NCBI RefSeq assembly: GCF_034627025.1
Contig: NZ_CP141048.1
Span: 2,182,001 to 2,246,000, forward strand
Direction of reading: 5' to 3'
From: Microvirga lotononidis
Lineage (GTDB): Bacteria > Pseudomonadota > Alphaproteobacteria > Rhizobiales > Beijerinckiaceae
DNA length: 64,000 nucleotides
Positions 1 through 64,000 of the stretch are shown piece after piece. The stretch's first letter is position 1. Every line of letters begins with the position of its first letter. The position numbers and the translations under genes were made by a program. The notes beneath the pieces are model-generated. The model was not told the DNA's origin, ran no database searches, and worked only from the letters and a program-made list of their open reading frames with translations.

Positions 1-200
1 TCCTTCACGGTGATGCCGAGCTCCTCGCGCAGCTCGCGGATCAGCGTCTCCTCCGGCCGCTCGCCGGGCTCCAGCTTGCCGCCGGGAAACTCCCACAGGC
101 CGGCGAGCTGCTTCCCTTCAGGCCGTTGAGCCAGAAGGATGCGATTGTCCGTATCGATCAGGGCGACGGCAACGACGACGGTGAGCTTGAGAGGGGGCAC
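1..200 (-). CDS. mutT: NUDIX hydrolase, MutT-like (3-prime part outside window)
   Basis: Probable 8-oxo-dGTP diphosphatase that removes oxidised nucleotides from the pool. Read leftward, the visible 66 codons hold a complete Nudix box, GGKLEPGERPEETLIRELREE, with the GX5EX7REUXEEXGU pattern, preceded by the beta strands and the LAGLWEFPGG stretch typical of MutT. The start is a GTG at 200; no in-frame ATG is seen upstream and no strong ribosome site is visible, so the start is only moderately sure. The C-terminal half lies beyond the left edge. It is followed on the same strand side by argJ, a pairing common in alphaproteobacteria. Confidence 0.8.
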   Translation of the reverse strand, partial: MPPLKLTVVVAVALIDTDNRILLAQRPEGKQLAGLWEFPGGKLEPGERPEETLIRELREELGITVK

Positions 201-359
201 GGGTGATCGAGTCGCCTGTGTGGGAGGAGCAACGCCGCTCTCATACCCTGCTTCGGCCCCAAAGCGAACCGGTTTCACCTCGCTTGACAAATGTAACTTT
301 GAAACGCAACCTGAAGAAATAATTCCGGTTGGCAACACAACCGTTCTCCAGGGGCTTTC

Positions 360-752
360 ATGATCCGCTCACTATGCATTGCGTCACTATGCATTGCGGC
401 TTCCGCCGCACTCGCTTGCGTCCTCGGAACGGGATCGGCGCAGGCGCAGGACTGCTCAGGCGCCCCGATCTATTTCAACGGGGAACTGGCCGAGGTCGAG
501 GGCGAATTGACCGTAAAATCCGGCAAGGGCTGTGTTTTCGGCCTCAACGGCATCCCGGGCGCCCTCAGGGAAACGGTGATCTCGCAGAAGCCGAAGTCGG
601 GCCGGGCCGGTGTCGATGGGCTCAAACCCTATTATGTGTCCAAGCCTGGGTATCAGGGATCGGACGAGTTCGCCTACACGTTCATCGGGATGAGCCAGTA
701 CGGCGGCCCGATGCGGATCACCGTCAAGCGCAAGGTTACCGTCGTTCCCTGA
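360..752 (+). CDS. Small secreted protein of unknown function
   Basis: A 130-residue protein with a clear Sec signal peptide (MIRS, a hydrophobic core, then a cleavage region ending AQA around residue 29). The mature part has two cysteines (about residues 32 and 58) and ends in alternating hydrophobic residues with GYQGSDEFAYTF and a KRKVTVV tail, reminiscent of bacterial Ig-like or cadherin-like beta-sandwich repeats. That fold is a guess. The signal peptide carries an in-frame duplication of SLCIA caused by a 15-bp tandem repeat. The gene is convergent with argJ, whose end lies 6 bp away. No function can be assigned. Confidence 0.65.
   Translation: MIRSLCIASLCIAASAALACVLGTGSAQAQDCSGAPIYFNGELAEVEGELTVKSGKGCVFGLNGIPGALRETVISQKPKSGRAGVDGLKPYYVSKPGYQGSDEFAYTFIGMSQYGGPMRITVKRKVTVVP
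369..398 (+). repeat. 15-bp perfect tandem duplication in a signal-peptide coding region
   Basis: The unit tcactatgcattgcg occurs twice back to back (369-383 and 384-398), adding five in-frame residues (SLCIA) to the hydrophobic core of the secreted protein at 360-752. Confidence 0.9.
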
Positions 753-758
753 GCGGGA

Positions 759-2000
759 TCAGCTCCGGTAATCGCCGTTGATCTCCACATAGGCCTTGGT
801 GAGGTCGCAGGTCCAGGCGGTGGCCTCGCCGCGGCCGAGGCCGAGGTCGACGCGGATCGTGATCTCGTCGCCCTGCATGTAGGTGGAGGTCCGGGCCTCG
901 TCGTATTCCGGATCGCGGGCACCTTTGACGGCGACGCGGATGTCGCCGAACCAGATCGCGAGCTTGTCGCGCTCGGCCGGCTCGCCGGCCTTGCCCACGG
1001 CCATGACCACGCGGCCCCAATTGGCGTCCTCGCCGGCCACCGCCGTCTTCACCAGGGGGGAATTGGCGATCGCCATGGCGATCCGCTTGGCCGAGGTGGC
1101 GCCCGTGGCGCCGGTCACCTTCACCGTCACGAACTTGCGCGCGCCTTCGCCGTCGCGGGCGACCTGCTGGGCGAGGTCGGTCAGGAGACTCTCCAGCGCG
1201 CCGCGGAACTCCTTCAGGCGCCTGTCGCTCGGCAGGGAAATCGCAGGCGCGCCTTTGGCCGCGGCCGCGCCGGTCGCGAAGAAGAGCAGGGTATCGGACG
1301 TGGAGGTGTCGCTGTCCACGGTCACGCAGTTGAAGCTCTTGTCGGCGCCCTTCTTGAGCAGCGCCTGCAGCACCGGGGCGGCAATGGGCGCGTCGGTGAA
1401 GATGAAGGAGAGCATGGTCGCCATGTCCGGCGCGATCATGCCGGCGCCCTTGGCGATGCCGTTGATCGTGACCTCGACGCCGCCGATGGTGGCCGTGCGG
1501 GTCGCCACCTTGGGGAAGGTGTCGGTGGTCATGATCGCCTTGGCGGCGTCGAGCCAGGCGGTGGGCTTCGCCTTCTTCTCGCAGGCCGTGAGCACGTTCT
1601 CGAACTTCGTCGCATCGAGAGGCTCGCCGATCACGCCCGTGGAGGCGATGAAGACCTGGGACGCGCGGCAGCCGGCCGCCTCGGCGGCGATATCGGCCGT
1701 GAGCTTGACCGCCTCGGCGCCCTTCTTGCCCGTGAAGGCATTCGCGTTGCCGGAATTGACCACCAGGGCCCGGGCCGTGCCCTTGCTCAGGTTCTTGCGG
1801 CACCAGTCGACCGGGGCCGACGGGCATTTGGAGCGGGTGAACACGCCTGCCACGGTCGTGTCCTTGGGCAGCGTCACATAGAGAACGTCGGTTCGGTTCT
1901 TGTATCGGATGCCGGCCTCCGCCGTCGCAATCCTGACGCCGTCGATGGCGGGAAGCGCCGGAAACGACTTGGGCGCGAGCGGAGACACGGACTTGGACAT
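759..2000 (-). CDS. argJ: Glutamate N-acetyltransferase / amino-acid N-acetyltransferase (ArgJ)
   Basis: Bifunctional ornithine acetyltransferase of arginine biosynthesis; it moves acetyl from N-acetylornithine to glutamate and may also use acetyl-CoA. The 413-residue length is normal. The autoproteolysis and nucleophile motif [14 protein letters not shown] is intact, with the nucleophilic threonine at residue 195, so alpha and beta chains should form. The C-terminus ends in NGDYRS, as is usual. The gene starts at ATG 2000 and faces a promoter region shared with the small divergent gene at 2165. In many relatives it sits between secA/PPIase and mutT, exactly as here. Confidence 0.97.
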
Positions 2001-2164
2001 GCAGAAGGTCTCAGGGTGAGCGGATGGAATACCGTTTAGGAAACGCGACCTGTGGTTTTTTAAGGCTTTTTGTCAAGTCAAAGCTGCAAAGGCGAGGCGG
2101 CCCGGACCAAGGAACGCAGCAAGTGTGACCTCGTTGACCCGGTCTGCAAGCGATGGAGGCTTTG

Positions 2165-2377
2165 ATGACGGGCAAACATTCCAAGACCCAACCGCAGGAG
2201 CGCCCACGCAGCGATCTCGCTGTCGATCCGGGCATCGGCCGTTCGAAGGGCTCCAACATGACCGGCGAGGATCCGCGCGACCTCGACGGCGGCTCAACCT
2301 TCCAGGGCGACGTGGAGAACCAGACGAACCGCCAGGGCGGTGTCGATCCGAATCGAATGGGACGGCACAACAAGTGA
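2165..2377 (+). CDS. Small hydrophilic conserved-looking protein
   Basis: A 70-residue, very polar protein rich in G, D, N, Q and R with no hydrophobic core, so probably unstructured and cytosolic. An ATG exists 12 bp upstream (2153), but GGAGG at 2155-2159 lies five bases before the ATG at 2165, making that the better start. Motif-like segments are DPGIGRSKG, GDVENQTNRQGGVDP and a GRHNK end. I recall similar short proteins next to argJ/secA in related genomes but cannot name a family. It is divergent from argJ. Function unknown. Confidence 0.6.
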   Translation: MTGKHSKTQPQERPRSDLAVDPGIGRSKGSNMTGEDPRDLDGGSTFQGDVENQTNRQGGVDPNRMGRHNK

Positions 2378-2401
2378 CGTCGACTGGGTTTACCAGCCTT
2401 C

Positions 2402-2520
2402 TTCACGTCATCACCGGCCTGGTGCCGGTGATCTCGCTTCGAAGAGCGCGACGATTCACCTAATCGGGGTGGCCGGAACTGATCCCCGGATCAAGTCCGG
2501 GGCGGCCATGACGGGGTGGG
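2402..2520. repeat. Alphaproteobacterial dispersed palindromic repeat, copy 1
   Basis: Nested inverted repeats: caccggcctggtgccggtg near 2411 and ccccggatcaagtccgggg near 2486-2504, followed by cggccatgacgggg. The same words recur at 56845-56925 and 57296-57480. Short elements of this style (CCGGACTTGATCCGG) are common between genes in GC-rich alphaproteobacteria. Confidence 0.7.
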
Positions 2521-2537
2521 GGATCATTCGGAAACAA

Positions 2538-2563
2538 GAAGGGCGGCCTTCAAGCCGCCCTTC
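2538..2563 (-). terminator. Rho-independent terminator of the PPIase gene
   Basis: Ten-base-pair stem gaagggcggc / gccgcccttc with a 6-nt loop, followed on the minus strand by TTGTTTCC. It lies 22 bp beyond the PPIase stop codon. Confidence 0.75.
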
Positions 2564-2585
2564 GAATGCCGATGGAGCCGGAAGC

Positions 2586-3491
2586 TTAAGGCTGCTTCTG
2601 CTCGACGAGGTTGCCCTTGTCGTCCAGGCGCTCGATCTTCGCGTTCTTGCGCAGGCCCATGATCAGATCCTGCTGAGCCTTGCGGGCAAGGTAGGTCTCG
2701 ACCTGGTCCTTGGTCTCCTCGAAGGACGGGGCCGGCTTGGTGCGCTTTTCCTCGACCTTGATCACGTGCCAGCCGAACTGGCTCTTCACCGGATCGGAGA
2801 TCTGGCCGGGCTCGAGCTTGAAGGCAGCTTCCGCGAAGGGCTCGACCATGCGGTCCTTGGTAAAGAAGCCGAGGTCGCCGCCATCGGTCTTGGAGCCTGG
2901 GTCCTTCGAGACCTCTCCGGCGACCTTGGCGAAATCCTCGCCGCCCTTCACGCGGGCCGCGATCTTCTTGGCCTCGTCCTCGTTCTCGACCAGGATGTGG
3001 CGGGCGCGGACCTCCTGCTCGGCCGGCACGCTCTTGACCGTTTCCTCATAGAGCTTGCGGGCTGCCTCGGGGGTCACGGCCTTCTTGGATTCCTGGTCGA
3101 GGTACTCGTCGAGCAGGGTCTTGTCCCGGTTATAGGCGAGCTTGCGGGCGAATTCGGCGCTGCTGCCGACCTTGGCCGCCTCGGCGGCCTTGGCGCCGAG
3201 CTTCAGGTCGATCATGTAGCCGGTGAGCAGTTCACGCTTCTGCTCCTCTGGCACGTTCGGCATCTGGAGAGCCGGGTCCTCGGACGCGATGGCGAGATCC
3301 CCTTCCGTGATCTCGACGCCGTTCACGCGGGCGATCACCTTGGCGGGATCGACGGCCGGGACGGCCGCAGGGGAGGTCGCGGGCGCGGCAGAGGGGGCCG
3401 GAGGGGTCTGGGCGAAGGCAGCACCGGCCATGAAGGGCAGGGCGACGCCGAGGGTCAGAAGGCTCTTACGGAACGTGAGTGAGCGGGACAT
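2586..3491 (-). CDS. Periplasmic parvulin-type peptidyl-prolyl isomerase
   Basis: A 301-residue secreted foldase. The N-terminus has a signal peptide (SLTFRKSLLTLGVALPFMAGAAFAQ) and then a Pro/Ala-rich linker. An N-terminal helical SurA-like region is followed by a parvulin rotamase domain at roughly residues 140-245, including RARHILVENEDEA, GGDLGFF and the QFGWHVIKVEE end. Its role is cis-trans isomerisation of prolyl bonds in exported or outer-membrane proteins, which fits its place divergent from secA. A C-terminal charged tail follows the domain. PrsA/SurA-like; I cannot choose a finer name. Confidence 0.93.
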   Translation of the reverse strand: MSRSLTFRKSLLTLGVALPFMAGAAFAQTPPAPSAAPATSPAAVPAVDPAKVIARVNGVEITEGDLAIASEDPALQMPNVPEEQKRELLTGYMIDLKLGAKAAEAAKVGSSAEFARKLAYNRDKTLLDEYLDQESKKAVTPEAARKLYEETVKSVPAEQEVRARHILVENEDEAKKIAARVKGGEDFAKVAGEVSKDPGSKTDGGDLGFFTKDRMVEPFAEAAFKLEPGQISDPVKSQFGWHVIKVEEKRTKPAPSFEETKDQVETYLARKAQQDLIMGLRKNAKIERLDDKGNLVEQKQP

Positions 3492-3740
3492 ATGGTTTCC
3501 TCTGGTGAGCGTGATCGCCCACGGACAGCGACGATCAGATGGCCGAATGTGTTTACGTTTGCAAGTGATGGCATATTTATGTCACAGCAGCGCCGCTCGC
3601 GGGGTCTTGTAGGGGCCTTCGGGCCGCTCGAGACTGCGCTACTAAAGTCATGGTCTTTAAGATGCGCTCCGGCGTAATTAGGTCTATAAGGCGGCGCAAA
3701 CGCACCTTTCTCCTGCATTCTGGAATTTCGAAGGCTCTCG

Positions 3741-6554
<2,814 letters not shown>

Positions 6555-6577
6555 GCGGTCAAGACATCGCCCATGGG

Positions 6578-6608
6578 AAAAGCCCGGCCCTCTCGCGCCG
6601 GGCTTTTT
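6578..6608 (+). terminator. Rho-independent terminator of secA
   Basis: Eleven-base-pair stem aaaagcccggc / gccgggctttt with a short loop and a T run, 24 bp after the secA stop. Confidence 0.9.
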
Positions 6609-6775
6609 GCTGCAAGGTTCCTCCCCTGAGCCGCGTCGCCTTCCTACCTCCGTTGCGCCAGCAGATCTCGAAGCCGGCCAGGGGTAGAATGGGCGCAACC
6701 AACGTGTGCAGGGCGCCGGGCTGCGCTCAGTCCGCCATGCCGGGCACGCCCGCGGCCGAACCGAAGGAGAGAGCC

Positions 6776-7198
6776 ATGTCTCATGCCGGAAGCTGTTTTT
6801 GCGGTGCCGTCCAGATCGAGGTCAGCGGGTCGCCCGAGGTCATGGGTTATTGCCATTGCCGATCCTGCCGCTCGTGGTCCGGCGGTCCGGTGAATGCCTT
6901 CAGCCTGTGGAAACCCGAGGCCGTGCGGGTCACCTCCGGCGGCGAGCATCTCGCAACGTTCGAGAAGACCCCGTTCAGCCAGCGGCAATACTGCTCGAAA
7001 TGCGGCGGGCACCTGATGGCCAACCATCCGACGATCGGGCTCGTCGACGTGTTCGCCGCGACGATCCCGAGCCTCGACTTCGTTCCCGCCGTCCACCTCA
7101 ATTATGCGGAGACGGTGCTGCCCATGCGGGACGGGCTGCCGAAGATGAGAGACTTTCCAGCCGAGGTCGGTGGATCGGGCGAGACGATGGCCGAGTGA
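6776..7198 (+). CDS. GFA-family (CENP-V fold) zinc protein
   Basis: A 140-residue protein of the glutathione-dependent formaldehyde-activating enzyme family. The metal ligands are present: CFCG near the N-terminus, YCHCRSC around residues 25-30 and CSKCG around residue 75. The true glutathione-formaldehyde activity is established only for a few members; most are uncharacterised, so the family name is safer than the function. The start at 6776 follows AAGGAGAG by a normal spacing. It stands alone between the secA terminator and a convergent DUF1194 gene. Confidence 0.85.
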   Translation: MSHAGSCFCGAVQIEVSGSPEVMGYCHCRSCRSWSGGPVNAFSLWKPEAVRVTSGGEHLATFEKTPFSQRQYCSKCGGHLMANHPTIGLVDVFAATIPSLDFVPAVHLNYAETVLPMRDGLPKMRDFPAEVGGSGETMAE

Positions 7199-7218
7199 GG
7201 CACGGACGCTCGCCTAAG

Positions 7219-7319
7219 GCATCGAATGCAAAAGTGGGAACCGGTTTTGCGTGGAAAGATGCGTCAAACCAGAAAGTGAGAGAATCGGACGTGAGTTCGA
7301 TTGCGCGTCCGATGCTCTA
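7219..7319. repeat. Bipartite palindromic intergenic element, copy A
   Basis: About 100 bp with two hairpin halves. The first runs from gcatcgaatgcaaaagtggg and accggttttgcg to agatgcg; the second is tcggacg...cgtccgatgctc. The same architecture occurs at 8832, 28207 and 32523 (the latter two and the 8832 copy in the other orientation). It resembles the AAAAGTGGG...CCGGTTTT repeats scattered through Hyphomicrobiales genomes. Its right end overlaps the stop codon (7317-7319) of the DUF1194 gene. Confidence 0.75.
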
Positions 7320-8159
7320 AAGCTCGTGGCCGATGGAGCCGTCGGGGGTATGCGGCGAGGGGATTACGTCGTCCCAAAGACTTTCGCTCGTGTCGCAATC
7401 GGTCTTCGAGGCGCTTCCTGCAGGCTGAATCAGCCCGGCGGATTCGGTCGTATCGGCGATCTCATGGACGATCTTGGCGCGGGTCTCGGTGAGGAACTGC
7501 CCGCGGTCCCGCACCGGCACCACGAACGCGCTCACGCCCCCGATCACACAGTCGCGGTAATAGGCGTCCAGCATCGCGTCCTCCCGCCGGTCGGTGGGAT
7601 GGAGCATAATGGGAAGGCCGTTGATCGTGACGCCCCGCGCCACCGCTCTGTCGCGCGCCTCCATGACCAGGGGCCCCTGGTTGTTCGAGCCGTCGCCTGA
7701 GATATCGATCACGCGGCGCGCGGGCAGGACGGGGGCGACCGCGATAAGGGCCAGGCTGAAGTCGATGGCTTCCGAGATCGAGGTTCCGGCCTCCCGCCGG
7801 ATGGGCGCGCTGGCCAGCCGGTCGGCGAAGGCGAGGCCGTCCTTCGGGCCTTCCAGCACGGTCCAGGGCACGATGACGTTCTGGACAGGCGGGTGCGCCC
7901 CGGCCCATTCCACATAGGTGACGGCGATGCGCCCCAGCATGCCGCTGCGGATCGCCTGGTGCACCGTTCCTGAGCGGAAGGCCTCTACATAGCCCTGCCG
8001 CTGCAGGGCCTGCTCGTCCGGGTCCATGGAAGTGGAGACATCGACGGCCAGCACGAGGGCGAGGTCGACCTCGTCGGGCGCCCGCTGCCAGGCGGGGGCG
8101 ACGGTCAGAAGGCCCGCCACGAGAGCGGGAAACGGCCATGAAGCCCTGGGACACCGCAT
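7317..8159 (-). CDS. DUF1194 von Willebrand A-like protein, exported
   Basis: A 280-residue protein with an N-terminal hydrophobic segment (residues about 8-24, a signal peptide or anchor) and a VWA-type fold. The metal-ion-dependent adhesion site DVSTSMD (D40-x-S42-x-S44) and ISGDGSNNQG are clear, so divalent-metal binding is likely. DUF1194 members have no established function. GGGAG lies a good distance before ATG 8159. It is 50 bp downstream of, and probably co-transcribed with, the cytochrome c-prime gene. The stop codon lies inside a repeat element. Confidence 0.85.
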   Translation of the reverse strand: MRCPRASWPFPALVAGLLTVAPAWQRAPDEVDLALVLAVDVSTSMDPDEQALQRQGYVEAFRSGTVHQAIRSGMLGRIAVTYVEWAGAHPPVQNVIVPWTVLEGPKDGLAFADRLASAPIRREAGTSISEAIDFSLALIAVAPVLPARRVIDISGDGSNNQGPLVMEARDRAVARGVTINGLPIMLHPTDRREDAMLDAYYRDCVIGGVSAFVVPVRDRGQFLTETRAKIVHEIADTTESAGLIQPAGSASKTDCDTSESLWDDVIPSPHTPDGSIGHEL

Positions 8160-8209
8160 CGCGATCTCCCTCGGAAGATCCGGGTCTCCTTGGATCTTCG
8201 GATGTTACG

Positions 8210-8659
8210 TCAGCTTTCCTTGCGGCGATACGATTCGTGACAGCCGCCGCAATTCTGGCCGACCCGCTGGATGGCGGCCTGCAGGCCCGTCTGGTCCGTG
8301 ATACCCGCCTGGGCCGCCTTGGCATCTTGTTCGAGCTTGGCCGCGCGGCCGTCGAAATCCGCCTTCCGCTCCCAGATGGCCGGAAGAGCGTCGGTCTTGC
8401 CACGGTTCGAGCCTGCCGGGAACAATCCGGGGATCTGCTGAGCGTTCTGCGCGATCCGCTGGAAGGCCGCCTGCGCGGTGGAAGCATTGAACGGAACCTG
8501 TCCCCGGGCCATGCCGGTGAGCGCGCGGACCTGTTCCTGATTGTTCTTCATCAGATTCTGGCGCTGGATGATCGGATCGTTGGATTGGGCGAGCACTCCG
8601 AGCCCGCTGGCGATCAGCACGGTGACTGCAGCAATGACGGTCCTTCGCATGGCGACCAT
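8210..8659 (-). CDS. Cytochrome c-prime / c556 family protein
   Basis: A 149-residue periplasmic haem protein. It has a signal peptide (residues about 5-24) and the class II arrangement with the single haem site CGGCH near the C-terminus (C137, C140, H141), in an otherwise helical protein. Members bind c-type haem and take part in electron transfer or NO binding. GGAGG sits seven bases before the ATG at 8659, favouring that start over the internal ATG at 8650. It is first in a two-gene unit with the DUF1194 gene. Confidence 0.92.
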   Translation of the reverse strand: MVAMRRTVIAAVTVLIASGLGVLAQSNDPIIQRQNLMKNNQEQVRALTGMARGQVPFNASTAQAAFQRIAQNAQQIPGLFPAGSNRGKTDALPAIWERKADFDGRAAKLEQDAKAAQAGITDQTGLQAAIQRVGQNCGGCHESYRRKES

Positions 8660-8831
8660 CCTTTCTCCTCCCTAGAAGGATGTCCCCGCACTTCGACCGA
8701 GACCATAGGAAAAGAGGGTTAGACGCGGCTATTCGGCTGAGGCGCCCAATCCCGGCCCCTGACGTTTTGCCCACGCCTTGGTGCTCGCGCCCAGGCGCGA
8801 GCCATGCCATAAGGCCGCAACAACTCCTCCA

Positions 8832-8947
8832 GAGCATCGCGCCCGGTCGTGGAATTCGCTTCCGGACCCTGTTCGATGCTCATTTCCCTTTGAAGCGCGC
8901 ATCGTTCGGAGTGGAAGACCGGAACCCCTTTTCCGCACGATGCGCCA
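8832..8947. repeat. Bipartite palindromic intergenic element, copy B
   Basis: Inverted orientation relative to 7219-7319. gagcatcgcgcccgg...ttcgatgctc forms one half and gcgcatcgttcgg...accggaacc...cacgatgcgcc the other. It fills most of the 301-bp gap between the cytochrome c-prime gene and the ABC-F gene and ends 14 bp before the ABC-F start codon, so it would be in that gene's 5-prime leader. Confidence 0.7.
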
Positions 8948-8960
8948 GGCCTCACGAATT

Positions 8961-10583
8961 ATGATTCGCGTCGAGAACATCAGTAAGCAGAACAGCCACC
9001 GCATCCTCTTCATCGAGGCCTCGGGAACGCTCCAGAAAGGCGAGAAGGTCGGTTTGGTGGGCCCCAATGGTGCGGGCAAGACGACGCTCTTCCGGATGAT
9101 CAACAAGGAGGAGCACCCCGACGAGGGGCAGGTGTCCGTCGATCGCGGCGTGACCATTGGCTATTTCAGCCAGGACGTGGGCGAGATGGCCGGCCGCAGC
9201 GCCGTCGCCGAAGTGATGGAAGGGGCTGGCCCCGTCAGCGCCGTGGCGGCCGAGCTGCGCGAGCTGGAAGCCGCCATGGTGGACCCGGACAAGGCGGGCG
9301 ATCTCGAGGCGATCATCGAGCGTTACGGCGAGGTGCAGGCGCGCTACGAGGAATTGGACGGTTATTCCCTGGAGGGCCGGGCACGCGAGGTTCTGGCCGG
9401 ATTGGGCTTCAGCCAGGAGATGATGGACGGCGACGTGAGCGCCCTGTCCGGCGGCTGGAAGATGCGCGTCGCGCTCGGCCGCATCCTCCTGATGCGACCG
9501 GACGTGATGCTCCTCGACGAGCCGAGCAACCACCTGGATCTCGAAAGCATCATCTGGCTTGAGGAATTCCTGAAGGGCTACGAGGGCGCGCTGCTCATGA
9601 CCTCGCACGACCGCGCCTTCATGAACCGCATCGTCAACAAGATCATGGAGATCGACGGCGGCTCTCTCACCACTTATTCCGGCGATTACGAATTCTACGA
9701 GCAGCAGCGTGCGCTCAACGAGAAGCAGCAGCAGGCCCAGTTCGAGCGCCAGCAGGCCATGCTCGCCAAGGAAATCAAGTTCATCGAGCGCTTCAAGGCG
9801 CGCGCCTCGCATGCGGCCCAGGTGCAGAGCCGGGTCAAGAAGCTGGAGAAGATCGACCGGGTCGAGCCGCCGAAGCGCCGCCAGGCGGTCGCCTTCGAAT
9901 TCCTGCCGGCCCCGCGCTCGGGAGAAGACGTGGTCAGCCTGAAGGGCGTGCACAAACGCTATGGCAGCCGCAGCATCTACGAGGGGCTGGATTTCGCGGT
10001 GCGCCGCAAGGAGCGGTGGTGCGTCATGGGCGTCAACGGCGCCGGCAAGTCGACCCTGCTGAAGCTGGTGGCCGGCTCCGCAACGCCCGACGACGGAACG
10101 GTGACGATCGGAGCGAGCGTGAAGATGGGCTATTTCGCCCAGCACGCCATGGAGGTGCTGGAAGGCGACCGCACGGTGTTCGAGTTCCTGGAGGATTCCT
10201 TCCCGCAGGCCGGGCAGGGCTCCCTTCGGACGCTTGCCGGCTGCTTCGGCTTCTCGGGCGACGACGCGGAGAAGAAATGCCGCGTGCTCTCGGGCGGCGA
10301 GAAGGCGCGCCTCGTCATGGCCAAGATGCTCTACGACCCGCCGAACTTCCTGGTGCTCGACGAGCCGACGAACCATCTCGACATGGCCACGAAGGAGATG
10401 CTGATCGAGGCCTTGTCGAAATACGAGGGCACCATGCTCTTCGTTTCCCACGACCGCCACTTCCTGGCCGCCCTGTCCAACCGGGTGCTCGAACTCACCC
10501 CGGACGGCATTCACCAATATGGCGGCGGCTATACCGAATACGTGGCCCGCACCGGCCAGGAAGCCCCGGGCCTGCGCCACTGA
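8961..10583 (+). CDS. ABC-F family ATPase (ribosome-associated type)
   Basis: A soluble 540-residue protein with two ATP-binding cassettes and no membrane domain. Cassette 1 has GPNGAGKTT, LSGGWKMRVALGRIL and VMLLDEPSNHLD; cassette 2 has GVNGAGKST, LSGGEKARLVMAKML and FLVLDEPTNHLD. A charged linker of about 80 residues (rich in Q, K and R) separates them, as in translation-acting ABC-F proteins such as YbiT or EttA. The start MIRVENISKQ at 8961 gives the standard N-terminus; an open frame runs 183 bp further upstream but crosses the repeat element. It ends at a clear terminator. Confidence 0.93.
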   Translation: MIRVENISKQNSHRILFIEASGTLQKGEKVGLVGPNGAGKTTLFRMINKEEHPDEGQVSVDRGVTIGYFSQDVGEMAGRSAVAEVMEGAGPVSAVAAELRELEAAMVDPDKAGDLEAIIERYGEVQARYEELDGYSLEGRAREVLAGLGFSQEMMDGDVSALSGGWKMRVALGRILLMRPDVMLLDEPSNHLDLESIIWLEEFLKGYEGALLMTSHDRAFMNRIVNKIMEIDGGSLTTYSGDYEFYEQQRALNEKQQQAQFERQQAMLAKEIKFIERFKARASHAAQVQSRVKKLEKIDRVEPPKRRQAVAFEFLPAPRSGEDVVSLKGVHKRYGSRSIYEGLDFAVRRKERWCVMGVNGAGKSTLLKLVAGSATPDDGTVTIGASVKMGYFAQHAMEVLEGDRTVFEFLEDSFPQAGQGSLRTLAGCFGFSGDDAEKKCRVLSGGEKARLVMAKMLYDPPNFLVLDEPTNHLDMATKEMLIEALSKYEGTMLFVSHDRHFLAALSNRVLELTPDGIHQYGGGYTEYVARTGQEAPGLRH

Positions 10584-10607
10584 GCGGATCCCTGAGGAGC
10601 GAAACCA

Positions 10608-10634
10608 CAAGCCCGGCCATCGTGCCGGGCTTTC
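10608..10634 (+). terminator. Rho-independent terminator of the ABC-F gene
   Basis: Nine-base-pair stem aagcccggc / gccgggctt, loop catcgt, then TTCTG; 25 bp after the stop. Confidence 0.8.
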
Positions 10635-10765
10635 TGCTGCCGTCGCGACGTCAGCTTTAGGCAAGCATCGTCGTGAATAAGGCAGGGACACAACAACCCT
10701 TTTTGGAACAGGGTCCCGTCATGGGGCCCGATCCGCAACCCTTTCTCAGTTCGGGCCGAAACATC

Positions 10766-11149
10766 ATGGCATTGAATACCTCCCTTCCGGTGCTCATCGT
10801 CGACGATTACCAGACGATGCTGCGCATCATCCGCAACCTCCTCAAGCAGATCGGCTTCACCGATGTCGACGAGGCCAAGGACGGTTCGGAAGCCCTGGGC
10901 AAGCTCAAGGAGAAGAAGTACGGACTTGTGATCTCCGACTGGAACATGGCCCCGATGACCGGCTTCGAGCTGCTCCAGAAGGTCCGGGCCGACGCGGAGC
11001 TGAATGCCCTTCCCTTCATCATGATCACCGCCGAGGCCAAGACCGAGAACGTCGTGGCCGCCAAGCAGGCGGGCGTGAACAACTACATCGTGAAGCCCTT
11101 CAACGCGGACACCCTGCGCTCGAAGATCGCCGCGGTGCTGGGCGAGTAG
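10766..11149 (+). CDS. cheY: Single-domain response regulator, CheY type
   Basis: A 127-residue receiver domain without output domain. The acidic pocket D13-D14, phospho-acceptor D58 (in VISDWNMAPMTG), the conserved threonine in MITAEA and the lysine in IVKPF are all present, and the WNMP-like segment is that of chemotaxis CheY. The start MALNTSLPVLIVDD at 10766 matches family length; the frame opens earlier but the extra residues look non-native. Its stop is 5 bp before the cheZ start, so the two are translated as a pair. It would bind the flagellar switch when phosphorylated. No other che or fli gene is nearby. Confidence 0.93.
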   Translation: MALNTSLPVLIVDDYQTMLRIIRNLLKQIGFTDVDEAKDGSEALGKLKEKKYGLVISDWNMAPMTGFELLQKVRADAELNALPFIMITAEAKTENVVAAKQAGVNNYIVKPFNADTLRSKIAAVLGE

Positions 11150-11154
11150 CGACG

Positions 11155-11862
11155 ATGCGCCTTCCGCCACCCGTCTCCTTCGACCCTTTGAGCCTGGACC
11201 TCCTGGCTCAGTCCCGCGAGAGCATCGCCGCCCGGCGCCATGCGGAGATCATGCGGGGCATGGCGGCCATTCACGCGGCGCTCGAGCCGAACAGCGGGGC
11301 TTCCAAGGCCCTCCTGGACCAGATCCGCACCGACCTTCGCGAGGCGCTCAGGCTCAAGGAAGAGCTCGACGCCATCACGGAATCGATCCAGCGCACCAAG
11401 CGGGAGATCGCGACCCTGCATTCGCATACGCCGGGTGGGCAGGTGACCAGCGTCACGGATGAATTAGGCGCCGTCGTTTCCGGTACGGAAGAGGCCACCA
11501 ACAGCATCCTGGCGGCGGCCGAGGAGATCGACGAGATCTCCGGGACACTCTCCGCACGTCTGTCCGGCGAGGACGCTGCGATGGCCCAGCGCATCTCCGA
11601 CAAGGTCATCACGATCTTCGAGGCCTGCAACTTCCAGGACATTACCGGCCAGCGCATCAGCAAGGTCGTCGGCTCGATGAAGTTCATCGAGGAGCGCGTG
11701 ACCCAGATGGCGCATATCTGGGGTGGGCTGGAGAGCTTCAACGACGTGGACGCCTTCCAGATGCCGGAGCGGGAAGGGGACGAAGCCCTGCTGAACGGAC
11801 CGGCCCTCGACAGCGATCCCAACCGCACCTCCCAGGATGCCATCGACGCCCTTTTCGGCTGA
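11155..11862 (+). CDS. cheZ: Chemotaxis protein phosphatase CheZ
   Basis: A 235-residue helical protein that dephosphorylates CheY-P. The catalytic segment EACNFQDITGQRISK aligns with the CheZ motif; D162 and Q166 would be the counterparts of the known catalytic Asp and Gln in E. coli CheZ. The protein ends SQDAIDALFG, like the C-terminal CheY-binding peptide of CheZ. The middle is a long helical hairpin. It directly follows cheY and is followed by a terminator. Confidence 0.9.
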   Translation: MRLPPPVSFDPLSLDLLAQSRESIAARRHAEIMRGMAAIHAALEPNSGASKALLDQIRTDLREALRLKEELDAITESIQRTKREIATLHSHTPGGQVTSVTDELGAVVSGTEEATNSILAAAEEIDEISGTLSARLSGEDAAMAQRISDKVITIFEACNFQDITGQRISKVVGSMKFIEERVTQMAHIWGGLESFNDVDAFQMPEREGDEALLNGPALDSDPNRTSQDAIDALFG

Positions 11863-11887
11863 CCAGACCGGTCCCCGAAGCCAATCG

Positions 11888-11915
11888 AAGCCCGGCCATG
11901 GTGCCGGGCTTTTTG
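11888..11915 (+). terminator. Rho-independent terminator of cheY-cheZ
   Basis: Stem aagcccggc / gccgggctt with T5 tail. Nearly identical in sequence to the hairpin at 10608-10634. Confidence 0.85.
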
Positions 11916-11941
11916 CTTTCGCCACTCCCGACAGCGCAAAC

Positions 11942-11969
11942 AAAAAGCCCGCCGGTGAGGCGGGCTTTC
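11942..11969 (-). terminator. Rho-independent terminator of the L,D-transpeptidase gene
   Basis: Ten-base-pair stem aaagcccgcc / ggcgggcttt with T run on the minus strand, about 25 bp beyond the stop. It sits back to back with the cheZ terminator. Confidence 0.85.
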
Positions 11970-11994
11970 GCATCTCAAGCCTGAGGCAAGCGGG

Positions 11995-13284
11995 TCAGTT
12001 CGCCGCCGCCACGTTGACGGCCGTGGAAGCCTGTGCCCGCTTCTGGGGCACGGTCTTTGCGGCCGGTGCCGCCTTGCCGGGGACCGGGGCGACCTGGACT
12101 GTCTCGGCCACAGGCCGGGCGTCCGAGGTGCTGAACAGATCGGACACGCCGCTGAACATCTTCTTGTAGAAGGGTGTCTCCTGCGACGATGCCGTGGCAG
12201 CCGCTGCGGCTGCGACTGGCGCGGTCTGCTGGGTCACCGCCACACGGCTTCCGGCCTGACGGGTCTCAGGCTGCGCGGCGGGGACTTCCTTCATCGACGC
12301 GAAGGCGAGCGCGGTCGACGGCGTGTCGATCTTCTCGCGACCGCTGTCGTCGAGCGCGATCTGCTGCGGACCCGAGGAAATGCCCTCGGTTCGGCTCACG
12401 AATCCGAGCTTGCTGTCGGACACGCCCGACGCGCTGGCCAGGGCGGCCCGGAAGGATTCGTGCGTGTCGCCGTCGTTGTAGACGAGCTTGATCGGCTTTT
12501 CGCCCTTGGCGACCAGCTCGGCCACCTCCTGCTCGTCGTGACGCTGTTTCTGCGCCACGGCGGCCACCGTGCTTTCATCCGCGTTGAAGACGTAGCGGTG
12601 GTTGGCGACGGCCACGCGCAGCTCCTCCTTCGACACGTCGAAGGTGTCGGAGCCTTCCTTCAGGTTCTTCCAGAAGCCGATATTCGCGTCGAGCCGGTGC
12701 TTGGCCAGGTTCTCGGCCGTCATCCGGAACGGGTAGGACTGGAACTGGAAGCTGCGCTGACCGGCGCCGAGGGCCTCGCGAGCGATGGCGTAGATCTCGG
12801 CGATGTTCTGATCCGTCATGGCGAAGCAGCCGCGCGAGGAGCACGCGCCATGGACCATGATGTCGCCGCCGTTACGGCCGAAGGACCGGTCGTAGGCGTT
12901 CGGATAGCCGGTATCGAACGACAGGTAATAGGCCGAGTTCGGGTTCATCTGGGCCGGCGTGACCGAGTAGAAGCCTTCCGGCACCTGACGGTCGCCCTCG
13001 CGGGTCTTGGGGCCGAGCTGGCCCGACCAGCGGCAGATGGGATAGGTCTTGAGGAGCGCGTACTTCCCGTTGGAGCCGCGCTTCCAAACCTCCAGCTCCG
13101 ATTCCTTCTTATAGGCCCGGACCAGGATAGGGTCTTCCTTGGACATGCCCTTCGTGGACATCAGCGCCATCGTGGCCGGTGGAATCGGAACGAGATGTCG
13201 TGTGGAGCCACGGGAAAGCTGGTCGTCCTGACAGGCAGCAAGCGCGAGCACCAGGCTCGCGGCCAATGCAAAACGCTTCATCAT
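11995..13284 (-). CDS. Lipoprotein L,D-transpeptidase / YafK-type (YkuD domain)
   Basis: A 429-residue lipoprotein; the signal peptide ends in the lipobox LALAAC with C18 lipidated. The YkuD domain spans about residues 55-190. The catalytic motif is HGACSSRGCFAM with H145 and nucleophile C153, closest to the YafK/DpaA branch, whose E. coli member cleaves Braun lipoprotein from peptidoglycan. A long Ala/Pro/Thr-rich tail of about 200 residues follows and has no recognised fold. Two adjacent ATG codons (13284, 13281) could serve as start. It probably acts on the periplasmic face of the wall. Confidence 0.88.
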   Translation of the reverse strand: MMKRFALAASLVLALAACQDDQLSRGSTRHLVPIPPATMALMSTKGMSKEDPILVRAYKKESELEVWKRGSNGKYALLKTYPICRWSGQLGPKTREGDRQVPEGFYSVTPAQMNPNSAYYLSFDTGYPNAYDRSFGRNGGDIMVHGACSSRGCFAMTDQNIAEIYAIAREALGAGQRSFQFQSYPFRMTAENLAKHRLDANIGFWKNLKEGSDTFDVSKEELRVAVANHRYVFNADESTVAAVAQKQRHDEQEVAELVAKGEKPIKLVYNDGDTHESFRAALASASGVSDSKLGFVSRTEGISSGPQQIALDDSGREKIDTPSTALAFASMKEVPAAQPETRQAGSRVAVTQQTAPVAAAAAATASSQETPFYKKMFSGVSDLFSTSDARPVAETVQVAPVPGKAAPAAKTVPQKRAQASTAVNVAAAN

Positions 13285-13499
13285 GGGGGACCCCGCAATT
13301 TTTGATCTGCCCGGCGTCTGTGCCGTTCAGTTCCCCTTTAACCCCTAAATCGTTAGCCTTAACTGGTCCTTACTGCAAGCGGAGCCGTAATGGAGTTATG
13401 CTGAATCGGAGGTAAAAGACCCGCCTGCGAGAGGCTTCGGCACCGCTCATCGGAGGGGTGCCTGTCTCTTCCGGGGTAAAGGGAGAACCGTCAAAGGAA

Positions 13500-13521
13500 C
13501 CCGCCCGGGGAGCCGGGCGGG
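13500..13521 (-). terminator. Rho-independent terminator of accA
   Basis: Nine-base-pair stem cccgcccgg / ccgggcggg with a 4-nt loop; moderate T content (GTTCCTTTG) follows on the minus strand. It lies 22 bp after the accA stop. Confidence 0.7.
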
Positions 13522-13542
13522 CGCGAAACCGGACGAGTCGAA

Positions 13543-14496
13543 TTAGAGTTTCCGACCGATATTGAGGAACTTGTCGGCGCGATGGTCGCGGATCTCGGCC
13601 GGCCCCATGTTGCCGAGATCCTGCAGGGCTTCCTCGATGGCGTTGCCGGCGGCCTGGATGGTCGCCTGCGGATCCCGGTGCGCACCGCCCACCGGCTCCG
13701 TGACGATACCGTCGATGATGCCGAGACGCAGGAGGTCCTGGGCCGTGATCTTCATGTTGGTGGCCGCGTCCTGGGCACGGGCGGCATCGCGCCAGAGAAT
13801 CGAGGCTGCGCCTTCCGGAGAGATCACGCTGTAGATCGCATGCTCCAGCATCAGCACCTTGTTGGCCGTGGCGATGGCGATGGCGCCGCCGGAACCGCCT
13901 TCGCCGATCACGATGGAGACGTTCGGCACGCCGAGGGCGAGCTGCATCTCGGTCGAGCGGGCGATGGCCTCGGCCTGACCGCGCTCCTCCGCCTCGATGC
14001 CGGGATAGGCGCCGGCAGTGTCCACGAAGGAGAGGACGGGGAGGCCGAACCGATCGGCCATCTCCATCAGGCGCACGGCCTTGCGGTAGCCTTCGGGGCG
14101 GGCCATGCCGAAATTGTGCCGGATGCGGGTCTCGGTGTTGTGGCCCTTCTCCTGGCCCATCACGCAGACGGGCTGGCCGCGGAAACGGCCGAAACCGCCG
14201 ACGATGGCCTCGTCCTCGGCGAACTTGCGGTCGCCGGCGAGCGGGGTGAACTCGGTGATGAGACCGGCGCAGTAATCGATGAAATGCGGGCGCTGCGGAT
14301 GGCGCGCCACCAGGGTCTTCTGCCAGGGCGTGAGCTTGGCATAGAGCTCCTTCAGGGCGTCGGCGGCCTTGACCTCCAGCCGGGAGATGTCGTCGGTGAT
14401 GGAGACGGCGTCCCGGTTCTCGCCGAGGGCGCGGAGCTCCTCGACCTTGGCTTCCAGCTCGGCGACGGGCTTTTCGAAATCGAGATAACTGCGCAT
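13543..14496 (-). CDS. accA: Acetyl-CoA carboxylase carboxyltransferase subunit alpha
   Basis: A 317-residue subunit of the carboxyltransferase that, with AccD, forms malonyl-CoA for fatty-acid synthesis. Family hallmarks are the N-terminal [18 protein letters not shown] helix, [31 protein letters not shown] and [16 protein letters not shown]. Full length, start at ATG 14496. It lies 82 bp downstream of a methyltransferase gene on the same strand. Confidence 0.98.
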
Positions 14497-14578
14497 CAGA
14501 CTCTATGAACATGAAGGCCGGCGTGACCGGATAGCCCTGCCGAAGCGGGCCGGACACTGGCGTTTTGGAGGACTCAAG

Positions 14579-15373
14579 TCAAGTTGAGCCCTGTCTTACT
14601 CCCGTAAAACCCGGCGGAATCAAGGACGCCGGCGTCATTCGCGAGGCCGGGGCGGCCGGCGCCGGGACGAAAACGGGCGAGAGGCGGCGGGAGCGGCGCA
14701 CCGTATGGACGGCTCCCGGCCGATAGAGCTGCTTCGTCGCCTCCACGATGTGAAGGCCCGCGAAGGGCAGCGAGAACCCGGCGCCGACCCGTTCCCAGGC
14801 CTGGGCGGTCTGGAGCAGGAAGCGGTTGCGCAAAGGCGGGACGTAGAGGGTCTCCGCCCAGCCTTCGGGGGAGAACCAGGTCTGTCTCATCAGGCTTTTG
14901 AGCTGCGAGCGGCTGTAGGGCTGCCCATAGCCGAAAGGGGTCGTGTCCATGCGCGCCCACAGGCCGCGCCGGTTGGGAGCCACCAGGATGATCCGCCCGC
15001 CCGGGGTGAGAATGCGCCAGATCTCGTGCAGGAGCTCGCTCGGGCTCTCCACCGTCTCCAGGGCGTGGACTACGAGGACGCGGTCGATGGAGGCGTCGGG
15101 CAGGGGCATCATCAGCGGATCGACGAGCGCCGAAGCCGAGGCACCGGTCCTGGGCCAGTTCACCACGCCCTGGTTCGCCGGCATGAAAGCCAGCGTCCGC
15201 TCGCTTTCGCCCTTTACGTCTGAGAGATAGGGGGGCGCATAGCCGAGGCCGAGCACGCGCAGGCCCGTGAGCGGACCCCAGAACCGGTCGATGGCGCGTC
15301 CGACGAATCGGCGCGTCACGGCTCCCAAGGGGCTGGCGTAAAAGCCGCGCAGATCGGTGATGTCGATGCTCAT
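14579..15373 (-). CDS. Class I SAM-dependent methyltransferase
   Basis: A 264-residue methyltransferase type 11 protein. The Rossmann core shows GLRVLGLGYAPPYL (motif I), DRVLVVHALETVESP and GGRIILVAPNRRGLWARMD. The last 40 residues are Pro/Ala/Arg-rich and look disordered. Substrate unknown. It is divergent from gloB with 114 bp between, a pairing often seen in alphaproteobacteria. Confidence 0.88.
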   Translation of the reverse strand: MSIDITDLRGFYASPLGAVTRRFVGRAIDRFWGPLTGLRVLGLGYAPPYLSDVKGESERTLAFMPANQGVVNWPRTGASASALVDPLMMPLPDASIDRVLVVHALETVESPSELLHEIWRILTPGGRIILVAPNRRGLWARMDTTPFGYGQPYSRSQLKSLMRQTWFSPEGWAETLYVPPLRNRFLLQTAQAWERVGAGFSLPFAGLHIVEATKQLYRPGAVHTVRRSRRLSPVFVPAPAAPASRMTPASLIPPGFTGVRQGST

Positions 15374-15487
15374 GGCCTCAACAGGATGCCTCTCGATCCC
15401 GTCCGCAAGGGATTGCGGGCTCCGGGTCTGGTTTCACGGGCCGACTGTTCCATGATAGCTCAGAACACATCAAGACAAGGTGCCTCG

Positions 15488-16255
15488 ATGTCCGCCCAGA
15501 TCCACGCCTTTCTCTGCCTCAAGGACAATATCGGTGTTCTGGTCCGCGATCCCAATACGGGAGCCTGCGCGGCCATCGATGCGCCGGAGGAGGGGGCCAT
15601 TCTGGCGGCTCTCGCCCAGACCGGGTGGCAGCTCACCGACATCCTCGTCACGCACCGTCACGGCGATCACGTGGAGGGCGTGGAGCCTCTGAAGCGCCGC
15701 ACGGGCTGCCGGGTCGTGGCCCCGGTCAAGGCACGCGAGGCGGTGCCGTCCGCCGATGCCTATGTGCGCGAGGGCGACACGGTGCATGTGGGCGGCCTTC
15801 AGGCGCATGTCTGGGAGACACCGGGCCATTGCCTCGACCACGTCTCCTACTGGTTCGCGGCGGATCGGGCGCTGTTCGCGGGCGACACCCTCTTCACCCT
15901 CGGCTGCGGGCGGATGTTCGAGGGAACCTACGCGGAGTTCTGGGCCACGCTCCAGCGTCTCGCTTCCCTGCCGGACGAGGCGCGGGTCTATTGCGGACAC
16001 GATTACACGCTGTCCAATGCGCGTTTCGCGCTCGCCGCCGACCCGGACAACGAGGCTCTGAAGGCACGGGCGGCGGAGGCGGAAAAAGCCAAGACGCAGG
16101 GCCGTTTCCTCGTGCCGACGACCATCGCTCAGGAGAAGGCCACCAACCCTTTTTTACGGGCCGGGGAGCCTGCGCTCGCGAAATCCGTTCATAAGGAAGG
16201 AGCCTCGCCCGTGGAGGTGTTTCAGGCCTTGCGCGAATGGAAGAACGGGTTCTGA
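15488..16255 (+). CDS. gloB: Hydroxyacylglutathione hydrolase (glyoxalase II)
   Basis: A 255-residue binuclear-metal hydrolase that splits S-D-lactoylglutathione to D-lactate and glutathione in methylglyoxal detoxification. The metallo-beta-lactamase signature THRHGDH has H56, H58, D60 and H61; further ligands are in TPGHCLDH, FAGDTLF and CGHDYT. The C-terminal HAGH-type domain with the ATNPFLR substrate-binding segment confirms glyoxalase II. ATG 15488 follows AAGGTG; an in-frame ATG at 15455 would add 11 residues. Confidence 0.96.
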   Translation: MSAQIHAFLCLKDNIGVLVRDPNTGACAAIDAPEEGAILAALAQTGWQLTDILVTHRHGDHVEGVEPLKRRTGCRVVAPVKAREAVPSADAYVREGDTVHVGGLQAHVWETPGHCLDHVSYWFAADRALFAGDTLFTLGCGRMFEGTYAEFWATLQRLASLPDEARVYCGHDYTLSNARFALAADPDNEALKARAAEAEKAKTQGRFLVPTTIAQEKATNPFLRAGEPALAKSVHKEGASPVEVFQALREWKNGF

Positions 16256-16288
16256 TGAAGGCATGACCTTACGGGAGCCGACAGCCTC

Positions 16289-17053
16289 ATGAACGACCAC
16301 AGCCTCATCATCGGACTCGAGAGCCGTCTCCTGAACGCCTGGCCCTCGTTCGATTATCAGCTCTACGACGGCTGGGTCCTCCGTCTTGCGAACGGCTATT
16401 CCAAGCGCGCCAATTCCGCGACGCCCTTCCGGCCGGATATCGGCCTCGACGACGAGCTGCTCGACTACATGATCGGACGCTTCGTGGAGGCCAACGTGCG
16501 TCCCACCTTCCGCCTCAACGGGGTGGAGGCGCCCCAGGTGGACGAGTTGCTGAAGGAGCGGGGCTTCAAGGAGATCGAGCCGACGCATGTCCTCACGGTT
16601 CCGATCAAGGCCGGCGATTGCGAGAGCGATCCGGAAGTGAGTCTCGAGCCTCAGGCGTCCAAGCGCTGGGTGCGGGCGGCGGCGGAATCCTACGGCGGCG
16701 ATAAGGCCGATGACGAGACCCTGATGAGGATCGTTTCGCGGATCCGTCAGAAGACGGCATACGCCACCTTAAGCCTCGACGAGCGGCCCGTAGCCTGGGG
16801 CCTGGGCGTCGTGGAGCGCGGCTATGTCGGCCTCTACGACATCGTGGTTGCGCCGGATCTGCGGGGCATCGGCCTGGGACGCCGCGTGGTGGCGAGCCTC
16901 ATCGCCTGGGGCTGCCGGGAGGGCGCGCATACAGCCTACCTCCAGGTGCGCGAGGAAAATGAGATCGCCCGCGCGCTCTATGGCACGCTCGGCTTCGAGA
17001 CCGCCTATCGCTACACCCACCGGGTCATGCCGGGACGTTCCTCTTCGGTGTGA
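16289..17053 (+). CDS. GNAT-family N-acetyltransferase
   Basis: A 254-residue protein with a C-terminal GNAT domain (about residues 125-250). The acetyl-CoA pyrophosphate loop is VVAPDLRGIGLGRRVV, followed by YLQVREENEIARALYGTLGFETAYRYTHR split by a short linker. The N-terminal half lacks a clear motif and may be a diverged second GNAT fold. Acceptor unknown. Its last 29 bp overlap the end of the convergent EamA gene. Confidence 0.88.
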   Translation: MNDHSLIIGLESRLLNAWPSFDYQLYDGWVLRLANGYSKRANSATPFRPDIGLDDELLDYMIGRFVEANVRPTFRLNGVEAPQVDELLKERGFKEIEPTHVLTVPIKAGDCESDPEVSLEPQASKRWVRAAAESYGGDKADDETLMRIVSRIRQKTAYATLSLDERPVAWGLGVVERGYVGLYDIVVAPDLRGIGLGRRVVASLIAWGCREGAHTAYLQVREENEIARALYGTLGFETAYRYTHRVMPGRSSSV

Positions 17054-17900
17054 GAGTCGCGACCAGGGCGCCGGCCACGATGAGGCCGCAGGCGAGGGCG
17101 AGCGTCAGGGTGGGCTCCGCGTAGCCGGCCACCACCAGCAGCAGGGTCGACAGGACCGGCGTCGCATAGGAGGCGACGCCGAGGAAGCGGATGTCGCCGC
17201 GCTTCATGCCGATGTCCCATACATAGAAGGCCGCCCCCACGGGGCCGAGGCCGAGCGCCAGGAGCGCGAGCCATTGCGTCGTCGTCTCGGGCCAGACCGT
17301 GGTTTCGAAGGCCAGGTGGCAGACGAGGCTCAGGAGCGAGGTCATGAGGCAGAAGCCCGCCACCGCATCGGTCGGCACCTGGCCGAAACGGCGGGAAAGC
17401 ACCGAATAGCCTGCCCAGACGAAGGCGGCCACGAAGGCGCAGACGTAGCCCGGCATGTATTCGGCGCGAGCATCGAAGGCCCCGCGCCCGGCGATGAGCG
17501 TGATGACGCCGGCAAAACCGAGCAATGCCCCCAGGATGTGCGCCCGCCGCAGATGCTCGCCGGGCAGCAGCGAGGAGAACAGGACGATCAGCAAAGGCCA
17601 GAGATAGTTGATCAGGCCCGACTCGGCCGGCGGCGCCCAGCGCAGGGCGGCGAAATAGAGCGCGTGGTAGCCGAACAGACCGCCGATTCCCAAGGCCCAG
17701 ACGACAGGCTTCTGGCGCAGGGCCTTGAGCCCCTGAGGCCGCACGATCCAGCTCCCCACGCCCACCAGTCCGCCGATGAGGAACGTCATGGCGTTGAGCT
17801 GGAACGGCGGGATCGTGCCGGTCGCCGCCGTGAACAGGGCGAGCATGGACCAGAGCAGGATGGCGATGAGGCCGATGGAGGTGGCGGTGCGAGTCGTCAT
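17025..17900 (-). CDS. EamA/DMT-family transporter, YddG-like
   Basis: An integral membrane protein of 291 residues with about ten hydrophobic segments arranged as two EamA repeats. The sequence (LLWSMLALFT near the start, LFGYHALYFAALRWAPP, GPVGAAFYVWDIGMKRGD) resembles the aromatic-amino-acid exporter YddG, so export of amino acids or similar metabolites is likely but not proven. The ATG at 17900 is preceded by TAGGTGG; a GTG nine bases upstream is the alternative. Convergent overlap of 29 bp with the GNAT gene. Confidence 0.88.
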   Translation of the reverse strand: MTTRTATSIGLIAILLWSMLALFTAATGTIPPFQLNAMTFLIGGLVGVGSWIVRPQGLKALRQKPVVWALGIGGLFGYHALYFAALRWAPPAESGLINYLWPLLIVLFSSLLPGEHLRRAHILGALLGFAGVITLIAGRGAFDARAEYMPGYVCAFVAAFVWAGYSVLSRRFGQVPTDAVAGFCLMTSLLSLVCHLAFETTVWPETTTQWLALLALGLGPVGAAFYVWDIGMKRGDIRFLGVASYATPVLSTLLLVVAGYAEPTLTLALACGLIVAGALVATLTPKRNVPA

Positions 17901-17963
17901 GGCCGCCACCTACCATGTCTTCATCGAGGACGCGAAGGGCTGAAACGCGGCGGCCGGGAAATT

Positions 17964-18710
17964 CTAGTAGGTCGTGCGCCCGCCGCTCAGGTCGAAGGTG
18001 GCGGCCGTGGTGAAGGAGTTCTCCTCGGAGAGCATCCAGGCCACCATGGCGGCGATCTCGTGCAGCTCGGCGAAGCGGTCGCGCGGGATGCGCACGCGCA
18101 TGTATTCGATGAATTCCGGCGTCAGGGAATCCAGGATCTTCGTCTTGGCCGTCGTCGGCGTAATGCAGTTCACCGCGATGCCCGTCTTGGCCAGCTCCTT
18201 GCCCAGCGACTTGGTGAGGCCGATGATCCCGGCCTTGGCGGCACTGTAGGCGGCGAGGTTCGGGTTGCCTTCCTTCCCGGCGACCGAGGAAATGTTGACG
18301 ATGCGGCCGTAATCGTTCTCCTGCATGATCGGCACGATGGAGCGGCAGCAATTGAAGGTGCCGGTCAGGTTGACCTCGACGACGCTGCGCCACTCATCGA
18401 CGGAGTACTCGGCGAGAGGCTTGACCGGTCCCGTGATCCCGGCCCCGTTCACCAGGCCGTCGATGCGCCCGAACGCGGCGCGGGTCTGCTGCGCGGCGTG
18501 CTCCACCGACAGGCTGTCGGAGACGTCGACGCTCAGGCCGAGGCAATCCTTGGAGAGCGCAGCGGCACTGGTCTGGGAATCGTCGAGACGAAGATCCCAG
18601 ATGGCGACCCGGGCGCCCGACTGCACGAGGCGCTCGCCGATCGCATAGCCGATGCCGCGAGCTCCTCCCGTGATCACGACGGTTCGGCCCGCCATGTCGA
18701 TGCGGTTCAT
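17964..18710 (-). CDS. Short-chain dehydrogenase/reductase (FabG-like)
   Basis: A 248-residue NAD(P)-dependent oxidoreductase. Present are the cofactor loop GGARGIG, NGAG (NNAG variant), the serine in NISSVAG and the catalytic YSAAK. It resembles 3-oxoacyl-ACP reductases and sugar-acid dehydrogenases; the substrate is not evident. It runs in the same direction as phaB but is separated from it by a strong hairpin at 18746-18795, so it may be a separate unit. Confidence 0.9.
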   Translation of the reverse strand: MNRIDMAGRTVVITGGARGIGYAIGERLVQSGARVAIWDLRLDDSQTSAAALSKDCLGLSVDVSDSLSVEHAAQQTRAAFGRIDGLVNGAGITGPVKPLAEYSVDEWRSVVEVNLTGTFNCCRSIVPIMQENDYGRIVNISSVAGKEGNPNLAAYSAAKAGIIGLTKSLGKELAKTGIAVNCITPTTAKTKILDSLTPEFIEYMRVRIPRDRFAELHEIAAMVAWMLSEENSFTTAATFDLSGGRTTY

Positions 18711-18745
18711 GCCTCACATTCTCCGTATTGCAGGCAGGATAAGGC

Positions 18746-18795
18746 GCATCGTTCCGAAACCCGGCGCACAACAGGGGCCGGGTCCGGAACGATGC
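18746..18795 (-). terminator. Long imperfect hairpin after phaB
   Basis: gcatcgttccg-a-aacccgg pairs with ccgggtccggaacgatgc across a 13-nt loop. It directly follows phaB but has no T run. Its GCATCGTTC...GGAACGATGC arms resemble one half of the bipartite repeat, so it may be a solo half-element doubling as a terminator. Confidence 0.5.
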
Positions 18796-18803
18796 CGTGC
18801 GGA

Positions 18804-19529
18804 TCAGGCCATGTATTGGCCGCCGTTGACGGACAGGGTCGAGCCGGTGACGAAGCCGGCCTCGTCGGCGGCCAGGAAGAGCACGCTGCGGGCGATTTCC
18901 TCGGCCTCGCCGAGGCGACCGACGGGAATGAGCGGCAGGATCTTCGACTTGAGAACCTCTTCGGGGACGGCCTTCACCATTTCCGTGGCGATGTAGCCCG
19001 GCGCGATCACGTTGACCGTGACGCCCTTATTGGCATTCTCCTGCGCCAGGGCCTTGGCGAAGCCGATCACGCCCGCCTTTGCGGCGGAATAGTTCGCCTG
19101 TCCCATCTGGCCCTTCTGGCCGTTGATGGACGAGATGATGATGATGCGTCCGAAACCGCGCTCGCGCATGCCCTCGATCACGGGGCGCGTGCAGGTGAAC
19201 ATGGAATCGAGATTGGTGCGGATCACGGCGGACCACTGGTCGTAGCTCATCTTGTGGAACATGCCGTCGCGGGTGATGCCCGCATTGTTGACCAGGATGT
19301 CGACCGGGCCGAGTTCGGCTTGGACCGTCTTGATGCCGCTCTCGCACGATGCCGCATCGGAAACGTCGAACTTGAAGACCGGGATTCCGGTCTCCTGCTT
19401 GAATTGGTTGGCCGCTTCGTCATTGCCGCCGTAATTGGCGGCAACCCTATAGCCCGCGTCCTTCAAGCCTTTTGAAATCGCGGCACCGATGCCGCGGGTG
19501 CCGCCGGTGACCAATGCAACACGCGCCAT
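18804..19529 (-). CDS. phaB: Acetoacetyl-CoA reductase
   Basis: A 241-residue SDR that reduces acetoacetyl-CoA to (R)-3-hydroxybutyryl-CoA, using NADPH in characterised relatives, the second step of polyhydroxybutyrate synthesis. Motifs: GGTRGIG, NNAGITRD, and the PhaB-specific IISSINGQKGQMGQANYSAAK. The end SVNGGQYMA is typical. A good AAGGAA site precedes ATG 19529. It lies 178 bp downstream of phaA with a terminator-like hairpin between, so expression of the two may differ. Confidence 0.97.
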   Translation of the reverse strand: MARVALVTGGTRGIGAAISKGLKDAGYRVAANYGGNDEAANQFKQETGIPVFKFDVSDAASCESGIKTVQAELGPVDILVNNAGITRDGMFHKMSYDQWSAVIRTNLDSMFTCTRPVIEGMRERGFGRIIIISSINGQKGQMGQANYSAAKAGVIGFAKALAQENANKGVTVNVIAPGYIATEMVKAVPEEVLKSKILPLIPVGRLGEAEEIARSVLFLAADEAGFVTGSTLSVNGGQYMA

Positions 19530-19648
19530 GCTGTTTCCTTCCCAAGACCGTTCCCGTGCGGATCTCTCGAGGATCCATTCATTGTCAGGCGGCTCGATCC
19601 GAGCCTCCTGCAATATAGCTTAGGATATTTGACGGAACGGGAAAGAGA

Positions 19649-19673
19649 GAAGCTCCGGAATTTCCGGAGCTTC
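19649..19673 (-). terminator. Terminator-like hairpin between phaA and phaB
   Basis: Perfect ten-base-pair stem gaagctccgg / ccggagcttc with a 5-nt loop; TCTCTTTCCC follows on the minus strand. It probably ends or attenuates phaA transcription before phaB. Confidence 0.7.
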
Positions 19674-19707
19674 ATGACGTTTTAGCAGTTTGCGGGCTTC
19701 AGGCGGT

Positions 19708-20886
19708 TCAGCGCTCGAGGCACATGGCGACGCCCATGCCGCCGCCGATGCAGAGGGTGGCGAGACCCTTCTTGGCGTTGCGTCGGCCCATTTCGTGAAG
19801 CAGGGTCACGAGCACCCGGGCGCCCGACGCGCCAATCGGGTGGCCGATGGCGATGGCGCCGCCGTTCACGTTCACGATGGCCGGATCCCAGCCCATATCC
19901 TTGTTGACGGCGAGCGCCTGGGCGGCGAAGGCCTCGTTGGCCTCGACGAGTTCGAGGTCGGACACCTTCCAGCCAGCCTTCTCCAGCGCCTTGCGCGAGG
20001 ACGGGATCGGGCCCGTGCCCATGATGGCCGGATCCACGCCGGCGGTCGCCCAGGAGGCGATGCGGGCGAGCGGGGTCAGGCCGCGCTTCTCGGCCTCGGC
20101 CTCCGTCATCAGCACGATGGCGGCAGCACCGTCATTGATGCCCGAGGCGTTGCCGGCCGTCACCGTACCGTCCTTGGAGAAGGCGGGGCGGAGCTTGGCC
20201 AACGATTCGACCGTGGTGCCGGCGCGGATGTACTCGTCCTGGTCCACGACGATGTCCCCCTTGCGGGAGGAAATCGTCACAGGGGTGATCTCGTCCTTGA
20301 AGCGGCCTTCCTTCTGGGCGGCCTCCGCCTTGTTCTGGGAGCCGGTGGCGAACTGGTCCTGCTCCTCGCGGGTGAGCTGCCAGCGCTGGGCCACGTTCTC
20401 GGCGGTGTTGCCCATGTGGTAGCCGTGGAAGGCATCCATCAGGCCGTCCTTGAGCATGGTGTCCACGAGCTTGAAATCGCCCATCTTGGTGCCGGCCCGC
20501 ATATGGGCAGCGTGAGGCGCCAGCGACATGGATTCCTGTCCGCCCGCCACGATGATGGCGGCATCGCCGTTGGCGATCTGCTGCATGCCGATGGCGACCG
20601 TGCGCAGGCCCGAGCCGCAGAGCTGGTTGAGGCCCCAGGCAGTCTTTTCCTGCGGGACGCCCGCCGCCATGGCGGCTTGGCGGGCCGGGTTCTGGCCCTG
20701 GCCTGCGGTGAGGATCTGGCCGAGGATCACCTCGTCCACTTCTCCGCCTTCGACCTTGGCGCGCTCGAGGGCAGCCTTGATAGCGACGGCGCCGAGCTCA
20801 TGAGCCGGGGTATTGGCGAAGGCGCCGTTGAACGAGCCGACGGGGGTGCGTGCCGCGCCGACGATGACGATCCTATCTCCGGCCAT
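19708..20886 (-). CDS. phaA: Acetyl-CoA C-acetyltransferase (beta-ketothiolase)
   Basis: A 392-residue biosynthetic thiolase that condenses two acetyl-CoA to acetoacetyl-CoA. Active-site residues are visible: the acyl-accepting cysteine in [10 protein letters not shown], the histidine in [14 protein letters not shown] and the second cysteine in CIGGGMG. GAGGAGAGAGGA is a strong ribosome site before ATG 20886. Starts the PHB precursor pathway with phaB downstream and the regulator phaR divergent. Confidence 0.97.
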
Positions 20887-21121
20887 TCCTCTCTCCTCAT
20901 GCTGATTGTCTGGTCGCAGAATGAATGTAGTGCCGGCTCGATCAAATCCCCAGGGGGTGGGATGTCAAGGACCGGATGCGCAACCCTGCTCCGACCCGTC
21001 TTAGACTTTTGGCGCTTTGATCGATCAGCATAAGGCTTATAATCATTAACGGTCGACATCCTGACGGATCGGGATCGGGGATGTCGTCCATGGTAGTTTT
21101 CCCGGGAGCGTATCGGGCGAA

Positions 21122-21697
21122 ATGGCGACGGACAAACAACCGACGATCATCAAGAAATATGCCAACCGCCGCCTCTACCACACGGGCACATCCACCTACG
21201 TGACGCTGGAAGATCTGGCCGGCATGGTGCGCAAAGGCGAAGACTTCGTGGTCTATGACGCGAAGTCCGGCGAGGAGATCACCCGCTCGGTCCTGGCGCA
21301 GATCATCTTCGAGCAGGAGAACAAGGAAGGGCCGAACCTCCTGCCCGTCACGGTGCTCCGCCAGCTGATCCGCTTCTACGGCGACAGCATGCAGGCCTTG
21401 GTGCCCAGCTACCTCGAATTTTCCATGAACAACCTGTCCCAGGAACAGCAGAAGCTCCGCGAGCAGATGGCGCAGACCTTCGGGCCCGGGGCCTTTCAGG
21501 CCATGGAGGAGCAGGTGCGCAAGAACATGGGCTTCTTCACGGAAGCAATGCGCATGTTCTCGCCTTTCCCTCAGGCGTCGTCCGGGACGTCCGAGACGAA
21601 GCCGGCGGCCAAGAGCGAGGAAACGAACGATCTCGACCGCCTGAAGCAGCAGATGGCCGACATGCAGGCCAAGCTCGACAAGCTGGCCACCAAATAG
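21122..21697 (+). CDS. phaR: Polyhydroxyalkanoate synthesis regulator PhaR
   Basis: A 191-residue DNA-binding regulator. The N-terminal PHB/PHA accumulation regulator domain (IIKKYANRRLYHTGTSTYVTLEDL) binds DNA, and the following domain senses PHB granules in known members, releasing repression of phasin genes. A charged C-terminal coiled segment (DLDRLKQQMADMQAKLDKL) follows. It is divergent from phaA across 235 bp, where its operator may lie. Confidence 0.95.
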   Translation: MATDKQPTIIKKYANRRLYHTGTSTYVTLEDLAGMVRKGEDFVVYDAKSGEEITRSVLAQIIFEQENKEGPNLLPVTVLRQLIRFYGDSMQALVPSYLEFSMNNLSQEQQKLREQMAQTFGPGAFQAMEEQVRKNMGFFTEAMRMFSPFPQASSGTSETKPAAKSEETNDLDRLKQQMADMQAKLDKLATK

Positions 21698-21758
21698 GTC
21701 TTTGAGATGGAATAACGGTGCTGTAGGGTGATGCACCTGCCATCACGTCCGACAGCCT

Positions 21759-22577
21759 ATGATTTCCGTTGAACGATACCTTGATCGCATCGGCCATCGC
21801 GGAGCGCTGATTGCAACCGAGGACACGCTGGCGTCGCTGCATGCGGCTCACAGCGAAGCCATCCCTTTCGAGAATCTCGACATTCACCTCGGCAAGGCGC
21901 TTTCCAGCGACATCGCGGCGCTTTTCGCAAAGATGGTGCTCCACAGGCGGGGCGGATACTGCTTCGAGCAGAACGGCCTGTTCGCCGCGATGCTGGAAAG
22001 GATCGGCTTCAAGGTACGGCCGGTTCTGGGCCGGACGACTTTCGGCGCCAAGGCTCCGCGCCCGCGAGGACATCTTCTCTCGCTGGTGGAGACGGGCGGG
22101 CGGACGTGGATTGCCGATGTGGGATTCGGGGGGCACGGGCTTCTTGAACCGGTGCCGTTCGAAATGGGCCGTTCACATCGGGCCGGAGGCGAAACCTACC
22201 GCGTGATCGCCTCAGGCAATAGGGGCCTCGAACTGGAGATGCAGACCCCGGACGGGTGGGTCTCTCTCTATTGGTTCGACGAGATGCCTTGCTATCCGGT
22301 CGATGTGGACGTGATGAATTTCTATCACTCGCATTCGATGGATTCGTTCTTCTACAACAACCGCGTCGTTGCTTCGGCGCGGCGGGACCGCCGCCTGATG
22401 TTGACCAACAACGAGATGAAGATCGTTCGCGGCGGCGATGTCGAGATCCGGCTCATAGAGGATGAAGCAACCTATCTGAGAGTTCTGCTGGATGACTTCG
22501 ATATCGAGCTCCCGCCGGATGCTCATGCCGAGTTGAGACCCCACCCCTCGATCGGGCCCGCCAGCCAAGTGGCCTGA
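21759..22577 (+). CDS. nat: Arylamine N-acetyltransferase
   Basis: A 272-residue enzyme that transfers acetyl from acetyl-CoA to aromatic amines and hydrazines. The Cys-His-Asp triad is intact: C68 in RGGYCFEQN, H105 in RPRGHLLSLV and D120 in WIADVGFGG. Length is normal for the family. It follows phaR by 61 bp on the same strand; a functional link is not apparent. Confidence 0.94.
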   Translation: MISVERYLDRIGHRGALIATEDTLASLHAAHSEAIPFENLDIHLGKALSSDIAALFAKMVLHRRGGYCFEQNGLFAAMLERIGFKVRPVLGRTTFGAKAPRPRGHLLSLVETGGRTWIADVGFGGHGLLEPVPFEMGRSHRAGGETYRVIASGNRGLELEMQTPDGWVSLYWFDEMPCYPVDVDVMNFYHSHSMDSFFYNNRVVASARRDRRLMLTNNEMKIVRGGDVEIRLIEDEATYLRVLLDDFDIELPPDAHAELRPHPSIGPASQVA

Positions 22578-22582
22578 GCTCC

Positions 22583-24214
22583 TTACATCGCGGCCTTTTT
22601 CAGCATCCGCCGGAGGCTCAGGGGCTGCGCGACGATCTCCGGCTCCCCGAACAGGGCCCCCTCCAGGTAATCCACGCCCCAGGCGGAGAGCAGGTGGGCG
22701 GTGGCCTCGTCATCCACCCATTCCGCCGCCGTGGCGATGCCGAGGTGCTGGGCCCTGTCGATCAGGGTCCTGACGGTGAGGCGGTCGTCGGTCGAGCGCT
22801 TGAGCGGCTGGATGAAGACGCCGTCGATCTTGAGAATGTCGACGGGCAGCATCCGCAGTTGATCCTGCGTCACGTAGCCTGCCCCGAAGCCGTTGAGCGC
22901 GAGGCCGACGCCTAAGGCCTTCATGGCATGGAGGCGGCCCAGAACGGCCCGTGGCTCGGCCAGGGCAGCCTCGGGAACTTCGACGATGAGGCGCGACTCG
23001 ATGCCGGGCCGGGCACCGAGATGGGCCGCCAGCATGGGCAGCCATTCGGCATCCTGCAGGGTCCTGACGGAGACCGGCAGCGCCAGACGCCGATCGGGAT
23101 GGTCTCTCAGGTGATCGGCCGCCAGCTCCAGCATGCGCCCGTCGACGAGGAGGGCGAGGTTCGTGTCCTTGAGCTTCGGCACCGGGCCGAGCAGGAGCGG
23201 GTGGTCTCCAGAGCCCGCGAGGGCGGCATAGGCCTGCATCAGGGCAGGCACACGGCTTTGGGCCTCCACCACCGGCTGGCAGGCAAGAGCGAGGCTCCGG
23301 CTGTTGAGGGCGTCGACCCAGTCGAACGGGGCCTGCTCCGCCGCCGGCGAGGGAGCCTTCGGGCGCGCGTCGTAGAGCCTGCAGGCTTCCCCGTGCTCGA
23401 GACTCGAGGCCAGGGCCTGCTCGGCGAAGCGCAGCAGCTTGGTGGCCTTGAAGGTATGGTCCGGCGCACAGGCCGCTCCCAGGTTCAGCGAGGCAACGGC
23501 CGGGTGATCCTCGATGAGCCCGGCGAGGCGCTTCATGGCGCTCGGAGCATCGGCGGCCGGGCAGCAGGTCAGGGTCAGGGCGAAGCGCTGGGGCTCGAGG
23601 ATGGTGAAGAGGTCATGGCGGCGCATCATCGGACGCACCTTCCGGGCGATCTCCGTCATCGCGTCGGCCCCCGCATCGTCGAGGGCCCCGACGATCAGGG
23701 TGCAGGTCTGGGACACTCTCAGGGCTTCATTGATGCCGTTCTGGATGCTGCACAGGAGCTCCGAGCGCTGTTTCAGCATCGCGGGCAGCAGATCCCGCGC
23801 ACTCGGAACCGGGTCGAGGCGCAACTGGCCACGGGCGAAGGCCGGGTGTCCATGGATATCCGGCTGCCAGCGTCCCGCGTCCTCGACCATCGTCACCCGG
23901 TCGGGTTCGAAGCGCAGGGCATACCGGGTTTCGTAGGCGCCGCCCCGAGCCTCGGCAGAGGCAATGGCGTCCCGGCGGGACAACCCGCAGCCGGGTTCGA
24001 TCATGTGGGAGAAGCCTTGGCCCGTCTTCGGCAGATCTTTCGCCGGCACGCCGAGGATTTCGGCCGCGCCGGGCCCCCAGGTCAGGGCGTCGGATTGCAG
24101 ATCCCAGGCATAGGTGAGGCTCGCCGTGGAGCGCAAAGGGCTCCGCGAGGCTTGGCGTCGCGGCCGGGAAACGCCCTTGAAAAGCCCCGTCCGGCCCTGC
24201 CCCTTCGTCGCCAT
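22583..24214 (-). CDS. Degenerate PAS-GGDEF-EAL protein
   Basis: A 543-residue cytosolic protein. A PAS-like region (about 45-140) is followed by a GGDEF-type fold with no GGDEF motif and an EAL-type domain from about residue 305. The EAL domain lacks key catalytic residues: the EAL triplet region reads MQAYAAL, the E in ExTE is lost (EVPEA), DDFG is NGFG (near 436), and AEGVE is AEWVD (near 498). LPVDILKIDGVF is kept. It is therefore unlikely to hydrolyse c-di-GMP and may act as a binding or scaffolding protein. Start chosen at 24214 (MATKGQGRTG); the frame opens 14 codons earlier. Confidence 0.85.
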   Translation of the reverse strand: MATKGQGRTGLFKGVSRPRRQASRSPLRSTASLTYAWDLQSDALTWGPGAAEILGVPAKDLPKTGQGFSHMIEPGCGLSRRDAIASAEARGGAYETRYALRFEPDRVTMVEDAGRWQPDIHGHPAFARGQLRLDPVPSARDLLPAMLKQRSELLCSIQNGINEALRVSQTCTLIVGALDDAGADAMTEIARKVRPMMRRHDLFTILEPQRFALTLTCCPAADAPSAMKRLAGLIEDHPAVASLNLGAACAPDHTFKATKLLRFAEQALASSLEHGEACRLYDARPKAPSPAAEQAPFDWVDALNSRSLALACQPVVEAQSRVPALMQAYAALAGSGDHPLLLGPVPKLKDTNLALLVDGRMLELAADHLRDHPDRRLALPVSVRTLQDAEWLPMLAAHLGARPGIESRLIVEVPEAALAEPRAVLGRLHAMKALGVGLALNGFGAGYVTQDQLRMLPVDILKIDGVFIQPLKRSTDDRLTVRTLIDRAQHLGIATAAEWVDDEATAHLLSAWGVDYLEGALFGEPEIVAQPLSLRRMLKKAAM

Positions 24215-24369
24215 CACACTCAACCCTCGAAATACGCACGACCCGGGAACGGCCAAAGTGCCTGCACAAGCCTGACTGCCCGGGAAATCAAGGGATACAG
24301 GATCCGCCCCTACGCTTAATGAAGGGTAAAAAGCGAAAGGAAATCAGGATGTTTGGGGATTGCGGGCAT

Positions 24370-24397
24370 AAAAAAACCGGCGCTTGGGGCGCCGGTT
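24370..24397 (-). terminator. Rho-independent terminator of rpmF
   Basis: Nine-base-pair stem aaccggcgc / gcgccggtt, 5-nt loop, then six T on the minus strand; 23 bp beyond the rpmF stop. Confidence 0.9.
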
Positions 24398-24420
24398 CGG
24401 ATCGTCGCATGTTGCGTCGA

Positions 24421-24606
24421 TTACGCGTCGGTCTTCACCTTGAGAACCTGACGGCCACGATACATGCCGGTCTTCAGGTCAACATGGTGAGGGCGGCGCA
24501 GCTCGCCGGAATCCTTGTCCTCGATGTAGGTCGGGGCCTGCAAGGCATCGGCGGAGCGACGCATTCCGCGCCGCGAAGGCGACGTTTTTCTTTTTGGAAC
24601 GGCCAT
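24421..24606 (-). CDS. rpmF: 50S ribosomal protein L32
   Basis: A 61-residue large-subunit protein with the standard start [18 protein letters not shown] and the [19 protein letters not shown] core of alphaproteobacterial L32. It lacks zinc cysteines, as usual here. ATG 24606 has CCGGAG upstream. It is separated from mtgA (same strand, upstream) by 200 bp. Confidence 0.98.
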
Positions 24607-24806
24607 TTCTCGTCTCCGGTTAAAATAGCGGAGCGCCCGCTCAACCGGGGAACGCTCACATCTCAAACTTGATGAGGTTGCGCCTCATACAAGGTCTTTG
24701 GGGAAATATCTAGTCCCTCGAAGCAATCCGAGGGTTTTTCATTGCCGCAGGGGCTCTCGCGCATCGGATCCAGAACGGGATCTGCACCCTGGGGCCGAAC
24801 GATGCG

Positions 24807-25493
24807 CTACCGCTTGAGGCAATCGCTGAAAGGCGCGGCCCGCTCCATGCGCGCCTGGAGCTGACCCGCCAGGGACCGATGGCCGGGCCGCGGCCGGGCC
24901 GGGTTGCGGACCAGGGGATTGGGGAGAGCCCGCGCCAGGAGGGCCGCCTCCTGACGGGTCAGATTCTTGGCAGGTTTGCGGAAATAGGTCCGGGCGGCCG
25001 TCTCGACTCCGAAGATTCCGTCGCCCCATTCGGCGACGTTGAGATAGACCTCCATCATCTTCCGCTTCGACCAGATCAGGTCGAGATAGAGGGCGACCGG
25101 GATTTCCAGCCCCTTGCGGAGATAGGAGCGGCTTGGCCACAGAAACAGATTTTTCGCCACCTGCATGGGAATGGTCGAAGCGCCACGGGACGGTCCGTCC
25201 CCGTCGGCAGCCTCCACCACGTCCCAGAGCGCGCCCCAATCCACGCCGTTATGCTCGCAGAAGCGACTGTCCTCGGACGTCATGACCGCGAGCGGGAGGT
25301 TCGGAGAGATCTCGTCTAGGCCGACGAAGGTCCTCTCGACAGGCTGCAGGGTGAGCCAGCGCCCGAGCATCAGAGTCGAGGCCGGCGGCACGGCCCAGTA
25401 CAAAAGGCCTAGCCAAAAGACTGCCCCGACCCATAAGAGAATGAGACCAAGGCCGATCTGAACGAGTCGGCGGAAAAAGCGGGCGACCGTCAT
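24807..25493 (-). CDS. mtgA: Monofunctional peptidoglycan glycosyltransferase
   Basis: A family GT51 enzyme that polymerises lipid II into glycan strands. From the chosen ATG at 25493 the protein has 228 residues: one N-terminal transmembrane helix (about 8-32), the catalytic motif MTSEDSRFCEHNGVDW, RGASTIPMQVAKNLFLW, KRKMMEVYLNVAEWG and ARTYFRKPAKNLTRQEAALLA. The frame is open upstream to 25733, and two ATGs at 25598 and 25595 would add 35 mostly charged residues but collide with the divergent ispA start, so the shorter form is preferred. Confidence 0.93.
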   Translation of the reverse strand: MTVARFFRRLVQIGLGLILLWVGAVFWLGLLYWAVPPASTLMLGRWLTLQPVERTFVGLDEISPNLPLAVMTSEDSRFCEHNGVDWGALWDVVEAADGDGPSRGASTIPMQVAKNLFLWPSRSYLRKGLEIPVALYLDLIWSKRKMMEVYLNVAEWGDGIFGVETAARTYFRKPAKNLTRQEAALLARALPNPLVRNPARPRPGHRSLAGQLQARMERAAPFSDCLKR

Positions 25494-25596
25494 CGGCTTC
25501 CGCGGCCGCCCCGACCGCAGTGTCCATTTCGGCCTCGCTCGTTCATCAACGCTCCCCTCGGGCGGAGCGGCGGCTCCATCCGAATTCAGGCTCATC

Positions 25597-26523
25597 ATGA
25601 CGCCATCCACCAGCACTTTCACGACCCGGCTCACCGATGCCGCGAGGATTGTCGAAGCAAATCTCGAAGCCTTGCTATCAGACAATGCCGTCCCCGGCGA
25701 GCTTGCCCGTCCGCCGCGCCTCATGGCCGCCATGCGTCACGCCGTCTTGGGAGGCGGCAAGCGCCTGCGTCCTTTCCTGACCATCGAGGCGGCGCGCCTC
25801 TTCGGGGTGGAAGGGCAGGGCCCCCTCAGGGCAGGCTGCGCGGTCGAGCTCCTGCATTGTTACTCCCTGGTGCATGACGACCTGCCGTCCATGGACGACG
25901 ACGACCTGCGCCGGGGGCGCCCGACCGTGCACAAGGCTTATGACGAGGCCACGGCCATCCTGGTGGGCGATGCCCTGCAAACTCTCGCCTTCGAGGTCCT
26001 CGCCGATCCGGCGACGGCCGGCGATGCGGCCATCCGTTCCGACCTCGTGCTCGGCCTCGCCCGCGCCTCGGGCCTGGGCGGCATGGTCGGGGGACAGCTG
26101 CTCGACCTGACCGCGGAGGGACGCTACGGAACCGTCACCATGGGCGAAGCCGATGTGCGGCTGCTCCAGATGATGAAGACCGGCGCCATGCTGACGTTCT
26201 CCGTCGAGGCGGGCGTGATCCTGGGACAGGCCGATGCGGCGGCGCGCGGCAGGCTCATCGAATACGGACGCGCGCTCGGAGCGGCCTTTCAGGTCGCGGA
26301 CGACATCCTCGACCGCGAGGCGACCTCGGAAACCCTCGGGAAACGCACCGGCAAGGATCAGGAGAAGGGGAAAGCCACCCTCGTCGATCTGCTCGGGATG
26401 GAGGGCGCACGCGGCGAGTGCCGGCAGCTCGTGGAGAGGGCTGAAAGCGCGCTCGACGCGTTCGGCCCGCAAGCGCAGACTTTGCGCGAAGCGGTGCGCT
26501 TCGTGGTCGAACGTCAGGTTTGA
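25597..26523 (+). CDS. ispA: Farnesyl/geranyl diphosphate synthase
   Basis: A 308-residue trans-polyprenyl synthase that condenses IPP with DMAPP/GPP. The first aspartate-rich motif is DDLPSMDDDDLRRG (from residue 94) and the second is DDILDREA; the GGGKRLRPFL loop and the K in TGKDQEKGKATLVDLLG are also typical. The start at ATG 25597 gives the usual length, though it has only a weak ribosome site. Divergent from mtgA. Confidence 0.95.
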   Translation: MTPSTSTFTTRLTDAARIVEANLEALLSDNAVPGELARPPRLMAAMRHAVLGGGKRLRPFLTIEAARLFGVEGQGPLRAGCAVELLHCYSLVHDDLPSMDDDDLRRGRPTVHKAYDEATAILVGDALQTLAFEVLADPATAGDAAIRSDLVLGLARASGLGGMVGGQLLDLTAEGRYGTVTMGEADVRLLQMMKTGAMLTFSVEAGVILGQADAAARGRLIEYGRALGAAFQVADDILDREATSETLGKRTGKDQEKGKATLVDLLGMEGARGECRQLVERAESALDAFGPQAQTLREAVRFVVERQV

Positions 26524-27123
26524 ACGGGACCCCTTGGCCGACACGATCGCGCAGAGGCGAATCTGATCTGAATCGGGCTCGCCCATCGCTTCCCGGGCCG
26601 CTCGTCCCGCAAAAACGCAGTCCTCCGTTCACTGCGAAGCTAAGCCATTGAACTATTATGGATAATCGCGCAGCGGCCGCGGCAAGCGTTGCAGCCGCAA
26701 GGATCGTCGTGGCCGCGTCGGCTCAGGCGGCTTCTGCAGCTTGTCGAAGGATCGATCCGGGAGACGATCATCGTGATGAAAGGATAGGATCCACAGAGAT
26801 TGCTTGTGTAATGAGCAGCTTCGCTCACGGATCGCAACGACTGGGTGCGCAACGGCCGCGCCTCGCCGGAATGCGGCGACCATTGCCCTGCGGATTGGCA
26901 CGCGAAAATCGCGCCGTTCGATCACTTGCGACGAAGGCGTAACCCCGAAGCTACCAAGCTCTTTACGCCTGTGAAAATCACGCGAGTTGATTCACACTCT
27001 TCTCAGCCTGGCACCGAGAGTCGATGCAATCGTGAGGTGCGCCCGACCATCGACAGAGCGCGTCGATCGGAGACATTGGGTTGGGCTTCTTACCCCGGGG
27101 GCTTGGATCAACGGGAGGAATAG
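26524..27123. other. 600-bp stretch without a recognised gene
   Basis: Between ispA and the RTX gene. Short open frames exist on both strands but none has coding-like composition plus a ribosome site. I see no tRNA, no terminator with T run and no member of the two repeat families. GGGAGGAA at the far right (about 27114) is the ribosome site of the RTX gene, and its promoter must lie in the right-hand part. Confidence 0.6.
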
Positions 27124-28194
27124 ATGGCCACAGCGTTCCGCGTAAACATGACCGGAAGTCAAGTCGTGCCGTCGACGAACTCAACAGCGACAGGTGTCGG
27201 GACGGTGATCTATGACAGCATCGCCGTCACGGCTTCCTACACGTTCAGGGTATCGGGCCTCGACTTCGGGTCCGTGACGGGCACCGGACCTCAGACGGCC
27301 GATCCCAATGACGATGTCACGGGTTTCCATTTCCATATCGGTCCGGCAGGCTCCAACGCCGATCTCGTTTTCGGTCAGATCAACCCTGACCAGGACCCCA
27401 ATCTGAAGATTACCCCCAACAGCGACGGGTCCTGGACCTTGAGCGGCGTTTGGGATCCGGCGGATCCGGCCAGCTTCTGGATCGTGGGGCTCGCCAGCCT
27501 CCTCAAATTCAGTCCCCCCGGGTTCGATGCGCCTTTCTATACGGATGCCACGACATCGGGCTTTCCGAATGGCGCGATCCGGGGACAATGGTTCGCGATT
27601 TCCAACGACAACAGCAATACGGTCAGGGGCACGGCCGATGCCGACTTCCTGCCAGGCCTCGGCGGCAACGACAGCATCTTCGGCCGGGCGGGGAACGATC
27701 TGCTGGACGGTGGCCGGGGCAACGACAGGCTGTTCGGTGAAAGCGGCAACGACACCCTGATCGGCGGTCCGGGGAACGACCGGCTCGATGGAGGGATCGG
27801 CAATGACAGCCTGTCCGGAGGCACTGGCCGCGACACTCTCAACGGCGGCCTCGGCAACGATATCCTGAACGGCGGACGCGGGGCGGATGCCTTCGTGTTC
27901 AATTCCGCCCTGGGCAGCAGTAACATCGACACCATCCGGGACTTCAACCCCGCTTCCGATACGATCCAGCTGGCCAGTTCCGTCTTTGTAGGACTGCCCA
28001 AAGGCGTCCTGACGGCCGACGCCTTCCATATCGGAACGGCAGCCGCCCATACCACCGACCGCATCATCTACGACACTGCGACGGGAGCCCTTTATTACGA
28101 TGCCGATGGTACCGGCACGGCCTCGGCCCAGGTACAATTCGCGACCGTCGAAGGAAATCCGGCCCTGACCCGGGCCGATTTTCTCATCATCTGA
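27124..28194 (+). CDS. CHRD-domain RTX exoprotein
   Basis: A 356-residue protein without an N-terminal signal peptide. Residues about 3-160 form a CHRD domain (FHFHIGPAG and GAIRGQWFAI are hallmarks). From about 170 to 255 there are roughly eight RTX nonapeptides of the GGxGxDxLx type that bind calcium. The C-terminal 100 residues resemble the secretion-signal region of type I substrates (FVFNSALGSSNIDTIRDF, FLII end). It should be secreted in one step by an ABC-type exporter; the exporter genes at 41593-44691 are candidates. A strong GGGAGGAA site precedes the ATG. Confidence 0.88.
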   Translation: MATAFRVNMTGSQVVPSTNSTATGVGTVIYDSIAVTASYTFRVSGLDFGSVTGTGPQTADPNDDVTGFHFHIGPAGSNADLVFGQINPDQDPNLKITPNSDGSWTLSGVWDPADPASFWIVGLASLLKFSPPGFDAPFYTDATTSGFPNGAIRGQWFAISNDNSNTVRGTADADFLPGLGGNDSIFGRAGNDLLDGGRGNDRLFGESGNDTLIGGPGNDRLDGGIGNDSLSGGTGRDTLNGGLGNDILNGGRGADAFVFNSALGSSNIDTIRDFNPASDTIQLASSVFVGLPKGVLTADAFHIGTAAAHTTDRIIYDTATGALYYDADGTGTASAQVQFATVEGNPALTRADFLII

Positions 28195-28206
28195 GCGGTC
28201 GGGCGA

Positions 28207-28312
28207 GAGCATCGGACCCAACAGCGGACCTGTATTTTTGGGACCGATCCGATGCTCCGCTCTTGGAAGAGCGCATCTGTTCGACACGGCCCTGCGGGGT
28301 CGCACGATGCGC
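28207..28312. repeat. Bipartite palindromic intergenic element, copy C
   Basis: Half one is agcatcggacccaa...ttgggaccgatccgatgct (28207-28252); half two is gcgcatctgttcgac...gtcgcacgatgcgcc. Same layout as the copies at 7219, 8832 and 32523. It lies between the RTX gene and a convergent GNAT gene. Confidence 0.75.
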
Positions 28313-28368
28313 CAAACGCGACGCGGAGCCCGACCGGCTCCGCAAGCAAGCGCGAACGGCGCCAATTT

Positions 28369-28914
28369 TCAAGCCGTCGGCACCCAGAACGTCAGCTTGA
28401 TGTGACCAGGGCGGCGGTTGTGCGGGAGGGAGCCTGCGGGCACGCCGCCATTGGCGAGAATGACCTTTCGCGAGGCCTCGTTGTCGTCGTCGCAGGTGAT
28501 CAGCACCCGCGAGAAACCTTCCGAGCGGCAGACCGGCAGGATCATGCGGAGCGCCTGCGTGGCATAGCCGCGCCGCTGCTTCCAGGGTACGACGGTATAG
28601 CCGATATGGCCGTAGATGGCGACCGGCAGATCCTCCGTTCCCCGTTGGAACCGAAACCCGATTCGACCGCAGAATTCCCCGTCGCTGATCCAGAAGTCGT
28701 GGGCCGGAAGACGCGGCACTTCGCGGCCGTCCGGCAGCAGGACCGTGGGGCTGTTGTAGAGGTCGTGAAGGAAGCGCTCGGGGTTGCGCCCGAGCTGGAG
28801 AAGCTGCTCGCGGCTGATATCCTGGTCCGTGTTGGGGGACCAGCCCCGCTCCAGAGCATCGGCGTAGAAGGGAAGCCAGTCCAGTCTTGGACGAATGAGA
28901 GCGATGTCGGTCAT
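28369..28914 (-). CDS. GNAT-family N-acetyltransferase
   Basis: A 181-residue protein with an acetyltransferase fold. The core is GRIGFRFQRG, IGYTVVPWKQRRGYATQALRM (acetyl-CoA loop QRRGYA) and ITCDDDNEASRKVILANGG. Such proteins often acetylate ribosomal N-termini or small molecules; the acceptor is unknown. It stands alone, convergent with the RTX gene. Confidence 0.88.
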   Translation of the reverse strand: MTDIALIRPRLDWLPFYADALERGWSPNTDQDISREQLLQLGRNPERFLHDLYNSPTVLLPDGREVPRLPAHDFWISDGEFCGRIGFRFQRGTEDLPVAIYGHIGYTVVPWKQRRGYATQALRMILPVCRSEGFSRVLITCDDDNEASRKVILANGGVPAGSLPHNRRPGHIKLTFWVPTA

Positions 28915-29006
28915 GGATTGCCCAAACTGACACCGCGCGATCTCGAGGGCAACAGGCCCTCAAGCATCGGATCCGGAAGTCTAGGTCCACGTGTGGGTCC
29001 GGTGCG

Positions 29007-30953
29007 TTAGACCGTCACCTGCGTGCCGACCTCCACCACGCGTCCGGTCGGGATCTGGAAGAAGTCCGTGGCGTCGCTCGCCGATTTCGCCAGGCTGATG
29101 AAGAGCTTGTCCTGCCAGAGCGGCATGCCCGACTGGCTGGCGGGGCGGATCGAGCGGCGTGACAGGAAGAACGATGTCGCCATGATGTCGAACTTGAAGC
29201 CCTGCTTGCGCAGGATCGCGAGGCCGCGCGGGATGTTGGGCGTTTCCATGTAGCCGTAGCTCAGACGGATGCGCCAGAACGAATCCCCCACATGCTCGAG
29301 GGTCACGCGGTCCTCGTCCTCGACCCGGGGAACGTCCGCACTGTTGACGGTGAGGATCACGTTCTTCTCGTGCAGGACCTTGTTGTGCTTGAGGTTGTGC
29401 AGGAGGGCGGCCGGCGCCGTGTCCGGATCGCTGGTCAGGAACACGGCCGTGCCCTTGACCCGGTGCGGCGGGCTCTTCTCCAGCATCTGCACCAGTTCGA
29501 GGAACGGCACGTCGATCTTGCGGGTCTTCTCGAACAGGATCCGGGTTCCCTTCACCCAGGTCCACATGACGACGAAGAAGACGCTCGCGATGATCAGCGG
29601 GACATAGCCGCCGTCGAGCAGCTTGACCAGGTTCGACGAGAGGAAGGTAAGGTCGATCAGCAGCAGGGGAATCATGATGAGCCCGGTCTTCGCCGGACCC
29701 CAGCCCCAGCTCCGGCTCATCACCAGGCAGGCGAGCAGGGTGGTGACCACCATGGTGCCGAAGACCGCGATGCCGTAGGCGCTGGCGAGGCTGCTGGAAG
29801 AGCCGAAGAGCAGCACGAGGCCGACGACGGCACCCAGGAGCAGCCAGTTCACCCGGGGCAGGTAGATCTGCCCCTGGTGCGTCTCCGAGGTGAAGCGAAC
29901 CTCCAGGCGCGGCAGCAGGCCGAGCTGAACGGCCTGCCGGGTCAGCGAAAAGGCGCCGGTAATCACGGCCTGGCTCGCCACGATGGTCGCGAGCGTCGCA
30001 AGGATCACCAGGGGCAGGAGCAGCCACGGCGGGGCCAGGAGGAAGAACGGGTTGGTAATGGCTTCCGGGTTGGACAGGACGAGGGCGCCCTGACCGAGAT
30101 AGTTCAGCGCCAGCGCGGGGAAGACGACGCTGCCCCAGGCCACGCGGATCGGATTGCGGCCGAAATGGCCGAGATCCGCATAAAGCGCCTCGGCTCCGGT
30201 CACGGCAAGGCAGACGCTGCCGAGGATGGCGAAGGCCGTGCCAGGGTGAGTCAGGAGAAAGGACACGCCGTAATAGGGGTTGAAGGCCAGGAGCACTTCC
30301 CAATCGTCGGCGATATGGATGAGGCCGAGGCCCGCCATGGAGATGAACCACAGGAGCGTGAGCGGGCCGAAGAAGGCCGCCACCTTGCCGGTGCCGCGGC
30401 TTTGTACAGTGAATAGGGCGATAAGGATGACCAGGGCGCCGGGCAGGACATAGGCATCGAAGGAAGGCGTGACGAGCTTCAGGCCTTCAAGGGCCGAAAG
30501 CACCGAGATCGCTGGCGTGATGGCGGCGTCGCCGTAGAACAGGGCCGCTCCGGCCATCCCCATCATGAGCACCGGCAGGCTGCGCCGTCCGAGCGCGCGC
30601 TGCGCTAAGGCGACCAGGGTCAGTGAACCGCCTTCGCCCTTGTTGTCGGCTCGCAGGAGGAGCAGGACATACTTGACCGAAACCGTGAGGATCAGCGCCC
30701 AGAGTAGGAGCGACAGGATGCTGATCACCAGTTCGCGAGTCAAGGGAACGGGAGTGCCATGGTGTCCACCGGTGGCGGCCATCACCGTCTCCCGCATGGC
30801 GTAGAGCGGGCTGGTACCGATATCTCCATAAACGACGCCGATGGCGCCGAGGGTCAGGGTCCAGAAGCTCGCCTTGGAATGGCTGTCCGGTAAGGTGGCC
30901 TCAGGTACAGGGGAATCTGCATGTCCTGGGGCAACGGCGTTCTGTTGTGCCAT
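29007..30953 (-). CDS. kup: Low-affinity K+ uptake protein Kup
   Basis: A 648-residue potassium/proton symporter of the inner membrane, twelve hydrophobic segments followed by a cytosolic tail of about 150 residues. The signature [20 protein letters not shown] lies near residue 36, and [15 protein letters not shown] follows. The C-terminal tail has [15 protein letters not shown] and [11 protein letters not shown] segments typical of Kup. Single gene. Confidence 0.96.
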
Positions 30954-31151
30954 GTGTGCTTTTCTTCGCGGACGTGCCCGCAGACGGCCCTTGTTGAAAC
31001 ACCCTGCAAACGACGAAGGGCAGCTCGATCTCCGCCCATTTCTCCAGAGAGCGCAGCGGCCGTCACTGCCGGCGCGGCGCGCTCTCTAGCACATCGCGCT
31101 TTAGCTTAAAAACGGAATTTCGCCCGAGGTTCCATGGCCCCGCTTGCCGAC

Positions 31152-32438
31152 TCACTCGGCGGCGTCGCGTCCGGGCTGGCCATAGTTCCTCTCGATATAG
31201 TCGAGGACGATCTTCTGGAAGTCCTGGGCCAGGGTCGGGCCGCGCAGGGTCATGGCCTTGCGACCGTCGATGAAGACCGGGGCAGCTGGCTGCTCGCCGG
31301 TGCCGGGGAGGGAGATGCCGATATTGGCATGCTTCGACTCGCCTGGACCGTTCACGATGCAGCCCATCACGGCCACGTTCAGGTTCTCGACGCCGGGATA
31401 GGTCCGGCGCCATTCAGGCATGGAGGTGGAGATCCAGCTCTGGATGTCCCGGGCCAGCTCCTGGAAAACCGACGAGGTGGTGCGTCCGCAGCCGGGGCAG
31501 GCGGCGACCAGCGGCACGAAGGTGCGGAAGCCCATGGTCTGGAGCAGCTCCTGGGCCGTCTTGACCTCCAGGGTCCGGTCTCCGCCCGGCTCCGGGGTCA
31601 GGGAATAACGAATCGTGTCGCCGATGCCCTGCTGGAGCAGGATGCCCATGGCGGCGGACGAGGCCACGATGCCCTTCGTGCCCATGCCGGCCTCGGTGAG
31701 GCCGAGGTGGATGGCGTAATCGGACCGGCGGGCGAGATCCTGGTAGACGGCGATCAGGTCCTGCACGGCCGAAACCTTCGCCGACAGGATGATACGGTCC
31801 TTGCCCAGGCCGATCTCCTCCGCGCGGGCGGCGGAGAGCAGGGCCGACTGGATCATGGCCTCGCGGGTGACCCAGCGCATGTCGCGCGGGTTCGCGGAGG
31901 CCGCGTTCTCGTTCATGAGATGGGTCAGCAGCTCCTGGTCGAGCGACCCCCAATTGGCCCCGATGCGCACCGCCTTGCCGTAACGGATCGCCTGCTCGAC
32001 GATGGCCCCGAACTGCCTGTCCTTCTTCTCCCTGAAGCCCACATTGCCCGGATTGATGCGGTATTTGGCGAGAGCCTCGGCGCAGGCCGGATGGTCGGCG
32101 AGGAGCTGGTGGCCGATATAGTGGAAGTCGCCGACCAGCGGCACGTCGATACCAAGCCGGTCGAGCCTCTCGCGGATCCTGGGCACCGCGGCGGCGGCCT
32201 CGTCCCGGTCCACGGTGATCCGCACGATCTCCGAACCCGCCCGGGCGAGCGCGGCGACCTGCTTCACGGTCGCGTCCACGTCCGCCGTATCGGTGTTGGT
32301 CATCGACTGGACCACGATCGGCGCACCGCCCCCGACCATGACGGAGCCCACGCGCACGCCGACCGTGTGGTGACGGGGGGCGGGACCGGCGAGGCTCTCA
32401 GGGGCGGAGGAGGTCTCGGGAGACGAGGTGAGGGACAT
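31152..32438 (-). CDS. ispG: 4-hydroxy-3-methylbut-2-enyl diphosphate synthase (IspG/GcpE)
   Basis: Iron-sulfur enzyme of the MEP isoprenoid pathway; it converts MEcPP to HMBPP. It has the TIM-barrel start [22 protein letters not shown] split by a normal linker, GVNPGNVG-like INPGNVG, and three cluster cysteines in ACPGCG and [12 protein letters not shown]. From ATG 32438 the length is 428 residues, normal for alphaproteobacteria; a TTG at 32489 is less likely. It supplies precursors for IspA at 25597. Confidence 0.96.
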
Positions 32439-32522
32439 GCTGCAATCCAGGACGGCAACTCCAGGCTGCCGCCGTTTAGCTGATGCCAAATGCCTTCTTC
32501 GTCAAGCGCGGCCTGAAGCCTC

Positions 32523-32640
32523 GGACCCAAAAGTGGAGACCACTTTTGGGCTTCATCCGATGCTCATTCTCTTGGCTGCCGCATCGTTGGGCGTGAAAAC
32601 CGGGCCCACTTTTCCGCCCGATGCGCTGGAGCCTCGGATG
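32523..32640. repeat. Bipartite palindromic intergenic element, copy D
   Basis: The best-preserved copy: ggacccaaaagtgg / ccacttttgggc is one hairpin, followed after about 20 nt by gccgcatcgttgggcgtgaa...ttttccgcccgatgcgc. It lies between ispG and a methyltransferase gene, downstream of the latter and upstream of the former. Confidence 0.8.
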
Positions 32641-32654
32641 CAAACGGGAGCCGA

Positions 32655-33305
32655 TTACGGCTGCCGGAAGCGCCAGACGTTGGATTTCTTGATGTCGGCG
32701 TCTTCGAGGGTGCGGGTCACGGGAACCTCGTAGGCGGCAAGAATCTCCAGCCGGTCCTTGGGCAGGTAGCTGCGCCCAGGATCGCCGATCAGCACCGTGG
32801 CACCCCTCTCGCTCAAGGAGAACAGCCATTGGATGACCCGCTCGGCGAGATCGCGCTCGTAGCAGATGTCGCCGGCCAGCACCGTATCCCAGCCTCTGTC
32901 CTGACCAACGATGTCCGCCTGGAGCGGAGTGATCGGAACGCCATTGGCCGACGCATTGATGTTAATCGCCGCAATGGCGAAGGAATCGATGTCGCAGGCG
33001 GTGACCTCCGCGGCGCCCCCTTTCATGGCCGCGATGGCGACGAGCCCCGAGCCCGAGGCGAAATCGAGCACATGCCGCCCGCGCACCGTCTCCGGATTGT
33101 CGAGGACGTAGCGGGCGAGCGCCTGCCCGCCCGCCCAGGCAAATGCCCAGAACGGCGGCGGCAGGCCGATCTCGCCAAGCTCCTCTTCGGTCTTCTGCCA
33201 AAGCTCCGTCGCTTCATCGGCCACGTGCAGGGAAATTTCCGGTGCGTAGGGCACGGGGCGAAGGCGGGTCTCGGACCGGATGAAAGCGGCAGGATCGGCA
33301 ATCAT
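32655..33305 (-). CDS. Class I methyltransferase, ETFBKMT/PrmA-like
   Basis: A 216-residue SAM-dependent methyltransferase. Motif I is VLDFASGSGLVAIAA, preceded by PPPFWAFAWAGGQALARY, which is characteristic of the lysine methyltransferases that modify electron-transfer flavoprotein beta and of related protein methylases. Methylation of a protein lysine is therefore plausible but unproven. The ATG at 33305 overlaps the TGA of the upstream glycosyltransferase gene (ATGA), so the two are translationally coupled. Confidence 0.88.
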   Translation of the reverse strand: MIADPAAFIRSETRLRPVPYAPEISLHVADEATELWQKTEEELGEIGLPPPFWAFAWAGGQALARYVLDNPETVRGRHVLDFASGSGLVAIAAMKGGAAEVTACDIDSFAIAAININASANGVPITPLQADIVGQDRGWDTVLAGDICYERDLAERVIQWLFSLSERGATVLIGDPGRSYLPKDRLEILAAYEVPVTRTLEDADIKKSNVWRFRQP

Positions 33306-34453
33306 GAGGCGAGCATGGCGCGATAGAGATCTTTGACGGTGTCGATGACGTCCCGCTCCGTGAAGCCGTCGAGAACCCGGGCGCGGGCGGCCTCGCCCAT
33401 AAGGGCGACGCGATCGGGCTCGCGGGACAGGGTCACGAGGGCCTCGGCGAGGCCTGCCGCGTCGCCGGGAGAGACGAGGAGCCCTTCGACGCCGTCCCGC
33501 ACCAGCGTGCGGCATCCGGGGACATCCGTGGTGACGATGGCCCGGCCACAGGCGGCGGCCTCCAGCAGCGTCCGCGGCAGGCCCTCGCCGCCCCGCGAGG
33601 GGAGGCAGGCGACATGGTGCTCGCGCCAGACGGCGGCTACGTCCCTGGTTGCTCCATACCAGGAGATGCCGGGCCCGGCGCTCCAGGTCTTCAGCGTGTC
33701 CACTGGGATCGCCTTCGGGTTCGAGGGATCGGGGGCGCCGTAGAGGGACAGCTCGACGGCCGCGCCCTGCGCCCTTGCGGCCCGCACGGCATCCACCGCC
33801 ACGTCGATCCCCTTGGACCAGAGCATGCGCGCCACCACCGCGACCTTGAGCGGCGGCTGCGGCGGCAGGGGGGTGGGCCTGAGAACATCCGGATCGATGC
33901 CGGCGCCGCCAAGGATCGTGACGCGGTCGCTCGCGGGGTCGAGGCCGAGAAGCTTGGGATCATCCGTGTTCTCGAAGACGTAGCGAGTCTTGTTCGTCTC
34001 CAGGCCGCGCACGAGCAGGCGCACGGCCCGCTGCGACAGGCGCGCGATCATGTCCTTGCGCGCGCCCAGGAAGCCGGAACCGGTCAGCGCATAGACCCGA
34101 CGGGGGATGCCTGCCATGGCGGCGGCAAAGCCTCCGACCAGGATGCCCTTGAGCGCTATGCAATGGACGAGGTCCGCCTTCTCGCTCTTCAGGATCGCGG
34201 CCAGCTGTCCGGCGGCATAGCCCGCCGCCATGGGGTTCAGGCTGCGCCGCTCGGCCTCGAGCGGGATCACCCTGGCGCCCGTGGCTTCGATCACGTCCCG
34301 ATGCGAGCGCACACGGGTCACGACGGCAACATCCAACCCGAGTTCGCGCGCGGCCCTGGCCATGGGCAGGAAGTGGGAGGCGAAGAACCAGTCCTCGGTG
34401 ATCACGAAGACGAGCTTGCGGCCCTGGACATCAGGCTTAGGAAAGGAAGACAA
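33302..34453 (-). CDS. Glycosyltransferase family 4 protein
   Basis: A GT-B fold transferase of about 383 residues. The N-terminal Rossmann domain starts LVFVITEDWFFASHFLPMARAA and the C-terminal domain holds the nucleotide-sugar site PSRGGEGLPRTLLEAAACGRAIV and TTDVPGCR. The start is uncertain: no ATG is available near the N-terminus, and a TTG at 34453 gives the normal length; the frame stays open to 34702 but would run through the divergent SemiSWEET gene. Product (capsule, lipid or O-antigen sugar) unknown. Confidence 0.85.
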   Translation of the reverse strand: MSSFPKPDVQGRKLVFVITEDWFFASHFLPMARAARELGLDVAVVTRVRSHRDVIEATGARVIPLEAERRSLNPMAAGYAAGQLAAILKSEKADLVHCIALKGILVGGFAAAMAGIPRRVYALTGSGFLGARKDMIARLSQRAVRLLVRGLETNKTRYVFENTDDPKLLGLDPASDRVTILGGAGIDPDVLRPTPLPPQPPLKVAVVARMLWSKGIDVAVDAVRAARAQGAAVELSLYGAPDPSNPKAIPVDTLKTWSAGPGISWYGATRDVAAVWREHHVACLPSRGGEGLPRTLLEAAACGRAIVTTDVPGCRTLVRDGVEGLLVSPGDAAGLAEALVTLSREPDRVALMGEAARARVLDGFTERDVIDTVKDLYRAMLAS

Positions 34454-34562
34454 GGAACAATCCAGATGAAACGGTTTCGCCCTTCTACCCTCCGTCAGGG
34501 GCAAAAGGGAACTCCCTGGATCGGGACCCGTTGCCGTCAACTTGTTACAGGGAGACAAAAAC

Positions 34563-34880
34563 ATGCCGGATTGGCTGCCGACCCTCCTGGCGACGATTGC
34601 CGGCATTCTCTCGACCTTGAGCTTCGTCCCGCAGGTGATCAAGGCTTGGCGGGAGCGGGACACGAAAGCCATTTCGAAGCACATGTACATGGTCACGGTC
34701 ACGGCCTTCGTGCTGTGGTCGAGCTACGGGTATCTGATCGGCAGCTGGCCCGTGATGATCTTCAACCTGTTAAGCTTGGGCCTGAGCGCCACCATCCTGG
34801 TCTTCAAGATCCGCAACGACCGACGCAAGGCCCAAGGCACACAGTCGCACAGGGAACCCGGACTGGCGCGGCCCGGTTGA
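34563..34880 (+). CDS. SemiSWEET sugar transporter (PQ-loop)
   Basis: A 105-residue, three-helix membrane protein that would dimerise to form a sugar carrier. The PQ-loop motif STLSFVPQVIKAWRERDTKA is complete, with later helices WSSYGYLIGSWPVMIFNL and LGLSATILVF. GGGAG lies 8 bases before ATG 34563, which is preferred over the ATG at 34542. A basic 20-residue tail follows the last helix. It is followed by topoisomerase IB 27 bp later. Confidence 0.88.
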   Translation: MPDWLPTLLATIAGILSTLSFVPQVIKAWRERDTKAISKHMYMVTVTAFVLWSSYGYLIGSWPVMIFNLLSLGLSATILVFKIRNDRRKAQGTQSHREPGLARPG

Positions 34881-34907
34881 CGTTCTGCACCTCGATCAAG
34901 GCTTCCC

Positions 34908-36074
34908 ATGCTGGACCCGAACGCCACCACCGAAAACATCGTCGATCCTCGCGATGCCGCCGAGACGGCGGGTCTGCGCTACGTCTCCGACGAGGAGCCC
35001 GGCATCCGGCGCAAGAAGTCCGGCAAAGGTTTCACCTATACCAAGCCGGACGGCAAGAAAGTGGAGGACGAGGCGACGCTCGATCGCATCCGGTCGCTCG
35101 CGATCCCGCCGGCCTATACGGATGTGTGGATCTGCGCGAGGGCCAACGGCCATATCCAGGCGACGGGCCGCGACGCCAAAGGGCGCAAGCAATACCGCTA
35201 CCACAGCGCCTTCCGTGAGGTTCGGGAGAGCACGAAATACGAGCATATGATCGAATTCGCCAAGGGCCTGCCGGCGATCCGCAAGACCATCGACGAGCAT
35301 ATGAGCCTGCGGGGCCTGCCACGGGAAAAGGTGCTGGCGACGGTGGTGCATCTCCTGGAGACCACGCTCATCCGCGTCGGCAACTCGGACTACGTCAAGC
35401 AGAACAAGAGCTATGGCCTCACCACCCTGCGCGACCCGCACGTGAAGGTGGACGGCAGTGAGCTGCGCTTCCAGTTCAAGGGCAAGAGCGGCAAGACGTG
35501 GCGCCTGCAGGTCAAGGACCGGCGGATCGCCAGGATCGTGAAGGCCTGCCAGGATCTGCCGGGACAGGATCTGTTCCAATATCTCGATGAGGATGGCCGA
35601 CAGCAATCGATCGCCTCGGCCGATGTGAACGCCTACCTGAAGGAGATCACCGGACGCGACATCACGGCGAAGGATTTCCGCACCTGGGCCGGAACCGTGC
35701 TGGCGGCGCTCGCCCTTGCAGAATTCGAGGATTTCGACAGCGATGCGAAGGCCAAGAAGAACATCCGCGCCGCCATCGAGAAGGTCTCCTCGCGCCTGGG
35801 TAACACGCCGAGCATCTGCCGCCAATGCTACGTGCACCCGGAGATCTTCGCCAGCTATCTCGACGGAAGCCTGCTGTTGGACATCAAGCAGGAGATCGAG
35901 ACGGAGCTGCGCGAGGATCTCTCCAGCCTCAAACCCGAGGAAGCCGCCGTCCTGGCCCTGCTGGAGCAGCGCCTCTCCCGTGAGGTCGAGAAGCATGCGG
36001 AGGAGACGCCCGCCAAGAAGCGTCGCGCTTCGGCGGGGCGAAAGCACAAGGCTCAACCCGAGATGCGGGTTTGA
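34908..36074 (+). CDS. DNA topoisomerase IB (poxvirus type)
   Basis: A 388-residue type IB topoisomerase that nicks and religates one strand without ATP. Visible are the N-terminal DNA-clamp start (GKGFTYTKPDGKKVED), the catalytic core with RVGNSDYVKQNKSYGLTTL, LRFQFKGKSGK, KDFRTWAGT and the tyrosine Y308 in SICRQCYVHPEI that would link to the 3-prime phosphate. The C-terminal 60 residues are basic. Such enzymes are found in many bacteria in addition to topoisomerase I. Confidence 0.95.
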   Translation: MLDPNATTENIVDPRDAAETAGLRYVSDEEPGIRRKKSGKGFTYTKPDGKKVEDEATLDRIRSLAIPPAYTDVWICARANGHIQATGRDAKGRKQYRYHSAFREVRESTKYEHMIEFAKGLPAIRKTIDEHMSLRGLPREKVLATVVHLLETTLIRVGNSDYVKQNKSYGLTTLRDPHVKVDGSELRFQFKGKSGKTWRLQVKDRRIARIVKACQDLPGQDLFQYLDEDGRQQSIASADVNAYLKEITGRDITAKDFRTWAGTVLAALALAEFEDFDSDAKAKKNIRAAIEKVSSRLGNTPSICRQCYVHPEIFASYLDGSLLLDIKQEIETELREDLSSLKPEEAAVLALLEQRLSREVEKHAEETPAKKRRASAGRKHKAQPEMRV

Positions 36075-36178
36075 GGAGCGGGCCGGTTCAAGGCCGATGA
36101 TGGCGTAGAGGTGTCACAGCACCTTGACCCCTCGCGTCTCACATGCTCATCCCATCCGGTCAACTGGAACCGAGTGAG

Positions 36179-36529
36179 ATGAGCCGTCCACTGCCGTCAA
36201 TCGCCGCCGCCATGATCTTCCTCGCCGGCCTCGTCGTGGGCGGAACGGTGCCATCGACCGCACAGGAGCCGCAACCTCAAAGCTGGCCCGAGGTGAAGTG
36301 CGCCCGCTACAAGAAGGCGTGGTCGGAGGCACTTGCCCATCGCGGCATGAAGGGCTTGAGCCGGGACTTCATCGAGCGTCACGACACTTTCCTGGCTTCT
36401 GGCTGCACGACGAAGGGCGATGTCTGCCCACGTTCTGCGGAGGAACTCGACCTCGCCAACATGATGGTGGTTGCCGCCATGAATGCCGGAACGGCGAGCA
36501 CATTCCCGCCCTTCTCATGCCGCAAGTGA
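36179..36529 (+). CDS. Small exported protein of unknown function
   Basis: A 116-residue protein with an N-terminal signal peptide (hydrophobic stretch about residues 9-22, cleavage near TAQ). The mature region has four cysteines (in VKCARY, ASGCTTKGDVC and FSCRK) that probably form disulfides, and a helical middle. I do not recognise a family. The ATG at 36179 is chosen because it places the signal peptide properly; one at 36143 would add a polar extension. Confidence 0.6.
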   Translation: MSRPLPSIAAAMIFLAGLVVGGTVPSTAQEPQPQSWPEVKCARYKKAWSEALAHRGMKGLSRDFIERHDTFLASGCTTKGDVCPRSAEELDLANMMVVAAMNAGTASTFPPFSCRK

Positions 36530-36617
36530 AGGGCCGACCCGTCGACATGGTCGGCGCGAACATTTCGCAGCTTCACCCGTTAGGGCTTCGCCACTCCGAT
36601 TTCAGCGAGGCCAATCC

Positions 36618-37496
36618 ATGCGCGTTCATCATCTCAATTGCGGCTGCATGTGTCCCGTGGGGGGAAGGCTTTGGGATGGCGCAAGCCGCGGTCTGACCGG
36701 GCATCTGATCTGCCATTGCCTGCTCGTCGAGACGGACAACAGCGGCCTCGTTCTTGTCGATACGGGGTTCGGCTCAAGGGATGTGGAGGATCCTTATGGG
36801 CGCATCAGCCCGCTTTTCATCCACACCAACCGGATCCAGCTGGAGCATCGATACACAGCTCTGGAGCAGGTGAGGAGCCTCGGCTTTTCACCTCGCGACG
36901 TGCGCCACATCGTTCTAACCCACCTCGATTTCGACCACGCCGGCGGCCTTGAGGATTTTCCGGACGCGACCGTTCATATCCTGCGCGCGGAGATCGAAGA
37001 GGCCGAGGTGAGGCACGGCTTCATCCATCGACGCCGCTACAGCCCCGGCCAATGGGACGAGGTGCGGGACTGGCGTTTCTACGATCCGACGGGTGAGGGG
37101 TGGTTCGGCTTCCGTTCCGTGCGCGACCTCGACGGATTGCCGCCCGAGATCCTGATGATCCCGCTCCCGGGTCACACCATGGGTCATGCCGGAATCGCCA
37201 TCGAAACGCCGGAGGGCTGGCTGCTGAATGCGGGCGACGCATATTTTCATCGTCACGAGATGGATGAAGACCCGTCCTGCACGCCGGGGCTTCGCGCCTA
37301 TCAGACCTTGATGGAGGAGGACCGGCCGCTGCGCCTCCACAACCAGGAACGGCTGCGCGCATTAGCCAACGACGAACCCGGCAACGTGAAGATCTTTTGC
37401 AGCCATGACCCGATCGAGTTCGAGGCGCTGCAGCGCCTGAGCACGGGATGGCGGCCGATCTCCACGCCCTACAGTCCCCATCTGCGGGCCCATTGA
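36618..37496 (+). CDS. MBL-fold metallo-hydrolase (lactonase-like)
   Basis: A 292-residue zinc hydrolase. The metal motif is THLDFDHAGG, with further ligands in PLPGHTMGHAGIAI, LLNAGDAYFHR and FCSHDP. The arrangement and length are like those of the N-acyl-homoserine lactonase/AttM group, but lactonase activity is inference only. The start MRVHHLNCGCM at 36618 is the first sensible methionine. It lies just before the cytochrome bd operon. Confidence 0.88.
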   Translation: MRVHHLNCGCMCPVGGRLWDGASRGLTGHLICHCLLVETDNSGLVLVDTGFGSRDVEDPYGRISPLFIHTNRIQLEHRYTALEQVRSLGFSPRDVRHIVLTHLDFDHAGGLEDFPDATVHILRAEIEEAEVRHGFIHRRRYSPGQWDEVRDWRFYDPTGEGWFGFRSVRDLDGLPPEILMIPLPGHTMGHAGIAIETPEGWLLNAGDAYFHRHEMDEDPSCTPGLRAYQTLMEEDRPLRLHNQERLRALANDEPGNVKIFCSHDPIEFEALQRLSTGWRPISTPYSPHLRAH

Positions 37497-37568
37497 ACCA
37501 CGAAAGCATGGTTGACGGAGGAACTCTGGTCCGCTGTTGAAATGCGAGGAATCCGGAATGGAACTGTC

Positions 37569-37590
37569 TCCACGCTCGTGGAAACAGCTC
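37569..37590. repeat. Hairpin repeat upstream of the cydAB operon
   Basis: tccacg-ct-cgtgga followed by aacagctc. A near copy (ttccac-gccg-gtggaaacagctc) is at 40332-40354, just after the operon. Confidence 0.55.
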
Positions 37591-37656
37591 CTCCCCCTGG
37601 TCACTGCCGGCCGTCGCCCTAAAAGCAGGCAGGTAGGCCGATAAGGGGACACGGAA

Positions 37657-39093
37657 ATGGAATTCGATGCCCTGTTGCTCTCGCGCATCCAGTTCGCGTT
37701 TACGATCGCCTTTCACATCATCTTCCCGGCCTTCACCATCGGTCTTGCCAGCTGGCTCGCTGCGTTGGAATTCAACTGGCTCCGCACGGGCGACCCGCTT
37801 TATCGCAATCTCTTCCGCTTCTGGGTCAAGGTCTTCGCCGTTTCCTTCGGCCTCGGCGTCGTGTCCGGGATCGTGATGAGCTACCAGTTCGGAACGAACT
37901 GGTCGCGCTTCTCCGAATTCACCGGCAACGTGCTCGGGCCCGTCATCGCCTACGAGGTGATCACCGCGTTCTTCCTGGAGGCGGCCTTCCTGGGCATCAT
38001 GCTCTTCGGCTGGGAAAGAGTCGGCGACCGCCTGCATTTCTTCGCCACCTGCATGGTGGCCTTGGGAACCCTGATTTCGGCCTTCTGGATCCTTTCCGCC
38101 AATTCCTGGATGCAGACGCCCGATGGGTTCGCCATCGAGAACGGCAAGGCCGTTCCGGTCGACTGGTTCAAGGTCGTCTTCAATCCGTCCTTCCCGCTTC
38201 GCTATGCGCATATGGTCATGGGCTGCTACCTGACGACGGCTTTCGCGGTCGCCGGCATGTCCGCCTGGATGCTGCTCCGGCATCCCCACGATGCGCCGGC
38301 CGCGAAGCTCGCCGCCTCGCGGCGTTCCATGTCGATGGCGCTGTGGTTCGCCACCATCTTCGTTCCGGTGCAGATCCTGATCGGCGATCTTCACGGCCTC
38401 GGCGTGCTGAAATATCAGCCGACGAAACTGGCGGCCATCGAGGGCAACTGGGACCGCATGGCGAACATGCCGCTTCGTCTTTTCGCTCTTCCCGACGAGG
38501 TCGCGGAAACGAACCATTACGAAATCGCCGTTCCGAAGATCGGGAGCTGGGTTCTGACCCACGCTTTCGACGGCGTCGTGCCCGGCCTGAAGGACGTGGC
38601 ACCGAACAATCGCCCGCCGGTCTGGCCGGTCTTCTTCTCCTTCCGCATCATGGTCGCCATCGGATTCGCGATGCTCGGCGTCGGGCTGTGGAGCCTGTAT
38701 CTGCGCTGGAAGGGTACGCTGTTCACCAACCGAACCTTCCTGACCGTGGCCATGATCATGACGCCGTCCGGTTTCGGGGCCGTGCTCTTCGGCTGGTTCG
38801 TCGCGGAGATAGGCCGCCAGCCTTATGTGGTCTACGGCCAACTGCGCACGGCCGATGCGGTGTCGCCCGTCATGGCCGGAGCGGTGACCGCATCGCTCCT
38901 GATCTTCATCGCCGTCTATGCCTTCGTGTTCGGCTTCGGCTCCTACTATCTCGCCAAGCTCCTGCGGCGTGGCCCGGATCCGGTCGAGGATATCCGCGGA
39001 GACGATCTCGGCAAGAAGCCGAAGCGTCCGCTCTCGGTGCCGGACGAAGGAATCGAAGGGCGGTCGGGCCATCGCGCGCAGCCGGCGGAATAG
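37657..39093 (+). CDS. cydA: Cytochrome bd ubiquinol oxidase subunit I
   Basis: A 478-residue membrane subunit that carries haems b558, b595 and d and oxidises quinol with O2. The start MEFDALLLSRIQFAFTIAFHIIFPAFTIG is the family N-terminus with the haem b595 histidine. GWERVGDRLHFFAT, the short loop after helix 6, and VVYGQLRTADAVSP are present. The shortened Q-loop points to the cyanide-insensitive (CioA) branch. First gene of a three-gene operon; GGGGA is a plausible ribosome site. Confidence 0.96.
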   Translation: MEFDALLLSRIQFAFTIAFHIIFPAFTIGLASWLAALEFNWLRTGDPLYRNLFRFWVKVFAVSFGLGVVSGIVMSYQFGTNWSRFSEFTGNVLGPVIAYEVITAFFLEAAFLGIMLFGWERVGDRLHFFATCMVALGTLISAFWILSANSWMQTPDGFAIENGKAVPVDWFKVVFNPSFPLRYAHMVMGCYLTTAFAVAGMSAWMLLRHPHDAPAAKLAASRRSMSMALWFATIFVPVQILIGDLHGLGVLKYQPTKLAAIEGNWDRMANMPLRLFALPDEVAETNHYEIAVPKIGSWVLTHAFDGVVPGLKDVAPNNRPPVWPVFFSFRIMVAIGFAMLGVGLWSLYLRWKGTLFTNRTFLTVAMIMTPSGFGAVLFGWFVAEIGRQPYVVYGQLRTADAVSPVMAGAVTASLLIFIAVYAFVFGFGSYYLAKLLRRGPDPVEDIRGDDLGKKPKRPLSVPDEGIEGRSGHRAQPAE

Positions 39094-39104
39094 GAGGGCG
39101 GGGC

Positions 39105-40154
39105 ATGTTCGGTTTCGGAATGGAACACGAAGGACTGGCCTTCTGGCTGCCGTTGATCTGGGCGGGCCTGATCGCGGTCGCCGTCGCCATGTACGTGATC
39201 GTCGATGGGTTCGACCTCGGCGTCGGCATCCTCTTCAAGGCAGCCGGAAGCGAGAATTGGCGCGACCGGATGATGTTTTCGGTCGCGCCTATCTGGGACG
39301 GCAACGAGACCTGGCTCATTCTCGGCGGCGGCGGACTCTTCGCCGTGTTCCACATCGCCTATGCGGTGCTGATGCCGGCGCTCTACGTGCCGATCATCCT
39401 CATGCTGATCGCGCTGATCTTTCGCGGTGTCGCCTTCGAGTTCCGGTTCAAGGCGGAACGGTCGAAATTCCTGTGGGACAACGCCTTCTTCTTCGGCTCG
39501 CTGCTGGCGACGTTCTTCCAGGGCATGGTGCTGGGCGCCTTCGTGCAGGGCTTTCCCACCGACGGCCGCCAGTTCACCGGCGGCACCCTCGATTTCCTGA
39601 CGCCCTTCAGCGTGCTCACCGGCATCAGCCTGATCTGCGGCTACGGGCTTCTCGGGGCGACCTGGTGCGTGATGAAGACCACGGGGGAACTGGAAATCTG
39701 GGCGCGCCGCATGGCGGTGCGCTTTCTCCTCGCCACCGTTCTGGCCATGGCGATCGTCTCGGTATGGGTGCCGTTCTTGGGAAGGCAGATCGAGACACGC
39801 TGGTTCACCTGGCCGAACATCGCCTTCCTCGCGCCGATCCCGCTGGTCACGGCCTATGTGGCCTACAGGCTCTTCCGCGACCTGGAGGAGGGCCGGCATG
39901 TGAGGCCGTTCTTCCTGGCGATTTCGCTGTTCCTGCTGGGCTATCTCGGTCTCGGCGTCAGCCTCTTTCCCTTCATCGTGCCGCCGAGCCTCACGATCTG
40001 GGACACCGCCAACACCGTTCATTCCCAGCTCTTCGCGCTGGTGGGCTTCGCCATCGTGCTGCCGATCACCTTCGCCTACACGGCCTACGCCTACTACGTC
40101 TTCCGCGGCAAGGTCGCCGAGGAGATTTCGGGCGGCGGCTATGGGTATCATTGA
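39105..40154 (+). CDS. cydB: Cytochrome bd ubiquinol oxidase subunit II
   Basis: A 349-residue partner of CydA with about eight or nine transmembrane helices. Typical stretches are LPLIWAGLIAVAVAMYVIVDGFDLGVG, WDGNETWLILGGGGLFAVF and FEFRFKAER. AGGAGGG lies eight bases before ATG 39105. Its TGA shares one base with the ATG of the small third gene (TGATG). Confidence 0.96.
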   Translation: MFGFGMEHEGLAFWLPLIWAGLIAVAVAMYVIVDGFDLGVGILFKAAGSENWRDRMMFSVAPIWDGNETWLILGGGGLFAVFHIAYAVLMPALYVPIILMLIALIFRGVAFEFRFKAERSKFLWDNAFFFGSLLATFFQGMVLGAFVQGFPTDGRQFTGGTLDFLTPFSVLTGISLICGYGLLGATWCVMKTTGELEIWARRMAVRFLLATVLAMAIVSVWVPFLGRQIETRWFTWPNIAFLAPIPLVTAYVAYRLFRDLEEGRHVRPFFLAISLFLLGYLGLGVSLFPFIVPPSLTIWDTANTVHSQLFALVGFAIVLPITFAYTAYAYYVFRGKVAEEISGGGYGYH

Positions 40155-40285
40155 TGCAGGCTGAGATGGATCGCCCGCCGGAAACGCGCTCGAAACGTCT
40201 TCTCTGGTTCGTCATGATGTATGTGGCGAGCCTCGCGGTCTTCGCGGTGCTCGTCTACGGCCTGAGGGGCATCATTCCCCATTAG
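40154..40285 (+). CDS. CydX-like small subunit (DUF2474 type)
   Basis: A 43-residue single-helix membrane protein: a charged N-terminus (MQAEMDRPPETRSKRLLWF) and one transmembrane helix (about residues 18-37) ending GIIPH. Its overlap with the cydB stop and its size match the accessory subunits that accompany bd oxidases, especially the DUF2474 proteins of the cyanide-insensitive branch. It probably stabilises the CydA haems. Confidence 0.85.
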   Translation: MQAEMDRPPETRSKRLLWFVMMYVASLAVFAVLVYGLRGIIPH

Positions 40286-40331
40286 GACATTCTTCGGCGA
40301 GCCGGAGCCGATCCGCCGAAAGGCGAGATGA

Positions 40332-40354
40332 TTCCACGCCGGTGGAAACAGCTC
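40332..40354. repeat. Hairpin repeat downstream of the cydAB operon
   Basis: ttccac-gccg-gtggaa followed by acagctc; near copy of 37569-37590. It reaches the stop codon of the leftward gene at 40354-41196. Confidence 0.55.
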
Positions 40355-41196
40355 TAACGATACGCGCCGATGAAGCCCTTGTCGGTGACGACGACCCAGC
40401 GGGCGCCGCGACGCTCGATGGCTTCGATGCGGCCGACGCCGGGAAGCAGGCCGCCGGGCATGACCTCGTAGAGGCGGCGATTGCGGTTCTCGACGAGGGC
40501 CGCCCCGTCATAGACTTCCCGAAGCACCCATCCGTCCACGGGTTCGCTTTTCACCGGCTTTGGCGTGGGGACTTCCTCGCGCAAGGCCGCTTCGGTCACC
40601 GGAGGCGCGACGGGCGTCGCCGGCTTCGCGTTCTGTTCCGCCAGAGCCGTCATGATCTGGCTTTCCATCCGGCCCAGCCTCTCCTCAAGGGAGGAGAGCT
40701 TCTTGCCCGGCTCCTGCAGGCCGATGGTCAGGCGCTCGACCTTGTCCGACAGCTCCGTTCGTTCCGAGGCCGAGGATGTGGACGCGGTGTGCTCGACGTC
40801 CTTGAACGCGACGACGGTCTCCCGAAGGGCCTCCAGGTCGGTGCTCAATCGGGCGAGGATCTCCTGGCTGCGGGCGGTCTCGGTTTCGAGACGCCGGATG
40901 GCGTCCTGATTGGCCAATGTTCCCATGTAGGACGCGGCCCAGCCGGCCCCGACGAGGAGCAGGGCCACCGCGGCCTGTCCCAGGAACCTGGCGGGAGATG
41001 CCCGACGGCCTGCTGCTGCGGCTTCGTCAGTCCCGACCTTGGGAGAGGGGTCGGGCTTCAGGCCGAGCTTCGCGCTTCGGATGGCCTGTTCCAGGGCCGC
41101 GCTGGCGGCAGGGTCGATCTGGATCGGAGTGTGCGACGCGGCACCGGCCTGCTCGGCCGCTTCGCCACGGTCCTGAGAACGTATGTTGATGTCCAT
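40354..41196 (-). CDS. Membrane-anchored coiled-coil protein of unknown function
   Basis: A 280-residue protein. The N-terminal 70 residues are polar and cytosolic, one transmembrane helix follows (about 70-92, FLGQAAVALLLVGAGWAASY), then a long coiled coil (about 95-185) rich in L, E, T and R, a Pro/Val/Lys linker, and a compact C-terminal domain of about 60 residues (VDGWVLREVYDGAALVENRN onward). The topology suggests a periplasmic protein tethered to the inner membrane. No family recognised. It faces the type I secretion genes across a 396-bp gap. Confidence 0.75.
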   Translation of the reverse strand: MDINIRSQDRGEAAEQAGAASHTPIQIDPAASAALEQAIRSAKLGLKPDPSPKVGTDEAAAAGRRASPARFLGQAAVALLLVGAGWAASYMGTLANQDAIRRLETETARSQEILARLSTDLEALRETVVAFKDVEHTASTSSASERTELSDKVERLTIGLQEPGKKLSSLEERLGRMESQIMTALAEQNAKPATPVAPPVTEAALREEVPTPKPVKSEPVDGWVLREVYDGAALVENRNRRLYEVMPGGLLPGVGRIEAIERRGARWVVVTDKGFIGAYR

Positions 41197-41592
41197 ATTC
41201 CGACCTCATTTCCAGGTCAGAGAGCATTAACCCTGAAAGTTTACCAAAGGGTTATCTTTACAGTTAAGTGCTTACGTTACATGCCCTCTCCAAAATGAGA
41301 GGAGCGCCAGTAATTTATCGATAAACCGAACTTATTGTTGACATAGTTACATATAATAGGGTTACAAAAGATGGCGTAACGGAAAGCGACCATCTTGGGG
41401 CACCTCCAATACCCATAAGAGTGCTAGAAACCGGGCCTTCCAGGCCTAACCATAACGAGATACTCTTGTGGGGCCACAGCCCGATATCGCAGCCATCGCC
41501 AGATGGCGAACATTGTGGTAAGGTATAACCTTGCGCAATGGCTCTATCACCACGAAGGCACCGGGTTACCGCTCTGCCGATGGAAGAAGATT
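41197..41592. promoter_or_regulatory. AT-rich intergenic region upstream of the type I secretion genes
   Basis: This 396-bp gap is markedly richer in A+T than its surroundings, especially 41220-41400. It has repeated GTTACA words (about 41268, 41344, 41361), a small hairpin cctctc...gagagg near 41286-41302, and ggccttccaggcc further right. It should contain the promoters of the divergent gene pair. I cannot place a -35/-10 pair with proper spacing. Confidence 0.5.
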
Positions 41593-43368
41593 ATGAAGCA
41601 GGCATCGAGAAATCGGGAAGAAAGCACAGAGGTCCAAGACGCTCTGAAGTCCTGCCTTCCCTCCTTCACCGGGGTTGCCGTGTTCTCGGCAGTGGTCAAC
41701 CTTCTGGCCCTCACCGGCTCCATCTACATGCTCCAGGTCTATGACCGCGTGCTGTCGAGCCGAAGCATTCCCACCCTGATCGGCCTGTCGCTGATCACCC
41801 TCGCGGCCTATTCCCTCTCGGGCGGCCTCGACATGCTGCGCGGCCGCATGCTGGCGCGCATCGGCGCCCGCTTCGACGAGCTGCTCTCGCACAGGGTCTT
41901 CGACCTCGTGGCCACGATGCCCCTCAAGGGCGCCAAGCAATCCGAGAGCATGCAGCCGATCCGCGACCTTGACACCATCCGGGGCTTCCTGTCGAGCCTG
42001 GGCCCCACGGCCCTGTTCGACATGCCCTTCATGCCGATCTTCCTCATCGGCTGCTTCATGATCCATCCCGGCATCGGCGTTCTGTCGGTCGTCGGTGGCG
42101 TGGTCATCATCTTCCTGACCCTCTACACGGACGCCAAGAGCAAGGGCCCGTCCTTCGAGGTGACCAAAAGCGGCGCCGAGCGTCATGCCATGGCCGAGAC
42201 CAGCCGCCGCAACGCGGAGGCCATCCGCGCCAACGGCATGCTCGGCTTCCTGGCCAAGCGCTACGACGAGGTGCATGTCCGTCACGTCAATGACGGTCTG
42301 CTCGCCAGCGAATCCTCGGCCGGCATCAGCGCCTTCGCCAAGGTCTTCCGCATGGTGATCCAGTCGGCCGTCCTGGGCCTTGGCGCCTACTACGTCATCC
42401 AGGGACAGATGTCGGGCGGCCTGATGATCGCCGGCTCGATCCTGATGTCCCGCGCGCTCGCGCCGATCGAGATCGCCGTCGCGCACTGGAAGGGCTTCAC
42501 CGCGTCCCGCCAGGCCTATCGCCGCTTGCAGCACATCATGACTCTCGTGCCGGCCCAGGGCCAGCGCATGCCGCTGCCCGCCCCGAAGGCCGCCCTTTCG
42601 GTGGAAGACGTCTTCGTCGGCGCTCCCGGCGCCTCGCTGCCCATCGTCCAGTCCGCCTCGCTCCGGCTCCAGGCCGGCCAGGGCCTGGGCCTCATCGGCC
42701 CCAGCGCCTCGGGCAAGTCGACCCTCGCCCGCGCCCTCGTCGGCGTGTGGCCGACCCTGCGCGGCGAGATCCGCCTCGACGGCGCGGCGCTCGACCAGTG
42801 GGAGCCGGACTCTCTCGGCCGCCACGTGGGCTATCTCCCGCAGGATGTGGAGCTGTTCGAGGGCACCGTCGCCGAGAACATCGCCCGCTTCCAGCCGAAC
42901 GCCAAGCCGGACGACGTCATCGCGGCCGCGCAGACCGCCGGTGCGCATGAGCTCATCCTCAATCTGCCGGACGGCTACGATACCCGGATCGGTGAGGGCG
43001 GGGCCTCCCTCTCGGGTGGTCAGCGCCAGCGCGTGGCTCTTGCCCGCGCGCTCTACGGAAACCCGTTCCTGATCGTGCTCGACGAGCCGAATGCCAGCCT
43101 CGACGGCGCAGGCGACGAGGCTCTGAACCAGGCCATCCTGGCGGTCCGCAAGCGCGGCGGCGTCGTCGTCGTCATCACGCACCGCCCGGCGGCTCTCGGT
43201 CAGGTCGACCAGGTCGCCATCATGGAAGAGGGCCGGATCAAGGCCGTCGGACCGCGCGACGAAGTTCTGCAGTCCGTCATGAAACGCAATGCGACGCCGG
43301 CACCGGCCCCGGTGCGGCCGCAGCAGGCGCCGGCAGCTCAGGCTGCGAACCTGCGAGAGGTTGGTTAA
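41593..43368 (+). CDS. Type I secretion ABC permease/ATPase (PrtD/PrsD family)
   Basis: A 591-residue inner-membrane exporter half-transporter. The N-terminal membrane domain (about residues 30-310, six helices) starts FTGVAVFSAVVNLLALTGSIYMLQVYDRVLSS, the PrtD-family signature. The ATPase domain has GPSASGKST, LSGGQRQRVALARAL and LIVLDEPNASLD. No N-terminal peptidase domain is present, as expected for RTX exporters. GGAAGAAG precedes ATG 41593. The adaptor gene follows without a gap; an outer-membrane TolC partner is not encoded here. Confidence 0.94.
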   Translation: MKQASRNREESTEVQDALKSCLPSFTGVAVFSAVVNLLALTGSIYMLQVYDRVLSSRSIPTLIGLSLITLAAYSLSGGLDMLRGRMLARIGARFDELLSHRVFDLVATMPLKGAKQSESMQPIRDLDTIRGFLSSLGPTALFDMPFMPIFLIGCFMIHPGIGVLSVVGGVVIIFLTLYTDAKSKGPSFEVTKSGAERHAMAETSRRNAEAIRANGMLGFLAKRYDEVHVRHVNDGLLASESSAGISAFAKVFRMVIQSAVLGLGAYYVIQGQMSGGLMIAGSILMSRALAPIEIAVAHWKGFTASRQAYRRLQHIMTLVPAQGQRMPLPAPKAALSVEDVFVGAPGASLPIVQSASLRLQAGQGLGLIGPSASGKSTLARALVGVWPTLRGEIRLDGAALDQWEPDSLGRHVGYLPQDVELFEGTVAENIARFQPNAKPDDVIAAAQTAGAHELILNLPDGYDTRIGEGGASLSGGQRQRVALARALYGNPFLIVLDEPNASLDGAGDEALNQAILAVRKRGGVVVVITHRPAALGQVDQVAIMEEGRIKAVGPRDEVLQSVMKRNATPAPAPVRPQQAPAAQAANLREVG

Positions 43369-44691
43369 ATGTTGGTCATTCAAGCTCCCCAAAAACCCTC
43401 CGTCCACCAGCGGGTCCTGCGGCAGTCGACCATCGGCGGTGTGGCCATGATCGCCCTCTTCGGCGGAACCATCGGTCTCTGGGCGGCCACGTCGACCTTG
43501 TCCGGCGCCGTCGTGGCCGGGGGCCAGTTCGTGGTGGATACCAGCGTCAAGAAGATCCAGCACTCGACCGGCGGCATCGTTGGCGAGCTGAAGGTCAAGG
43601 AAGGCGACCGGGTAGCCCAGGGCGATCTCCTGATCCGCCTGGACGAGACCCTGACGCGCGCCAACCTGCAGGTGGTGGCCAAGCAGCTCGACGAGTATCT
43701 GGGTCGCCAGTCGCGCCTGGAAGCCGAGCGGGATGGATCGTCCGAGGTCAAGACGCCCGAGGAATTCGCCGGCCGCATCAACGATCCGGCCGTCATCAAG
43801 ATCATGTCGTCCGAGCGCACCCTCTTCACCGCGCGCGGCGCCTCCCGCGACGCGCAGAAGGACCAGCTCCGCAAGCGCATTGCGCAGTCCGAGGACGAGA
43901 TCGTGGGCCTGAAGGCCCAGCAGACGGCCAAGGCCCGCGAGGCCGAGCTGATCGTCGCGGAGCTCAAAGGCGTTCGCGACCTGTATGAGAAGAATCTGGT
44001 TCCGATCACCCGCCTGAACGCTCTCGAGCGTGACGCCGCGAGCATCGAGGGCCAGCGCGGCCAGCTCATCGCCGCCGTCGCCCAGGCCGAGAGCCGCATC
44101 GCCGAGACCAAGTTCCAGATCATCCAGATCGACGAGCAGATGCGTGCCGAGGCCATGCAGGAGCTGCGCGAGATCCAGGGCAAGATCGCGGAATATACCG
44201 AGCGCCGCGTGGCCGCCGAGGATCAGCTGAAGCGCATCGATATCCGTGCGCCCAGCGACGGCTATGTCCACCAGCTGAACGTTCATACCATCGGCGGAGT
44301 GATCTCACCCGCCGAGCCGGTCATGAACATCGTGCCGGTGAACGACAAGCTCGAACTCGAAGCCAAGGTGCTGCCCAACGAGATCGACCAGGTGAAGATC
44401 GGCCAGAAGGCGACCGTGAAGGTCCACGCCTCGAATGCGCGCATGATCCCGGATCTGCACGGTACCGTGAGCCGTATCTCGGCGGACGTGTCCAGGGACC
44501 AGCAGACCGGCGCGACCTTCTACACGACCCGGATCGAGCTGCCTCAGGACGAGATCAAGAAGCTCGAGAACATTCACCTCATCGCCGGCATGCAGGCCGA
44601 GGTGTTCGTCGAGGTGAACCAGCGCACCCCGTTCGAGTACTTCTTCAAGCCCATGGAAGAGCAGATCGCCCGCGCTTTCCGCGAGCACTGA
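43369..44691 (+). CDS. Type I secretion membrane-fusion protein (HlyD/PrsE family)
   Basis: A 440-residue periplasmic adaptor. One N-terminal transmembrane helix (about 22-45), a lipoyl-like half motif GGIVGELKVKEGDRVAQGDLL, a long coiled-coil hairpin (about 110-290), the second lipoyl half and a beta-barrel segment with IDQVKIGQKATVKV. The end HLIAGMQAEVFVE and ERTPFEYFFKPM-like tail are usual for PrtE. It begins one base after the ABC gene's stop, so the pair is an operon; a terminator follows. Confidence 0.94.
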   Translation: MLVIQAPQKPSVHQRVLRQSTIGGVAMIALFGGTIGLWAATSTLSGAVVAGGQFVVDTSVKKIQHSTGGIVGELKVKEGDRVAQGDLLIRLDETLTRANLQVVAKQLDEYLGRQSRLEAERDGSSEVKTPEEFAGRINDPAVIKIMSSERTLFTARGASRDAQKDQLRKRIAQSEDEIVGLKAQQTAKAREAELIVAELKGVRDLYEKNLVPITRLNALERDAASIEGQRGQLIAAVAQAESRIAETKFQIIQIDEQMRAEAMQELREIQGKIAEYTERRVAAEDQLKRIDIRAPSDGYVHQLNVHTIGGVISPAEPVMNIVPVNDKLELEAKVLPNEIDQVKIGQKATVKVHASNARMIPDLHGTVSRISADVSRDQQTGATFYTTRIELPQDEIKKLENIHLIAGMQAEVFVEVNQRTPFEYFFKPMEEQIARAFREH

Positions 44692-44715
44692 TCCTTCCTG
44701 CCAGACAAGCAACGG

Positions 44716-44752
44716 AAAACGCGGTCGGGGCCCTGAGCCTCGGCCGCGTTTT
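44716..44752 (+). terminator. Rho-independent terminator of the type I secretion operon
   Basis: Stem aaaacgcgg / ccgcgtttt enclosing a second GC-rich stem; T4 follows; 25 bp after the adaptor stop. Confidence 0.85.
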
Positions 44753-44960
44753 CGTTGAGGCGCCTTGGGGCATGATCCAGCGCCGACGACACGTGACACA
44801 ACCGCAGATCAGCCAAGCCTGGAAAGTTCCGCTCGGGAACCCATAACAGGGGCGTGGGCCGTGTTCTCCTGCGGCCCTCCATCGAAGGCAAAATCCGCGG
44901 TCCTCTTCCGGGCCGGCCCGCCTCGATGAAGGTCTTGGTTGTCTTGAGGAATTTAGCGTT

Positions 44961-47195
44961 TTGAGGATCATCTTCCGCTTTGGCGGTATCGCAATGCTCG
45001 TCGCGGCCATCGTCATCCTGGCCGTGCTGCCCTTTGCTACATCCTTCGTGGAACAATGGTCGCGCCGCGATGTCGAGCTGCGATCCCGCCTCGTCTTCAA
45101 CTCCGTCCGGGACCAGGTCAGCGGCCTCCTGGCCCGCAACGATACCCAGCAGGCCGGCATCCTGTTCGAGCGCATCGCCACCGACGAGCGTGTTCTCGCC
45201 ATCGGCTATTGCGACGGGCAGGAACTGCGCTTCCCCACCAGCAACATGCCGCCGTCCTTCTCCTGCCGGGAGGCCTCCAGATCCGACGCGGAAAGCTTCT
45301 CCGTCGTCAGGAACCAGGATCACAACATCCTGGTCAGCTCCTTTCCGCTGACCGCCGGGGGACGGACCGGGCATCTCGTGGTCCTGCACGACCTAAGCTA
45401 TGCCGATCAGCGCGGCGGAGAAGCGAGGAATTATCTCTTCCTGGCTCTCGCCGGTGTCGCCTTCGGGGCCGCGGCCCTGGCGGCCATGATCGCGGCCCTC
45501 ATCATGCGCCGCTGGCTGGCCTCCATCCGGCAGGCTCTCGAGAGCGCCCGCGCCGGCAATGCCAATCCGCCCGCGGAGGAGAACATCATCCCGCTCGGGC
45601 AGGAAATCCGCGACGTGCTCCAGGAACTGGAGGCCTCGCGGCGGACCATCGATGCCGCACATACGGACTGGAATCCCGACACCCTGAGGGCGGCCCTCGC
45701 CAACGAATTGTCGGGCTCGGAGGTCATCGTGGTGTCGAACCGCGAGCCCTACATCCACAATCGGACGGAGAGCGGCGAGATTTCCCTTCAGATCCCCGCC
45801 AGCGGTCTCGTCTCGGCCCTGGAGCCGGTGGTGCGTGCGTGTGGCGGCACCTGGGTCGCCCATGGCAGCGGCACGGCGGACCGGGAGACGGTCGATGCCA
45901 ACGACCGCGTGCCCGTGCCGCCGAATCACCCGTCCTATACCCTGCGGCGCGTCTGGCTCACGGACGAGGAGCAGGACGGCTACTACTACGGCGCAGCCAA
46001 CGAAGGTCTCTGGCCTCTATGCCACATCGCCTTCGTGCGGCCGATCTTCCGTGAGTCGGACTGGCAGTACTACCGTTCCGTCAACGAGAAATTCGCCGAG
46101 GCGATCGTGGCCGAGGCCAAGCGCGAGGATCCTATCATCCTGGTGCAGGATTACCATTTCGCCCTGCTGCCGCGCATGATCCGCGACCGGCTGCCCCGGG
46201 CCACCATCGTGACCTTCTGGCACATCCCCTGGCCGAATGCGGAGACCTTCGGCATCTGCCCCTGGCGCGAGGAGATCATCGACGGGCTCCTGGGCTCTTC
46301 GATCCTCGGCTTTCACACCCAGGCGCATTGCAACAACTTCATGGACGCGGTCGATTCCTACGTGGAAAGCCGCATCGACCGGGAGAAGGATTCGGTGTTC
46401 TTCGGCGGCGAGGAAACCCTGATTCGTCCCTATCCGATCTCCATCGAGTGGCCGCCGACCGCCATGGAGGGCCAGAAGCCCGTGGAGGAATGCCGCAGGA
46501 TCGTGCGCGAGCGCCTGGGGTTGTCCCCGGACATGCGCATCGGCGTCGGCATCGAGCGCTTCGACTACACGAAGGGCATTCTCGACCGCATGCAGGCCAT
46601 CGACGCGCTGCTCAACGAACATCCGGAATGGCACGGTAATTTTGCATTCATTCAGGTGGCGGCGCCTACCAGAAGCAAGCTTTCGAATTACCGGCAGCTC
46701 CAGGAAGAGGCCGAAGCCTTGGCGCGCGACATCAACGAGAGGCATGGCGGCAATGGATACGAGCCCATCAAGCTCCTCATTCGCCATCACGAGCCCGATC
46801 AGGTGTTCGAACTCTTCCGCGCGGCCGATCTATGCATCGTGTCGAGCCTGCACGACGGCATGAATCTCGTCGCCAAGGAATTCGTGGCCGCGCGGGACGA
46901 CGAACAGGGCGTGCTCATCCTGTCGGCTTTCGCCGGGGCATCCCGCGAGCTGTCCGAAGCGTTGATCGTCAATCCATACAACGCCCACGCCATGGGCGAG
47001 GCCATCAACCGGGCACTTACCATGCAGCAGCCCGAGCAACGCGAGCGGATGCGGCTGATGCGCGATCAGGTCAAGGAGAGAAACGTCTATCGCTGGGCGG
47101 GCCAGATGCTGCTGGCCGCCTCCCGCCTGCGCAAGCAGCAGCGGATCAGGCGATTGATCGCCAGGGGGCGGAGGCTTGCGTCGGCCAATGCGTGA
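44961..47195 (+). CDS. otsA: Membrane sensor fused to trehalose-6-phosphate synthase
   Basis: A 744-residue fusion. Residues 1-240 form a receptor-like module: transmembrane helix 1 (about 9-28), a periplasmic sensor of about 125 residues, helix 2 (about 157-182) and a HAMP-like linker. Residues about 250-720 are a GT20 synthase that makes trehalose-6-P from UDP-glucose and glucose-6-P, with VVSNREPYIHN, VQDYHFALLPRM (394), HIPWPNAE (421), GIERFDYTKG (532) and HDGMNLVAKEF (632). Start is a TTG at 44961 with GAGGA ten bases before it; ATG 44994 would cut into helix 1. First gene of otsA-otsB-GH15. Confidence 0.9.
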   Translation: MRIIFRFGGIAMLVAAIVILAVLPFATSFVEQWSRRDVELRSRLVFNSVRDQVSGLLARNDTQQAGILFERIATDERVLAIGYCDGQELRFPTSNMPPSFSCREASRSDAESFSVVRNQDHNILVSSFPLTAGGRTGHLVVLHDLSYADQRGGEARNYLFLALAGVAFGAAALAAMIAALIMRRWLASIRQALESARAGNANPPAEENIIPLGQEIRDVLQELEASRRTIDAAHTDWNPDTLRAALANELSGSEVIVVSNREPYIHNRTESGEISLQIPASGLVSALEPVVRACGGTWVAHGSGTADRETVDANDRVPVPPNHPSYTLRRVWLTDEEQDGYYYGAANEGLWPLCHIAFVRPIFRESDWQYYRSVNEKFAEAIVAEAKREDPIILVQDYHFALLPRMIRDRLPRATIVTFWHIPWPNAETFGICPWREEIIDGLLGSSILGFHTQAHCNNFMDAVDSYVESRIDREKDSVFFGGEETLIRPYPISIEWPPTAMEGQKPVEECRRIVRERLGLSPDMRIGVGIERFDYTKGILDRMQAIDALLNEHPEWHGNFAFIQVAAPTRSKLSNYRQLQEEAEALARDINERHGGNGYEPIKLLIRHHEPDQVFELFRAADLCIVSSLHDGMNLVAKEFVAARDDEQGVLILSAFAGASRELSEALIVNPYNAHAMGEAINRALTMQQPEQRERMRLMRDQVKERNVYRWAGQMLLAASRLRKQQRIRRLIARGRRLASANA

Positions 47196-47970
47196 AACGC
47201 CTGCGAGACTCCATTCAATGCTCGATGCGAACAAGGACTATGCGCTCTTTCTCGATTTCGACGGAACCCTGGTCGATATTGTCGAGCGGCCCGATGCCGT
47301 GGTCGTAGACCCGGCGCTGCCGGACATCCTCACCCGGCTGCAGGAACGGCTCGGCGGTGCGCTCGCGATCATCAGCGGACGTCCCGTCGAGTTCCTCGAT
47401 GCGCGCTTCGCGCCCGATGTCTTCGACATGGCCGGTCTCCACGGGCTCGAACATCGGATCGCCGGCCACCTCTCCATGTGCGATCCCGACGAGCATCCTG
47501 CCCTGCGCGAGACGGTCGATCGGCTGTGCAAGATTGTTGCGGACAAGGAGGGCGTCCTGATCGAGGACAAGGGCTGCTCCGTCGCGATCCATTGGCGCCT
47601 TGCTCCGCACGAGAAGGATTTCGCGCTCGCCACCGCTCATGCGGCCGTCGAGGCGCTGGGTGCGGATTACCGTGTTCAACACGGGAAAGCTGTGGCAGAA
47701 ATCCTTCCTTCGGCGGCCGGGAAGGGCAAGGTGATCGAGCGATTCCTCCAGGAGGTTCCCTACAAGGGTCGGCGCCCGATCTTCATCGGCGACGACCTCA
47801 CCGACGAGCACGGATTCAAGACCGTCAATGTTCATGACGGCCTGTCCGTGCGTATCGGCGCCGGGGATACCATTGCCAAGGTCCGCCTTGGAACGCCTGC
47901 GGATCTGCGACATTGCCTGTCCACGTGGGCCTTCGACGGGACGCTGCCTTTTAAAGGGGATGATTTCTGA
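47188..47970 (+). CDS. otsB: Trehalose-6-phosphate phosphatase
   Basis: A 260-residue HAD-superfamily phosphatase that releases trehalose from trehalose-6-P. Motifs: LDFDGTLVDI (nucleophile D23, acid D25), IISGRPVEF, GKAVAEILPS and FIGDDLTDEHGF. The ATG at 47188 overlaps the end of otsA (8-base overlap); a TTG at 47176 and an ATG at 47218 are alternatives. The GH15 gene starts one base after its stop. Confidence 0.95.
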   Translation: MRETPARLHSMLDANKDYALFLDFDGTLVDIVERPDAVVVDPALPDILTRLQERLGGALAIISGRPVEFLDARFAPDVFDMAGLHGLEHRIAGHLSMCDPDEHPALRETVDRLCKIVADKEGVLIEDKGCSVAIHWRLAPHEKDFALATAHAAVEALGADYRVQHGKAVAEILPSAAGKGKVIERFLQEVPYKGRRPIFIGDDLTDEHGFKTVNVHDGLSVRIGAGDTIAKVRLGTPADLRHCLSTWAFDGTLPFKGDDF

Positions 47971-47971
47971 T

Positions 47972-49780
47972 ATGAGTTCGCTAGATCTTGCCGTCATCGG
48001 CAACTGCACGATCTCGGCCCTGGTGGATCGCCGCGCGCAGATCGTCTGGAGCTGCTTTCCCCGCTTCGATGGCGATCCCGTGTTCTCCGCCCTTCTCGAC
48101 AGCCCCGAGGGCCAGACCGATGCGGAGCAGAAAGGCATCTTCGCCATCGACATGGTCGGCATGGTCAGCTGCGAGCAGACCTATCTCGAGAACACGGCGG
48201 TTCTCGTGTCGCGCCTCACGGATTCGTTCGGCAACATTCTCGAGATCACGGATTTCGCGCCGCGGTTCAAGCATTACGACCGCACCTTCCGTCCGCCCAT
48301 GCTGATCCGCCGGGTCTATCCGGTGAAGGGCCGCCCGCGCATTCGCGTGCGTTTGCGGCCTCATTACGACTGGGGCGGCTGCCCGCCGAACCTGACTCGC
48401 GGCAGCAACCACCTGCGTTTCGTCGGACCGGCCTATTCGCTGCGTCTCACCACCGACGCCTCCGTGTCCTACGTGCAGGACGAGCGCCCCTTCGTGGTGG
48501 ACCGGCCCCTGTCGTTCTTCTTCGGCGAGGACGAACCGCTCCGGTCGGAGACGGATTCCACGGCCCGCGCGTTCCTCGACAGCACGGTCGATTTCTGGCG
48601 CGACTGGGTGCGGTCGCTCTCCATTCCCTTCGATTGGCAGGAAGCGGTCATCCGCGCCGCCATCACGCTCAAGCTCTGCAATTACGAGGAGACGGGCGCC
48701 ATCGTGGCGGCGCTGACAACCTCGGTGCCGGAAGCGCCGCACACGAAGCGCAACTGGGATTACCGCTATTGCTGGCTGCGGGACGCCTATTTCGTCATCC
48801 AGGCCCTGAACCGGCTCGGCACCACCAAGACGATGGAAGAATATCTCACCTACATCACCAACATCGTCGACGACATGGAGGCGATCCCCGACCAGCGGGA
48901 CATGCCGCCGCTCTTCAGCATCACGCGCTCGCCGGACCTGGAGGAGCGGGAGGCCACGGCGCTCGCCGGCTATCGCGGCATGGGGCCGGTGCGCGTGGGC
49001 AACGCGGCCTACACGCAGATCCAGAACGACGCTTATGGCAGCATCGTCCTGGCATCCGTGCACGCCTTCCTCGACAAGCGGCTGATCCGCACCGGCAACA
49101 GGGCCCTGTTCTCGCACCTGGAAAAGCTCGGGCACCGTGCCATCGAGGTTTTCGACCAGCCCGACGCCGGGCCGTGGGAGCTGCGCACCAAGGCGGCCGT
49201 GCACACCTTTCCGAGCGTGATGTGCTGGGCGGCCTGCGACCGCCTCATCAAGATCGCCGAAGCCATGGGACGCGAGGACCGGGCTGCGTTCTGGCGGGAG
49301 AATGCCGACCGCATGCACAGGGTCATCAACGAGCGTTCCTACAACCCCGAGAAGGGGACGTTCGTCTCCTCCTTCGACGGCGCCGATCTCGACGCGACGC
49401 TCCTGCTCCTGGCGGAACTCGATTTCGTGAAGGCCGACGACCCGCGCTTCATCGCCACTGTCGATGCGGTGGGCAAGGCCCTGCGGCGCGGCGATCTTCT
49501 CCTGCGTTATGATGTGGAAGACGATTTCGGCCTCATGCATACGGCTTTCATGATCTGCGGCTTCTGGTACGTGGATGCGCTGAACGCCATCGGGCGCAAG
49601 GACGAGGCGAAGGAATTGTTCGAGCACATCCTGAGCTTGCGCAACTCCTTCGGGCTCTTCTCGGAGGATGCGGACTTCACGACCGGCGAATTGTGGGGGA
49701 ATTTCCCGCAGACTTATTCCATGGTCGGTCTCATCAACTCCGCCGTGCGCCTGAGCCGGAGCTGGGAAGAGGCGTTCTGA
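47972..49780 (+). CDS. Glycoside hydrolase family 15 (glucoamylase/trehalase type)
   Basis: A 602-residue (alpha/alpha)6-barrel enzyme that removes glucose by inversion. The N-terminal part (LAVIGNCTISALVDRRAQIVWSCFPRFD) is the GH15 beta domain, and the barrel holds RNWDYRYCWLRDAYF, GPVRVGNAAYTQIQNDAYGS and DFTTGELWGNFPQTYS. GH15 members are glucoamylases, glucodextranases or trehalases; the position right after otsAB makes trehalase the best guess. Coupled to otsB with a single base between. Confidence 0.92.
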   Translation: MSSLDLAVIGNCTISALVDRRAQIVWSCFPRFDGDPVFSALLDSPEGQTDAEQKGIFAIDMVGMVSCEQTYLENTAVLVSRLTDSFGNILEITDFAPRFKHYDRTFRPPMLIRRVYPVKGRPRIRVRLRPHYDWGGCPPNLTRGSNHLRFVGPAYSLRLTTDASVSYVQDERPFVVDRPLSFFFGEDEPLRSETDSTARAFLDSTVDFWRDWVRSLSIPFDWQEAVIRAAITLKLCNYEETGAIVAALTTSVPEAPHTKRNWDYRYCWLRDAYFVIQALNRLGTTKTMEEYLTYITNIVDDMEAIPDQRDMPPLFSITRSPDLEEREATALAGYRGMGPVRVGNAAYTQIQNDAYGSIVLASVHAFLDKRLIRTGNRALFSHLEKLGHRAIEVFDQPDAGPWELRTKAAVHTFPSVMCWAACDRLIKIAEAMGREDRAAFWRENADRMHRVINERSYNPEKGTFVSSFDGADLDATLLLLAELDFVKADDPRFIATVDAVGKALRRGDLLLRYDVEDDFGLMHTAFMICGFWYVDALNAIGRKDEAKELFEHILSLRNSFGLFSEDADFTTGELWGNFPQTYSMVGLINSAVRLSRSWEEAF

Positions 49781-49898
49781 TCGGCGGGCGGCGCATGGTG
49801 CGAAAAACGGATCCGATTGTTCGCACCGTACGTTGTTCGGAATTCGGCATCATGGCGATGCTCTGGGGCGTGAGTGGCGGAAAGGACGATAGGCTTCG

Positions 49899-50897
49899 AT
49901 GTTTGCATTTCCTGTTCTGCTCGGGGATATCGGCGGGACCAATGCCCGCTTCGCCGTGCTGCCCGCGCCTGGAGCGGCCGTCAAACTCCTGCCGCGCACG
50001 CTGACGGCGCAGACGCCCGATCCGGTCGGAGCGATCAGGATAGCGCTCGAGGCCTATGATGGCCCCGCGCCCCGCTCGGCCATCATCGCCGTGGCGACCC
50101 GCGTCGATGCGCCCGCGATCCGCCTCACCAATGCCCATTGGGTGATCGATGCCGAAGCCATCGGCAAGGCGCTGGACCTCGAGCGCGTCACCCTCGTCAA
50201 CGATTATACGCCGGTCGCCGCCTCCGTGGCGGTGCTCGACGAGGCCAAGGGCGACCTTGCCCCCATCGGGACGTTCGCGCCACCCAAGCACGGCGCGCGG
50301 GTCGTGCTCGGACCCGGAACGGGTCTCGGGGCAGGGGCCCTGGTCCCCGTCGAGGATCGCCTGGCGATCCTCGCGACGGAGGCAGGTCACATCGAATTCG
50401 GGCCGACGAACGACGAGGAGACCGCCATCTGGCCGCATCTGGAGCGGGTCGGCGGGCGGATCTCGGGAGAGGTCGTGCTGTCCGGCCCCGGCTTGTTCCG
50501 AATCGCCAAGGCGCTGGCCGCCCATCGCTGCGTGGACTGCCCCTTCACGATCCCGAACGACGTGCTGGCGGCAGCCCGCGAAGGCAACGCGCTGGCGGTG
50601 GATGCGCTGAGGCATTTCTCGCGCTTCCTCGGCCGCTTTGCCGGCGATCTGGCGCTCACCTTCGAATCCTCCGGCGGCGTCTTCATCGCGGGCGGCATCG
50701 CCCCCCGCATGATCGACATTCTCCAGTCGGGCGACTTCCGGGACGCGTTCGACCGCAAGGCGCCGCACGATGCCTGGGCCCGCAAGGTGCCGGTCTACGC
50801 CATCGTCAACCCGGAACCGGCCCTGGAGGGATTGGCCGCCATCGTGTCGAATCCGCAGCGTTTCATCTTCCAATCGCAAGGGTGGCAGGCTACCTGA
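49899..50897 (+). CDS. glk: Glucokinase
   Basis: A 332-residue ATP-dependent glucokinase of the Glk (ASKHA) family, forming glucose-6-P. Nucleotide-binding motif LLGDIGGTNARFAVL at the start, the substrate segment VNDYTPVAAS, GPGTGLGAGAL and TEAGHIEFGP are all present, with GGVFIAGGIAPRM near the end. It follows the GH15 gene by 118 bp; in that gap ggtgcgaa...ttcgcacc (49797-49827) forms a hairpin without T run. It could recycle glucose released from trehalose. Confidence 0.95.
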   Translation: MFAFPVLLGDIGGTNARFAVLPAPGAAVKLLPRTLTAQTPDPVGAIRIALEAYDGPAPRSAIIAVATRVDAPAIRLTNAHWVIDAEAIGKALDLERVTLVNDYTPVAASVAVLDEAKGDLAPIGTFAPPKHGARVVLGPGTGLGAGALVPVEDRLAILATEAGHIEFGPTNDEETAIWPHLERVGGRISGEVVLSGPGLFRIAKALAAHRCVDCPFTIPNDVLAAAREGNALAVDALRHFSRFLGRFAGDLALTFESSGGVFIAGGIAPRMIDILQSGDFRDAFDRKAPHDAWARKVPVYAIVNPEPALEGLAAIVSNPQRFIFQSQGWQAT

Positions 50898-50963
50898 AGG
50901 CACTGCTGGAAACGCATGGGGACGGTGTGGCCGTCTCCCGCGTCGGAAACCTTTTGGTTGCAT

Positions 50964-52079
50964 ATGAAAACAGAACAGATTGCTCTTTCGCCTCTCGCCC
51001 CCGGGGCGAACCTGTCCCTGACGGTTCAGCGCTTCGGACAGGCAGGGGCCCGTCCCCGCATCTACGTCCAGTCCTCGCTCCATGCCGACGAGATTCCCGG
51101 CATGATCGCGGCCCACCACCTGCGCGAGCGCCTGACGGCTCTCGAGGCCGAGGGACGCATCAAGGGCGAGATCGTCCTCGTGCCCGCCGCCAATCCCATC
51201 GGCCTCGCCCAGCGGGTGATGGGGGACCATATCGGCCGCTTCCATCTCGCCGATGGCGTCAACTTCAACCGGGGCTATCCGTACCTCGTCCCGAAAGTGG
51301 CCGAGCGGATCTCTGGCCAACTTACGCAGGACGGCGAGGCGAATGTCCGCCTGATCCGTGAAGCCCTGCGGGCCGAGCTGGAGGCCTGGCAGCCGTCGAA
51401 CGCCGCCGAGGTCATGAAGAAGGCTTTGCTGGGCCTCGCCCAGGAGGCGGACATCGTGCTCGACCTGCACTGCGACTCGGAAGCCGTGGTGCATCTCTAC
51501 ACCCACACGCGCTCGGCCGAGGAATTCGCCCCGCTCTCCGCGCTGATCGGCTCCCATGCCTATCTGCTTGCCGACGAATCGGGCGACGAGCCCTTCGACG
51601 AGGCCTGCAGCCGCCCCTGGGCGGAGCTGGCCGACCGCTTTCCGGATCGCCCGGTCCCGTTCGCCTGCCATTCCACGACCCTGGAGTTCCGGGGCGAGCG
51701 CGACGTGACCCATGAAACCGGCCAAGCCGATGCGGCCGCGATGATCGATTACCTGATCCTGCGCGGCGCCATCGCCGGCGAGATGCCCCAGGTGCCCGAG
51801 GCCCTGTGCCGGGCGACCCCCCTGGCCGCCTCCGAACCGGTGCAGGCTCCGGAGAACGGCATCCTGGTGTTCAGGACCGAAATCGGCACGAAGGTGAAGG
51901 AGGGTGAGGTCCTGGCGGACGTGATCGACCCGCTGACCGGCGCCGTAACCCCGGCCAAGGCGCCTACCGATGGCGTGATGTTCGCCCGGGTCGCCGTGCG
52001 CTTCGCCACGAAAGGCATGCGGATCGCCAAGGTGGCCGGCACCACGGCCAAGCGGACGGGCAAGCTGCTCGGGGCGTAA
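50964..52079 (+). CDS. Succinylglutamate desuccinylase/aspartoacylase-family hydrolase
   Basis: A 371-residue zinc hydrolase of the M14/AstE-AspA group. Zinc ligands appear as HADEIPG (H and E) and the histidine in IVLDLHCDSE; NFNRGYP carries the substrate-binding Asn-Arg. The last 90 residues form a separate beta domain (ENGILVFRTEIGTKVKEGEV) that resembles a lipoyl-like barrel. It removes an acyl group from an N-acyl amino acid or related amide; substrate unknown. The ATG at 50964 has no clear ribosome site. A terminator follows. Confidence 0.9.
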   Translation: MKTEQIALSPLAPGANLSLTVQRFGQAGARPRIYVQSSLHADEIPGMIAAHHLRERLTALEAEGRIKGEIVLVPAANPIGLAQRVMGDHIGRFHLADGVNFNRGYPYLVPKVAERISGQLTQDGEANVRLIREALRAELEAWQPSNAAEVMKKALLGLAQEADIVLDLHCDSEAVVHLYTHTRSAEEFAPLSALIGSHAYLLADESGDEPFDEACSRPWAELADRFPDRPVPFACHSTTLEFRGERDVTHETGQADAAAMIDYLILRGAIAGEMPQVPEALCRATPLAASEPVQAPENGILVFRTEIGTKVKEGEVLADVIDPLTGAVTPAKAPTDGVMFARVAVRFATKGMRIAKVAGTTAKRTGKLLGA

Positions 52080-52154
52080 AGGGAGTGGGTCACACCGGGC
52101 TGACCCTCGTAGCCCTCGGGACGATGCTAGAGATTGGAGCCAGCTCCAGACCAA

Positions 52155-52187
52155 AAAGAAAGGCCGCCCCGAGAGGCGGCCTTTCCA
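52155..52187 (-). terminator. Hairpin terminator, T-tract on the minus strand
   Basis: Eleven-base-pair stem gaaaggccgcc / ggcggcctttc with loop ccgaga. On the minus strand it is followed by CTTTTTGG, a proper U-tract; on the plus strand only TTTCC lies at the stem base. It can end the hydrolase gene but is better placed to end leftward transcription from the small ORF at 52230-52304. Confidence 0.85.
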
Positions 52188-52229
52188 TTGTCGGTTCCAC
52201 GGCCCGCTTAAAGCCGGCCAGTTTGTGCG

Positions 52230-52304
52230 TTACGCACTAATCTCGGCAGAGGCCAAGATCCAGGTCACGGCAACCGGGGACCGTAGGGTATGACAATGAG
52301 ACAC
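52230..52304 (-). CDS. 24-codon ORF with a maximal Shine-Dalgarno
   Basis: Reading leftward from GTG 52304, the ORF encodes a 24-residue peptide containing SHCHTLRSPVAVTW and ending in ASAEISA. The 16 bases just before it (52319 to 52304) are AAAGGAGGTGATCCAG, an exact complement of the 16S rRNA 3-prime tail; the GGAGG core is seven bases from the GTG. The stop codon sits at the centre of the palindrome gtgcgttacgcac (52225-52237), and a terminator with U-tract follows at 52155-52187. The whole transcript would be about 170 nt. No gene follows in this direction, so it is not an obvious leader peptide. Function unknown. Confidence 0.55.
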   Translation of the reverse strand: MSHCHTLRSPVAVTWILASAEISA

Positions 52305-52319
52305 TGGATCACCTCCTTT
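52304..52319 (-). promoter_or_regulatory. Full-length 16S-tail complement (ribosome binding site)
   Basis: Sixteen consecutive bases match the complement of the 16S 3-prime end. Upstream on the minus strand, TTGCTG and TATGGG about 16 bp apart (near 52337-52366) could be a promoter, but this pair is weak evidence. Confidence 0.7.
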
Positions 52320-52425
52320 CGCTGTTGACGGGAAACCCCCATATGGGGTGAGAAGAGCACAGCAAAAGGGCGGGGCGCTGCGGCGTTCTGTCCCCACCGT
52401 CGTTCCCAGAGAATTTTTGACCGCC

Positions 52426-54009
<1,584 letters not shown>

Positions 54010-54035
54010 CGGCCTTGTGACGAGGAAGCGCCCGG

Positions 54036-54051
54036 CCGCAAACTTGCGGCG
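54036..54051 (+). terminator. Weak hairpin after prfC
   Basis: Seven-base-pair stem gccgcaa / ttgcggc with a 2-nt loop; followed by a GC-rich stretch and then CCTTTTG some 10 bases later. Confidence 0.4.
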
Positions 54052-54179
54052 GGGCGCAGCCTTTTGTATATGTGACACCGGACGCCCGAGAGGCGTTCGT
54101 TTCGACAGGATGTGTGCCGCAATGGATTTCAACCGGACAGCAATGCCGACCTGCCTTGCCACCGGGGACATCCATTTCC

Positions 54180-55769
54180 ATGCCTGCTTCGATCACTCTC
54201 TCCCATCTTTCATGGTCCGCGCCTGACGGGCGCTCCCTCCTTTCCGATCTCGACCTGAGCTTCGGTCCGGAGCGGACAGGGCTCGTCGGCCGCAACGGCG
54301 TCGGCAAGACCACGCTGCTCCGATTGATCACCGGCGCGCTGCCGCCCCATGCGGGCAGCGTCACCGTTCATGGCAGCCTGGGGATCTTGCGCCAGACGGT
54401 GCAGATCGACCCGGCCGGGACCATCGCGTCCCTGTTCGGTGCCGTCGATGCGCTGGCGCTCCTGCGCCGCGCCGAGACCGGTGAGGCATCGGCCGAGGAA
54501 CTGGCCGGCGCCGACTGGACGCTGGAGGCTCGCATGGCTTCCGCTCTCGCGGACGTCGGACTCGACGTGCCGCCGGAGACATTTCTGTCGAACCTGTCGG
54601 GCGGGCAGAATACGCGAGCCCGCCTTGCGGCGCTGATCTTCGCCAAGCCCGACTTCCTGCTCCTCGACGAACCGACGAACAATCTCGACCGGGACGGACG
54701 CGACGCGGTGCTGGACCTCCTCGAACGCTGGAGGGGAGGAGCGATCGTCGTCAGCCATGACCGCGAACTGCTCGACACCATGGATGCCGTCGTCGAGCTG
54801 ACCTCGCTCGGTGCCACGCGTTACGGCGGCAACTGGAGCCGGTACCGCGAACGCAAGGCGCTGGAACTCGCGGCGGCTCGGCGCGATCTGGCGGACGCGG
54901 AAAAGCGTGTGGCCGAGATCGACCGTAAGGCGCAGGAGGTCGTCGAGCGAAAGGCGCGCAAGGATGGCGCGGCCAAGCGAAAACGCGCCAGGGGTGACAT
55001 GCCGCGCATCCTCATGAACGGGTTGAAGAACCGCAGCGAGGAAACGAGCGGCAGCAACGCCCGCCTTGCCGAGCGCCGTCGCGTGCAGGCTCACGAGGAG
55101 GCTGCTTCCGCGCGCGAACGCATCGAGATCCTGCAGCCGTTCTCCGTGGTGCTTGCGCCGACGCATCTGCCTGCCGGCAGGACGGTTCTCGCTATTGATG
55201 CCGCGAGCGTCGGCTACGAGCCGGAGCGGCCGATCCTGCGCGATCTCTCGTTCACCATCGTCGGGCCGGAGCGCGTCGCCGTCACCGGGCCGAACGGATC
55301 GGGCAAGACCACGTTGCTGGCGTTGATCACCGGGCAGCTGCAGGCCTGGACCGGGAGCGTGAAGGTCATGACGGAATTCGCGCTGTTCGACCAGCAGGTG
55401 AGCCTGCTTGATCCGTCTCTCACGATCCGCGACAATTTCCGCCGCATCAATCCGGATGCGAACGAGAACACCTGCCGGGCCGCTCTGGCCCGTTTCATGT
55501 TCCGGGCCGATGCGGCGTTGCAGCCCGTCTCAACATTGAGCGGAGGGCAATTGCTGCGCGCGGGCCTCGCCTGCGTGCTGGGTGGGCCGAAGCCGCCCGC
55601 CTTCTTGATTCTCGACGAACCGACGAACCATCTCGATATCGATTCCATCGAAGCCGTCGAGGCGGGGCTGCGCGCCTATGACGGGGCGCTCTTGATCGTC
55701 AGTCACGACGGGGCGTTTCTCGAATCTGTCCGGATCACGCGCCGATGGAATCTCGGGGACACGACATGA
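54180..55769 (+). CDS. ABC-F family ATPase (second copy)
   Basis: A 529-residue soluble protein with two ATP cassettes. Cassette 1: GRNGVGKTTLLRLITG, LSGGQNTRARLAALIF, FLLLDEPTNNLD. Cassette 2: GPNGSGKTTLLALITG, LSGGQLLRAGLACVLG, FLILDEPTNHLD. The linker is basic and rich in A, R, E and K (KAQEVVERKARKDGAAKRKR). It differs from the ABC-F at 8961 and is closer to the branch that includes YheS/Uup-like and some ribosome-protection proteins; no resistance role can be claimed. The ATG at 54180 is chosen because the family N-terminus (ITLSHLSW) starts there. Confidence 0.9.
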   Translation: MPASITLSHLSWSAPDGRSLLSDLDLSFGPERTGLVGRNGVGKTTLLRLITGALPPHAGSVTVHGSLGILRQTVQIDPAGTIASLFGAVDALALLRRAETGEASAEELAGADWTLEARMASALADVGLDVPPETFLSNLSGGQNTRARLAALIFAKPDFLLLDEPTNNLDRDGRDAVLDLLERWRGGAIVVSHDRELLDTMDAVVELTSLGATRYGGNWSRYRERKALELAAARRDLADAEKRVAEIDRKAQEVVERKARKDGAAKRKRARGDMPRILMNGLKNRSEETSGSNARLAERRRVQAHEEAASARERIEILQPFSVVLAPTHLPAGRTVLAIDAASVGYEPERPILRDLSFTIVGPERVAVTGPNGSGKTTLLALITGQLQAWTGSVKVMTEFALFDQQVSLLDPSLTIRDNFRRINPDANENTCRAALARFMFRADAALQPVSTLSGGQLLRAGLACVLGGPKPPAFLILDEPTNHLDIDSIEAVEAGLRAYDGALLIVSHDGAFLESVRITRRWNLGDTT

Positions 55770-55790
55770 CGCTCTCGTGAAAGGGGCGGG

Positions 55791-55827
55791 CATCGGGCGT
55801 AACGTGGGAGCGCCGTCCGATGCTGCA
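55791..55827. repeat. Palindrome between convergent genes (possible solo half-element)
   Basis: gcatcgggcg...cgccgtccgatgc between the ABC-F gene and the PfkB gene; arms match the second half of the bipartite repeat family. It may also act as a bidirectional terminator. Confidence 0.4.
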
Positions 55828-55847
55828 ATCGGGAGAGGGCGTAGGGC

Positions 55848-56750
55848 TCAGGCGGCCAGCTTGCGCTCGGCGTAGCGCTCCTGCACCTGCGAGATGTCTT
55901 CGATGCTCGGCAGGCTCGCCTCGTTGCCGAGATGCTGGATCGCATGGGCGGATGCCGCGCGGGCGAAGATGAAATGCTCGCGCCAGGGCAGGTCGGGGCG
56001 GGCCATGGCGGAATAGACATAGGCGCCGTGGAAGATATCGCCGGCGCCGTTGGTGTCCACCACGGCGTCGCCGGGAACGTTCAGGGCCGGCAGGACGCTT
56101 TCCTGCCCGGTCTCGTCGTACCAGACGAGGCCGCGCTCGCCCAAGGTCACGCCGCCGATCTTGCAGCCGCGGCTCTTGAGGTATTCCAGCATCCCGGACG
56201 GGCTCAGGTCCATCTGCTCGCAGAGACGCTCGGCCACGATGGCGACGTCGATGAATTCCAGGAGTTCATGGGTGTTGGAACGCAGGCCGCCGCCGTCGAG
56301 CGAGGTCAGGATGCCGGATTCGCGGCAGATCTTCGCGTAGTGCATGGCCGCGTCGGCCTGGTGGCCGTCGAGATGCAGGGCTTTGCAGCCCTGGAGGTTC
56401 AGTGGCGGCACCGGGTGCAGATAGTGATCGTCGCGGCAGCGGACGATGGCGCGCTTGCCGCCCCGGGGCATGATGAAGGACAGGGACGATTCATGGACCT
56501 TCCTGTGGTGGACCGAGATGCCGTACTTCGCCGCCATGTCGATGAACATCCGGCCGAGCCAGTCGTCGGCGATGGAGGTCAGAAGGTCCGGCGCGATTCC
56601 GAGCTTGGCGCAGGCGAAGGCGGCCGTGACCGCGTTGCCGCCGAACGAGATCGCATAATCACGCGCCACGGTTTTCTCATCCCCCGTCGGAAGCTCGTCC
56701 GCCAGGAAGGTCACGTCGATATAGGTCTGGCCCACGAAGAGAGCATGCAT
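55848..56750 (-). CDS. PfkB-family carbohydrate kinase
   Basis: A 300-residue ribokinase-fold sugar kinase. The N-terminal glycine pair region YAISFGGNAVTAAFACAKLG and the C-terminal signature DTNGAGDIFHGAYVYS, with the catalytic aspartate, are intact. Substrate unknown; fructose, ribose, tagatose-6-P and adenosine kinases share this fold. ATG 56750 is preferred to the more upstream frame opening. It lies about 0.8 kb left of the amino-sugar recycling genes, on the same strand. Confidence 0.9.
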   Translation of the reverse strand: MHALFVGQTYIDVTFLADELPTGDEKTVARDYAISFGGNAVTAAFACAKLGIAPDLLTSIADDWLGRMFIDMAAKYGISVHHRKVHESSLSFIMPRGGKRAIVRCRDDHYLHPVPPLNLQGCKALHLDGHQADAAMHYAKICRESGILTSLDGGGLRSNTHELLEFIDVAIVAERLCEQMDLSPSGMLEYLKSRGCKIGGVTLGERGLVWYDETGQESVLPALNVPGDAVVDTNGAGDIFHGAYVYSAMARPDLPWREHFIFARAASAHAIQHLGNEASLPSIEDISQVQERYAERKLAA

Positions 56751-56844
56751 GGCTGAAATCGTCTCGGATCTGGATACGATGCGGGAAGTCTTGGACGAGC
56801 AGGGCCGATTAGGCAAGCTCTTCCGGCCCAGGGGCTGGGCGAGG

Positions 56845-56925
56845 CGGGCCCGGTGATCCCGATCCCCTGACGCCGAGCCTCACCGGATCGGGATGGCCGG
56901 GACAGGCCCGGCCATGACGGCCCGG
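56845..56925. repeat. Alphaproteobacterial dispersed palindromic repeat, copy 2
   Basis: ggtgatcccgatcccctgac...caccggatcgggatggccggg and gacaggcccggccatgacggcccgg. Shares the ggccatgacgg and gtgatcccgat words with copies 1 and 3. Confidence 0.6.
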
Positions 56926-57222
56926 GTGCACGTTGATCGGTTCCTGTCAAAGAGCAGCACCTTGGGGCCCGCAGCTTGCGCTGCGAGCCTTTCAGGGATC
57001 GAGGGTGGCGCGACGGGCCGTCCGGCTCGCTTATGGAGATTAGCTAGAATAGCCGGAAGGCCGCTTCGCGCACGGTTCTTTTAGGCGTTTCGACTTGGAC
57101 CAGCGCAGGGCTGCCAAGGGCCTCCTGCCGCCGGCTGCGTGACCGGCGGACAGGACCGTGCCGGATCCCACACCGTGCGACGCCTCGCGAAGCGCGCCCC
57201 TCGTCGGATCAGGCTGTGCAAC

Positions 57223-57266
57223 GATATAGCCAAGGTTCATCCCCCTGTCAAGAACAAAGTGAGAAC
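57223..57266 (-). promoter_or_regulatory. LexA-type SOS box joined to a strong sigma-70-like promoter
   Basis: GAAC-N7-GAAC at 57252-57266 (aaagtga between the halves) is the known alphaproteobacterial LexA site. On the minus strand it is directly followed by TTGACA (57251-57246), a 17-bp spacer and TATATC (57228-57223). Transcription would begin near 57216 and run leftward. No recognised gene follows within about 470 bp. Confidence 0.7.
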
Positions 57267-57295
57267 ATAACATCACGCTTCCCACACCCGCCGCG

Positions 57296-57480
57296 TCATC
57301 ACCTCCCCGGACTTGATCCGGGGACCCGTGCCGGTGATCCCGATGCCTTGGAGCGCCGCGCTTCACACAATCGAGATGGCCGGGACGAGCCCGGCCATGA
57401 CGGAGAGGGTGTCGTTCCAGGCGCTGACGCGATGGCCGAACCGTTCCCGGACCTGATCCGGGAACGGCCATGACGGGGGA
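57296..57480. repeat. Alphaproteobacterial dispersed palindromic repeats, copies 3 and 4
   Basis: ccccggacttgatccgggg (57301-57320), then ggtgatcccgatgcc, then cgggacgagcccggccatgacgg, then a second unit ttcccggacctgatccgggaacggccatgacggggg. This is a tandem or nested pair of the family seen at 2402-2520. Confidence 0.7.
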
Positions 57481-57562
57481 GGGTGCCATCCCCTGCCATA
57501 GGGGATTCCACCGGAGCGCTTGTCGCATCGGGCGGCCGCACGAGGGCGACCTTGATCCTGCA

Positions 57563-58471
57563 TCACACCTTGTTGAGCGTGGCTGCCAGCCGGGCCGCCG
57601 TGAGGGCCGCGTCAAGGTCGGTGGCGATGAACTCGACCGGGGCCACCAGCTGCTTCCGGAAGGAATCGGACAGGAGCGGGTGGAGGCGCGCCGAGCCGCC
57701 CACCAAGGCCACGGGCCGGGGGCCGAGGCGCTTGATCAGCGCATTGGCGAGGCGGGCCAGCTCCTCGCCCGCATCCTTCAGGATGGTCAGGGCGGTCCCG
57801 TCGCCGGCCTGGGCCGCTTCGCCCACGGCGCGGGCGAGAGAGCCGATCTTGCCGCGGTCGCCGCCATAAACGAAGGATCGCACGATGTTCCAGTCCGTGC
57901 CGCCGAGCGCCTTGGCCAGACAGGTGCCGAGGATCGTCGTCCAGCCCGCTCCCGGGCTTTCCTCCTCGGCACGCAGCACGGCCTTGAGGGCCTCGCGGGC
58001 GATCCAGAAGCCGGAGCCGCCGTCATCGATCAGGTTGCCGCGCCCGCCGACCCGGATGACGTCCTTGTCCTCCGACAGGTAATAGCCGATGGAGCCGGTG
58101 CCGCTATAGACCAGAATACCTTCGCCCAGGGCGAAATAGGACAGGTAGGCGATCCACATGTCCTCCGCGACGAAGACCTTGTCGGGTGCGAGCTCGAAGG
58201 TCTCCGCGAAGAGGGCCCGCATGGTCGCCTCGGCCGGGGTGTCGCGGGTCAGCCCCGTGATGCCCGCGATGATGCCGAGCGGCCGGCCCTGCTTCATCAC
58301 CGCCTGGGCCATGTCGAGGACGATCTGCCGGGCGCGCTCCTCGGCCGCGGCGGAGAAGAGGTGGCCGGTCAGGGGAGCGACGGCCCCTTGAGCCATGCAC
58401 TGGCCGCTCGGATCCGCCAGCCGCCAGCGCGTAGCGGTGCCGCCCGCGTCGATGCCAAGCCCCAGCCCCAT
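57563..58471 (-). CDS. BadF/BadG-family ATPase, probable amino-sugar kinase
   Basis: A 302-residue ASKHA protein. Phosphate-1 loop GLGIDAGGTATRWRLAD, the ALGEGILVYSGTGSIGYYL loop, and VALVGGSARLHPLL are typical of N-acetylglucosamine/N-acetylmuramate kinases of the BadF type. Neighbours murQ (41 bp upstream) and anmK make amino-sugar phosphorylation the best guess; it might supply GlcNAc-6-P or MurNAc-6-P. Last gene of the leftward cluster. Confidence 0.87.
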   Translation of the reverse strand: MGLGLGIDAGGTATRWRLADPSGQCMAQGAVAPLTGHLFSAAAEERARQIVLDMAQAVMKQGRPLGIIAGITGLTRDTPAEATMRALFAETFELAPDKVFVAEDMWIAYLSYFALGEGILVYSGTGSIGYYLSEDKDVIRVGGRGNLIDDGGSGFWIAREALKAVLRAEEESPGAGWTTILGTCLAKALGGTDWNIVRSFVYGGDRGKIGSLARAVGEAAQAGDGTALTILKDAGEELARLANALIKRLGPRPVALVGGSARLHPLLSDSFRKQLVAPVEFIATDLDAALTAARLAATLNKV

Positions 58472-58512
58472 GACCCGTCGCCTCTTGTTTCAGCCGGCTG
58501 ACTGGCCGGCCC

Positions 58513-59403
58513 TTATGCAGTCCTGGTGAAGTCTGCCAGGGCTTTGCGCAGATTGCCACCGTTTCGCGCGAGCGCGCCGCGCGCATCCTCAAGGTTCGCG
58601 CCGAGCGCGATGAGAACGGCCGTCTTCAGATCGCCGTCCGATTGCCGGATCGCCTCGATGGCGGTGGCATCGTCGCAATCGGTGATCTGCGAGACCATGA
58701 TCTCGCTGCGGCGGCGCAGCTTGGCGTTCGTGGCCCGCATGTTGACCATGAGACCGCGATAGACCCGGTCCATCCGGACCATGATCAGGGTGGACAGGAG
58801 GTTGAGAATGACCTTCTGCGCCGTGCCTGCCTTCATGCGGGTCGAACCGGCGATCACCTCTTCGCCCGTATCGGCGAGGATCGGGTGCGAGCAGGCTTCC
58901 AGAATGGGTGTATCGGGATTGTTGGAGATGCCGATGGTCTGCGCGCCGCGCGAGGCCGCTTCCTTCAAGGCCGCGATGGTGAAGGGCGTCCGGCCGCTGG
59001 CCGCGACGCCGATCACCACATCGTCCGGACCGATGCCGTTGTCGCGGATTCCCGCGATGCCTTCCTCGACCGAATCCTCGGCGTTCTCGACCGCCTGCAT
59101 GATGGCGCCCGTGCCGCCGGCGATCAGATACACCACCCGGTCGTCAGGCCAGTTGAAGGTCGGCGGCAATTCCGTTCCGTCCTGGACGCCGATGCGGCCC
59201 GAGGTGCCGGCTCCCGCATAGACGAGCCGCCCGCCCCGGCGCAGGCGCTTTACCGCCTCCTCCGCCGCGGCCGCGATGGCCGGGAGGGAGGGCCGGACGG
59301 CGGCCACCGCCGCGAGCTGGCCCTCGTAGAAAGCCGAGAGGACGTCGAGGCTCGGCCACGTGTCGAGATCTTGGTAGCGGGTGCTGAAATGTTCTGTCGC
59401 CAT
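58513..59403 (-). CDS. murQ: N-acetylmuramic acid 6-phosphate etherase
   Basis: A 296-residue SIS-domain lyase that splits MurNAc-6-P to GlcNAc-6-P and D-lactate. Characteristic stretches: ERFSTRYQDLDTWP-like start, RLVYAGAGTSGRIGVQDGTELPPTF, VVIGVAASGRTPF and EVIAGSTRMKAGTAQK. ATG 59403 gives the normal length. The leader carries an operator-like site (59419-59442) also found in front of the importer gene. Confidence 0.97.
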   Translation of the reverse strand: MATEHFSTRYQDLDTWPSLDVLSAFYEGQLAAVAAVRPSLPAIAAAAEEAVKRLRRGGRLVYAGAGTSGRIGVQDGTELPPTFNWPDDRVVYLIAGGTGAIMQAVENAEDSVEEGIAGIRDNGIGPDDVVIGVAASGRTPFTIAALKEAASRGAQTIGISNNPDTPILEACSHPILADTGEEVIAGSTRMKAGTAQKVILNLLSTLIMVRMDRVYRGLMVNMRATNAKLRRRSEIMVSQITDCDDATAIEAIRQSDGDLKTAVLIALGANLEDARGALARNGGNLRKALADFTRTA

Positions 59404-59418
59404 TGTGCCAACTTTCTT

Positions 59419-59442
59419 CCAGACCAGTATAGGACCAGTTGG
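59419..59442 (-). promoter_or_regulatory. Operator-like site 1 in front of murQ
   Basis: On the minus strand ccaactggtcctatactggtctgg: two CTGGTC boxes eight bases apart, 16 bp before the murQ start. The AACTGGTCC word is shared with 61689-61720. It resembles sites of GntR-type repressors. The regulator is not in this window. Confidence 0.5.
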
Positions 59443-59506
59443 TGACGCTCCACAACGGCCCGAGTAAAGCCGGGCAGGGCCAGCGATCAACTTTCTGTCG
59501 GCATCC

Positions 59507-60532
59507 TTAAAGTCGTTCGGTTCGGTCGAACAACGCGATCACTTGGTCGCCCGTTGCACGGCGCAGGCTAAGGATTCCGCTGTCCTTGTGACGGCTCGGA
59601 TGGACGCGGTTGGTGAGGAGCGACCAGGCGAGCCCGCGCTCGAAATCGACCCATAGTCCGGTGCCCGTGAAGCCCGTGTGGCCGATGGTGTCGGGAGAGC
59701 AGGAATCGCCGCCATGCCAGCCCGGATGGAAGCCCTCCCATCCGACCGTGCGCTTCTCCGATTCGCGCGTGCGGATGGCCTTGATGGAGACGGGCGAAAG
59801 GGCGGACCCGTCGAGGAGCGAATGGGCGAAATCGAGCACCCCGTCGATGGTGCCGAACAACCCCGCGTGGCCCGAGGCGCCGCCGAGGGCGAAGGCGTTC
59901 TCGTCATGCACCTCGCCGCGAACGACGCGTCCGCGCCACGTGTCCTTCTCGGTCGCGGCGCAGAGCTTCGGGTCGGGCCGGAACGAGAAGCGTTCGGGCA
60001 AGGGCTGATCGATCAGCGCCTGTCCGGTGATGCGCTCGATGGCGATGCCGAGCAGCATGAAGTTGATGTCGGAGTAGACGGGAGGCCCGCTTTGCCAGAC
60101 GCGCTGCAGGATGAAGGCCCGCAGGGTGTTCGGGTCCTGGCCGTAGGTGTAGAGCGGCTCGACGGCCGGCAGGTGCGTCTGGTGCGCGAGGCACTGACGG
60201 AAGGTGAGCCGCCGCTCCGCCGCGTTCATGTCATATTGGCGAAGATCGGGAATGACCGTCACGAGGGGATCGTCGAGCGCGATCCGGCCCGCTTCCACCA
60301 GCTGCAGAATGCGCGTCGTGGTGAAGATCACCTTGGTGAGGGACGCGAGGTCGAACCATGTCTCGCGGGAAACAAGTTCGCGCTCCGGCTCGATCTGCGC
60401 ATATCCCGTCCATTGCACGGCCCGCTCGCCGTCTGCCGTAACGATGCCGAGCACGGCGCCGGGAATGTTGCCGGCTCGAACGGATTCCGCGGCGGGCGTG
60501 AAGGCCCGGTCGATCAGGGCGGTCAGGGACAT
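59507..60532 (-). CDS. Serine hydrolase of the beta-lactamase class C fold
   Basis: A 341-residue protein with the SxxK active site in FDLASLTKVIF, a YSD second motif in PVYSDINFM and HTG in IGHTGFTGTG. No signal peptide is visible, so it probably acts in the cytosol. Similar cytosolic family-XII-type beta-lactamase-like enzymes include carboxylesterases and peptidases. Its place between anmK (7 bp upstream) and murQ suggests a role on muropeptides or their stem peptides; substrate unknown. Confidence 0.9.
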   Translation of the reverse strand: MSLTALIDRAFTPAAESVRAGNIPGAVLGIVTADGERAVQWTGYAQIEPERELVSRETWFDLASLTKVIFTTTRILQLVEAGRIALDDPLVTVIPDLRQYDMNAAERRLTFRQCLAHQTHLPAVEPLYTYGQDPNTLRAFILQRVWQSGPPVYSDINFMLLGIAIERITGQALIDQPLPERFSFRPDPKLCAATEKDTWRGRVVRGEVHDENAFALGGASGHAGLFGTIDGVLDFAHSLLDGSALSPVSIKAIRTRESEKRTVGWEGFHPGWHGGDSCSPDTIGHTGFTGTGLWVDFERGLAWSLLTNRVHPSRHKDSGILSLRRATGDQVIALFDRTERL

Positions 60533-60539
60533 GGCCGGT

Positions 60540-61637
60540 TCACGCCGCGCGGTTCAGTTCACCGCCGGGCATGGGATGCGGCACGCCCGTCGTCGTGGGA
60601 AGGCTCAAGGGCAGGCCGAGGGTGGAGCGCACGGCCAGATAGCCGAAGGCCTGCGCCTCGAGGAAATCGCCGTCCCATCCCACGGCCTCGACCGGGTCGA
60701 CGGGCACGCGGAGTTCCGCGTGCAGGCGCTTCATGAAATGCGCATTGCGCCGTCCGCCGCCGGTGACGAGCCAGCGCTGCGGTGCGCCTGGAACGTGGCG
60801 CAAGGACGCGATGACGGACTGGATCGTGAACTCCGCCAGGGTCGCGGCCCCGTCCGCGTCGGACAGGGTCTCCACGCCCTTGGCGCGGGCATGGAAATCC
60901 TGACGGTCGAGGGATTTCGGGGCGGGGCGGTCGAAGAAGGGATTGAGCATGAACTCCATGACGAGCTTCGCGTCCGCCTTGCCGGAGGCCGCGAGCTGGC
61001 CGTTCTCGTCGAAGCTCAAGCCCCGGCGGCGCAGGATGAAATCGTCGAGCAGCGCGCTCGCCGGGCCGGTGTCGAAGGCGATCACCGTATCGCGGTCGAT
61101 ATAGGTGACGTTTCCGACCCCGCCGAGATTGAGGATCATGAGCGGCTGCGCGAGCCCGCTCGCCAGGGCCCGATGATAGAGCGGCACGAACGGCGCGCCT
61201 TCGCCGCCCGAGGCCACGTCCGCATGGCGGAAGCGATAGACGGTGTCGATGCCGAGCGCCGCCGCCACCCGGTCGCCGAGGCCGAGCTGCCGCGTGAAGC
61301 GCACCTCCGGCCGGTGATAGACGGTCTGACCGTGAAAGCCGATCAGGCTCACGTCGCCGGTGGAAATGCCGGTCTCCGACATGAAGCGCCGGATCGCCGC
61401 GATATGCGCGTCCGTCACCGCCCGCTCGAGATCCTCCAACGGCTCGCTCTGCGCCCGCTCCGGCTGGGCGATGAGCGTCTGGAGGGTCTTTCTCAGATCC
61501 TCCGGATAGGAGAAGGTCCGCCCCGGCCCCGGCTTCACGACCGTGTCGCCGTCCGTATCCACGACGGACACGTCGATGCCGTCCATGGACGTGCCGCTGA
61601 TCACGCCGATGGCTTTGACGAGGGGGCGTTGCGACAT
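60540..61637 (-). CDS. anmK: Anhydro-N-acetylmuramic acid kinase
   Basis: A 365-residue kinase that opens and phosphorylates 1,6-anhydro-MurNAc to MurNAc-6-P for MurQ. Motifs: AIGVISGTSMDGIDVSVVDTDGD, GFHGQTVYHRP, LNLGGVGNVTYI and AFDTGPASALLDD. First gene of the leftward recycling unit; it diverges from the importer gene across 141 bp that contain an operator-like site. Confidence 0.97.
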   Translation of the reverse strand: MSQRPLVKAIGVISGTSMDGIDVSVVDTDGDTVVKPGPGRTFSYPEDLRKTLQTLIAQPERAQSEPLEDLERAVTDAHIAAIRRFMSETGISTGDVSLIGFHGQTVYHRPEVRFTRQLGLGDRVAAALGIDTVYRFRHADVASGGEGAPFVPLYHRALASGLAQPLMILNLGGVGNVTYIDRDTVIAFDTGPASALLDDFILRRRGLSFDENGQLAASGKADAKLVMEFMLNPFFDRPAPKSLDRQDFHARAKGVETLSDADGAATLAEFTIQSVIASLRHVPGAPQRWLVTGGGRRNAHFMKRLHAELRVPVDPVEAVGWDGDFLEAQAFGYLAVRSTLGLPLSLPTTTGVPHPMPGGELNRAA

Positions 61638-61688
61638 GGGCTGCTCCGGGATGCTTGGGTTCCTCGGTCGACCATAGCACAGGCGCTG

Positions 61689-61720
61689 AACTGGTCCAGA
61701 GTGGTATGATATTGGACCAT
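61689..61720. promoter_or_regulatory. Operator-like site 2 between anmK and the importer
   Basis: aactggtcc...gtggtatgatattggacca: TGGTCCA and TGGACCA form a perfect 7-bp inverted repeat 14 bases apart, and the left part matches the murQ site. Position in the divergent promoter region suggests shared control of both directions. Confidence 0.5.
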
Positions 61721-61778
61721 GACAGGTCTCCGCCGATGGCCTATAAATCCACGGCGGCTTCCAAGGGAGAAAAGACGC

Positions 61779-63278
61779 ATGGTCAGGTCAGCACTGCGCA
61801 GCGCAATCGGTGCAGGTTTCATGGTGGCGGCAATGGCCTCCGCCTCGGCTCAGGTTCTGGAGATCGGCGCGGATAACGGCCCCACGGGTCTCGATCCGCA
61901 TCTCATCACGGCCTTTCCGAGCTTCATGGTGGTGAACGGCAACATCTACGAGGGCCTCACGGCCGTCGACAGGGACCTGAAGATCGTCCCGGGGCTGGCC
62001 GAATCCTGGACCGTCGCTCCGGATGGCAAGGCCTACACCTTCAAGCTGCGCCAGGGCGTGAAATTCCATGACGGCTCCGCGATGGAGGCCCAGGACGTGG
62101 TCGCCTCGATCAACCGCGTGCTGAGCAAGGACATCGCTTCGCCGCTCGCGAGCCGCCTCTCGGCGGTCGAGAGCGCCAACGCGGTCGATGCCACGACCGT
62201 GGAGCTGAAGCTGAAAGAGCCGTCCGCCGCGCTCCTGAGCTCGCTCGCCACCATCGCCATCGTGCCGGGCAGCATGGAAGCGAACAAGGACGCCCTGCAG
62301 AAGGCGCCTGTCGGCACCGGGCCGTTCAAGTTCCAGGAATGGCAGCCCAACGGGTTCATTCTTCTCACGAAGAATGAGGCCTACTGGGACAAGGGCATGC
62401 CGAAGCTCGCAGGCCTCAAGTTCAACATCGTGCCGGAATCGGCGACCCGTCAGGTCGGCCTGAGCAACGGCCAGTATGCGCTTCTGCCCAACATCGACGC
62501 GGCCACCGCCCTGCAGCTCAAGGGCAAGCCGAACGTGAAGCTCTCCGAGACCATGGATCTCGCCTACACGCTCATCGGCATGAACGTGTCGAAGCCGCCC
62601 TTCGACAATCCGAAGGTGCGCGAGGCGGTGAACTACGCCATCAACCGCCAGGAGATCGTCGATGCGGCGCTCTTCGGCGCCGGCGTTCCCGGCGGTCCGC
62701 TGTCGCCGGCCCTGAAGAACTGGGCGCTCGATGTGAGCAAGTTTGCCTGCTACAAGCCGGACCCCGCGAAGGCGCAGGCGCTGTTGAAGGAAGCGGGCGT
62801 CGCCACGCCGGTTTCCGTCACCATGAAGGTCCTGCCGCGCCAGGACATCAAGGACATCGCCCAGGTGGTGCAGGAGCAGCTGAACAAGGCAGGCTTCAAG
62901 GTCGAGCTCGTCAACCAGGAGCAGGGCCAATTCATCCAGGATTGGCGCAACAGCAATTTCGACCTGTTCGCCTCGATCAATGCCGGCCAGCCCGATCCGG
63001 ACGACTACTTCTACCGCACGTTCCGCACGGGCGGCTCGACCAACGTGTTCAAGTATTCGGACGCTGAGATCGACGGGCTGCTCGACCAGGCGCGCACCCA
63101 GCAGGACCAGGCCGCCCGCAAGACGGCCTACGATAAGGTGCAGCAGAAGCTCGCCTGCTCGGGTCCGGTGGCGCACCTGACCTACGGCACCCTGTTCTCG
63201 GCCATGAACAGCAAGCTGCAGGCCTTCGAGACGATGCCGAACCGTTCGCTCCTGATGCTGCGCAACGCGTCCTACTGA
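61779..63278 (+). CDS. ABC transporter substrate-binding protein, family 5 (peptide type)
   Basis: A 499-residue periplasmic binding protein. Signal peptide (residues 1 to about 24, ending ASASA), then LEIGADNGPTGLDPHLITAFPS, the FKLRQGVKFHDGSAMEAQDVV family signature and YNINRQE-type NYAINRQEIVDAALFGAG. It is like DppA/OppA. Next to anmK and murQ it may bind muropeptides, their stem peptides or anhydromuramyl peptides; the ligand is inferred from context. ATG 61779 follows AAGGGAGA. Confidence 0.92.
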   Translation: MVRSALRSAIGAGFMVAAMASASAQVLEIGADNGPTGLDPHLITAFPSFMVVNGNIYEGLTAVDRDLKIVPGLAESWTVAPDGKAYTFKLRQGVKFHDGSAMEAQDVVASINRVLSKDIASPLASRLSAVESANAVDATTVELKLKEPSAALLSSLATIAIVPGSMEANKDALQKAPVGTGPFKFQEWQPNGFILLTKNEAYWDKGMPKLAGLKFNIVPESATRQVGLSNGQYALLPNIDAATALQLKGKPNVKLSETMDLAYTLIGMNVSKPPFDNPKVREAVNYAINRQEIVDAALFGAGVPGGPLSPALKNWALDVSKFACYKPDPAKAQALLKEAGVATPVSVTMKVLPRQDIKDIAQVVQEQLNKAGFKVELVNQEQGQFIQDWRNSNFDLFASINAGQPDPDDYFYRTFRTGGSTNVFKYSDAEIDGLLDQARTQQDQAARKTAYDKVQQKLACSGPVAHLTYGTLFSAMNSKLQAFETMPNRSLLMLRNASY

Positions 63279-63290
63279 TCGTCCGCCATC

Positions 63291-63323
63291 ATCCCGGCGC
63301 CGTCTCGCGCGGCGCCGGGATCT
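63291..63323 (+). terminator. Hairpin between binding-protein and permease genes
   Basis: Twelve-base-pair perfect stem atcccggcgccg / cggcgccgggat with a 7-nt loop, followed by CTTTGTTTG. It probably stabilises the binding-protein mRNA or partly terminates, giving less permease than binding protein. Confidence 0.75.
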
Positions 63324-63346
63324 TTGTTTGAAGAGAGCCCGTCCGC

Positions 63347-64000
63347 ATGAACCGCGTCCTGCTCGCACGCCTCATCGACCTCGTCATCGTCCTCTTCGGC
63401 GTGTCGATCATCGTGTTCCTGATGATCCGGATGATCCCCGGCGACGCGGTGGCGATCATGCTCGGCGCGAACACCGAGATCACGCCCGAACGCATGGCGG
63501 AGCTCAACCGCCGCGTCGGGCTCGACCGTCCGATCATCGAGCAATACCTGCTCTGGGCCGGGTCCGCCCTTCGCGGCGATTTCGGCACCTCGCTCTGGAC
63601 GGGGCGGCCCGTCTCGACCGAGATCCTCCTGCATCTGTGGCCGACGCTGGAGCTCACCTTTCTGTCGCTCCTCGTCGGGGCCGTCCTGGCCGTTCCGGTC
63701 GGTTGCCTGATGGCGCAGACCCGCGGCGGCGCCGCCGATGTGGTCATGCGCGTCTCCGCCATCGCGGGCCTGACGATCCCGTCCTTCTGGCTCGGGATCG
63801 TGCTGATCCTGCTCCTCTCCAGCTGGGCGCCCGGTTTCGCCTCGCTTGGCTACGTGCCCTTCTCGGAAGATCCCGTCGGCAATCTCCAGCGCATGGTGCT
63901 GCCCGCCTTCGCCCTGGCGCTGCCGATCCTCGCCAATCTCTCGCGCCTCGTGCGCTCGGCCATGCTCGACGCGCTGGGGCAGGATTACGTGCGTACCGCC
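63347..64000 (+). CDS. ABC transporter permease, DppB-like (truncated by window edge)
   Basis: The first 218 codons of an inner-membrane permease. The N-terminus MNRVLLARLIDLVIVLFGVS is a transmembrane helix, followed by FLMIRMIPGDAV, the periplasmic loop and RGDFGTSLWTGRPV typical of the DppB/OppB family, then further helices (LTFLSLLVGAVLAVPVGCLM and SFWLGIVLILLLSSW). The EAA loop is only beginning at the edge (SRLVRSAMLDALGQDYVRTA). It lies 68 bp downstream of the binding-protein gene and is its operon partner. Confidence 0.93.
   Translation, partial: MNRVLLARLIDLVIVLFGVSIIVFLMIRMIPGDAVAIMLGANTEITPERMAELNRRVGLDRPIIEQYLLWAGSALRGDFGTSLWTGRPVSTEILLHLWPTLELTFLSLLVGAVLAVPVGCLMAQTRGGAADVVMRVSAIAGLTIPSFWLGIVLILLLSSWAPGFASLGYVPFSEDPVGNLQRMVLPAFALALPILANLSRLVRSAMLDALGQDYVRTA

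Follow-up and report, generated by a model that had tools for sequence, protein, structure and literature searches.

A CC2171-family RNA of Microvirga lotononidis with an extended Shine-Dalgarno sequence and a covarying imitation of the 16S rRNA tail in its short ORF

The locus and its elements

What does a perfect and unusually long complement of the 16S rRNA tail do in front of a frame of 24 codons that has no gene behind it? The question arose from an earlier note on the window, that is, the whole stretch of 64,000 nucleotides of Microvirga lotononidis that was analysed (contig NZ_CP141048.1, positions 2,182,001 to 2,246,000). The note had described a mini-transcript on the minus strand with a 16-nt exact complement. 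The complement is real, but its length was found to be 17 nt (52320-52304). The elements of the locus are the following.

52304..52320, minus strand: extended Shine-Dalgarno (SD) sequence GAAAGGAGGTGATCCAG, complementary over 17 nt, without mismatch, to the 16S 3' tail
52230..52304, minus strand: ORF of 24 codons, GTG start (52304-52302), TAA stop (52232-52230); length conserved, sequence not
52248..52266, minus strand: 16S-tail mimic GACCTGGATC-TTG-GCCTCT within the ORF, where it spans codons T-W-I-L-A-S; a complement of the SD and the start codon
52292..52298, minus strand: 5' strand of helix P1, CATTGTC (Rfam alignment)
52186..52192, minus strand: 3' strand of helix P1, GACAATG (Rfam alignment)
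52252..52259, minus strand: 5' arm of a rival local hairpin, ATCTTGGC (minimum-energy fold, pair counts); overlaps the mimic
52240..52247, minus strand: 3' arm of the rival local hairpin, GCCGAGAT (minimum-energy fold, pair counts)
52153..52186, minus strand: intrinsic terminator, 13-pair stem and TTTT
52160..52327, minus strand: whole RNA as matched by RF01867 (CC2171), 81.2 bits, cut-off 75
52339..52345, minus strand: CATATGG upstream of the RNA, conserved in 48 Microvirga copies

On the minus strand, GAAAGGAGGTGATCCAG is complementary without mismatch to CTGGATCACCTCCTTTC; each of the five 16S genes of this genome carries CTGGATCACCTCCTTTC at its end, which reads ...CTGGATCACCTCCTTTCTAAGG. 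Six copies of the 13-mer AAGGAGGTGATCC are present in the genome, five in the 16S genes and one at this locus. Within the window, the locus is the sole match to GAAAGGAGGTGATCCAG with up to three mismatches; 0.17 such matches were expected, and a match this loose turned up in 16 of 100 shuffles. The complement runs up to and includes the first base of the GTG, and the gap between GGAGG and GTG is 7 nt, in agreement with the favourable spacing that had been claimed. The 24-codon frame from this GTG was confirmed, as was a terminator behind it in the same direction (stem 52186-52157, then TTTT); the ORF ends at 52230 and the terminator near 52153. A start at an alternative GTG within the SD was rejected, as that frame shows no conserved length.

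No gene follows the terminator, as had been stated: the next long gene-like ORF downstream is convergent and ends at 52079, and its translation reads like a succinylglutamate desuccinylase/aspartoacylase. The divergent neighbour upstream would be prfC (release factor 3), as read from its translation. From its likely ends, the RNA would measure about 175 nt. No consensus match to a sigma-70 promoter was found upstream of it; the conserved CATATGG may possibly belong to the promoter.

Family membership and distribution

The statement that the element is not annotated did not hold for the RNA. The Rfam covariance model RF01867 (CC2171) matched it over its full length (model positions 1-159 of 159) at 81.2 bits against a cut-off of 75, and a scan of the whole genome returned this locus as the only match. 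The feature is a member of this known family, named after a Caulobacter sRNA, and the match includes the SD, P1 and the terminator. P1 (CAUUGUC:GACAAUG) lies before the terminator and is present in the window RNA; in 181 copies, 1157 of 1267 cells were paired, the outer pairs being partly built in, since the presence of AATG or AAGG served to select the 3' strand. The Rfam entry departs from the present reading in two respects: its consensus structure shows no SD-ORF pairing, and it lists the RNA among the sRNAs rather than the small mRNAs.

A copy was found in 48 of 48 Microvirga genomes, which confirms that the complement is not due to chance; 47 of them match AGGTGATCNAGTGTCT, and the 48th (G005) has GGTGGTCCAG. 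In the bacterial family, RF01867 was matched at E ≤0.001 in 137 of 248 genomes, 70 of them above the cut-off. In another scan of relatives, 24 of 61 genomes were above it; the 24/61 and 70/248 figures come from stricter filters, by which weak matches are lost, and relatives often fall below the cut-off. Of the 385 genomes of the class, 36 contain the exact 17-mer AAGGAGGTGATCCARTG, and the exact long SD recurs across several alphaproteobacterial orders and in other phyla. For the comparisons, ten fetched loci without the SD pattern were left out (L193, L200, L201, L202, L270, L275, L276, L296, L298 and L301), and 22 loci were set aside as non-alphaproteobacterial, partly by eye. Conservation in relatives, the check that had been advised, was observed for the SD complement, the start, the ORF length and the terminator, which is consistent with a ribosome-binding mini-transcript that carries a real short ORF.

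In 45 of the 48 Microvirga genomes prfC is adjacent and divergent, and for the other three (L006, L018 and L019) no match was found in the fetched flank. It also stands beside three further copies from named Microvirga records and at only six other loci (L228, L247, L277, L281, L286 and L288). A single syntenic locus for the whole family was rejected on these counts. Four of the 48 Microvirga copies have a 14-codon body beside prfC, and their scattered positions on the prfC tree imply four changes. Two RNA bodies alternate at the Microvirga prfC locus, 14-codon in L030, L308, L310 and L311 vs 24-codon in L305; the bodies differ even between the sisters L305 and L308. A fifth deviating copy (L188/L307) encodes a different, longer peptide. 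By eye, a palindromic REP-like element was seen just after the ORF stop in Microvirga L019, L022, L028, L186 and L190.

A second known class bears on the locus. Hahn and colleagues reportedly described, in RNA Biology in 2017, extended-SD mini-mRNAs named rreB in Bradyrhizobiaceae and rreR in Rhodobacter/Roseobacter. These are said to be transcripts of about 165 nt with a 17-nt SD, a GTG and a tiny ORF, encoding peptides of reportedly 14 aa (rreB) and 18 aa (rreR); association with the 30S subunit, weak translation and a stability that depends on the start codon are also said to be among their properties. In the present set, the ORFs of Bradyrhizobium have 14 codons (VSYTKRCHLAGIAR and variants) and those of Rhodobacteraceae 18 codons, lengths that presumably agree with rreB and rreR. 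The Bradyrhizobiaceae copies scanned (L112, L179 and L291) and the Rhodobacteraceae copies scanned (L137 and L157) were below the CC2171 cut-off. The window RNA resembles rreB/rreR in its 16S-complementary stretch upstream of a short ORF (at least 16-17 nt in that class, 17 nt here), and differs from them in its ORF of 24 codons, unrelated in sequence to the 14 or 18 aa peptides. Since the peptide differs, we place the RNA in CC2171 and describe its mode of action as rreB/rreR-like.

Conservation of the ORF

The length of the ORF is kept and its sequence is not. Among 66 representatives with less than 70% identity, taken from 262 alphaproteobacterial copies, 62 have an ORF of 14-30 codons (mean 14.1 and maximum 25 in 300 shuffled sets), and the other two frames fall in this range in 10 and 14 of the 66; the representatives are still related and hence are not 66 independent trials.

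In the 43 Microvirga copies with a 24-codon ORF, the non-synonymous changes numbered 23 and the synonymous ones 12, with no variant scored more than once in a column, vs 24.5 and 10.5 expected (omega 0.83, p 0.58). The same count on prfC of 44 Microvirga genomes gave an omega of 0.13. Outside the genus, 69, 86 and 78 changes were counted at codon positions 1, 2 and 3 in 44 close pairs, a few of which have nearly identical members in common (the sequences of L171 and L218 are the same). Conservation of the peptide was rejected as an explanation, given an omega of 0.83 and variable sites spread evenly over the codon positions, and the functional micropeptide that the earlier note had considered is not borne out by these counts. 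The ORF seems to be translated, to judge from its kept length, but not for its peptide.

Pairing between the SD and the mimic

The earlier note had mentioned neither the described RNA family nor the counterpart of the SD within the same RNA. The ORF contains an imitation of the 16S tail, GACCUGGAUC-n3-GCCUC, which is complementary to the SD and the start codon. It was pointed to by three Microvirga copies that lack the exact SD. In the 43 Microvirga copies with a 24-codon ORF, the SD variant GATCAAG goes with CTTGATC in the ORF in 6 of 6 genomes, GATCCAG with CTGGATC in 35 of 35, and GATCTAG with CTGGATC, which leaves a G-U pair, in 2 of 2; no mismatched combination at the variant pair was found among them. 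The matched duplexes have energies of -18.0 and -15.6 kcal/mol vs -11.9 and -11.4 kcal/mol for mixed pairs. In one GATCAAG genome, G017, the end of the 16S is still GATCCAG on the opposite strand; the RNA there has therefore lost one base complementary to the 16S and kept its self-complementarity. The same loss is expected in G010, G012, G021, G452 and G454, in whose assemblies no 16S end was found with up to two mismatches. On the prfC tree, the six GATCAAG genomes imply three changes, whether gained or lost, and they may have a single origin.

In L245, a copy of another genus, an A-U pair replaces the C-G at the variant pair, and the remainder of that helix is out of register. L261, L262 and L268 have no CTGG mimic, and L277 combines the SD GATCGAG with CCTGACC.

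The helix was then counted on an alignment (A1) of 96 rows, comprising distinct copies from L001-L030 and L203-L311 with 20-27 codons and a [VM]S[HD] start. In the full helix, SD and start codon (columns 5-21) pair with GACCTGGATC-n3-GCCTCY in 16 pairs, and 88.4% of 1504 cells were paired vs 28.6-53.5% in slid controls. Cells with a two-sided change numbered 9 vs 2.0 in shuffles, and the covariation score was 0.172 vs 0.157 shuffled; none of 500 shuffles was as high in either measure. The shuffles leave relatedness in; slides remove it but favour a structure read from the same sequences. Counted by pairs, two-sided changes in A1 (2 of 16 pairs) did not exceed the shuffles (1.4), and pair 12-72 was unpaired in 43 of the 96 rows. 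Most changes in the helix are one-sided and wobble-safe (U-A to U-G, G-C to G-U), as is expected if the ribosome fixes the SD strand. The comparison of codon with RNA-structure constraint that the earlier note had advised thus gave SD:mimic covariation on the structure side and no amino-acid selection (omega 0.83) on the other.

For the 66 divergent representatives, self-complementarity was also evaluated: the energy of a duplex between the SD and the 103 nt that follow it was set against dinucleotide shuffles. A z below -1.64 was reached by 32 of the 66 (6 of 66 with a reversed-SD probe) and a p ≤0.05 by 28, so that 34 of the 66 do not reach z -1.64. The place of the complement varies. It is coded as W-I-x-A-S codons in many GTG-start Rhizobiales and as E-Q-P-S codons in ATG-start lineages (e.g. 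UGGAGCAGCCUC); it stands in another reading frame in L231, L243, L290 and L145, and appears as CGCCUC in the 14-codon Microvirga allele. In Rhodobacteraceae it lies in the 3'UTR (AACUGGCUCAUCUCCUUG in L121 and L147), and was found there in 16 of 34 unthinned copies vs 2 of 34 with the reversed probe, or 7 of 12 vs 2 of 12 after thinning. Of 30 representatives with a CTGG[AG] motif in the ORF, 8 have it in other frames; some of these, e.g. L038, L068, L078 and L094, may be due to chance.

Two folds and a possible gate

In the nested minimum-energy fold of the window RNA, a local hairpin (52259-52252 with 52247-52240) takes up part of the mimic. It overlaps the SD helix there, so that the hairpin and the full helix are mutually exclusive. 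On A1 this hairpin has 65.6% of cells paired vs 36.7-48.9% slid, and a covariation of 0.288 vs 0.226 shuffled. The best nested fold has -76.4 kcal/mol and the fold with the SD helix forced -71.7, the local hairpin being favoured by 4.7 kcal/mol; the pseudoknot of SD helix and P1 comes to about -80.6 kcal/mol before any penalty. Among five RNAs tried, the SD helix was the best fold in L027 and not in L001, L303, L017 or L024. The covariation of the rival hairpin and the closeness of the energies are consistent with two states, and the alternation, as modelled, would amount to a switch.

A covarying helix over the SD, the mark of SD-masking pseudoknot regulators, was found here by sequence comparison. 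Such regulators include preQ1-type riboswitches and autoregulated ribosomal-protein leaders. The likeness consists in the masking of the SD by a long-range helix lying across a second one, as is predicted for the window RNA. Unlike those leaders, the window RNA has no downstream gene and no known ligand or protein, and its masking strand imitates the 16S tail and sits in the ORF.

We lean, with moderate confidence, towards reading the RNA as a self-gating 30S-binding mini-mRNA of the CC2171/rreB kind, in which translation matters and the peptide does not. The mini-mRNA would capture a 30S subunit by its 17-nt SD, and the short ORF would be translated with the peptide as an incidental product. 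In Alphaproteobacteria the SD and start codon could alternatively pair with the 16S-tail mimic of the same RNA, in a helix that would cross P1 and give a pseudoknot if both form. The closed state would have the mimic paired to the SD; in the open state either the 30S would have captured the SD or the mimic would be folded into the local hairpin. In the window RNA and most copies of the TW type the mimic lies within the ORF, where a translating ribosome would melt it. We infer that the RNA is made and bound by 30S subunits in this organism, and that the SD:mimic helix forms in cells and controls the binding. Its purpose would be to hold, sense or release 30S subunits, and the 30S itself is a candidate for the signal that shifts the two states.

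A bolder version is possible but rather doubtful. It makes the RNA a two-state sensor of free 30S subunits, in which a natural long SD and an anti-SD copy let the ribosome and the RNA itself compete for one strand; this would be an alphaproteobacterial class without conserved peptides, and the extended-SD mini-ORF RNAs of Krumholzibacteriota and Phycisphaerae would be independent parallels to it.

Three other explanations were weighed. According to the first, which we consider unlikely, the RNA is a sponge whose long SD titrates free 30S subunits while the internal complement only tunes affinity. The SD:16S duplex is indeed strong (-32.4 vs -8.7 kcal/mol for one short yardstick SD), and the long SD is found in its exact form in several alphaproteobacterial orders and other phyla; yet an RNA from a single copy would need to be very abundant, the conserved length of the ORF is left unexplained, and some copies mismatch the 16S tail while they stay self-complementary. 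An improbable second explanation takes the mimic for a trans-acting anti-SD sRNA that masks the SDs of other mRNAs and is kept inactive by its own SD. The resemblance of the mimic to the 16S tail itself would fit, as would the Rfam class, but the mimic follows the SD of its own RNA, and this holds for the GATCAAG variant as well as for the start-codon positions. A functional 24-residue micropeptide, strongly translated through the long SD, is very improbable, because the kept ORF length and the motif-like blocks VSHC and TWI-AS are outweighed by the even changes over codon positions, the omega of 0.83 next to 0.13 for prfC, W-I codons that turn L-I together with the SD change, peptides wholly different between lineages and a 14-residue version at the prfC locus of four Microvirga genomes. 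Of the two interpretations in the earlier note, the binding or holding of ribosomes appears the better half.

For the self-gating reading, the RNA family and the architecture of extended-SD mini-mRNAs were known; the covariation of an ORF-internal 16S mimic with the SD, as it emerges from the aligned copies, is what was found here. It joins an orphan Rfam sRNA and a puzzling class of mini-mRNAs in one testable hypothesis, for which GATCAAG/CTTGATC are ready-made natural compensatory variants. If the reading is true, bacteria gate the capture of ribosomes by an imitation of 16S rRNA within the mRNA itself, and the conservation of an ORF does not have to imply a conserved peptide.

Extended-SD mini-ORF RNAs in other phyla

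The exact SD pattern was present in 11 of 150 Phycisphaerae genomes and 9 of 80 Krumholzibacteriota genomes, vs none in either group for a reversed control pattern, and these extended SDs open ORFs of 6-19 codons. A scan with Rfam of 17 of the 20 loci, and of L116, L133 and L177, returned nothing except a tRNA in L316. In total, at least 116 exact-SD stretches were found in 257 billion bases, of which tens are expected by chance, as an estimate; single matches outside Alphaproteobacteria are therefore not to be trusted alone.

In 32 non-alphaproteobacterial RNAs no excess of an SD complement was detected (mean z -0.21), and z was below -1.64 in 4 of them, among which are L330, L331 and L177. 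By this result, the idea that every extended-SD RNA is self-complementary was rejected outside Alphaproteobacteria, and the mimic is thus not essential to the wider kind.

In Krumholzibacteriota (L323-L331), and in L103, the exact extended SD is followed by a GTG mini-ORF with an EVV/EVA motif, which holds a second SD-like stretch, GGAGGTGGYG. A 3' CRCCACC-like stretch able to pair with it was seen in 8 of the 9 Krumholzibacteriota loci and not found in L323; the match is perfect in L327 (GGTGGTG/CACCACC) and in L329-L331 (GGTGGCG/CGCCACC), and the others need G-U pairs. Phycisphaerae (L312-L322, L074, L080, L084, L089, L135, L150 and L159) also have extended-SD mini-ORF RNAs, most of which, by eye, show CGACGG after the stop and a closing hairpin; L312 and L320-L322 are without CGACGG. 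Finally, L133, L116 and L177, from Myxococcota-like and other MAGs, combine the exact SD with ORFs of 14-15 codons, and L177 carries a strong complement, TCGCTGGGTCACCCCG (z -5.0).
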